Source: Defluviitaleaceae bacterium
GTDB taxonomy: Bacteria > Bacillota > Clostridia > Lachnospirales > WRAX01
NCBI GenBank assembly: GCA_009785595.1
Contig: WQVZ01000015.1
Coordinates: forward strand, 1 to 34,453
Direction: 5' to 3'
DNA: 34,453 nt
Part shown: positions 1 through 34,453 of the stretch, one piece after another
How the letters are laid out: the number at the start of each line of letters is the position of its first letter
Numbering within the stretch: position 1 is the first letter of the stretch
Notes under the pieces: model-generated
Seen by the model: the letters and a program-made list of their open reading frames with translations, nothing else
The model's database searches: none
Told to the model about the DNA's origin: nothing
Translations under genes and position numbers: made by a program

Positions 1-713
1 ATTATGACCACATACCCCATATTGACCCTGCAAAGTTTGACCCGGAAGCAGACTATTTCCATATTACCTCCAACAATACAATCGCCGGCACAAGAATGAT
101 CGACAACTGGCCGGACACAGGCAATGTGCCCTTGGTTTGCGATATGTCTTCCAACATCCTTTCGGAGGTATATGACACCAACAAATTCGGCCTCATTTAT
201 GCCGGCGCACAAAAAAACATGGGCCCATCCGGCGTTACTATTGTAATTATCCGCGATGACTTGCTGGCTCGCACCCCAGATGACATACCAACAATGCTGC
301 AATATACCACACATGTTGAGGCACCAAATATGATGTACAACACACCGCCAACATACGGCGTGTACCTTGCGGGCCTTGTTTTCCAATGGGTTAAAGACAT
401 GGGCGGCGTGGCGGCCATGCAAAAAATAAACGAAGAAAAAGCCAAGCTTGTGTATGACACTATTGATGGCTCATCCCTGTACAAAGGCCATGTTGCTATA
501 AAAGACCGCTCTCTTATGAACATCACATTCGCCACGGGCTGTAAAGACCTTGACGACAAGTTTGTAAAGGAAGCAGGAAAAGTCGGCATGGTAAACTTGC
601 AAGGATACAGAACCGTGGGTGGCATGAGAGTAAGTATGTACAATGCCATGCCTATAGAGGGCGCAAAAGCCTTGGTAGAATTTATGAAGAAATTTGAGAT
701 GGAAAATAAGTAA
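1..713 (+). CDS. serC: Phosphoserine aminotransferase, 5'-truncated by window edge
   Basis: Frame open from nt 3 (YDHIPHIDPAKFDPEADYFHITSNNTIAGTR...) into the 96..713 ORF; SerC-type motifs 'HITSNNTIAGT' and 'FGLIYAGAQKNMGPSGVTIVIIRDDLL' (PLP lysine region). Confidence 0.95.
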   Translation, partial: YDHIPHIDPAKFDPEADYFHITSNNTIAGTRMIDNWPDTGNVPLVCDMSSNILSEVYDTNKFGLIYAGAQKNMGPSGVTIVIIRDDLLARTPDDIPTMLQYTTHVEAPNMMYNTPPTYGVYLAGLVFQWVKDMGGVAAMQKINEEKAKLVYDTIDGSSLYKGHVAIKDRSLMNITFATGCKDLDDKFVKEAGKVGMVNLQGYRTVGGMRVSMYNAMPIEGAKALVEFMKKFEMENK

Positions 714-781
714 AATAAACTTGGGGGCGCACATGTGTTGTGCGCCCATCAACTTTGTACGCAACATCAGAGGAGCATGTT

Positions 782-1285
782 ATGCAAGAATTGATTATTA
801 AGAATGCGAAAACCGCGCAATACAGGGATGTTGATTTAAACACAATCTTTGACCCGGAAAGCAAGCGTGAACAATCCTTTGCTTTTCAAATCGGAGATGT
901 TGTCTCGCCTTATTCAAGCGGAGTAGGCAAACTGGCTGTCAGCTTCTATACCTTGATGCCAGGCAAAAGCAATTACCCTTACCATCAACATACAGGCATA
1001 GAGGAAGTTTTCTATATAATCTCCGGCGCCGGTACCCTTAAAACACCAAAAGGCGATATTATCGTTTCCGAAGGCGATGTCATTGTTATGCCACCAAATG
1101 AGAACGGCGCACATAAGCTGACCAACCATTCCGACAAGCCACTTGTGTATCTTGATATTGATACGGTTGATACCCATGAAGTTGTGCTTTATCCTGATGC
1201 AAACAAAATTAGGGTCATGGCAGGAAAGCTTCATAAATCTTTCAAAATCGAATCCGAAGTAAATTATCTTGAGGGAGAGTGTTAA
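782..1285 (+). CDS. Cupin-domain protein
   Basis: Start at ATG 782 after GAGGAG; cupin motifs 'YPYHQHTGIEEVFYIISGAGTL' and 'GDVIVMPPNENGAHKLTNHSDKPLVYLDI'. Confidence 0.85.
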   Translation: MQELIIKNAKTAQYRDVDLNTIFDPESKREQSFAFQIGDVVSPYSSGVGKLAVSFYTLMPGKSNYPYHQHTGIEEVFYIISGAGTLKTPKGDIIVSEGDVIVMPPNENGAHKLTNHSDKPLVYLDIDTVDTHEVVLYPDANKIRVMAGKLHKSFKIESEVNYLEGEC

Positions 1286-1290
1286 GCAAA

Positions 1291-2436
1291 ATGCACAAAA
1301 TTCTCGCACTTAACAAAATTGCCGCCATTGGCACAGACCAACTGCCAGCGGACAAATTTACCGTTGTGTCCGAAGAAGCCAACCCAACCGGCATTATGCT
1401 CAGAAGTGCCGACATGCATTCTATGGAATTATCCCCCACCCTTCTTGGCGTGGCCCGCGCCGGTGCCGGCGTAAACAACATACCCTTGGACAAATGCGCC
1501 GACCAAGGCATCGTCGTCTTTAACACCCCCGGCGCCAATGCCAATGCTGTTAAAGAGCTATGTATTTTCGGCCTTTTGGCGGCATCCCGCAAGGTTGTCC
1601 AGGGCATAAATTGGGTACAAGGTCTGGCCGGGCAAGAAGGCGTGGCCAAAACCGTAGAGAAGGGCAAAAGTGACTTTGTGGGCCCGGAAATTACCGGCAA
1701 AACCCTGGGCATTGTGGGTCTTGGCGCCATAGGCATCTTGGTGGCCAACGCCGCCGTGGCCTTAGGAATGAAGGTTGTGGGCTATCACCCTCGCCTTTCC
1801 GTGGCCAATGCCCTTACCATGGACCCGCGCATAGAAGCCACCGACGATTTAGAATATATGCTGTCTGTCAGCGATTATGTTTCCCTACACCAGCCCTTAA
1901 AGCCCGAAACCAAGCATATGTTTAATGACGAGCTTTTTGCAAAATGCAAAGACGGCGTGCGTCTGCTTAACTTTGCTCGGGCCGAACTTGTTTGCACCAA
2001 CAGCCTTAAAAAAGCCATAGTCAGCGGCAAAATAGCCAGCTATGTTATTGATTTTCCCGACGAAAATGTCCTGGGCATCGACAATATCATCACCATACCC
2101 CATCTGGGCGCATCCACCCCGGAAAGCGAGGACAACTGCGCATATATGGCCGCCGTCCAGCTTAGGGACTACATCCTTACCGGCAATATCGTAAATTCTG
2201 TAAATTATCCGGACTGCCAGTTAAATTACACCGGCAAGACCCGCATTTGCGTGCTGTCTAAGGATGCTTGTGTTGACCAGCTTACAAAAGCTGTATCCGC
2301 CCTGGGCAAAATTATGGGCATGGTAGCCAAAGAACACAAGGGCTATGCATATGCCATCTTTGATATTGATGGTTCAGTCGCTGATATTTCCAGCATCGAG
2401 AAAGTTGACAAAGTAGTTAAGGTTAGAGTTATTTAG
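1291..2436 (+). CDS. serA: D-3-phosphoglycerate dehydrogenase
   Basis: NAD-binding 'GKTLGIVGLGAIGILVANAAVALGMKVVGYHP', catalytic region 'NFARAELV' and 'IPHLGASTPESEDNCA', C-terminal ACT-like tail; adjacent to serC. Start taken as ATG 1291. Confidence 0.93.
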   Translation: MHKILALNKIAAIGTDQLPADKFTVVSEEANPTGIMLRSADMHSMELSPTLLGVARAGAGVNNIPLDKCADQGIVVFNTPGANANAVKELCIFGLLAASRKVVQGINWVQGLAGQEGVAKTVEKGKSDFVGPEITGKTLGIVGLGAIGILVANAAVALGMKVVGYHPRLSVANALTMDPRIEATDDLEYMLSVSDYVSLHQPLKPETKHMFNDELFAKCKDGVRLLNFARAELVCTNSLKKAIVSGKIASYVIDFPDENVLGIDNIITIPHLGASTPESEDNCAYMAAVQLRDYILTGNIVNSVNYPDCQLNYTGKTRICVLSKDACVDQLTKAVSALGKIMGMVAKEHKGYAYAIFDIDGSVADISSIEKVDKVVKVRVI

Positions 2437-2452
2437 CCAAAGGAGGCACATT

Positions 2453-3700
2453 ATGGCAATTGTCAGACCCTTTAAGGGCATCAGGCCACGGCCGGATTCG
2501 GCCAGTGCCATCGCCGCCCTGCCATATGATGTTATGAATTCCCTAGAGGCTCGGGAGATGGTAAAGGGCAACCCTCTGTCCTTTTTGCACATAGACCGGC
2601 CAGAGCTTAACTTCCCTGTAGGCCATGATATGTATTCCTACGAGGTATATCACATGGCCCGCACGGTGTTTAACAAAATGCGGGACGATGGGCATTTTAT
2701 ACAGGATGAAAAGCCCGTGTACTATATATATCAGCAAACCATGGATGGGCGCAAGCAGACGGGCCTGGTGGCCCGAACGTCTATTGATGATTATGCCAAC
2801 AATGTCATCAAAAAACACGAACTTACCCGCAAAGAAAAGGAACAGGACAGAGTGCGCCATGTAGACGCCATGAACGCCAACACCGGCCCTATTTTCTTGA
2901 CATACAGAAACAAAGCCGATATTTCTTTCATCATGCAGAATTGGGCAGCCAAACACCAGCCTGTTTACGATTTTGTGACAGACCTGGGTGTCGGCCACAC
3001 CGTTTGGATTATTGACTGCCCCGGGACTATTGACGAAATAACCAATGCCTTTGCCAGTATTGATTCGCTATACATAGCCGACGGCCACCACAGAAACGCA
3101 TCCGCCGTAAAGGTAGGAGAGTTGCGCCGTGCACAAAACCCAGGATATACCATGGATGATGCCTTTAATTACTATCTATCCGTTATTTTTCCGGATAACG
3201 AGCTTGGCATAATGGACTATAACCGCGTGGTAAAAGACCTGGGCGGTCTTTCGGCGGCAGAATTTATCGCCAAAATTAAAGATAAATTTGATGTAGAAGA
3301 GCATGGCGGCGGCCAATATAAGCCGGAGAAGCGCCATATGTTCGGCATGTATCTGGATTGCAAATGGTACAAACTTACCGCCAAGCCCGAATTTATCAAC
3401 GAAAACGACCCTGTAGGCTGCCTGGATGTGTCCATACTACAATCCCTGCTGCTAACCCCCGTGCTAGGCATAGCAGACCCACGGGTTGATGCCAGAATTG
3501 ACTTTGTAGGCGGCTTGCGCGGCCTTGGCGAGCTGGAAAGGCGTGTAAACAGTGGTAACATGACCGTGGCCTTTTCCATGTTCCCCACGTCTATGGATGA
3601 GCTTATGTCCATTTCTGACGCGAACGAACTTATGCCGCCTAAATCCACCTGGTTTGAGCCTAAGCTTCTAAGCGGGCTGTTTATCCACGAATTGCGATAG
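2453..3700 (+). CDS. DUF1015 family protein
   Basis: 'MAIVRPFKGIRPRPDSASAIAALPYDVMNSLEARE' and 'LYIADGHHRNASA' are typical of DUF1015 proteins, which often neighbour serA/serC in Clostridia. Confidence 0.9.
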   Translation: MAIVRPFKGIRPRPDSASAIAALPYDVMNSLEAREMVKGNPLSFLHIDRPELNFPVGHDMYSYEVYHMARTVFNKMRDDGHFIQDEKPVYYIYQQTMDGRKQTGLVARTSIDDYANNVIKKHELTRKEKEQDRVRHVDAMNANTGPIFLTYRNKADISFIMQNWAAKHQPVYDFVTDLGVGHTVWIIDCPGTIDEITNAFASIDSLYIADGHHRNASAVKVGELRRAQNPGYTMDDAFNYYLSVIFPDNELGIMDYNRVVKDLGGLSAAEFIAKIKDKFDVEEHGGGQYKPEKRHMFGMYLDCKWYKLTAKPEFINENDPVGCLDVSILQSLLLTPVLGIADPRVDARIDFVGGLRGLGELERRVNSGNMTVAFSMFPTSMDELMSISDANELMPPKSTWFEPKLLSGLFIHELR

Positions 3701-3716
3701 TTGCGCAAAAATAGCA

Positions 3717-3734
3717 GGCGGATAGCCATCCGCC
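3717..3734. repeat. Short hairpin GGCGGAT-AGCC-ATCCGCC
   Basis: Perfect 7-bp stem with 4-nt loop just after the DUF1015 gene. Confidence 0.6.
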
Positions 3735-3743
3735 CGTATACAC

Positions 3744-3774
3744 AAAGCCGCTTGTCTTATCAAGCGGCTTTTTT
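3744..3774 (+). terminator. Intrinsic terminator of the serC-cupin-serA-DUF1015 cluster
   Basis: AAAGCCGCTTG-tcttat-CAAGCGGCTTT followed by a T-run. Confidence 0.9.
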
Positions 3775-3813
3775 ATATGATTATTCTATATACGCATATT
3801 TTTTTGTTAATTT

Positions 3814-6417
3814 CTAATTGCTTATCGCTTGCTTTGCCGCCGTCAGCGCATCCCCCACCCTAGCCGCATCTTTTATGCCCGCCTGGGCCATATTCGGCCG
3901 CCCGCCGCCGCCGCCGCCCGCCGCTTGGGCCGCCGCTTTTACCAAATTGCCGCAGTGTACACCGGCTTTTATTGCATCATCGGTGGCGCGGGCCAATATG
4001 CTGCCACTGTCACCGGAAATACCCGCCAACAGCACTATGCCGCCACCTAGCTTGTCCATTAATATATCAGACAGGTTGCGCAGAGCGTCAATTTCCGTAT
4101 TTTGTAACACAGCAGAAACCAAAGTGTGGCCGCCAATTTCTTCCTTGCCCGCCAAAATCTCATCCACGGCAGAGTTCGCATCCGCTTGACGCATTTTGGC
4201 CAGTTGCCGCTCGGCCTCCTTGGCAGCATTTATCAGCTGCTCCACACGGCTTATCACATTGGCCGCGGGGGTCTTTAAAAATGCCGCAATTTCACCCAAC
4301 TTTGCCTCGATGCTCTGATAATGAGCCAGAGCCGCACCGCCAACAACGGCCTCAATGCGTCGAACCCCGGCAGAAATACCACTTTCGGATAATATTTTAA
4401 AGGAGCCTATTTGTGCTGTGCCAGTTAGGTGAGTACCGCCGCAAAGCTCGACGGCTTGACCGCCAATGTCCACTACCCTCACGGTGTCGCCATATTTTTC
4501 GCCAAACAGGGCCACGGCCCCCATGGCTTTGGCTTCCCCAGGCGTTTTTTCGGTTATATCCACAGACAAATTGGCCAAAATTGCATCGTTTACGGTATTT
4601 TCAATACGAGCCAGCTCTTCCGCCGTAATGGCCGCAAAATGGGCAAAGTCAAAGCGCAGACGGTCGTGTGCCACCAAAGAGCCTGCTTGCTGCACATGGT
4701 TTCCCAGCACCTGGCGCAAAATATGGTGTAACAAATGCGTGGCAGTATGATGGCGGGCAATGTCAAGGCGCCTGGCAGCATCAATGCTTATGCTGGCTGT
4801 CTGACCAACTTCAATGCTTCCTGTCATCTTGCCTATATGGGCAAATTGTCCGTTGCCAGCTTTCATGCAATCCGTAACACGCACCTCGCCAGTTGCGGTT
4901 TTGATAGTAGCAAAATCCGCCTTTTGGCCGCCGCTTTCGGCATACACCGGGGTTTTGTCCAACAGCACGGCCACATCATCCCCACTTTGCGCCGCAATAT
5001 ATAGTATTTTTGCGTCTTCCACCGCATGGCAACAATATCCAACAAACTCCGCCGCAGGTACATCTATGCCATCAAAAACAGATCCTGCATTACCCATAAA
5101 ACCAGCATCTTCCCTGGCGGCACGGGCGCGGCTGCGCTGTTTTTCCATTTCTTCCTTAAAGCCCGCCTCATCTACCGCCAGGCCTTCTTCTTCCAAAATC
5201 TCCCGGGTAAGCTCCAATGGGAAGCCATAAGTATCATGCAATTTAAAAGCATCTGCTCCAGCAAGTACATTTTGCCCCGCCGTTGTCAACTCATCCACAC
5301 ATCGGCGTAGCTGCTCCATACCAGAGTCCAAAGTCTCATAAAATCGCTGTTCTTCTTGTTCTATCAGCCTGTGGATATAATCACGCTTTTCCGCCAGCTC
5401 CGGATATGCACCCTTAAAATTCTCGATAACTACATCTGCTAGTTTAGTTAAAAACAGGCCCTTTGCCCCCAAAAGTTTACCATGGCGGGCGGCACGACGC
5501 AGCAAACGGCGTAGCACATAACCCCGCCCTTCGTTGCTGGGCATTACGCCGTCAGATATCATAAATGTGACGGAGCGAGCGTGGTCGGTAATGATACGTA
5601 TAGAGGTGTCCATCTTTTCGGCGGCACCGTATGTCGCCCCAAAAAGATTACAAACCGCGTCACGCACAGCCTTCATGGTGTCCACATCAAAAAGAGAACC
5701 CACATCCTGCATCACCATAGCCATGCGGTCCAGCCCCATACCTGTGTCGATATTTGTTGTCTCCAGTTTGGAATAGCTACCGTCCTCCCCTTTGTTAAAT
5801 TGGGTGAACACCAGGTTCCAAACCTCTATATATCTGTCCTCATCCGCAGTGACACTGGCCATAAAATCATCCCCGCCATATTGCGGCCCACGGTCATAAT
5901 AAATCTCGCTGCACGGACCGCAAGGGCCAAGGGACAGCTCCCAAAAATTATCTTCCTTGCCCATGCGAAAAATACGATCCGCCGGCACGCCAACCTCTTT
6001 GTGCCATATGTCAAAGGCCTCGTCATCCTCTAAATATACGGATACATACAGTTTATCCATCGGTATTTTAAGCACATCTGTCATAAATTCCCAAGCCCAG
6101 GCAATGGCTTCTTTTTTAAAATAATCACCAAAACTGAAATTGCCCAGCATCTCAAAAAAAGTACCGTGGCGTGATGTTTTGCCCACCACCTCAATATCCC
6201 CGGTGCGCATACATTTTTGGCAGGTGGTCATACGCTTGGCGGGCGGCGTAGCCTGGCCGGTAAAATACGGCTTTAGCGGTGCCATGCCCGCATTTATCAG
6301 CAGCAGGCTTTTGTCATGCTCCGGCACCAAAGAAAAGCTGGGCAGCCGCAAATGCCCCTTGCCTTCAAAAAACGCCAAATATCTGTTGCGTATCTCATTT
6401 AACCCAAGTTTTTCCAT
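3814..6417 (-). CDS. alaS: Alanyl-tRNA synthetase
   Basis: 'LGLNEIRNRYLAFFEGKGHLRLPSFSLVP', 'HTATHLLHHILRQVLGNHVQQAGS', 'ELCGGTHLTGTAQIG', C-terminal 'GGGGGGRPNMAQAG'. ATG at 6417 preceded by GGAGG. Confidence 0.97.
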   Translation of the reverse strand: MEKLGLNEIRNRYLAFFEGKGHLRLPSFSLVPEHDKSLLLINAGMAPLKPYFTGQATPPAKRMTTCQKCMRTGDIEVVGKTSRHGTFFEMLGNFSFGDYFKKEAIAWAWEFMTDVLKIPMDKLYVSVYLEDDEAFDIWHKEVGVPADRIFRMGKEDNFWELSLGPCGPCSEIYYDRGPQYGGDDFMASVTADEDRYIEVWNLVFTQFNKGEDGSYSKLETTNIDTGMGLDRMAMVMQDVGSLFDVDTMKAVRDAVCNLFGATYGAAEKMDTSIRIITDHARSVTFMISDGVMPSNEGRGYVLRRLLRRAARHGKLLGAKGLFLTKLADVVIENFKGAYPELAEKRDYIHRLIEQEEQRFYETLDSGMEQLRRCVDELTTAGQNVLAGADAFKLHDTYGFPLELTREILEEEGLAVDEAGFKEEMEKQRSRARAAREDAGFMGNAGSVFDGIDVPAAEFVGYCCHAVEDAKILYIAAQSGDDVAVLLDKTPVYAESGGQKADFATIKTATGEVRVTDCMKAGNGQFAHIGKMTGSIEVGQTASISIDAARRLDIARHHTATHLLHHILRQVLGNHVQQAGSLVAHDRLRFDFAHFAAITAEELARIENTVNDAILANLSVDITEKTPGEAKAMGAVALFGEKYGDTVRVVDIGGQAVELCGGTHLTGTAQIGSFKILSESGISAGVRRIEAVVGGAALAHYQSIEAKLGEIAAFLKTPAANVISRVEQLINAAKEAERQLAKMRQADANSAVDEILAGKEEIGGHTLVSAVLQNTEIDALRNLSDILMDKLGGGIVLLAGISGDSGSILARATDDAIKAGVHCGNLVKAAAQAAGGGGGGRPNMAQAGIKDAARVGDALTAAKQAISN

Positions 6418-6495
6418 ATGTTCCTCCAAAATTTCCGATTTTTGTTTATTATAGTACGCCGCAGTTCATGCGTCAATAGGCATGGCAAAAGCCAA

Positions 6496-7731
6496 TCACC
6501 CTTCATCATTGCGCCGGTCAAAATATTCTATATATTTCAGCCCCGCATTTAGCGGGCTGTCCGCAAACAAATGCCTAAAAACATCCACAAAATAGTCATC
6601 CGTCATGCTGGCGATAAAGTCCGCTACGGCATCGTTATAATTGCTTTCGGTTTCATATACATACCTTTTCTCGGGGTGCCTGTAGATATCCCCTAAAATC
6701 CTATTGTTAAGATAATGCTGAAAAATAGGCGAGGCATGGTTTTTGTCCCTAACATCTTGCAAAAACCGCCCATACAGCCGCTCCATCATGGGCTGTATAA
6801 CTTCAAAGTACACATCGGCAATTTCTGGGTTTTGGTAAATAGACTCATTATTATCCTTACGCATACTGCGCAGAGCCGCAAGAGTTTGCGGGCTCATGGC
6901 TATATATGGCTGCCCCAGGCTGTGTTTGATGATGTCAATTTGTATGTTATTGATAATATCGGCATTTTTTGTTCCCAAAATATTTTCGGGATAATCGTCC
7001 AAATCCAGCAGCCTTACCTTGCGGGCGTCTTGGCGGTCTTTGCCTATATAGGCTATAATATCGCAAATGCGTACCAGGCAGCCCTCAAGAGTGCTGGGCC
7101 GCAACAGGTGCTTTATTTCCGGCAATGTATAGCATTTTTCCACAAGTTGATTAAGCTCGTCAAAAGTGTCCATTGGCCGCGGCACATATTTTTCAAATTC
7201 ATCCTCGCCACAGTGGCACAATATGCCATTTAGGGTTTGCAGGGCCAAATTGCTTCTGGTAATCTTTTGCAAAACCCTGACGCTGTGTACATTGTGATGA
7301 AAATACCGCCCTGTGTTTTGGTGATACAGCTCATTTAAAAAATCCTCGCCCTTGTGACCAAAGGGAGTGTGGCCCACATCGTGGCCTATGGCAATTGCTT
7401 CTATTAAATCCAAATTAAGCCCTAAAATTCTGCCCAAATTACGGGCGATCCTGGACACCAGCTGCATATGCAAAGAGCGCCGGGTTATGTCGTCGTTTCT
7501 GTACAAAGAAAAAACCTGGGTTTTGTCGGTGCCCCTATTATACAAAGGATTGTTAATTATCTTATCCACATCCACAGCAAAAGCGGTGCGCAGGGCATCG
7601 TCATCGTGTATGCTGTCAAATTCTCGGCGAGCATCCTCGCTTTTGCAGGCATTTTCCGATAGTCCTTCTTCCCATTTTTCCTTAATTCCGTTTAATATCA
7701 AAATTTCTTCGCTGGTAAATTGGTATCCCAT
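6496..7731 (-). CDS. Deoxyguanosinetriphosphate triphosphohydrolase-like HD-domain protein
   Basis: 'RRSLHMQLVSRIARNLGRILGLNLDLIEAIAIGHDVGHTPFGHKGEDFLN' HD motif of the dGTPase family; same strand just upstream of alaS. Confidence 0.9.
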   Translation of the reverse strand: MGYQFTSEEILILNGIKEKWEEGLSENACKSEDARREFDSIHDDDALRTAFAVDVDKIINNPLYNRGTDKTQVFSLYRNDDITRRSLHMQLVSRIARNLGRILGLNLDLIEAIAIGHDVGHTPFGHKGEDFLNELYHQNTGRYFHHNVHSVRVLQKITRSNLALQTLNGILCHCGEDEFEKYVPRPMDTFDELNQLVEKCYTLPEIKHLLRPSTLEGCLVRICDIIAYIGKDRQDARKVRLLDLDDYPENILGTKNADIINNIQIDIIKHSLGQPYIAMSPQTLAALRSMRKDNNESIYQNPEIADVYFEVIQPMMERLYGRFLQDVRDKNHASPIFQHYLNNRILGDIYRHPEKRYVYETESNYNDAVADFIASMTDDYFVDVFRHLFADSPLNAGLKYIEYFDRRNDEG

Positions 7732-7798
7732 TACGTCTCACCTCGCACCTTTTGGCTTCTTTGTGCAAATTATACCATAAGTTGCGCAAAGCATCAAT

Positions 7799-7844
7799 AG
7801 ACCTGTTCCAAAAATTGATCCAACATGGGCTTCGGAACAGGTCT
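7799..7844. repeat. Inverted repeat H1 (AGACCTGTTCC ... GGAACAGGTCT)
   Basis: Perfect 11-bp arms, 24-nt loop; 3' side of the 7880..8653 gene. Confidence 0.85.
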
Positions 7845-7879
7845 GGTGCTTATATTGCAGAAAACACAAAACTCATATG

Positions 7880-8653
7880 TTATTCGTCGCTTGTGGTATG
7901 CAGTCTCGTAACAGAAAGTTTCCCACGTATAATTTCCAAGCTCTCCGGCAGACGCAGAATAACCGCCAGAGAGTTTTCCGCATGCGCATGGGATGTCTGG
8001 TGCATAAAGGCATGAACCAAACTGACACAGCGTTGCCCGGCCTGGGCCGTAACGCGCTCTGTGCGGACTATTTCGGCACCGTTTTTAAACACCATCTCCA
8101 CAGTGACGGCCTGACGCCTAAGGTTTTCCGCTTCTATATCCAATTCTATCTTAAATTTTCCACGGTGCGGCAGCAAAATAAGGGTGTCTTTCCCTTTGTG
8201 TATCAGGCGTGCGCCATCTTCGCAGCATTTTACCTCTTTAAGACGCAGTATTTCCTTTGCGCGCCACGGACACTTTGTTAAGACCGAGAAAACCGACGTG
8301 CAGTGGCGAGATGGAGGTGGCGGAGGAGGTGGCGGAGGTGGCGGTGGCGGACAAGGGGATGGGCAGGGAGGGCCTGTTACTAAAGCCAGTTTGTTTTTGA
8401 GTACAATTTGCATATCTGTAATTTGCTGAATAAGAAAAGAAGCACTCCTGTTTACCTCCAAAATCATTTGCAGGGTCTTGTCGGTGCACCCCTTTGCTTT
8501 GGCGCAGTCAATAACATATTGTATTTTCTTGCTTTCTGCTTCTATTATATGACTTAACGCCATTTCTTCGGCAGCAATAGATGCTATTATGGCCGCAATA
8601 GCCTGGTCACGTGTCATAATAGTTTTCGGATCCGGAAAGCTAGGCATAGACAT
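7880..8653 (-). CDS. Poly-proline protein with N-terminus resembling Firmicutes spore/cell-surface collagen-like proteins
   Basis: 257 aa; 'TRDQAIAAIIASIAAEEMALSHIIEAESKKIQYVIDCAKAKGC' resembles the '...[24 protein letters not shown]...' N-terminus of many Firmicutes collagen-like proteins; then PPCPSPCPP+poly-Pro linker and a Cys-containing C-terminal domain. SD 'AGGAG' upstream. Confidence 0.7.
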   Translation of the reverse strand: MSMPSFPDPKTIMTRDQAIAAIIASIAAEEMALSHIIEAESKKIQYVIDCAKAKGCTDKTLQMILEVNRSASFLIQQITDMQIVLKNKLALVTGPPCPSPCPPPPPPPPPPPPPSRHCTSVFSVLTKCPWRAKEILRLKEVKCCEDGARLIHKGKDTLILLPHRGKFKIELDIEAENLRRQAVTVEMVFKNGAEIVRTERVTAQAGQRCVSLVHAFMHQTSHAHAENSLAVILRLPESLEIIRGKLSVTRLHTTSDE

Positions 8654-8680
8654 TTTGTTGTTCTCCTTTCGGTGTTTTAT

Positions 8681-8729
8681 ATTAGACCTCTTGCGAAATT
8701 GTGTGAGTTATTTTCGCAACAGGTCTAAT
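8681..8729. repeat. Inverted repeat H2 (ATTAGACCTCTTGCGAAA ... TTTCGCAACAGGTCTAAT)
   Basis: 18-bp arms with one mismatch, 13-nt loop; immediately 5' of the 7880..8653 gene. Confidence 0.85.
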
Positions 8730-8759
8730 GCCTTTGATATATTCTATGCCGAGCCCGAG

Positions 8760-8790
8760 AACCTGTTTACCATCTTGCTTTAAACAGGTT
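8760..8790. repeat. Inverted repeat H3 (AACCTGTTTA ... TAAACAGGTT)
   Basis: Perfect 10-bp arms, 11-nt loop; shares the ACCTGTT/AACAGGT core with H1 and H2. Confidence 0.8.
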
Positions 8791-8980
8791 ATAAGTGATG
8801 CCCTTACAAAATGTATGTAAAATATAAAACAATTTGTTTGCTATTTGTAGCATAATGCCTCCTGCCTAATATTTCGGCAAATTAACTGTACAGTCGTGAA
8901 ATATCGCGAATATAGCACAAATACACGGTTACGGCGGTATTAAAGTTATGTTACAGTTTGGATAAAAAGCAGCAAAGACT

Positions 8981-9009
8981 TTGACAATGTCTTGTCATTC
9001 TGATATAAT
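8981..9009 (+). promoter_or_regulatory. Consensus sigma-A promoter for the SLH surface protein
   Basis: TTGACA - 17 nt - TATAAT, exact consensus in both hexamers. Confidence 0.85.
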
Positions 9010-9285
9010 TTCATTTAACGGGCTGTAGTGTCGGCAATATATGGTGCAAACCTTACATTGTCATATTAGGCCCCTTTCAATTTATCAGGGCATAGTTTTA
9101 TGCCAACAAAATACATATTCGCATCAAGAACCTATTTTTTGCGCCATGTACTTTTGCTTTGTGAAAGTGGCACACTGCAAAAGCAGCACATTATAACCGC
9201 GATAAATCGGACCGAGGTGTGATTTTGTATTTTGTGGCAAAAAACATGCCCAAATATTCTGCAAAAAAGAGGAGGGTAACTATTT

Positions 9286-12200
9286 ATGCGTATTACACGC
9301 AAAACAAAAGCGGCCAAAAGGCCGCTACTTAGACGACGTTTGGTGGCACTTTTTGTCATGATGACAATGTTAATGTCCTATGCAACCACTGTGTTTGCGG
9401 CCATGGACAACAGTGCTGGCCCAGATGGCGAACCGGAACTGGGCATTGTGGTGATTTTTAACCCCAATGGCGGCCAAACGATATATGGCCATGAAACGCG
9501 CACCACACGAACCGGCGACGCCAACAGCGGAACAATTGGTGCAGGCTATATGCCGGAGCCCCCAACACATCCCGGAGTTTACAGATTTGTCGGCTGGACC
9601 ATGGTGCAGAACAGCATTGCCACTGCCGACAGGTTTACCGGTTCTACCGTGGTTAACGCACCAGGTATCACCGTATTTGCCTTATGGGGTCATCAGGTGA
9701 CATTCCATGGCGGCGGCGGCGCGCTTAACATCATCAACAGCCCCGGTTCTTTGGTGGGTTGTCATGGGCCGCGTCTTATAGTATCTGGGCAGTCCATAGG
9801 CTCAACCCCCGGCGTATTTGTACCCAATGCACCAAACCATCCCGGTCACACTTTTGCAGGCTGGTTTATAGACAATGACCCTGCACGGCCATTTACAGCT
9901 GCCACAGTTGTTAACGGCGATTTGGAAGTACATGCCCGCTGGGAAGAGATACCAAGACATACAGTGACCTTTGACGTACAAGGAGGCCAACTGTCAACAG
10001 AATTGGCGCCTCCCGCACCTGCTACGGTGAGGCATCCGCACTCTCTTACCCGTACGGCCGTACAAGGCAGAAGCGTTGAGCATTCGTCCAGAAATCCATA
10101 TTTCCTTAACCAGGGTATTGGCTGGCCGCGCTCCGCACCGGAAGTACTACCCGCCGGCCCAACCGCCGGTATGACGCTGGAAGGCTGGTGGACACAGCCA
10201 AATGGCTGGAATGGCACAGGAGATCGCTGGGCGCCCGCTGGTGTGCTTAATCTTGCAAACGAATCTGTGCTGCCACAGCCCGGTGGCGCAGCAACCACCG
10301 TGGTTACAGAGGATATTACCGTTTTTGCCAATTGGGTGTATCGTGTTACATTCCATCCAAACGTTGGTTATATGAATCTTGGCCATGCCAATTCCCTATA
10401 CGATGCGGGCTTTCCAAATCCCCGTGTTGCCGATGTCAATCGCAACCACTTCCGCGACCTAACAGTACAGGGCGGCACCATTAACGCCAATGGTCAGTTG
10501 TATAACCGTAATTCCAACACCGCGCAGCCTGTGGGCATGCCCGCCGATAATATTATGATAAGGCCCGGCTTTATATTTATGGGCTGGTGGAATATGCAAC
10601 TGAACCCAAGCGTAGCCATGGGCAACGAACCGCCGGAAGCCCAGGAATTTTTAGGCACCACCCCTGTAAATACCAGCAAAACGGTGTATGCCCGCTGGAT
10701 ACCCCGCACCCATGTAACAATTACCTTTGATACCAACAACGGGCAATGGGTGGCAGACGACACAGACGACCGCTATGTAAACCTGCCGTCAGGTGCATAT
10801 ATTAACAACTACGGCCCTGCATCCATGCCGGCAATGCCGTTGGTGCCGCCGGCTCCGGGTTATATGTTTGCCGGATGGTTTGTATGTCCCGATGGTACCG
10901 GCGACCGTTTTACCCCGTCAACACAGGTTCCCGATGACATAACCGTATACGCCCGCTGGCTGCCGTATATCACCCTGGCGGTGTGTACCAACGGCGGAAC
11001 ATCAAATCTTATACGCTATCGTAACTTCCCCGTGGGTGTTACTTTGTATGATATGAATCTTATATGGCGCGACCATCACGGCCCGCCAACAACCACCGGA
11101 GCCCAATTAAACCTGTACGATCTCGTATGGATGGGCAATAGCGGCGTTACCACTAGGCCAGGACATCACTTAAACGCGCCACAAGTATGGAACACCGCAG
11201 CCGATGGCAATGGTGACTTGTTTACCAGATTGATGCCCATCACACAAGATATGGCCGTAAACGGCGTGTTTACCATTTATGCCCAATGGGCCATAACCGT
11301 AATATTTAACGACAACCGCAGCAGCATTGGGGCGGGCACCAATGAAGATGACAATATTTTAGGCAGAAACGCCGCAGGTGTAAATACCGCTGCTCATCGC
11401 ACCCAGGTTTTGCTTGGCAGATCATTTGAAAACAACCACCTGCACCCCAATACGCACCCAAGCACGCACCCGGCTTCGCCTAATTTCCCAATGATAGGCA
11501 GAATGGTAAGCCCGCAGGACACCATACTTGACCTAACCTTTTCCAGTGCCAGCATTAACACATTTGTGCGCGGCTGGAACACCCAACCCGACGGACTTGG
11601 CGAATGGTTCTATCACGACACCATTATAACCTCCGGGCCTCTCACTCTTTATGGTATATGGTCAGAAACCCTGGCCTTCCACCCGGGTGTGGCACCACCA
11701 TCCGCCATACCATACGGTCACAGATTATCACCCATAACCCCATTTACCCCCGGCCCTCTTGCCGAAGGCCATTTTGCAAATGTGGATGAAAGATTTGGCG
11801 GCACAGATCCACAATGGCCAGGGTTTACCTTTGTCGGGTGGAGTGATCAACTTAACGGCGGCGTAGGCAGCCAAGATATAATTCCGGGTATGCCCAGAAC
11901 CTTCCCATTCACCATATACGCCCAATGGCATGCGCTTTTATGGTTTGACGCTACCGGCGGAATGATAACACCGGATGTGGGGCCTGCTGTTCCAGAAATG
12001 CTGTCAAGTGCCAGGGTTTTTGTTCCTCTTGCCGGTGCAATTGTTAACACCCCGGCACGCCAAAACTGGCAATTTGCGGAATGGAACACCAACAGGTGGG
12101 GCCTGAGAGACGACGACGGCCTTGTGTACAATACCGGCACCGTTGTCACCGTTACCCGCGACAACAGAGATGCACCAATAAACGGCGAAAGGTTGTTTGC

Positions 12201-14655
12201 CCAATGGGCCGCCAATATCAGGTTTGATGAAGGCGATGCTTTGGTTGCCGGTGGTGTTGGTACCCTTGTTGGCTATATACACGACATACCGGAGCTTGGT
12301 AATGTTGTAGACCATAACATGGGCTTGATGCCTGTTCCGACTCATCGTCCCGGCTATACCTTCACCGGCTGGGAAGTGTGGGATTATTCAGCCAATGGCG
12401 GAGCCGGCGGTTATGTGCCTTTCACTCAAAATACCGTAATTACAGACAATATGCGCTTTGTTACCGGTGCCGGCGGCGGAAGATATATTCATGTTATAGC
12501 CCGATATACCGACAGCATCCACACACTGACCATACAAAACGAATCTAATGACCCATTAGACCCATTCCCTGCAACTCCACTGCCAACAGGTCAAACCGCA
12601 CCAACAAGCCAGATACCCTTTAACCAATCCGTAACACTTGCACCGGGAACCAAAACGGGCTGGACCTTCCTTGGCTGGAGGTTGCTGGCAGACCCGGCGG
12701 GTGTGGCAACCATAACAGGAACACAGTTGCCTCATGCATTTAACATGCCGGATGCTAACAGAACCTATGTAGCAGTGTGGAGCAGGAATGTTCACACACT
12801 GACCATAACAAACGAATCTAATGACACATTAGACCCATTCCCTGCATCTCCGACATGGGTAACAACCCAAACAGCGTCAGGTCAAGTGCCGTTCGACCAA
12901 TCTGTAACACTTGCACCGGGATCTGTTGCAGGCTGGACCTTCCTTGGCTGGAGATTGCCGGCAGACCCGGCAGGTGTGGCAACCATAACGGTGCCTCCTG
13001 CTCATCAGTTCTACATGCCGGATGCAAACAAGGCCTATGTGGCAGTGTGGAGCAGAAATGTTCATACACTAACCATACAAAACCACCCGGCAGGTGTGGT
13101 CTTATCCACCACCACACCACCGCCATTACAAACCACATCAGGCTCACGCCCATTTGACCAAAGCATTACTCTAGAACCAGGCTATGCCCCCGGCTGGACT
13201 TTCCTTGGCTGGGTACGTGTAAACCATGGCGACACCTTTACACCACCCACAACAATAGCCGGACTGCTGCCCGCCAATCATCAATTTAATATGCCCGATG
13301 CAAATGTAACCTTTGTAGCCATATGGGGCAATGATGATGACGAGATAGGCATACCAAACAGCTTTACACTAACAATAAGCAACCACCCAACCACTGTTAC
13401 TCCAACAGACCAAACCTTGTCCGGTTCGCGCCTGTTTGGTCAAGACATAGTGCTGGAGGAAGGCACGGTGACGGGTTGGACATTTGTGGGCTGGAGACTC
13501 TACGGCACCAACGACGCACCTGTGTTAGACCGCGCCTTCACCATGCCTGCCAACAACGTACATTATGTGGCCGTATGGGAGGTAAATACTCACACACTGA
13601 CCATAACAAACGACCCGGCAGCCCATAACTTCCCGGCCACTCAAACACCAACCGGCCCAAGAGATTTTGGCGCAAACATAACATTGGTACCCGGTGCGGT
13701 GGAGGGCTGGACATTTATAGGCTGGAGACTGCACGGCACCAACAATACACCTGTGCTTAACCGCACCTTCACCATGCCGGACAATGATGTACATTATGTG
13801 GCCGTATGGCGCCTTACCACAACTGATGATGGCACCACACAGAACGGCCCAACAACAGGCTTTCCTGAAACAACCGGACCAGTGGAAAGACCAGAGCGAG
13901 AGCCTGAACCAGAACCGGAGCCGGAGCCTGTTGTGAAAGAGCATCACGCCTATATCATCGGCTTTGAAGATGGCTATGTGCGCCCAAGGGCACACGTAAC
14001 CAGAGCCCAAGTGGCCACCATCTTCTTCCGCTTGATATCTGATGCGGACAGGGAACACTATTGGATGCAAACCAATCCATTCCCGGATGTGGTGCTGGAA
14101 AACTGGTTTAACAATGCCGTGTCCACCACAACCAACGCAGATATGTTTACCGGCATGCCGGATGGCACCTTCCAACCAAATCGCGCTATCACTAGGGCAG
14201 AATTGACCGCAGTGGTGGTACGCTTTATGGGCGTAACCCACAATGGCACAACACCAATGTTTAACGACATAGCAGGCCATTGGGCAGAGAGATATATCAA
14301 CATTGCCGCCCACCACGGCTGGGTGTTTGGTTACGAAGGTCTTAACGGACGCTTCCTGCCAGACCAGCCCATAACCCGCGCAGAAACAGCCGCCATCATA
14401 AATCGTATGCTTGGCCGCCTGCCGGAAACCCCGGCCGACCTGCTGCCAAACGACATGCGCATTTGGCCGGACAACATGAACACAAACACATGGTATTACC
14501 TATATATCCAAGAGGCCACCAATTCTCACTACTATGTAAGAAAAGCGGACGGCATCCACGAAACATGGGTACAAATGCTTGTGCCGGAGCGCCCCTGGGT
14601 GCTTCTGGAAAGACCGGAATCCGTGCCACAAGACATCTTTCGTGTAATGAACTAA
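9286..14655 (+). CDS. Secreted 1789-aa InlB/Flg_new (Listeria-Bacteroides) repeat protein with C-terminal SLH domains
   Basis: Signal peptide 'RRRLVALFVMMTMLMSYATTVFAA'; many repeats of the type 'VTFHPN...PGYxFxGWW...ITVYARW'; EPEPEPEP linker; three SLH-like modules (GFEDGYVRPRAHVTRAQVATIFFRL / GMPDGTFQPNRAITRAELTAVVVRFM / GLNGRFLPDQPITRAETAAIINRML). SD GGAGGG. Confidence 0.95.
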   Translation: MRITRKTKAAKRPLLRRRLVALFVMMTMLMSYATTVFAAMDNSAGPDGEPELGIVVIFNPNGGQTIYGHETRTTRTGDANSGTIGAGYMPEPPTHPGVYRFVGWTMVQNSIATADRFTGSTVVNAPGITVFALWGHQVTFHGGGGALNIINSPGSLVGCHGPRLIVSGQSIGSTPGVFVPNAPNHPGHTFAGWFIDNDPARPFTAATVVNGDLEVHARWEEIPRHTVTFDVQGGQLSTELAPPAPATVRHPHSLTRTAVQGRSVEHSSRNPYFLNQGIGWPRSAPEVLPAGPTAGMTLEGWWTQPNGWNGTGDRWAPAGVLNLANESVLPQPGGAATTVVTEDITVFANWVYRVTFHPNVGYMNLGHANSLYDAGFPNPRVADVNRNHFRDLTVQGGTINANGQLYNRNSNTAQPVGMPADNIMIRPGFIFMGWWNMQLNPSVAMGNEPPEAQEFLGTTPVNTSKTVYARWIPRTHVTITFDTNNGQWVADDTDDRYVNLPSGAYINNYGPASMPAMPLVPPAPGYMFAGWFVCPDGTGDRFTPSTQVPDDITVYARWLPYITLAVCTNGGTSNLIRYRNFPVGVTLYDMNLIWRDHHGPPTTTGAQLNLYDLVWMGNSGVTTRPGHHLNAPQVWNTAADGNGDLFTRLMPITQDMAVNGVFTIYAQWAITVIFNDNRSSIGAGTNEDDNILGRNAAGVNTAAHRTQVLLGRSFENNHLHPNTHPSTHPASPNFPMIGRMVSPQDTILDLTFSSASINTFVRGWNTQPDGLGEWFYHDTIITSGPLTLYGIWSETLAFHPGVAPPSAIPYGHRLSPITPFTPGPLAEGHFANVDERFGGTDPQWPGFTFVGWSDQLNGGVGSQDIIPGMPRTFPFTIYAQWHALLWFDATGGMITPDVGPAVPEMLSSARVFVPLAGAIVNTPARQNWQFAEWNTNRWGLRDDDGLVYNTGTVVTVTRDNRDAPINGERLFAQWAANIRFDEGDALVAGGVGTLVGYIHDIPELGNVVDHNMGLMPVPTHRPGYTFTGWEVWDYSANGGAGGYVPFTQNTVITDNMRFVTGAGGGRYIHVIARYTDSIHTLTIQNESNDPLDPFPATPLPTGQTAPTSQIPFNQSVTLAPGTKTGWTFLGWRLLADPAGVATITGTQLPHAFNMPDANRTYVAVWSRNVHTLTITNESNDTLDPFPASPTWVTTQTASGQVPFDQSVTLAPGSVAGWTFLGWRLPADPAGVATITVPPAHQFYMPDANKAYVAVWSRNVHTLTIQNHPAGVVLSTTTPPPLQTTSGSRPFDQSITLEPGYAPGWTFLGWVRVNHGDTFTPPTTIAGLLPANHQFNMPDANVTFVAIWGNDDDEIGIPNSFTLTISNHPTTVTPTDQTLSGSRLFGQDIVLEEGTVTGWTFVGWRLYGTNDAPVLDRAFTMPANNVHYVAVWEVNTHTLTITNDPAAHNFPATQTPTGPRDFGANITLVPGAVEGWTFIGWRLHGTNNTPVLNRTFTMPDNDVHYVAVWRLTTTDDGTTQNGPTTGFPETTGPVERPEREPEPEPEPEPVVKEHHAYIIGFEDGYVRPRAHVTRAQVATIFFRLISDADREHYWMQTNPFPDVVLENWFNNAVSTTTNADMFTGMPDGTFQPNRAITRAELTAVVVRFMGVTHNGTTPMFNDIAGHWAERYINIAAHHGWVFGYEGLNGRFLPDQPITRAETAAIINRMLGRLPETPADLLPNDMRIWPDNMNTNTWYYLYIQEATNSHYYVRKADGIHETWVQMLVPERPWVLLERPESVPQDIFRVMN
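12515..13815 (+). repeat. Five tandem 'HTLTI(Q/T)N...GWTFLGWR...MPDANxxYVAVW' coding repeats
   Basis: Repeated DNA and protein blocks starting near 12520, 12792, 13063, 13364 and 13590. Confidence 0.85.
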
Positions 14656-14672
14656 ACCCATAACCGCAACAA

Positions 14673-14709
14673 AAACACCGCCCTTGCCAATCGCGCATGG
14701 GCGGTGTTT
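14673..14709 (+). terminator. Intrinsic terminator after the SLH protein
   Basis: AAACACCGCCC...GGGCGGTGTTT followed by T-rich sequence. Confidence 0.85.
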
Positions 14710-14790
14710 GATTTTGTATTGTTTTCGCATCCATAATATTGATACGCGTCACTTGGAAGGTTGGCAAAGCCAGCATGGACAAGAACACAA

Positions 14791-14827
14791 AAAAATAAGC
14801 CGCCCCGGCAAGGAATGGCTTATTTTT
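14791..14827. terminator. Terminator-like hairpin, A/T flanked on both strands
   Basis: AAAAATAAGCC - 15 nt - GGCTTATTTTT; could serve the minus-strand lepB/DUF1858 unit. Confidence 0.7.
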
Positions 14828-14963
14828 CACTCATAACTAAATATTATGGGTCTGGCTATAACCGCCAAACAACTTGTGGGAGTGGGTGTTCACGCATCCA
14901 CTCTTTTGCATTATGCACTCTTGTTATTATAACCAAAGAGCTTTTGTGCCTGTTTAGCTCAAA

Positions 14964-15215
14964 TTATTCGCCATCTTCCTCCACACCGGCGGCCTGTATC
15001 ATACCGGAGTTTTCTATGAAGGCATTAAGTTTGTCTACCAGTGCATCGCAATCTTCCGGGCCCATACCATGGACCTGACAAGCCTCGGCCAGAGACTCAT
15101 ACTGGGCAGCCCGTCAGCCCACGCAATGCATACCGTGCTGCATTAATATCATGGCGGTTCCTCTATCCACAGCCAAGATGTCTGTAATAAGCATGTCCTT
15201 TGTTATTTTTTTCAA
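14964..15215 (-). CDS. DUF1858-like small redox protein with in-frame UGA at the second Cys of CxxC (candidate selenoprotein)
   Basis: TTG start at 15215 with AGGAGG 7 nt upstream; MKKITKDMLITDILAVDRGTAMILMQHGMHCVG[UGA]RAAQYESLAEACQVHGMGPEDCDALVDKLNAFIENSGMIQAAGVEEDGE-TAA. UGA is codon 34 (15114-15116). Conserved-looking sequence continues on both sides of the UGA. Confidence 0.75.
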
Positions 15216-15245
15216 AGCAATTCCTCCTATGTCATTAAAAAATAA

Positions 15246-15794
15246 TTACCGTATTATGCCAAGTCTGGGCCAATACACAAAGGCAGCCCGGCCCAGGATA
15301 TTATCCCGCGGCAAAAAAGTATTGCGCCAGGTGCGGCTATCGTGGGAATCATTTCGGTTGTCGCCCAGGACAAAAAAGCTACCCTCTGGCACATGGAAAG
15401 TCTGGTCAGACCCCACAGCAGGCCCTAACAAAAACTCATCATTCAGCGGTTCAGACGATCCATCTATAAAAACCTGGCCGTCTATAATATCCACTGTTTC
15501 TCCCGGCATACCTATTATGCGCTTTACGTAAAGGATGGATTCATCATCGGGAAAGCGAAAAATTACCACATCATAACGCTGGGGTTCGCCAAAAACATAT
15601 GACAACCGCCAAGCCACCAAGCGGTCTTGCTCAGCAATGGTGGGGCGCATAGAACCCGTGGGCACCACCGCATTTACTATCACAAAATTACGTATAAGCA
15701 GGGCGGCGGCAACAGCCAACCCCAGCATAATTATCCAAGATAATGCCTCTTTACCCGCACCTTTTTTCTGTTGTTCTTCCATTTGTTCTTCCAT
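15246..15794 (-). CDS. lepB: Signal peptidase I
   Basis: N-terminal TM 'ALSWIIMLGLAVAAALLIRNFVIVNAVVPTGSMRPTI' with catalytic Ser, 'YVKRIIGMPGETVDIIDGQVFIDG' with catalytic Lys, and 'GDNRNDSHDSRTW'. The ORF-track start (16124) runs through non-coding repeat sequence; start placed at ATG 15794. Confidence 0.92.
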   Translation of the reverse strand: MEEQMEEQQKKGAGKEALSWIIMLGLAVAAALLIRNFVIVNAVVPTGSMRPTIAEQDRLVAWRLSYVFGEPQRYDVVIFRFPDDESILYVKRIIGMPGETVDIIDGQVFIDGSSEPLNDEFLLGPAVGSDQTFHVPEGSFFVLGDNRNDSHDSRTWRNTFLPRDNILGRAAFVYWPRLGIIR

Positions 15795-15884
15795 ATCTCC
15801 CCCATATTTTCCGACATCTTTATTCATTATAACAAAAACATGCAACCAAGGCAATAGTAAAAAATACGGCTGTGGACTTCCGGG

Positions 15885-15936
15885 CCAAGCGCCATATTGC
15901 AGTGCAATATCGTAGGGGCGGCTGCCCCGGTTGCCC
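15885..15936. repeat. Dispersed palindromic repeat copy (...ATATTGCAGTGCAATATCGTAGGGGCGGCTGCCCCGG...)
   Basis: ATATTGCA/TGCAATAT dyad followed by GTAGGGGCGGC; second GTAGGGGCGGC copy (inverted) at about 18204-18226. Confidence 0.6.
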
Positions 15937-16281
15937 ACAAACAACAAGCTACTAAACATCTCTAAAAAAGCCATGCATTGCCTATCCGTGTCAAGCTCCG
16001 CATCTACGCCAATAGGTAAAATTGCGCACCTCATGCCATGCCCAAAGTCACCGGCATAAACCACAGGGGATATTATGACTTTTCCCAAAACACTCAAGGC
16101 AACGAAGTAAATCATCCAGCACATTGGTGGAATAATACCCGAGAATCAACCTCGCCACATTGCCCATAAGCTCACTTTGGGCGATACCCCACATTGCTAA
16201 ATCTTCGGGCTTTCCGCAAACTTAGCAAATGCTTTTTGTTTGGGGTCATATTTATTTTATTTCCACCCTATAAAAGTTGCA

Positions 16282-17215
16282 TCAGACTTCGCTATTATCA
16301 CCTTGCCGCTCTCCGAAATAATCACTTGCAATTTCTTTTGCATCAGGGACATTAGGAAAACACACATTTACAGTTTCATAAATGTGCTTACAGATAACAT
16401 CTATCCACTTTCTTAGAGCATGCGTTTTAAAAGCCACTTCAGTATCAACAAAAGTTGCAAAAAACGCAGCAGTGACTTGAAAAAAGGAATGTGCTGCATG
16501 TTCTGCGGGACTATGCAATCCCCACTCAGAGCGCCCAGCAGATATGATGTTTTGCTCCGTTCCTGAGTTCGCCAGTCTTTTCAATGTTCCTTGCGGTGAC
16601 GCATGAACAACTTTGCACGAAAACCTGTATTGTTTTTGCCAAAATTCTTTTTGGCCTTCCGGAAAATTGATGGATTTGAATATTTTTGTAAATGTTACGT
16701 CATCATTTCTGTTTTTGAAACAAGTTGCACCTTTAGCCCACTCTACACCTGTTTGAAATTCCCACACATTATCATCGGATTGATTAATAAATGCTAATGC
16801 AACATCATCGTCATTTTCTTTAATAAAAATTGCGAAGACGCTCAGCTCGAACAGAGTGCGCCAACGTGCAAATGCTCCATCAGCATAGCCATTTTTTAGC
16901 AAACAGATTATTTCTGAAAAAAACTTGGCAAGCTCGCCCATGTATGCTTTGCAATGCAAATTGTTTAAAGCCAAGACTTTTGCCCTCATTGTGTTCTTTA
17001 TAATACTTGTCTTTAAAGCCATCAACACATTCAATCGTCATTAAGTACATGGAATCAAGAGCGGCAAACCCTCTCCACCATTTTTGCCTTAATCGCCCTA
17101 GGAATTCATAATCAAGATTATTTTGAAACAAAATTCGCTCATACATTATTTCTTCCATCAATGCTACGTTCTTGCTTGTCAATTCATCAAAAAGCTGTCT
17201 TTGTTCATCAATCAT
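16282..17215 (-). pseudogene. DUF5677-like protein split across two frames (frameshift)
   Basis: ORF 16880..17215 (MIDEQRQLFDELTSKN...FKDKYYKEHNE) supplies the N-terminal part; ORF 16282..17034 (...MGELAKFFSEIICLLKNGYADGAFARWRTLFELSVFAIFI...) supplies the rest; overlapping frames offset by one nucleotide. Confidence 0.6.
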
Positions 17216-17370
17216 CGTCTATTGCCCCCATTCTGGTACCTCTCCATCAATGCCGTCACACAATGAACCATGTCAATTGTGCTATTATGCAGCAATCTGT
17301 TTGTTTGCACCATCCTCCACTTCCCACAAATAATTATACAAAAGCCCAGCCCAAATTTCAACCCGGACAT

Positions 17371-17401
17371 AAAAAATCAGGCCTACGCGGCCTGATTTTT
17401 T
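17371..17401 (-). terminator. Strong intrinsic terminator after the Met-rich small ORF
   Basis: AAAAAATCAGGCC - tacgc - GGCCTGATTTTTT, 13-bp perfect stem; functional context on the minus strand (can work both ways). Confidence 0.88.
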
Positions 17402-17414
17402 ATGTTGCCCCAAA

Positions 17415-17579
17415 CTACATTGTTTCCATTGCGCCAATGCCGCCGGGCATCATCATCATGATGAACAAAAGCATCATCATGGAGTTGTCGCCCCTAAAAA
17501 GTGATCCGCCATCCATCATCATCATAAGCATAAGCAGCATCGGAAAGTTGTTTTGTGGCCCTGGTGGTCTATGATGCAT
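17415..17579 (-). CDS. 54-aa methionine-rich mini-protein
   Basis: MHHRPPGPQNNFPMLLMLMMMMDGGSLFRGDNSMMMLLFIMMMMPGGIGAMETM-TAG; GAGGTG 5 nt upstream of ATG; terminator directly downstream. Absent from the ORF track (<60 aa). Confidence 0.7.
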   Translation of the reverse strand: MHHRPPGPQNNFPMLLMLMMMMDGGSLFRGDNSMMMLLFIMMMMPGGIGAMETM

Positions 17580-17688
17580 TCTAACACCTCACATTTTTCA
17601 TCGTTCCTTTAATTCTATTACGCCCGCCCGTGAAAAATGACTAAAGCACAAAGTTTTTGCTCGTCCATGACAAAATTTGTCCTATATA

Positions 17689-17718
17689 TTGACCCACGCC
17701 CCACAAATGGGCTATACT
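17689..17718 (+). promoter_or_regulatory. Sigma-A-like promoter for the 17745 gene
   Basis: TTGACC - 18 nt - TATACT about 26 nt upstream of the start codon. Confidence 0.65.
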
Positions 17719-17744
17719 GATGTAAATTCGATGGGGTGATGAAC

Positions 17745-18296
17745 ATGAAAAGTCAAGATTTCGGCGCAGAGGTGACAGTAGTGCGTACCGTCTTTTTACG
17801 CAAAGTAAATGTGGCCGCGGCGGCCTTTTTGATATTCCTAAGCATACAGGGCCTTGTAACCACGCTGTTTTCATCACCAACCACAGCCGAACTTGCCGTC
17901 GGCATAGCCCTCATCCCGGCCGCCCTGGTCTACGGTTTTGCCGCCTTAAACAGCTATATGTCCAAAATTTTTGTTTACGAGCGTGGTTTAATTATAAAAA
18001 GCCTTCTAAGCAAGAAGGCCTTGGGGGACGCGGACATAAAGCGCGTGGGTTTTTATCGGGCCAATATGCGTAAAATGCAAATAACCATAGTACACAAAAC
18101 CGGCAAGCCCATCACAATAAACACCGCAAAATATCAGAATTACGAACCTGTTGTGGAATACCTAAAGAAATTTAAGCAGGGGCCAACCCCCGCAGTCGTC
18201 CTCGGGCGGCAAAATGCCGCCCCTACAGTTGCACGCGATACCCAATATAATATCCAGCCCGGCGAAAACCCAAATGCAAAGCCGCACCAAGATTAA
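17745..18296 (+). CDS. Membrane protein with PH-like domain, unknown function
   Basis: Two hydrophobic segments (VAAAAFLIFLSIQGLVTTLF, LAVGIALIPAALVYGFAAL) then 'IFVYERGLIIKSLLSKKALGDADIKRVGFYRANM'. Start set at ATG 17745 after GGGGTG. Confidence 0.65.
   Translation: MKSQDFGAEVTVVRTVFLRKVNVAAAAFLIFLSIQGLVTTLFSSPTTAELAVGIALIPAALVYGFAALNSYMSKIFVYERGLIIKSLLSKKALGDADIKRVGFYRANMRKMQITIVHKTGKPITINTAKYQNYEPVVEYLKKFKQGPTPAVVLGRQNAAPTVARDTQYNIQPGENPNAKPHQD
18204..18226. repeat. GGGCGGC-AAAAT-GCCGCCC(C)TAC palindromic repeat
   Basis: 7-bp perfect stem; inverse orientation of the GTAGGGGCGGC motif seen near 15912. Sits at the convergent gene ends. Confidence 0.65.
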
Positions 18297-18858
18297 GATA
18301 ATCATTTCTGTCCACCATAAACAGCACTTCCTTGTGGCCATCGGCCAACACCTGCTTCGCGGCGGCACCAATCAGGGCCACCTTGTCCTCTATACCATCG
18401 GCCACCACACAATAAATCTCATAACCACGGCGCACAAGTGCATAGCCGGTTATTTCGCCATCACAAAACACCCCAAAAATACCCCAACCCGCCAGATGTT
18501 TGCGCAATCTTTCGCTGTGCCAACACATATCCGGGTTTTTTGCATCGTGCAAGGCGGCAAAAACGGCAAAGTTCCCCTCGTCAATGGCCACAGCCTCTTT
18601 GGTGACTACGTCAATCAAATCCTCACGGGCTAACCGTAGTTCTATATAATCCTTGGCCACCTCCGCCCCAATGCTTTTCAAAAAATCAATGGGCGCAAGG
18701 GTGTTAAGAAAGCCAAAATCCACCGCAAAACCGGGATATTCGGCCCTAACCTGCCGCCAAACCCCTTCGGCGTCTTTCTCCGTTATATCGTCAATCTGTA
18801 CGCGGTTTTCCTCCGCATCCACCAAGACCCGCAGGCCTGCAATATTAACAATCGGCAT
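18223..18858 (-). CDS. GNAT-family N-acetyltransferase-like protein
   Basis: C-terminal 'GYALVRRGYEIYCVVADGI...VLFMVDRNDYLNLGAALHLGFRRAGYYIGYRV' resembles the GNAT fold end. Confidence 0.65.
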   Translation of the reverse strand: MPIVNIAGLRVLVDAEENRVQIDDITEKDAEGVWRQVRAEYPGFAVDFGFLNTLAPIDFLKSIGAEVAKDYIELRLAREDLIDVVTKEAVAIDEGNFAVFAALHDAKNPDMCWHSERLRKHLAGWGIFGVFCDGEITGYALVRRGYEIYCVVADGIEDKVALIGAAAKQVLADGHKEVLFMVDRNDYLNLGAALHLGFRRAGYYIGYRVQL

Positions 18859-19498
18859 TATTTTTGTACCTCACATTCTTTTCGATTCTCTCAAGGGAAT
18901 TAGCTATTCTGTCTATGGGCTGTCTTCCTTTGTTTATCTGTATGTCGCTTACCCAGTGATAATTGCTCAAATTCATGGCCAAAGAATCGGCGTCACTATC
19001 TAGTTTTCCATCGGGTTTCCTCCATTCATATGAATAAGTGATATGCACATCGTTATCTCGATACAGCACATAACTTCCAAGTTTTGCGAAATAAATCTTT
19101 CGGCTTTGTTGTGGGGCAAGGTCAAATTGCGATCGCATAAATAGTTCAAGTTTCTTCTGAAATCTTTGCGCCCGTTCCAAGCTTACTTTTTCCGATTTCT
19201 GACCAACTGCACGCACAAAGTCACTGTCAAAAGTTATAGATACTTTGCCGGCATGACGAGTACCTTGATTTGTTATAGTGAAGTAAAGTGTTTTGTTGTC
19301 GAAGTTTGCATCGAATGCAATGATAACTAACGCTCGCTCTGACTGCTCTCTTTGGTAGATCATTTCAGCCAGTGCTGCCTTAGACGTTTTATTGGCCCGA
19401 AAGGCCGCAATTATAGCACACAGTGTTAAAATCGCGACCAAACCCGCCACAATCGAAGAAATCGCCGTCCAGTCTATCGTACATAAATCAAAGTGCAT
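18845..19498 (-). CDS. Hypothetical protein with N-terminal TM segment
   Basis: 'AISSIVAGLVAILTLCAIIAAFRANKTSKAALAEMIYQREQ' TM + soluble domain; 14-nt overlap with the downstream GNAT-like gene. Confidence 0.65.
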   Translation of the reverse strand: MHFDLCTIDWTAISSIVAGLVAILTLCAIIAAFRANKTSKAALAEMIYQREQSERALVIIAFDANFDNKTLYFTITNQGTRHAGKVSITFDSDFVRAVGQKSEKVSLERAQRFQKKLELFMRSQFDLAPQQSRKIYFAKLGSYVLYRDNDVHITYSYEWRKPDGKLDSDADSLAMNLSNYHWVSDIQINKGRQPIDRIANSLERIEKNVRYKNNADC

Positions 19499-19585
19499 AT
19501 TTTCCCCATTTCTTAGCCATAGAGACTACATCGAGCTGGATTCGCTTAGTGAACGAAATAAATTTAGTAAATCCAGCTAATGCCC

Positions 19586-20713
19586 TCACTTCTTGCGCTT
19601 ACCAAAAATACCCTTCTTGCCGTCGTCAATATTTTCGTCATCTTCGGCAGCAAACTGACGTAGCAGCTCCTTTTGGGCGTCGGTAAGGCTGCGCGGCACA
19701 ACCACCTTAAAAGTGACGACCATATCCCCCACCCTATTGGGCGCGTTAACATGGGGCACACCCTTGCCACGCAGGGTTATCACACTTTCCGGCTGGGTGC
19801 CGGCGGCCAATTTATGAACCTCCTGGCTATGGGGCGTTGGTATGTTAATTTCGCCGCCCAAGGCTGCGCGAGCAAAAGATATTTCTTTATCCATATACAG
19901 ATTATTGCCCCGGCGGCCATACAGCCTGCTGGGCGACACCAACACCCGCACAAAAAGGTCGCCTTTGGGCGCACCCACGTCACCCGCCTCGCCCTGGCCG
20001 GTGTAGCGTATACTTTGGCCATTGTCTATGCCCTTGGGCACCTTCACCGATATCTTCTTGCGTTTGGCCGCCTTGCCGCTGCCGTGGCAGCCGCCGCACG
20101 GGTCTTTAATAACCCTGCCGGCCCCCTGGCATGTGCGGCATGTACCTGTGGTCTCCATATACCCCAGGGGCGTTTGCACCGTCTGGCGCACCTGGCCACT
20201 GCCCTTGCACGCCCGACAATTATCCGCCGTGGTACCCGGCTTTGCACCGCTGCCCTTACAGGTGTCGCAGGTGTCTTTTATATTAAATTCCAGCTCCCGT
20301 TCCACACCAAAAATAGCTTCCTCGAAGCTGATTTGCATATTTATCTCCACATCATTGCCGGGCACGGGGCCGCGCTTGCGCCGTCTGCCGCCGCCAAAGC
20401 CGCCCAGGTCGTTGATTATATCCGAAAAATCAAAGCCGCCAAAGCCTCCGAAACCGCCAAAGCCCTCAAAGCCGCCGCCAAAGCCAGCATCACCGGCACT
20501 GTGGCCAAATTGATCATACTTGGCCCGCTTGTCGGCATCGCTCAGCACCGTATATGCCTCGTTTATTTCCTTAAACTTAGCCTCCGCCGTGGCATCACCG
20601 GGGTTAGAATCCGGGTGATACTTCTTCACCATGCCCCGGTACGCCTTTTTTATCTCGTCTTCCCCGGCACCCTTTTTTATCCCCAAAACCTCGTAATAAT
20701 CCTGTTTCGCCAT
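19586..20713 (-). CDS. dnaJ: Chaperone DnaJ
   Basis: J domain '[50 protein letters not shown]', G/F region, four CxxCxGxG zinc motifs. Confidence 0.97.
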
Positions 20714-20719
20714 TTATGT

Positions 20720-21538
20720 TTAGTCCCCTTTTTCGTCCAATTCCAAATATGTTGATTGACCAATATCACAGCAGTCCGTGATGTTTTCTCGAACTTCACT
20801 TGGTGCTCTGTTAAGTAGACGCCGTGTTGCCACATCCACCAATTCAAGCACACCACTTTGTTTATAGAACGCATTTAGCCCAGAGTACTCAAAGAAAGCT
20901 TCTCCAGCCCTATTCCTAACGGGCGTAGTTAAAAACTGCAAAACTACTAACAGTACCGCAACATAGTTTTTGTTTGTCTGTTTCCTTTCTAGCCTTCCAA
21001 TTCTTTGCTCCAGCGAGATGGTGTAATCAGTGACTTGAAGTGAAAATTCTTTTGCCTCTTTTCCCACTTCCTCCACAACCAACGCTTCGCTGTCTACTGT
21101 CAAATTGCCATTGTCATCACCGTCAAAAATATAGTCATTAAAATTAATTAGCGATATTGCGGCATTCAAAACAGGAGTAAGTCGGCCGATATCAGAGAAA
21201 ATCGGCCGCTTTAACGACAACATCGCCTTTTGTAAGCTGGCAATACTTGCAGAATAATTCTGATATCTGACACTTATTGGTTCTATGAATTTATTGCGGT
21301 AGTCCGCTTGCTCTTTGAATGATGCTACCATCTTCAAAGTGGGCGAATCTATGGTGTACTTCCACAATGAATTTTCAATCATAGTCTGATGCAACGAACT
21401 ATTGACAATCGCTTGAACTTGATACATTAGCCCTTGCCTTGTCATCGCTGTAGGCAGATCAGATTTTAAAAGCATATTTTGTATGCCTTGGAAGCGTTTC
21501 GTAGCCTCTACTGCTACCGCAAAGTTGCTTTGAATCAT
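20720..21538 (-). CDS. 272-aa protein of unknown family located between dnaK and dnaJ
   Basis: Intact ORF; stop lies 6 nt before the dnaJ ATG, and the dnaJ SD (AAGGGG) lies inside its 3' end, implying translational coupling. I recognise no family. Confidence 0.75.
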   Translation of the reverse strand: MIQSNFAVAVEATKRFQGIQNMLLKSDLPTAMTRQGLMYQVQAIVNSSLHQTMIENSLWKYTIDSPTLKMVASFKEQADYRNKFIEPISVRYQNYSASIASLQKAMLSLKRPIFSDIGRLTPVLNAAISLINFNDYIFDGDDNGNLTVDSEALVVEEVGKEAKEFSLQVTDYTISLEQRIGRLERKQTNKNYVAVLLVVLQFLTTPVRNRAGEAFFEYSGLNAFYKQSGVLELVDVATRRLLNRAPSEVRENITDCCDIGQSTYLELDEKGD

Positions 21539-21628
21539 TTTAAATCCCCCGCTTTACCATCCCTTGTCTTTTGGCAATTTTACTCGACATTTTCGGTCAT
21601 ATTACCTTTTTTAAGCTTTCGGCAACAA

Positions 21629-21666
21629 CACAAAACGTGGAAATATCACACTTTCCACGTTTTGTG
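21629..21666. terminator. 15-bp perfect hairpin downstream of dnaK
   Basis: CACAAAACGTGGAAA - tatcacac - TTTCCACGTTTTGTG; right after the dnaK stop on the minus strand; T-rich sequence mainly on the plus side. Confidence 0.65.
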
Positions 21667-21674
21667 CATTTTTG

Positions 21675-23522
21675 TTATTCTTCGTCAACCTCTTGGTAAT
21701 CCCCTTCCACAGTGCCATCCTGGCCCATGTCCTCCGGCTGGCCTTCCCCTTGCTGCTCTGCCGCGGCCTGGTATATCCTACCGGCCACCTCTTGCATCAA
21801 CTCCATCAGGGCGGCAATGTCCGCTTGCAGGGTTTGGGCATCTTCCTGTGTCATGGTATCTATATTCATGCTGTCGTTGGTAGATTTTAGTTTGCCAAGT
21901 GCCGCCTCTAAGGCCGCCGCATCTTCGCCTGTTATGGTCTCTTCGTTATCTTTCAGCAGTTTTTCCGTTTGGAAAATGGCACTATCAGCCTCGTTTTTCA
22001 CATCAACAACTTCTTTGCGCACGCGGTCTGCTTCTTCAAATTGCTTGGCCTCGTCCACGGCTTTTTGTATGTCATCGTCGCTCATTTTGGATGAGGCGGT
22101 GATGGTTATTTTCTGCTCTTTGCCGGTACCCATGTCCTTGGCAGATACGTTTACAATGCCGTTGGCGTCAATGTCAAAGGATACTTCTATTTTCGGGACA
22201 CCGCGCGGGGCGGGCAATATGCCGTCCAGGCGGAATTCGCCCAATTTTTTGTTGTCCCGGGCAAATTGACGTTCGCCCTGTACCACCACAATATCCACGG
22301 CGGTTTGATTATCAGCCGCTGTAGAGAATACCTGCTTGGCATTGGCCGGTATGGCTGTATTGCGATCCACCAAGCGGGTGGCCACGCCGCCAAGGGTTTC
22401 TATGGCCAGGGAAAGAGGTGTTACGTCCACCAAAATAAGGTCTTTAAGAGCCTCGTCACCGGAAAGCTTGCCACCCTGTATAGCAGCACCAACGGCCACA
22501 CATTCATCGGGATTGATGCCCTTAAAGGGTTCGTGACCGGTAATACGCTGCACAGCGTCTTGTATGGCTGGTATGCGGGTGGATCCACCCACCAACAACA
22601 CCTTGCCCAATTGTGCCGCGGATATGCCGGCGTCTTTAAGGGCCACATTTACAGGCTCTATGGTTTTTTCCACCAAATCTGCAGTTAGCTCGTTAAGCTT
22701 AGCCCGTGTAAGGCGCATGTCCATATGCTTTGGCCCGTCCTGGTTGGCGGTAATAAAAGGTATATTTATATCCGTCTGAGTTACGGTAGAAAGCTCTTTT
22801 TTGGCCTTTTCCGCCGCTTCTTTTACCCGTTGCATAGCCAGCTTGTCTTTAGCCAGGTCGATCCCTTCCACATTTTTGAACTCTTTTACCAGGTGCTCAA
22901 TAATGCGCTCATCAAAATCATCGCCGCCAAGGCGATTTACGCCGTTGGTAGACAATACCTCCACCACGCCATCACCAATATCAATGACAGACACGTCAAA
23001 AGTGCCGCCGCCAAGGTCAAACACCAGTATTTTCTGCTCTTTTTCGTTGTCCAGGCCATAGGCAAGGGCGGCAGATGTGGGCTCGTTTATAATACGCTTT
23101 ACATCAAAACCCGCTATTTTACCGGCGTCTACCGTAGCTTGACGCTCATCATCGCCAAAATATGCCGGCACAGTGATAACCGCCTCGGTAACAGGGCCGC
23201 CAAGATATGCCTCGGCATCGGCCTTTAGCTTCTGCAAAATCATTGCGGAAATTTCCTGCGGCGTGTACGCCTTGTCGTCTATGGTGATTTTCTGTTTTGT
23301 ACCCATAAGGCGTTTTATGCTCATAACTGTATTGTCCGGGTTTGTAATGGCTTGGCGCTTGGCGGCTTCGCCTACCAGGCGTTCACCGGTTTTGGTAAAG
23401 CCCACAATAGACGGCGTTGTGCGGCCGCCTTCACTGTTTGCAATAACCACAGGCTTGCCGCCTTCCATTACCGATACACATGAATTTGTGGTTCCCAGAT
23501 CAATTCCTATAATTTTTGCCAT
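21675..23522 (-). CDS. dnaK: Molecular chaperone DnaK (Hsp70)
   Basis: '[42 protein letters not shown]', '[28 protein letters not shown]', C-terminal [19 protein letters not shown]. Confidence 0.98.
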
Positions 23523-23563
23523 ATTTTCTATTCCTCCTGTTTAAATGAATTGGTTCGACTGTG

Positions 23564-23639
23564 ACGGAGCGTTTACGCTCCGTGGTTTTTCACGCTTTGT
23601 TTACAAAGCGTAGGTTTTCACGTTGCGTGAACGCAACGT
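23564..23639. repeat. Triple tandem hairpin array, exact 28-nt period
   Basis: ACGGAGCG-TTTA-CGCTCCGT (23564-23583), ACGCTTTG-TTTA-CAAAGCGT (23592-23611), ACGTTGCG-TGAA-CGCAACGT (23620-23639); linkers GGTTTTTC and AGGTTTTC. Confidence 0.95.
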
Positions 23640-23684
23640 TGTCGCTGAAACGCGCGAACACCCCGTCAATTTGTGTAAGCTTAA

Positions 23685-24188
23685 TCAATTAGCCACGACC
23701 ACCATAGAGTGTCGTATGACGGTATCTCCGTGCATATATCCCGCCTGCAACTCCTCCACCACCTGGTTTTTGTCAAGACCTTCGTCTTGTATATGGGATA
23801 CGGCGGCATGATATCTTATGTCAAATTGTTGTCCGACGGCATCAATTTTCGCAACACCCAAACCACCTAACACAGTAGTCAGCTGGTTTTGTATCATCAG
23901 CACACCGGCGGCAAAACCATCGGCGGCATCCACATTTTGCAGGGCCCGCTCCAAATTATCCACAACAGGCAACAGCGCAACAATCGCCTCCCGTAGGCCT
24001 TTGTTATACATCTGGCCCATTTCTTTTGCGGTGCGGTTGCGATAATTTTCAAATTCCGCCGCTTGCTGCTTTATTTTATCCAAATACAGGGCATTAAGTT
24101 CTGTAATTGCTGTCAGCTCATCGCAACCCCCAGCTTCTTCACCCACATTCTCTTCCGCCACTTCTCCATATAATTCCTTGTCGTCCAT
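23685..24188 (-). CDS. grpE: Nucleotide exchange factor GrpE
   Basis: 'YRNRTAKEMGQMYNKGLREAIVALLPVVDNLERAL' and 'GLGVAKIDAVGQQFDIRYHAAVSHIQDEGLDKNQVVEELQAGYMHGDTVIRHSMVVVAN'. Confidence 0.95.
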   Translation of the reverse strand: MDDKELYGEVAEENVGEEAGGCDELTAITELNALYLDKIKQQAAEFENYRNRTAKEMGQMYNKGLREAIVALLPVVDNLERALQNVDAADGFAAGVLMIQNQLTTVLGGLGVAKIDAVGQQFDIRYHAAVSHIQDEGLDKNQVVEELQAGYMHGDTVIRHSMVVVAN

Positions 24189-24202
24189 TTGCGCCTTCCT
24201 TT

Positions 24203-25231
24203 CTACCTATCAATTTCGCTTAAAGTCAAATTTTTAACAATAGCCCCCAGCACCGTCATCACTTGAGAATAATCCATCCTGGTGGGGCCTATAATTGCAA
24301 TGTTGCCGGAAAAATGCTCATTTATGCGGATTTTCGCTTTGATAACCGAACAGTCCCGCAGCATGGTATTTTCATTTTCGCCGCCAATAATCACCGTAAT
24401 TTGCTCCGAATTATCCGCCAACAATGTCAGCAAGCTCTCTTTTTCTTCCAGCGTGCCCACAACCGCCCTGGCTTTGCCCAGGTCGGCAAATTCGGGAAAA
24501 TCCAATATATTCTTCATGCCGCTGGTGTATACCTGCACATTGTCGGCAGAGGCCAAAGCTGCATAAACCGCATCCATCAGGGGCGACACCAAGCGGACGT
24601 CAAAACCAATCTCCGCAAAACGATGGCGGGCCATACCCGTAAAAAGCTCACACAAATCATCGGCGCTGGCCCCCTTAAACAGGTTTGTAAGCTCCACAGA
24701 CATCCGTCCGGCCACTCCGTGGTTTGGTGCCTGGTGCACAATCACCATCTGGTTTTTCACGGCTTTAAGGTCTGTAATAAGCATCATGGCCATAGCATAG
24801 TCATCCACCGGCACAAGCTGTATATGCTGTATTTTATGCCGCCTTACCAAAGGCTCGGCGGCCACAGCCGTATAGCTGGTGACGTGGCTGACAGCTCTGG
24901 CCACATCCCGCATCATTTGGTCAATGCGGTTTACATCCATGGCAATTGCCCTCTTTAAGTACTCTCTATGATCCTTATTTAAGGGCTTTTTAGGCATTAC
25001 CCGGTCTACATACAGACGATATCCTTTATCCGACGGCACCCGTCCGGAAGACGAATGGGGTTGCAATATATAACCCATATCCTCCAAATCGCTCATTTCA
25101 TTACGAATAGTGGCCGACGACACGCCCAGGTCATACCTTTTGGCAATGGTGCGGGAGCCAATAGGCTCTGCCGAAGCAATATAATCGCTGACAATGGCTT
25201 CGAGGATTTTAGTTTTTCTGCGGTTAAGCAT
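24203..25231 (-). CDS. hrcA: Heat-inducible transcription repressor HrcA
   Basis: 'MLNRRKTKILEAIVSDYIASAEPIGSRTIAKRYDLGVSSATIRNEMSDLEDMGYILQPHSSSGRVPSDKGYRLYVD'. The listed start (25444) overruns the CIRCE/promoter; ATG 25231 has SD AAGGGGTG. Confidence 0.96.
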   Translation of the reverse strand: MLNRRKTKILEAIVSDYIASAEPIGSRTIAKRYDLGVSSATIRNEMSDLEDMGYILQPHSSSGRVPSDKGYRLYVDRVMPKKPLNKDHREYLKRAIAMDVNRIDQMMRDVARAVSHVTSYTAVAAEPLVRRHKIQHIQLVPVDDYAMAMMLITDLKAVKNQMVIVHQAPNHGVAGRMSVELTNLFKGASADDLCELFTGMARHRFAEIGFDVRLVSPLMDAVYAALASADNVQVYTSGMKNILDFPEFADLGKARAVVGTLEEKESLLTLLADNSEQITVIIGGENENTMLRDCSVIKAKIRINEHFSGNIAIIGPTRMDYSQVMTVLGAIVKNLTLSEIDR

Positions 25232-25272
25232 ACAATCACACCCCTTGCAGGCGGCACTGTGCCGGTTTGTTG

Positions 25273-25299
25273 TTAGCACTCGTACCAAGTGAGTGCTAA
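25273..25299 (-). promoter_or_regulatory. CIRCE operator
   Basis: TTAGCACTC-GTACCAAGT-GAGTGCTAA, exact match to the CIRCE consensus (9-N9-9). Confidence 0.98.
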
Positions 25300-25307
25300 C
25301 CGAGAAT

Positions 25308-25336
25308 AATATACCATGGCAGGGATTATTTGTCAA
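25308..25336 (-). promoter_or_regulatory. hrcA operon sigma-A promoter
   Basis: On the minus strand TTGACA (25336-25331), 17-nt spacer, TATATT (25313-25308), with CIRCE just downstream. Confidence 0.85.
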
Positions 25337-25429
25337 GAGTTTTTTTAACAATATTGCCGCGGCATAGACAGCCCATTTGCGGCCCATTTGCGGCCCATTT
25401 TTTGGTTGCTTTTTATTATTTATTTTCTG

Positions 25430-25458
25430 TTGACATATCACCAAATAAGGTATATACT
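25430..25458 (+). promoter_or_regulatory. Sigma-A promoter reading away from hrcA into the non-coding region
   Basis: TTGACA - 17 nt - TATACT. Confidence 0.75.
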
Positions 25459-25464
25459 TGAAAA

Positions 25465-25740
25465 TAGTAGCACAATATTACCCATGGATGCGAGCATCTG
25501 CCAAAGCGGATGTGTGTTTTTGTGGTTTAAAGGTGTTGCGCTACAAGGTAGAGGTCTCAGGTGCTTTGGATTAGGAATCCAGCCAGCCATTGCGGTCTTT
25601 GCCGGTGCCAAAAACTGGTGTTGTTGGGTCGATTGACGACCACATAGTCCGGATTTTGGCGGGTTAAGAAAGCCGGATATCGGCACCTTTGCTGTGGATT
25701 ACATAAAGGCTTTTGTGCAGTTGGCGGTCTGATTTTTTTG
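25465..25740 (+). ncRNA. Candidate structured non-coding RNA of unidentified class
   Basis: Downstream of the 25430 promoter; no convincing ORF; nested stems: AAAGGTGTTG/CGGCACCTTT long-range (10 bp with G-U), CATCTGC/GCGGATG, CTAC-AAG-GTAG, TGGATT-AGG-AATCCA, GGTCG-ATTGA-CGACC; T7 run near 25732. 3' end uncertain. Confidence 0.5.
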
Positions 25741-25892
25741 ACGCAGGGCAGGCATAATTATGGTTTATTACAGCCAGATTGTGGTTAAATGCTGTGTGTT
25801 TATAGAAAAAGGTTGTTAATTGCGATGTAATGTGCGGGCAAAAATGAAAAATCATATCGACAGGACGGCGGAGCACCGTTAAAATTTTTCGC

Positions 25893-25982
25893 CGGGTTGC
25901 CTTGTAAAATTAAGGAAGGTTATGCTGCGATCTTTTTACAGATACAGCAAATTATTATCCTAGGGCAACCCGTGGTAAATTG
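25893..25982 (+). ncRNA. Second candidate RNA structure in the same intergenic region
   Basis: CGGGTTGCC (25893-25901) pairs perfectly with GGCAACCCG (25974-25982), enclosing TGCTG..ATC-loop-GAT..CAGCA. Confidence 0.4.
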
Positions 25983-26116
25983 AGATGGTATGTGCTGGTA
26001 TTGTTATATCATGATTTTTTGTTAAAAAATTATCCATACCCTTGGCGCGAAATTTGCGGCGGCATCGCCGGGTTTTTGCAAGCTTCGTTTGGGTTACGTT
26101 CTTTGACAACAGACTG

Positions 26117-26334
26117 GTAACGAAACAATGTCGATACAACTTCTCTTAGCCCTGCGGTTTGCTTGCGGCAAGCCCTTGTGCTCGACAGAGTGTTCGGCTT
26201 TTGCGCAACGAATTTTTGCTAGCAGACAAATTTCAGTGATATTTGCAAAATTTTATTCTGCCTACCCTACCAAGCAAAAATGAAGGATTCAGATTGCGTT
26301 TCACGCAATCATATTGCGCAAATAGTTTCGTTAC
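26117..26334. repeat. 218-bp segment bounded by inverted repeats GTAACGAAAC / GTTTCGTTAC
   Basis: Perfect 10-bp terminal inverted arms; contains GATTGCG-TTTCA-CGCAATC hairpin at 26292-26310. Confidence 0.5.
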
Positions 26335-26357
26335 AGGCTTAGTTGAGGTAGGTTTGT

Positions 26358-26373
26358 TACCAAACGTTTGGTA
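26358..26373. promoter_or_regulatory. 16-nt perfect palindrome TACCAAACGTTTGGTA
   Basis: Loop-less DNA palindrome, extended by GTTTG/CAAAC flanks; operator-like, upstream of the giant surface gene. Confidence 0.5.
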
Positions 26374-26755
26374 CAAACACACCCCGACAAAGCAATAGAT
26401 TTGGTATTTTATAGCCGGTTTTTTTTCAAAGATGCCCGGTTGTAAAATACAAAAAAGAGCAGGATAAAAAGACTTCCGATATCCTTAGGCCTGTCCGTAA
26501 ACCCGTTTTACACAGTACAGTTTACGAGCAGACCTCATGCAAGACAGCAACATGCAGTTTGCACCACAAGCTTGATGCCCATTTGCATTCAAGACAATAT
26601 TTAAATGAAAGAGAAACACACAACAAAGTCCTTGTGTTGCTTTTATGCAATATAAACGCCATTGATAGGCGAATATTGAAAAACTGCACAGGGCGAAAAA
26701 TAGCACCAAATGTAAGTTAAAAATACGGAACGTAGAAAGGAGGCTGTTTCTGATA

Positions 26756-29700
26756 GTGGGACATATCACTAAGAAGCAGTTTGCGAGAGTTGTCAGCGTG
26801 CTTTTGGCAATGCTGATGATCTTCGGTAGCGTTCCGGTGGACCTGTACGCAGGGACTATTGGAAGCGTTATTGAAGATTCTGCGCCAGAGTATGAGGATA
26901 CATACGCCGCTGACCTTGTGCATTACGAGGAAGAGACGGAGTATGACCCTTATGCTGACGCAGTATATTATGAATATGAGTATGACTACGATGAGAGCAT
27001 AATCCAGTGGCATTCTTTTAGCGGCTATGTTATGTCGGAAGACTATGACACGCCATTGTATGGTGCTGCCGTTTCTCTTTACTTTGAAGGCCACTTGCAC
27101 GCACGTGTATTTACGGATTATCAAGGCCGTTTTTATTTAGAGGCCAGACCGTTTAATCTTGATAATTTAGACGGATGGGCTTTGACGGCTGGTTATGAAG
27201 GATTTTATGCAGAATATGCTTGGTTGGAAGAATATATTGACGAAGTATTTGCAATTGCGGACGGAATCATCCCTGTAACCATCAATTTCTATCTGGAGGA
27301 GATTGTCGAAGTTGATTGGGACGGTTCTCTTGTTATAAGCGGTATTGTTGCTTCTTATGAAAGCACATTGCCCATTGCAGGCGCGAATGTACGTCTTTTA
27401 GGTTCTGAGGGCGAAGTTTTTACCGCCCAAACCGATGCATATGGCGTGTATGAGATATTTATCGTATCAGATGACGCATATGACCCTATTGATCTTGGCT
27501 CATTGTTGTTAGGCGCCACAATCATGGCATCTCATGCTGGTTATCGTACACAAATCGTTGATATGGACGATTATATCGGATATATTGACGCATATGGCGG
27601 TCTTGCCGTTAATTTTGAGCTTGTGCCGGCCCCGTATATACCGGCGGGCATGGCTTTGGCCCACGGCACCGTAACATTGGGATACGGCGAAATTGTTGAG
27701 GGCGCGCGAGTTGTGTTTATGCCCAACGACATATTTGCCGACGAAGATGATTTTATCATCGCATACACAGATGCAGACGGCAGATACAGCATACTTTTAC
27801 CGGCATCAGAGGCCGAGGAGTTTGCTGCATGGGCTACATATTATATTGAAGAAACAACCGCTGTACTTGACGCTTTTGGCAATATGCTGTTTGATGAATA
27901 CGGCGAAATAATAACAGAAACCACAACATTGTTTGCTACAAGCGGCATGGTGGAGCTTGTTATTGCCGCCGGTGAAGCTGCGGAGCTTGATTTTGAACTT
28001 GAATGGGTTCACGCAAGAGCCACATCGACACCTATAGGCATATATACCTGGGCTGACCTTAATGCATTCTTTAGCGGTTTTATGGGCACCAATTTTGATA
28101 ATTTTTATCTTGGTGACAACATCACTGTGCCAGCGGGCAATGCACGCAGCGGACGTGGTTATGTTGGCGGCTTTCCGTTTTTGGGTACCTTTGACGGTCG
28201 CGGCCATTCTATAACCGACCTTCGCCTTAGACCATTAACCGCCGACGAACGCACAGCAGCTCTTACCATGGGCGGATTTGATGTCAATGATTTTGGCTTT
28301 ATCCGCGTATTAGGTGACGGCGCAGTTATCGAAAATATTAACTTTGTTAATGCGCATTACACTGAGGCCGCAGGTTTTGCCGCCTGGAACACCGCAACGG
28401 GCAATATTGGTCTTGTTGCAGGTCGTGTTGCTCCGGGGGCCACTGCCACCATCCGTAATGTTGACGTAATAACCACCGGCACCGCAGAAGGTACAAGATC
28501 CCAGATAAGCATAACCGGCACACGCACCGTAACCAATAAGAGAATTGGCGGCGTGGTTGGTCATACCGGTCTCGGTTCTGTACTTAATATCATTAATACC
28601 AATGTTAACTATACCTTAAACTTTGCTTCCACCGGGCCTATTCCGTCCGTAGGCGGCATGATTGGTTTTGCCAGCGGTGTTGTTAACATAAGCAGCGGCA
28701 GCAACGACCCTGCTGTGCGCAATACAGTTGTTATGGCCCAATTGGGCGGTGCCGTGCGCCAAAATATTGGCGGTGTTATCGGTGTTGCCACAGGGGCGCT
28801 TGATATCCGCAACCTTAACGTATCCGGTGCCATCACGGGCGCTCTTAACGCGGGCGGCGTGGTTGGCAACAGCTTGTTTGCGGGTGCGGGATCTGTGCAT
28901 ATCACTAATGTGGACAGAGTAGCCGGAAATATAACCGGCGGCGGCGGCGACGCTACCGGCGTTGGTGGTATATTTGGTAATGTGGCGGCAGCTGTCATTA
29001 CAAACAGCCATCGTTTGGCTGGTATAGCCGCATCCCCCAACAATTTGGGCGGTTTGGTAGGTCGTGCAATCGGCACTGTAGAGATTCATAATTCTCACAA
29101 CCACGGCACGTTTAGCAATACCGGCGCAAACCAGCCTCGCGGCGTTGGCGGTATTGTCGGACGCGTTACCGCAACAGGTAATGTCACCATAAACGGCTCA
29201 ATAAACCATTCGTCTATAAACACCGCATTTAACGCCGGTAATTACGGCGGTATTGTGGGCAGAACCCAAGGACGTCTTACCATACACAATGCACAAAACC
29301 TTGCCGCGTACATAAGAGGTAACAACGACGGCGGCACAGGCACTGCTCTTCGTTTCGGCGCAGGCGGTATCGTGGGACGCGCAAACAACTCTGTTATCCG
29401 CATATACGACACCACCAACAATGCCAGAATCGATGGTCGTCCACGTGATGGCGGTATCGGCGGCATTATTGGTTTTGCCGATGGCGGCGGCTCCACCACC
29501 CTTACCCGCGTAACAAACACCGGCGTAGTGCACGCGCAAGAGCGTATGCGCCATCGTGCGGGCGGCTTGGCGGGCTGGATGCGCAACCCCATAACCATTG
29601 AGGGTAGCACAAACACCGGTAATCTTACCAATGCACAGGGCACCGGTACAGGCAGAAACCAGCAATTTGGCGGCCTTATAGCACGTGCTGACCACAACAC

Positions 29701-32700
29701 CGTTATAAACAACAGCCAAAACTACGGCGATATTATTACTGATACCGGCCGTACTCCACGCGGTTTGGGTGGCCTTATAGGCGAACACCGCGGCCGTCTT
29801 ACCATAACAAACTCCTATAACAGAGGAGACCTTGGTTCGACCATCACATCCGGCCAAGCCACAAACACCCCCATAGGCTGGGGCGGTATTGTCGGCCGTT
29901 CTGATATGGGCGGCACAGGTGCTGCAAACCGTGTTGTGACAATGACCAACGTAACAAACTTCGGCAGAGTAGGTGCTGCAACAGGCAACGTGCCACGTAA
30001 CGTGGGCGGAATCATCGGACGTACGGTAAACCGTACACGCGCCAATTATACCCTTAACAATGTTGTAAACCATGGCGCAATACGCGGCAATACAACCGTC
30101 GGCGGCATAATTGGTCTTAATGACACACCAAATGTCACCATCAATAATTCCGCAAACCACGGTACTGTTTCATCTGCTGTGGTTGCTTCCAGCCTTGGCG
30201 GCATTGTTGCACGCAGCACCAGAGCCAACCTTATAATACGCAACACCTTTAACACAGGCAGTGTTACACCCGGCGGAACAGGCAATGCCGCTCTGGGTCA
30301 AGCCTATGGCGGTCTTGTTGGTATGATAACCGCCGGTGTTGTTATAATCGAACGCAGCTTTAACGCCGGCAGCATTACCGGTACCAACCAAAACACAGGC
30401 GGTATTGTCGGCCGTTCTAACGGCAGAAGACAACTTACCATTCGTGACGTATACAACATAGGTACGGTTACGATGCCAAGAGGCACAAGTGCCACCAACC
30501 TGCGCTCGGGCAATGGTATATTAGGCCACAGAGGCGGCGGCCCGGTGAGAATGTACAACGTATTTAACGCTGGCAGAACTCAAGGACGCCCAATCTATGG
30601 TCAGGCAACCATTGCACCCGGTGCAAACGGCGGCAATATTGGCACATATATGCGTTTTGAAAACGTATTTTTCGATACCACCGTCCACACTGGCATTATG
30701 CAAAGACAACATCTGAGAGGCACTCTCCAAGGTGTTCCCACAGACCTTCTTACCAGAGGTATTTTGCCGGGTATTGACGGGCTAAACTGGCTTAGCGGCA
30801 CAGCCCCATTGACCGAAGGCGAAACCGTACTTAACACCTATCCGTATCTGTACTGGCAAACCAACGCACCCGGCACACCTATAGGAAATAGGGTGCTGGA
30901 AACCCGTTTTGTCTTTGCTATTACGGATATTAACAACAACGCTGTTATGGACCTGCCCGGAGCCGGAAGCAGAACCACGTATTTTGCTATGATACCGGAC
31001 AGACTGGAAGGATCAAGATTTTTCCTTCCATATGCAGGGGCTGCCCAGCATATGACACCCATACCTACGGCACATGCAACTGTCACATTTACCAGAACAG
31101 GCCCTATGTCCCTTGGCGCGATAAGCGATAACTGGGTTGTAGGCTTTGATGATTCTGACAGGTCTGCCGTAGCCATAAGGGCTGTTGATGAAATTAACAA
31201 CGTACCCATAACTCATGCGCGCTTTACCGTTAACGGCGTGCCTGTGGCTGCTACGGAAACTTTTGGCGGCATAATTCTGATAGAAATTGATGACATAGGG
31301 GCGGTTCCGCAGTTTCTCGGAATAACAGCCTTTGGCTATCACCCTATCGAAAATCGTCTGCTTACCATGGAGGAAATTGTCACACCGGCGCTTCTCATAG
31401 AAATTCCTATGCAAAGAGCACCCATAGACAATATTCGTGTTGTACTTCGCGATGATTACCCCGATGCTCCTGTCAACAACAGGGTGCTGGCATCAACTGC
31501 GGCTACAGCAGGTCAAAACTCCAGGCTGCGCCACGACAGAACCACCCCGGCATATCCTAATTATGTTCCTGTACAGGGCGGAAACACTGCCAACAGACAC
31601 TTCTTCCTGCCGACGGTATATCTGTTTGACACAATGCAGCCGGCCGCTGATTGGTTTTTGTATCGCCCGGACGGAACATTTGTGCTTACATATCAGGACT
31701 TTTTAAGAAACGCAGCCGGCACAGAGCTTACCGGTTCCGGCACAGCAGCCGACCCATGGGTTGTCAACATATACCTTGAAGACGTTGGCGTCGACAGGCG
31801 GGTTCTTAGGGTTATTGAAATACAACCTGTCGATGACGCCGAAGGTTATGCAATAGTAACCATACCCCACGGCGGCGGCACACATGTGCAGGTAGAAACG
31901 CGCAACCCCGAAGGTTTTGCCGGACCTGCCCCGGTGGTAGCCACAGTAGGCACCGCCAACCTTTGGAACATAGATTTTGGCACCGTGGATACACAAGTTA
32001 GGGTTCATGCTGCCGGCTACAGATCCAGTGAGTGGCTGTACATAGAAGATCAGCTGGATGTTAACGAAGAAACAGGCGTTGTGGCAAACACCTTCCCGGT
32101 TGTTTTGGACAGAGAGATTCGCTTCACCATCCAAGTGTACGAAGATTTTGTTTTGGAGCGGGACGAATATGGTCAACCGACAAATACGTATCGCAGACCT
32201 ATACCGGGAGCAACTCTTTTCCTTGCGGAAGACTGGCTTGGCGGTTTATACCAAGCCATCGCACCTACCGGACCAGGCCTTTTTACCAATGTGCGTGCCA
32301 TCGAAGGTGAAGAAATTATCGTTTCTGTGTCAGGCTTCGCTTCTGAGCATCACACGGTGGACTGGTTAGCTGACGTAGTAGAGGGCGCAGAAACCCACCC
32401 GGATAGACCAACAGGTCAACCCGCGCCTGGTTTTACAACCACATCCCCACGTGATGCGTGGTCTTCTTTCAACATAGTGTTGGAAAGAGAAGCCGGAAAC
32501 TATCTTACCGGTTTTGTGCGTAGCACGGCAGCAGGTAATCCTGTTATTCCTTATGCGCAGGTCACACTGATTACCGTAGGTGGCTATGCAAGAACAACCC
32601 AGGCTTCGGCCGGCGGATTCTTTGAATTTGCCAATCTGCCTTCGGGCGACTTCGCGTTGTATGCCAGCCATCCTCAGTTCCAAACCAATGTGCCTATCCC

Positions 32701-34453
32701 GCTGACATTTGTAGGCGAAGGTATGCACAGAAATATCTATCTTGATCCAGGCACAACCAACCAGCATTTGCTGTATGTTCGTGTTATGGACAGAGCAACC
32801 CCGGCAAATCCCATAGTTGCCAGCAGCGTGCTTTACGGAATCCTTGGACTGGAACCCGTAAACCTTGATGAAGGCTTGTGGTCTGTAAACCTTAACAGCC
32901 GTGCTGCCGGACTTATAACAGCATCTGCAACAGGATTTGTCACCGGCACAACCCTTGCATCGGAACATGATGAAGGTTGGCCAAATCACGTATTTGCGGT
33001 TATATCCCTAGCCAGAGTTGTACCGGACTTTAGAGTGTATGTGGTGGATGACCAAGGCGTCCCATTGTCTACGGCAGAATTGACGATGACAACGGAAACC
33101 GTCACAGATTTACCCATAACACGCGACCCGGCACCACCATTCGGCAGATTTACAGTGACTACCGACGAAACTGCGGTATTTACAGCAAGCGCGCCGGGCT
33201 TTGGGCCGATAACCGAAGCAATAACCAATGCCCACATTGCTGCGGGATTCATGACAATCCAGCTTACGCAACGTGTGCCCGTCCCAATGACGGTAAGAGT
33301 TGTTTATGATTCTACAGGCGAACCCATTCCACACGCTACCTTGCAACGGAGACCTCACGGCTCTACCGTTCACAGCGATGTGTTGGGCAATGACACAGGC
33401 GTGTTTACTGTAAATCTGACAGTAGGCGACAGACTGGTAGGTGGCGCAACAGGCTTAAATCCTGTGCCACACGACCCTGTTACGTCGGCAGACCTGGCAG
33501 CAGGAGTAATCACCATTCGCCTTACCGAACGTGTACCTTTTGATAACTTTATTGTAAGAGTGATAGACCCTAACGGAGATCTTATTCCCCATGCGCAGCT
33601 AAGCGCATCCCGTAACAGCGTTACCCCTGTACCCGGCATGACCATAACCCCGGGCACCGGCACTAACGCAGGTAGATTTGTCGCAGATGGCGTAGAGCTT
33701 GGCGATACATTTAACGCAACGGCAGTGGGATTTGACCCGAACACAGGTGCTGTTACCATTGAAAACTTTAACCCCACAACCGGCGCGGGCACCCTAAACA
33801 TAACCCTGCAACCGGTAGTTGATCCGATAGAAGTAACAGTAGAAGTGCGCGCCCTAAACGGCGGCGGCATTATTACAACTGCAAGCCTTACCCACAATGG
33901 CCAGCCGGTCTTAACCGGAGCCAATGGGGTGTTCACTCTTGAACTTACAGGCGCAAATGTAATGCCTCCTCCTGATGTTCTTGTTGCAAGTGCTCTGGGC
34001 TTTGACACTTCCGCCGAGCGTGCCATAGTATACACCGACCTTGTCAGTCAACTCATCGTTATCTATCTTGATGCCGGCATCGACACGCCTCCGGTAACAG
34101 TAACCGTAGAAGTGCGCGAAGGCACGGCAACGGGACCATTGATCACTTCCGCGCAGCTTTTGCACGGAAATGTCCAGGTGCCTGGCAATGACACAGGCGT
34201 ATTCACCCTCCAGCTTACCGGAGCAAACATTGGCAACAGGCTTAACGCATCCGCATCCGGCTTTGGTGGCAACCACCACTATATAGTCGATGGCGATATC
34301 GTTAATGGCCACACCATTGTAATTGTTCTTCAGCGCGGTGACTACACCCTCACCATCACCAACACCCCCGCCACTCTCACCCACAACAACCAAATCCTTA
34401 CCGCCGGTACGGACACCTTGGTTGTCGGCAGTGCCAATGCCGTGCAGTTTGGC
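26756..34453 (+). CDS. Giant secreted surface protein, GLUG-like repeat and carboxypeptidase-regulatory-like domains, 3'-truncated by window end
   Basis: GTG start at 26756 with AAAGGAGG upstream; signal peptide 'MGHITKKQFARVVSVLLAMLMIFGSVPVDLYAGT'; frame read open for 2566 codons to nt 34453 (7698 nt, divisible by 3). Not in the ORF track because it has no stop in the window. Confidence 0.93.
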   Translation, partial: MGHITKKQFARVVSVLLAMLMIFGSVPVDLYAGTIGSVIEDSAPEYEDTYAADLVHYEEETEYDPYADAVYYEYEYDYDESIIQWHSFSGYVMSEDYDTPLYGAAVSLYFEGHLHARVFTDYQGRFYLEARPFNLDNLDGWALTAGYEGFYAEYAWLEEYIDEVFAIADGIIPVTINFYLEEIVEVDWDGSLVISGIVASYESTLPIAGANVRLLGSEGEVFTAQTDAYGVYEIFIVSDDAYDPIDLGSLLLGATIMASHAGYRTQIVDMDDYIGYIDAYGGLAVNFELVPAPYIPAGMALAHGTVTLGYGEIVEGARVVFMPNDIFADEDDFIIAYTDADGRYSILLPASEAEEFAAWATYYIEETTAVLDAFGNMLFDEYGEIITETTTLFATSGMVELVIAAGEAAELDFELEWVHARATSTPIGIYTWADLNAFFSGFMGTNFDNFYLGDNITVPAGNARSGRGYVGGFPFLGTFDGRGHSITDLRLRPLTADERTAALTMGGFDVNDFGFIRVLGDGAVIENINFVNAHYTEAAGFAAWNTATGNIGLVAGRVAPGATATIRNVDVITTGTAEGTRSQISITGTRTVTNKRIGGVVGHTGLGSVLNIINTNVNYTLNFASTGPIPSVGGMIGFASGVVNISSGSNDPAVRNTVVMAQLGGAVRQNIGGVIGVATGALDIRNLNVSGAITGALNAGGVVGNSLFAGAGSVHITNVDRVAGNITGGGGDATGVGGIFGNVAAAVITNSHRLAGIAASPNNLGGLVGRAIGTVEIHNSHNHGTFSNTGANQPRGVGGIVGRVTATGNVTINGSINHSSINTAFNAGNYGGIVGRTQGRLTIHNAQNLAAYIRGNNDGGTGTALRFGAGGIVGRANNSVIRIYDTTNNARIDGRPRDGGIGGIIGFADGGGSTTLTRVTNTGVVHAQERMRHRAGGLAGWMRNPITIEGSTNTGNLTNAQGTGTGRNQQFGGLIARADHNTVINNSQNYGDIITDTGRTPRGLGGLIGEHRGRLTITNSYNRGDLGSTITSGQATNTPIGWGGIVGRSDMGGTGAANRVVTMTNVTNFGRVGAATGNVPRNVGGIIGRTVNRTRANYTLNNVVNHGAIRGNTTVGGIIGLNDTPNVTINNSANHGTVSSAVVASSLGGIVARSTRANLIIRNTFNTGSVTPGGTGNAALGQAYGGLVGMITAGVVIIERSFNAGSITGTNQNTGGIVGRSNGRRQLTIRDVYNIGTVTMPRGTSATNLRSGNGILGHRGGGPVRMYNVFNAGRTQGRPIYGQATIAPGANGGNIGTYMRFENVFFDTTVHTGIMQRQHLRGTLQGVPTDLLTRGILPGIDGLNWLSGTAPLTEGETVLNTYPYLYWQTNAPGTPIGNRVLETRFVFAITDINNNAVMDLPGAGSRTTYFAMIPDRLEGSRFFLPYAGAAQHMTPIPTAHATVTFTRTGPMSLGAISDNWVVGFDDSDRSAVAIRAVDEINNVPITHARFTVNGVPVAATETFGGIILIEIDDIGAVPQFLGITAFGYHPIENRLLTMEEIVTPALLIEIPMQRAPIDNIRVVLRDDYPDAPVNNRVLASTAATAGQNSRLRHDRTTPAYPNYVPVQGGNTANRHFFLPTVYLFDTMQPAADWFLYRPDGTFVLTYQDFLRNAAGTELTGSGTAADPWVVNIYLEDVGVDRRVLRVIEIQPVDDAEGYAIVTIPHGGGTHVQVETRNPEGFAGPAPVVATVGTANLWNIDFGTVDTQVRVHAAGYRSSEWLYIEDQLDVNEETGVVANTFPVVLDREIRFTIQVYEDFVLERDEYGQPTNTYRRPIPGATLFLAEDWLGGLYQAIAPTGPGLFTNVRAIEGEEIIVSVSGFASEHHTVDWLADVVEGAETHPDRPTGQPAPGFTTTSPRDAWSSFNIVLEREAGNYLTGFVRSTAAGNPVIPYAQVTLITVGGYARTTQASAGGFFEFANLPSGDFALYASHPQFQTNVPIPLTFVGEGMHRNIYLDPGTTNQHLLYVRVMDRATPANPIVASSVLYGILGLEPVNLDEGLWSVNLNSRAAGLITASATGFVTGTTLASEHDEGWPNHVFAVISLARVVPDFRVYVVDDQGVPLSTAELTMTTETVTDLPITRDPAPPFGRFTVTTDETAVFTASAPGFGPITEAITNAHIAAGFMTIQLTQRVPVPMTVRVVYDSTGEPIPHATLQRRPHGSTVHSDVLGNDTGVFTVNLTVGDRLVGGATGLNPVPHDPVTSADLAAGVITIRLTERVPFDNFIVRVIDPNGDLIPHAQLSASRNSVTPVPGMTITPGTGTNAGRFVADGVELGDTFNATAVGFDPNTGAVTIENFNPTTGAGTLNITLQPVVDPIEVTVEVRALNGGGIITTASLTHNGQPVLTGANGVFTLELTGANVMPPPDVLVASALGFDTSAERAIVYTDLVSQLIVIYLDAGIDTPPVTVTVEVREGTATGPLITSAQLLHGNVQVPGNDTGVFTLQLTGANIGNRLNASASGFGGNHHYIVDGDIVNGHTIVIVLQRGDYTLTITNTPATLTHNNQILTAGTDTLVVGSANAVQFG
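28550..30540 (+). repeat. About 20 GLUG-like 'GG(I/V/L)(V/I)GR' coding repeats
   Basis: Motifs such as GGVVGHT, GGMIGFA, GGIVGRV, GGIVGRT, GGIVGRA, GGIIGFA, GGLIGEH, GGIVGRS, GGIIGRT, GGLVGMI spaced about 33 aa apart on average. Confidence 0.8.

Follow-up and report, generated by a model that had tools for sequence, protein, structure and literature searches.

Does a regular cluster of hairpins in front of a chaperone gene serve that gene, or does it belong to something larger? The question is raised by the spacer between grpE (23685-24188, minus strand) and dnaK (21675-23522, minus strand) in the window, the 34,453-nt stretch of DNA analyzed here. An earlier note described three perfect hairpins in this spacer, each with an 8-bp stem and a 4-nt loop, and proposed that they could control mRNA processing, stability or temperature-responsive translation of dnaK. 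The hairpins are confirmed at 23564, 23592 and 23620, with spacings of exactly 28 and 28 nt. The 8-bp stem and 4-nt loop hold as a steric description; formally, each unit is a palindrome with 9 bp and a 2-nt loop, of the form ACG-NNN-CGT, two bases, ACG-N'N'N'-CGT. The three units, to which no strand is assigned, are a GAG unit at 23564-23583 (ACGGAGCGT-TT-ACGCTCCGT, or ACGGAGCG-TTTA-CGCTCCGT in the 8-bp form), a CTT variant at 23592-23611 (ACGCTTTGT-TT-ACAAAGCGT, or ACGCTTTG-TTTA-CAAAGCGT) that recurs at C1:56205, and a TTG unit at 23620-23639 (ACGTTGCGT-GA-ACGCAACGT, or ACGTTGCG-TGAA-CGCAACGT). They are joined by the linkers GGTTTTTC (23584-23591, minus strand) and AGGTTTTC (23612-23619, minus strand). 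Since grpE and dnaK lie on the minus strand, the order of the hairpins is reversed in the mRNA, where the linkers read GAAAAACC and GAAAACCT, respectively. The transcript thus runs, 45 nt after the grpE stop codon, through the leading TTG unit, GAAAACCT, the CTT unit, GAAAAACC and the final GAG unit, and then over 41 nt to the dnaK ATG. One outer flank, GGTTCGACTGTG (23552-23563, plus strand), holds a copy of an inverted terminal motif, read outward as TCGCAGTCGAACC, that is common to many arrays, and the opposite flank, TGTCGCTGAAACGCGCGAAC (23640-23659, minus strand), holds a second, degenerate copy. No curated Rfam family matched the window at the gathering threshold, and ARAGORN found no tRNA-like element, which the GGTTCGA in a flank had led us to suspect.

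The search for the unit pattern that the earlier note suggested showed how widely these hairpins are distributed. Across the whole genome (1.69 Mb, 92 contigs), the pattern returned 37 units, compared to 2 for the reversed pattern. A census of 82 contigs (1.656 Mb; the last contigs are outside the count) picked arm pairs by the constant letters alone and scored complementarity of the NNN triplets afterwards. Of 51 arm pairs that fit the constant letters, 45 had perfectly complementary triplets; the genome read backwards gave one arm pair, which was not complementary, and three Markov genomes gave none. The units are therefore far beyond chance. Eleven triplets occur among the 45 perfect units: GAG (16), TTG (7), CTG (6), CTT (6), CCG (3), GTC (2) and five singletons. 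Altogether, about 50 units lie in arrays of one to five hairpins at about 18 places in the genome, with linkers of 6-8 nt joining neighboring perfect units and a regular period of 27-28 nt. Since the same unit is found at about 18 places across the genome, the array is not a dnaK feature.

When the arrays are oriented so that their linkers read A-rich, unit order and linkers align, and the arrays are homologous. Of the 15 multi-unit arrays, 12 have a GAG unit behind a GAAAAACC-like, A-rich linker, among them the one at dnaK, where this linker is in the form most frequent ahead of a GAG unit. The GAG unit is nearly always the final one, and the positions ahead of it are taken by TTG, CTG, CCG, CTT or AAG units. 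Homologous arrays with varied units in the earlier positions thus have stems that differ at corresponding positions. Many array flanks carry the outward-facing, inverted TCGCAGTCGAACC-like motif in degenerate form. Its CGAAC occurs in 10 of 36 array flanks against 0.43 expected, a comparison whose P value is optimistic because this 5-mer was picked post hoc among many and the flanks are partly non-independent. In the copies at C33 and C16:21221 the two flanks pair, forming an outer stem that encloses the hairpins. No parent insertion sequence or other element sharing the outer motif was found outside the arrays. At C16:12652-12779 (L033, 4053-4180), a different hairpin, GCCCGCAA-N8-TTGCGGGC, is flanked by two ACG units.

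The genes next to the arrays are core genes, including lepA/hemW, atpH/atpA, frr/uppS, grpE/dnaK, spoIIE, a gene with a SpoIID domain, purF and a transketolase gene, as well as ftsZ (C26) and rnpA/yidD (C22), which were assigned by reading translations. Fourteen arrays lie in co-directional gaps, three in convergent gaps and none in divergent gaps; one array at a contig end is outside this count. On crude gene calls, 24% of intergenic bases lie in divergent gaps, which gives a P of about 0.01 for the absence of all 17 arrays; counted by number, 15% of the gaps are divergent, and P is 0.065. Most arrays start 1-48 nt past the upstream stop codon, with the array at C6:29903 (125 nt) as an outlier. 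Relative to their genes, about seven arrays read in the sense and three in the antisense direction, without significant bias.

Comparison of the grpE-dnaK spacer in relatives, also suggested by the earlier note, brought up no array. It is absent from all 29 dnaK upstream regions of relatives in the family and order, and relatives whose DnaK is 66-90% identical have none at dnaK. The readable atpH-atpA and frr-uppS spacers of relatives are likewise without an array, and in several relatives frr and uppS almost touch. In 394 further genomes of the order, all from outside the genus, unit-like matches were no more frequent than chance and never exceeded one per genome, as judged by a pattern that recognizes arrays with these constant letters only. 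An 18-letter pattern gave 14 single matches over 85,488 species, and in none of these was the first unit complementary throughout. Scans of viral sequences yielded one chance match and one lone hairpin but no array, and BLAST against plasmids and phages gave weak matches alone (E of 1 or more). No direct counterpart, a tandem array of hairpins with compensatory changes, turned up in a literature search.

These distributions bear directly on the regulatory reading, in which the hairpins would act in cis on the heat-shock operon mRNA and control dnaK processing, stability or temperature-dependent translation. The array is indeed transcribed in the right place, and puts three stable stems into the grpE-dnaK spacer. 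However, the earlier note had itself named scattering over unrelated loci without positional or strand preference as an outcome that would speak for a mobile repeat rather than a dnaK regulator, and the same arrays do occur at about 18 unrelated junctions without significant strand bias, while the relatives' spacers lack them. In our folding model the dnaK ribosome site (complement of 23533-23538) is left free, with no pairing to the hairpins, and the accessibility of this site rises only gradually between 25 and 55 degrees, which argues against an RNA thermometer. REPs stall ribosomes when they lie within 15 nt of a stop codon (PMC12306157), a range that the array, 45 nt past the grpE stop, exceeds. 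Moreover, the operon has a classic CIRCE: a perfect operator, TTAGCACTC-N9-GAGTGCTAA, lies at 25273-25299 (no strand assigned), at hrcA (24203-25444, minus strand) and outside the repeat, with an ordinary, good operon promoter at 25336-25308 on the minus strand. From its sequence, this CIRCE would be the ordinary control site of the dnaK operon. We therefore rejected an RNA thermometer or dnaK-specific regulator, and control of dnaK by the array appears very improbable. Bidirectional or antisense intrinsic termination is scarcely credible. On the plus strand, the first hairpin followed by GGTTTTTC was called terminator-like, but that reading runs antisense to the two genes. Read in the mRNA sense, the linkers are rich in A and the array received no terminator-like call. 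Other arrays lie within core operons (lepA-hemW, atpH-atpA), in which a transcription stop would do harm. What is possible is that the array modestly affects how stable the grpE portion of the mRNA is.

How perfect pairing persists while stems change is the second question raised by these hairpins. The earlier note held that stems which differ and still pair reflect more than simple tandem duplication, and the covariation bears this out. Across 25 distinct units with 2-nt loops, 98.7% of cells pair, five of the nine pairs change on both sides, and covariation amounts to 0.42 versus 0.097 in shuffles. The copying of arms, which the note had offered as an alternative to selection, has also left a candidate trace. 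At C14:22733, a unit arm is identical to the facing arm of the adjacent unit, and that unit is now unpaired; copying of arms from unit to unit would produce such identical, non-pairing arms.

A duplicated junction allows the rates of change to be compared within one pair of arrays. The array at C6:29903 lies inside a diverged copy, of about 210 nt, of the frr-array-uppS junction at C6:37740. In L031 the frr 3' end, array and uppS 5' end are seen as a diverged duplicate at about 3940-4160 and 11760-11980, between two ABC transporter genes. The two arrays are identical at 68 of 74 positions (92%), versus about 68% for the flanks (Fisher P 4e-5). In our own count from the alignment, the differences fall on four of five loop bases, one linker base and only one of 54 stem bases, so that in this pair the stems have changed more slowly than the flanks. 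Such a difference between array and flanks indicates that either selection or template-switch correction maintains the stems. The first loop reads TT in one copy and AA in the other, a difference that a single template-switch inversion would give, and template switching produces both compensatory stem changes and loop inversions (PMC8794818). Based on these sequence patterns, we favor template switching, perhaps together with selection on structure, as the process that would maintain pairing; selection acting on the structure would produce a very similar pattern.

Several known families of dispersed repeats invite comparison. Like REP/BIME elements (PMC3733652), the units are short palindromes with 8-9 bp stems that are dispersed, often grouped and non-coding, and, as with REPs, the arrays prefer unidirectional and convergent gaps, where they lie near the 3' terminus of the gene upstream. 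The copy number, about 50 units in some 18 loci, is low for a REP family. Unlike the GTAG and CGTC super-families, the arrays have neither an unpaired GTAG or CGTC tag nor a CCA tail; no constant tag of either kind was found at the unit flanks, which are variable, with A-rich linkers. CGTC families have A-T at the first and second stem pairs as well as the CCA tail, whereas the first pair here is A-T and the second is C-G in 24 of 25 units. REPs form head-to-head dimers, in contrast to the regular tandem arrays with 6-8 nt linkers seen here, in which covarying triplets also change the stems within one array and to which no transposase is linked. REPINs and their RAYTs (PMC3116915, PMC8266576) are similarly dispersed, non-autonomous palindromes, and a RAYT-like gene is present in the same genome. 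MITEs resemble the arrays in being small and non-coding, with an outer inverted motif and insertions missing from relatives; they differ in that the outer motif here is weak, no parent element was found and the interior is a hairpin array. The mitochondrial repetitive and double hairpin elements (PMC2800124) are a possible parallel, as small hairpin clusters across intergenic DNA, whereas the present arrays lie in a bacterial chromosome and have a regular period and constant ACG/CGT ends.

Two genes for Y1-type transposases were found. The first (C33:2000-2383, L152) is short and IS200-like, reads YVH in the HUH-motif region by eye, and is possibly degenerate or domesticated. The second (C61:4303-4854, L180) encodes a RAYT-like protein of 184 aa that falls below the Pfam cut-off but shows typical motifs by eye. 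Neither gene adjoins an array or a unit, and a link of either to the arrays was therefore rejected. The RAYT-like coding sequence itself holds a GGGCGGATTC..ATCCGCCC hairpin at 4451, which belongs to another dispersed class, and the gene more likely belongs with that class than with the ACG arrays. That the arrays are plain REP elements mobilized by this gene is thus quite improbable: the gene exists and the location bias is REP-like, but no array lies near it, and the arrays are without a GTAG tag or head-to-head dimer layout.

Other hairpins are abundant in this genome. A second dispersed class, GGGCGGCAnnnTGCCGCCC, occurs at 18204-18222 of the window and about 40 other places, and its sister class, GGGCGGATTCYATATCCGCCC, has about 16 copies. 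Clusters of very long perfect hairpins, with stems of 27-30 bp or more, mostly 3-nt loops and differing sequences, were seen at C1:3921-4776, C1:26455-26673, C1:33385-33562, C56:4138-4247 and C31:17118 (L082, L083, L175, L149), and are perhaps more surprising than the ACG arrays. A 38-nt palindrome with a variable loop, TTTTGCTTCGCAAAA-N8-TTTTGCGAAGCAAAA, is repeated at C3:9486, C3:23987 and C12:31359. In the window, a gene at 9286-14652 encodes a 1789-aa surface protein with SLH and Listeria-Bacteroides repeat domains, and contains small hairpins at 12544 and 12817.

In our judgment, the dnaK array is quite likely one copy of a lineage-specific, non-coding, dispersed repeat of a REP/MITE-like kind, which its array architecture and covarying cores set apart as an unusual REP relative. 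A typical copy would consist of imperfect inverted TCGCAGTCGAACC-like motifs that face outward around two or three (at most five) hairpins spaced by 6-8 nt of A-rich linker. Such copies would have come to rest behind stop codons, where short gaps separate co-transcribed or convergent genes and one more cluster of mRNA hairpins may be tolerated. New copies would arise by copying of whole arrays, as the one duplicated junction illustrates, and possibly by transposition in trans by a putative enzyme. The stem triplets would then drift while pairing stays, most likely by template switching during replication, which within a hairpin copies arm onto arm, with selection on structure perhaps assisting. 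At dnaK, the array would for the most part be carried along as a passenger, and any influence on the stability or processing of the grpE/dnaK mRNA would be modest at most.

Alternatively, the hairpins could be a family of structured RNA or DNA under genome-wide purifying selection, as the substrate of a cellular binding protein such as an RNase or nucleoid protein. The covarying stems, the near absence of stem changes (1 of 54 bases) in the duplicated junction, whose flanks have diverged by about 32%, the constant ACG/CGT ends with their regular 27-28 nt period and the confinement to transcribed gap types all fit this view. However, the distribution is patchy and limited to a single lineage, the triplets vary freely, the strand bias is not significant, single-unit arrays exist beside five-unit ones, and biased copying between arms would give the same pattern without a binder. 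We therefore consider it rather unlikely.

Returning to the dispersed repeat, we can suggest only tentatively that it represents a new kind of element, one with tandem hairpin arrays, fixed ends, free covarying 3-bp cores, arm-to-arm copying and a role as a selected protein substrate. If so, this genome would be a natural experiment on the upkeep of perfect palindromes. Covariation in stems is usually read as proving that an RNA structure is under selection; in this genome, about 50 short hairpins with 11 cores and stems that, in one duplicated junction, have outlasted their flanks present covariation in what is apparently a spreading repeat. The arrays would thus offer a compact system in which to separate template-switch correction from selection, and a caution for covariation-based RNA discovery.

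Follow-up and report, generated by a model that had tools for sequence, protein, structure and literature searches.

A strand-specifically folded, untranslated stretch behind an orphan promoter divergent from hrcA: a possible leader of a giant adhesin gene

A near-consensus promoter that points away from the heat-shock regulator gene hrcA, into DNA with no credible gene before 26755, raises the question of what it transcribes. The window analyzed here (the whole stretch of 34,453 nucleotides) is contig C15 of a 1.7-Mb draft genome from a Clostridia lineage. The closest public relatives of its HrcA come from metagenome-assembled genomes (MAGs) labeled Clostridiales and Defluviitaleaceae, from sets that we take to be largely of termite-gut origin. 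The minus strand carries an operon in the order hrcA-grpE-dnaK-dnaJ, with its own promoter and operator (Table 1). Tandem 11-bp units (CCCATTTGCGG; 25362–25405) separate the divergent hrcA and plus-strand promoters and are possibly a regulator site. A sequence-only reading had proposed that the plus-strand promoter drives a structured non-coding RNA occupying 25430–25740.

The promoter and its orientation relative to hrcA are as that reading described them. An equally good plus-strand site arose in one of 500 shuffles of 25232–25500, and the only other plus-strand site of at least 9/12 in 25400–26756 is a 10/12 match at 25857. The window holds just five sites of at least 11/12, this one included; the other four lie before the surface-protein gene at 9286 (12/12), before hrcA, just upstream of alaS, and near 17361, where the site precedes a possible gene near 17215. 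A survey of ~438 kb from this genome put the density of 11/12 sites at 0.36/kb in intergenic and 0.024/kb in coding DNA (~15-fold). Thirty-six sites of at least 11/12 fall outside crudely called genes there, and among those facing more than 500 nt of gene-free DNA are the sites that drive the 6S RNA gene, a tRNA cluster, and tRNA-Trp. Because such sites concentrate in intergenic DNA and orphan sites of the same type serve known RNA genes, the 25430 promoter is very likely real. Two further near-consensus promoters (L187:5707 and L185:17661, the latter on the minus strand) face more than 1.2 kb that is gene-free in the crude gene call; neither is followed by a fold signal, so they probably front missed genes. 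Elsewhere in the window, an SLH-domain surface protein has a perfect 12/12 promoter 270 nt ahead of it (8981–9285), and the leader at 9060–9259 folds strongly on both strands (z of −6.4 on plus and −3.95 on minus).

The predicted transcript folds into a row of hairpins (Table 1). Using shuffles that keep dinucleotide composition, the 276 nt at 25465–25740 (−96.2 kcal/mol) gave z = −2.9, with none of 200 shuffles as good. Longer stretches revealed a strong strand bias: the first 380 nt gave z = −4.25 in sense versus −0.63 in antisense, 25465–25860 gave −4.18 on plus and −0.98 on minus, and 25465–26078 gave −4.99 and −2.42, respectively. Coding controls of 380 nt averaged −0.28 (SD 0.97). Most folds of progressively longer transcripts retain H1, H2, and H3, and a hairpin at 25691–25728, preceding a T7 run, gives way to H5 when the transcript extends to 25842. 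H6 folds on both strands and may therefore be a DNA palindrome. The local hairpins named in the sequence-only reading (TGGATT/AATCCA, GGTCG/CGACC, and CATCTGC/GCGGATG) all occur in the predicted fold. The 10-bp pairing said to enclose them (AAAGGTGTTG/CGGCACCTTT) is not supported: it can be written with two G·U pairs, but its ensemble probability is 0, imposing it on the fold costs 10 kcal/mol, and a long-range helix of equal quality appeared in 17 of 100 shuffles. The T7 run said to follow is present at 25732–25738, but it was not flagged by the terminator search and in longer transcripts is buried in the 155-nt hairpin. The extent first assigned was also too short, as the strand-specific fold continues to ~25842, a terminator-like hairpin follows at 26057–26075, and non-coding DNA runs to 26755. 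Collectively, these predictions support a strand-specifically folded stretch behind the 25430 promoter.

Table 1. Positions in the window of features at and around the folded stretch
Feature	Position	Strand	Remarks
CIRCE element TTAGCACTC-N9-GAGTGCTAA	25273..25299	.	Perfect copy; hrcA operator; neighbor, outside the RNA; read directly
hrcA promoter	25336-25308	-	
Near-consensus sigma-A promoter TTGACA-17-TATACT	25430..25458	+	11/12 match; promoter scan and density comparison
Predicted transcription start	25465	+	~7 nt past the -10 hexamer; inferred from promoter
Hairpin H1 (GUAGC...GCUAC)	25467..25544	+	-30.4 kcal/mol; predicted fold
Hairpin H2	25547..25603	+	-19.2 kcal/mol; predicted fold
Hairpin H3	25607..25660	+	-22.2 kcal/mol; predicted fold
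Hairpin H5	25688..25842	+	155 nt; contains T7 run 25732-25738; stretch folded beyond chance on + strand only
24-nt hairpin element resembling one in the C49 leader	25757..25780	+	19/24 identical; five differences, all transitions
Hairpin H6	25843..26023	+	Predicted; folds on both strands
Terminator-like hairpin CGGCG-GCAT-CGCCG, then GGTTTTT	26057..26075	+	Weak; fold z near 0
MITE-like repeat, imperfect inverted ends (GTAACGAAAC/GTTTCGTTAC)	26116..26335	.	Inserted in the non-coding stretch
Shine-Dalgarno sequence AAAGGAGG of the adhesin gene	26736..26743	+	
Giant surface protein gene, at least 2566 aa	26756..34453	+	Signal-peptide-like start; CarboxypepD_reg repeats; open at contig end

The next gene downstream of the promoter, on the same strand, encodes a giant adhesin, which is easily overlooked because a list of closed open reading frames (ORFs) omits one running off the contig. 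Two related genes share its architecture: a paralogue on contig C49 that is 46% identical over 514 aa and, from another genus, a homologue in genome G008 (42% over the first 75 residues). In both, a same-strand 11/12 promoter precedes the start codon without any credible gene intervening, at a distance of 814 nt in C49 (TTGACT-16-TATAAT) and of 1083 nt in G008 (TTGACT-17-TATAAT), and the ribosome-binding regions of all three genes are alike. For comparison, the median leader length in the same genome is ~37 nt (90th percentile, 360 nt), judged from 57 genes (<2.5 kb, promoter of at least 10/12). In the giant adhesin gene, the GTG start codon lies inside a hairpin (26741–26782; −20.1 kcal/mol) that was equaled in 1 of 200 shuffles. 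A similar start-codon hairpin, with both partners of one pair altered, is formed by the C49 paralogue (equaled in 10 of 200 shuffles), and in the G008 homologue the hairpin is not formed. A fourth surface-protein-like gene, with ~1.2 kb of non-coding DNA upstream (L149:2277–3454, contig C1), has a leader with no similarity to that in the window.

The leaders themselves were compared by several tests picked after the data had been viewed, each of them weak and all pointing in the same direction. Aligned end to end over their first 450 nt, the window and C49 leaders beat 297–299 of 300 doubly shuffled pairs, and later parts aligned no better than shuffles. Overall the similarity is weak, being equaled by 1 to 30 of 300 shuffles according to pair and scoring; ranked by similarity to the window leader among 93 real promoter-downstream sequences, C49 came second and G008 fifth. 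The best ungapped match between window and C49 is the 24-nt hairpin element, located 292 and 273 nt from the respective predicted starts; when matches are counted only within 60 nt of the diagonal, 2 of 300 shuffles equal it, against 9 of 300 with no such restriction. Four of the five transitions fall in its stem, and none disrupts it. When the G008 candidate is added, there is one compensatory pair and some stem pairs are broken, and across these three remote leaders the covariation does not exceed the control (161 of 500 shuffles). A secondary structure shared by the three leaders could not be demonstrated, as the best fold of C49 differs and pair conservation is about that expected from sequence identity.

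Our preferred reading, held with about even confidence, is that the adhesin gene has an untranslated leader of ~1.3 kb, of which the stretch forms the part nearest the promoter. It is supported by the same-strand promoter without an intervening gene, by the architecture common to the two relatives, by the likeness of the leaders near their promoters, and by the sense-strand fold. Counting against it are the very great length, the terminator-like hairpin and inserted repeat within, the weak leader similarity, the lack of a visibly shared fold, covariation in the 24-nt hairpin that stays within its control, and a single-sequence covariance model that finds nothing in C49. The promoter, the missing credible ORFs, the strand-specific fold, the gene order, and the matching architecture in two related genes were computed; the transcription start, read-through, and a regulatory effect are what we infer. 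RNA polymerase would start at ~25465, produce the stable run of hairpins H1–H5 (25465–25842), and then pass or halt at the weak terminator-like hairpins at 25691–25738 and 26057–26075. Read-through transcripts would carry the adhesin message, with its start codon within a hairpin. Most likely, the folded leader would limit or time adhesin expression after initiation, through early termination, RNA stability, or both; transcripts that end prematurely would resemble a small RNA of ~0.3–0.6 kb.

The alternative that survives best, though a distinctly less probable one, is a free-standing structured RNA gene of ~0.38–0.6 kb (25465 to ~25842 or 26075), unclassed, trans-acting, and independent of the adhesin. 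It too predicts a transcript from 25465. Here an orphan promoter is a good indication that an RNA gene follows, because others in this genome serve 6S RNA and tRNA genes, and the sense-strand fold is the strongest and most strand-specific among nine orphan promoters examined. The terminator-like hairpin at 26057–26075 could provide an end, but as an intrinsic terminator it is weak. The likeness to other leaders is confined to the promoter-proximal part. The insertion of the MITE-like repeat, together with the dissimilarity of the second halves of the leaders, suggests that constraint is confined to the first 0.4–0.6 kb, which is why the stand-alone gene retains the weight we give it. Partial or full copies of the repeat occur on contigs C18, C20, and C3; it measures ~220–250 bp with GACCTGTTCCGAAAC type ends (copies at L150:2071–2300 and, on the minus strand, L151:~1817–2045 and L152:~2020–2077), and a very short hairpin at ~8683–8731 may be of the same type.

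The Rfam search proposed with the sequence-only reading gave no match: none of the Rfam 15 covariance models matched the window above the gathering threshold, and at E values up to 10 there were only three chance matches to eukaryotic families, far below threshold. The identical search does detect a T-box elsewhere in the genome. ARAGORN found no tRNA or tmRNA in the window, and the only RF00013 (6S RNA) match of the genome is on contig C6 (78.7 bits). Known RNA families were rejected for 25430–25740 on these grounds. BLAST detected no homologue in 391 other genomes of the order, and short DNA matches in two of them (G280 and G156; 33–37 nt) were taken as chance. Covariance models built from the single sequence found no homologue in 294 and 40 other genomes and nothing in C49, searches of phages and plasmids returned no homologue, and two exact 21-mers were not found in viral contigs. 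An orthologous RNA beside hrcA was rejected, as the family genomes examined have other genes upstream of hrcA (for example alaS in three of the closest) and no covariance-model match was obtained around hrcA at 80 database loci or in 12 genomes of the family. Nothing specific was found in the literature on small RNAs linked to hrcA or CIRCE. One match in the same genome (L169:13300–13520; 38.4 bits) was rejected as a palindrome artifact because it consists of near-perfect GC-rich palindromes, has almost no primary-sequence agreement, and was missed by model R1. That locus (L169:13300–13560; contig C1 ~33300–33560) is a series of consecutive long near-perfect GC-rich palindromes between glnS-like and L,D-transpeptidase-like genes. 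The lack of homologues and the recurrence of the promoter-to-adhesin arrangement in two relatives both argue against a free-standing gene. Of the structured non-coding RNA originally proposed, what stands is a promoter-driven, untranslated stretch with a strand-specific fold outside Rfam; a stand-alone status is less likely, given the same-strand adhesin gene and the long gaps in its relatives.

It is improbable that the sequence behind a real promoter is an unconstrained leader or spacer, its fold a by-product of G+T-rich composition and palindromic debris. The region is the most G+T-rich of the window, its 140-nt windows taken alone are within background, and no covariation was demonstrated; moreover, the intergenic DNA of this genome is full of palindromes and repeats that fold on both strands, several with lower z-scores. 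Against this, the signal survives dinucleotide-preserving shuffles (0 of 200; z of about −4.2 for 380–396 nt). The strand bias is its informative part, because the intergenic palindromes fold on both strands whereas this region folds on plus only; of 286 background windows, 2 showed a one-strand signal of similar size, and one of these lies within the same region.

Finally, it is very improbable that the 50-aa ORF at 25484–25636 is a genuine small protein or leader peptide: it begins 19 nt past the predicted transcription start, but it lacks a Shine-Dalgarno sequence, scores −0.30 per codon like a wrong frame (5th percentile of true-gene pieces, 0.00), and has no match in Pfam, PHROG, or NCBIfam. 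Its best match elsewhere (E 1.9e-4, in 1 of 146 genomes) spans the end of an opposite-strand ORF and a hairpin downstream and was taken as chance. A small protein was rejected on either strand, in agreement with the original view that no credible ORF is present.

If the leader reading is confirmed, uncultured gut Clostridia would be seen to control their giant surface adhesins via kilobase-long folded leaders, a layer of control missed by ORF-centered annotation and by Rfam, given the minimal sequence conservation. A bolder proposal, which we consider doubtful, is that the stretch belongs to a new class of large structured RNAs (~380–600 nt) that evolve rapidly, form the 5′ ends of giant adhesin transcripts in a gut-type Clostridia family, and control them by premature termination or as released RNAs. 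The combination of a near-consensus orphan promoter with strand-specific folding provides a cheap single-genome test, the orphan-promoter step of which recovers 6S RNA and tRNA genes.

Several known systems offer comparison. T-box and metabolite riboswitch leaders are likewise structured, with a possible terminator, but unlike them this region has no Rfam match. Large ornate RNAs such as ROOL, GOLLD, and OLE (PMC12286853) are also long, elaborately folded, and bacterial; the region differs in having no Rfam match at E values up to 10, no homologues, and no conserved core. 6S RNA is promoter-driven, hairpin-rich, and ORF-free, and its gene in this genome displays the same orphan-promoter pattern, although 6S RNA forms one long hairpin with a central bulge and the region a row of hairpins. 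Long structured 5′ leaders of bacterial surface-protein or operon mRNAs are a general kind rather than an Rfam family. Compared with these, 0.8–1.3 kb is unusually long, the sequence is barely conserved between related genes, and it comes without a known ligand, protein, or family; what it shares with them is a distant strong promoter with no ORF between, stable and terminator-like hairpins, and a start codon set within a hairpin.
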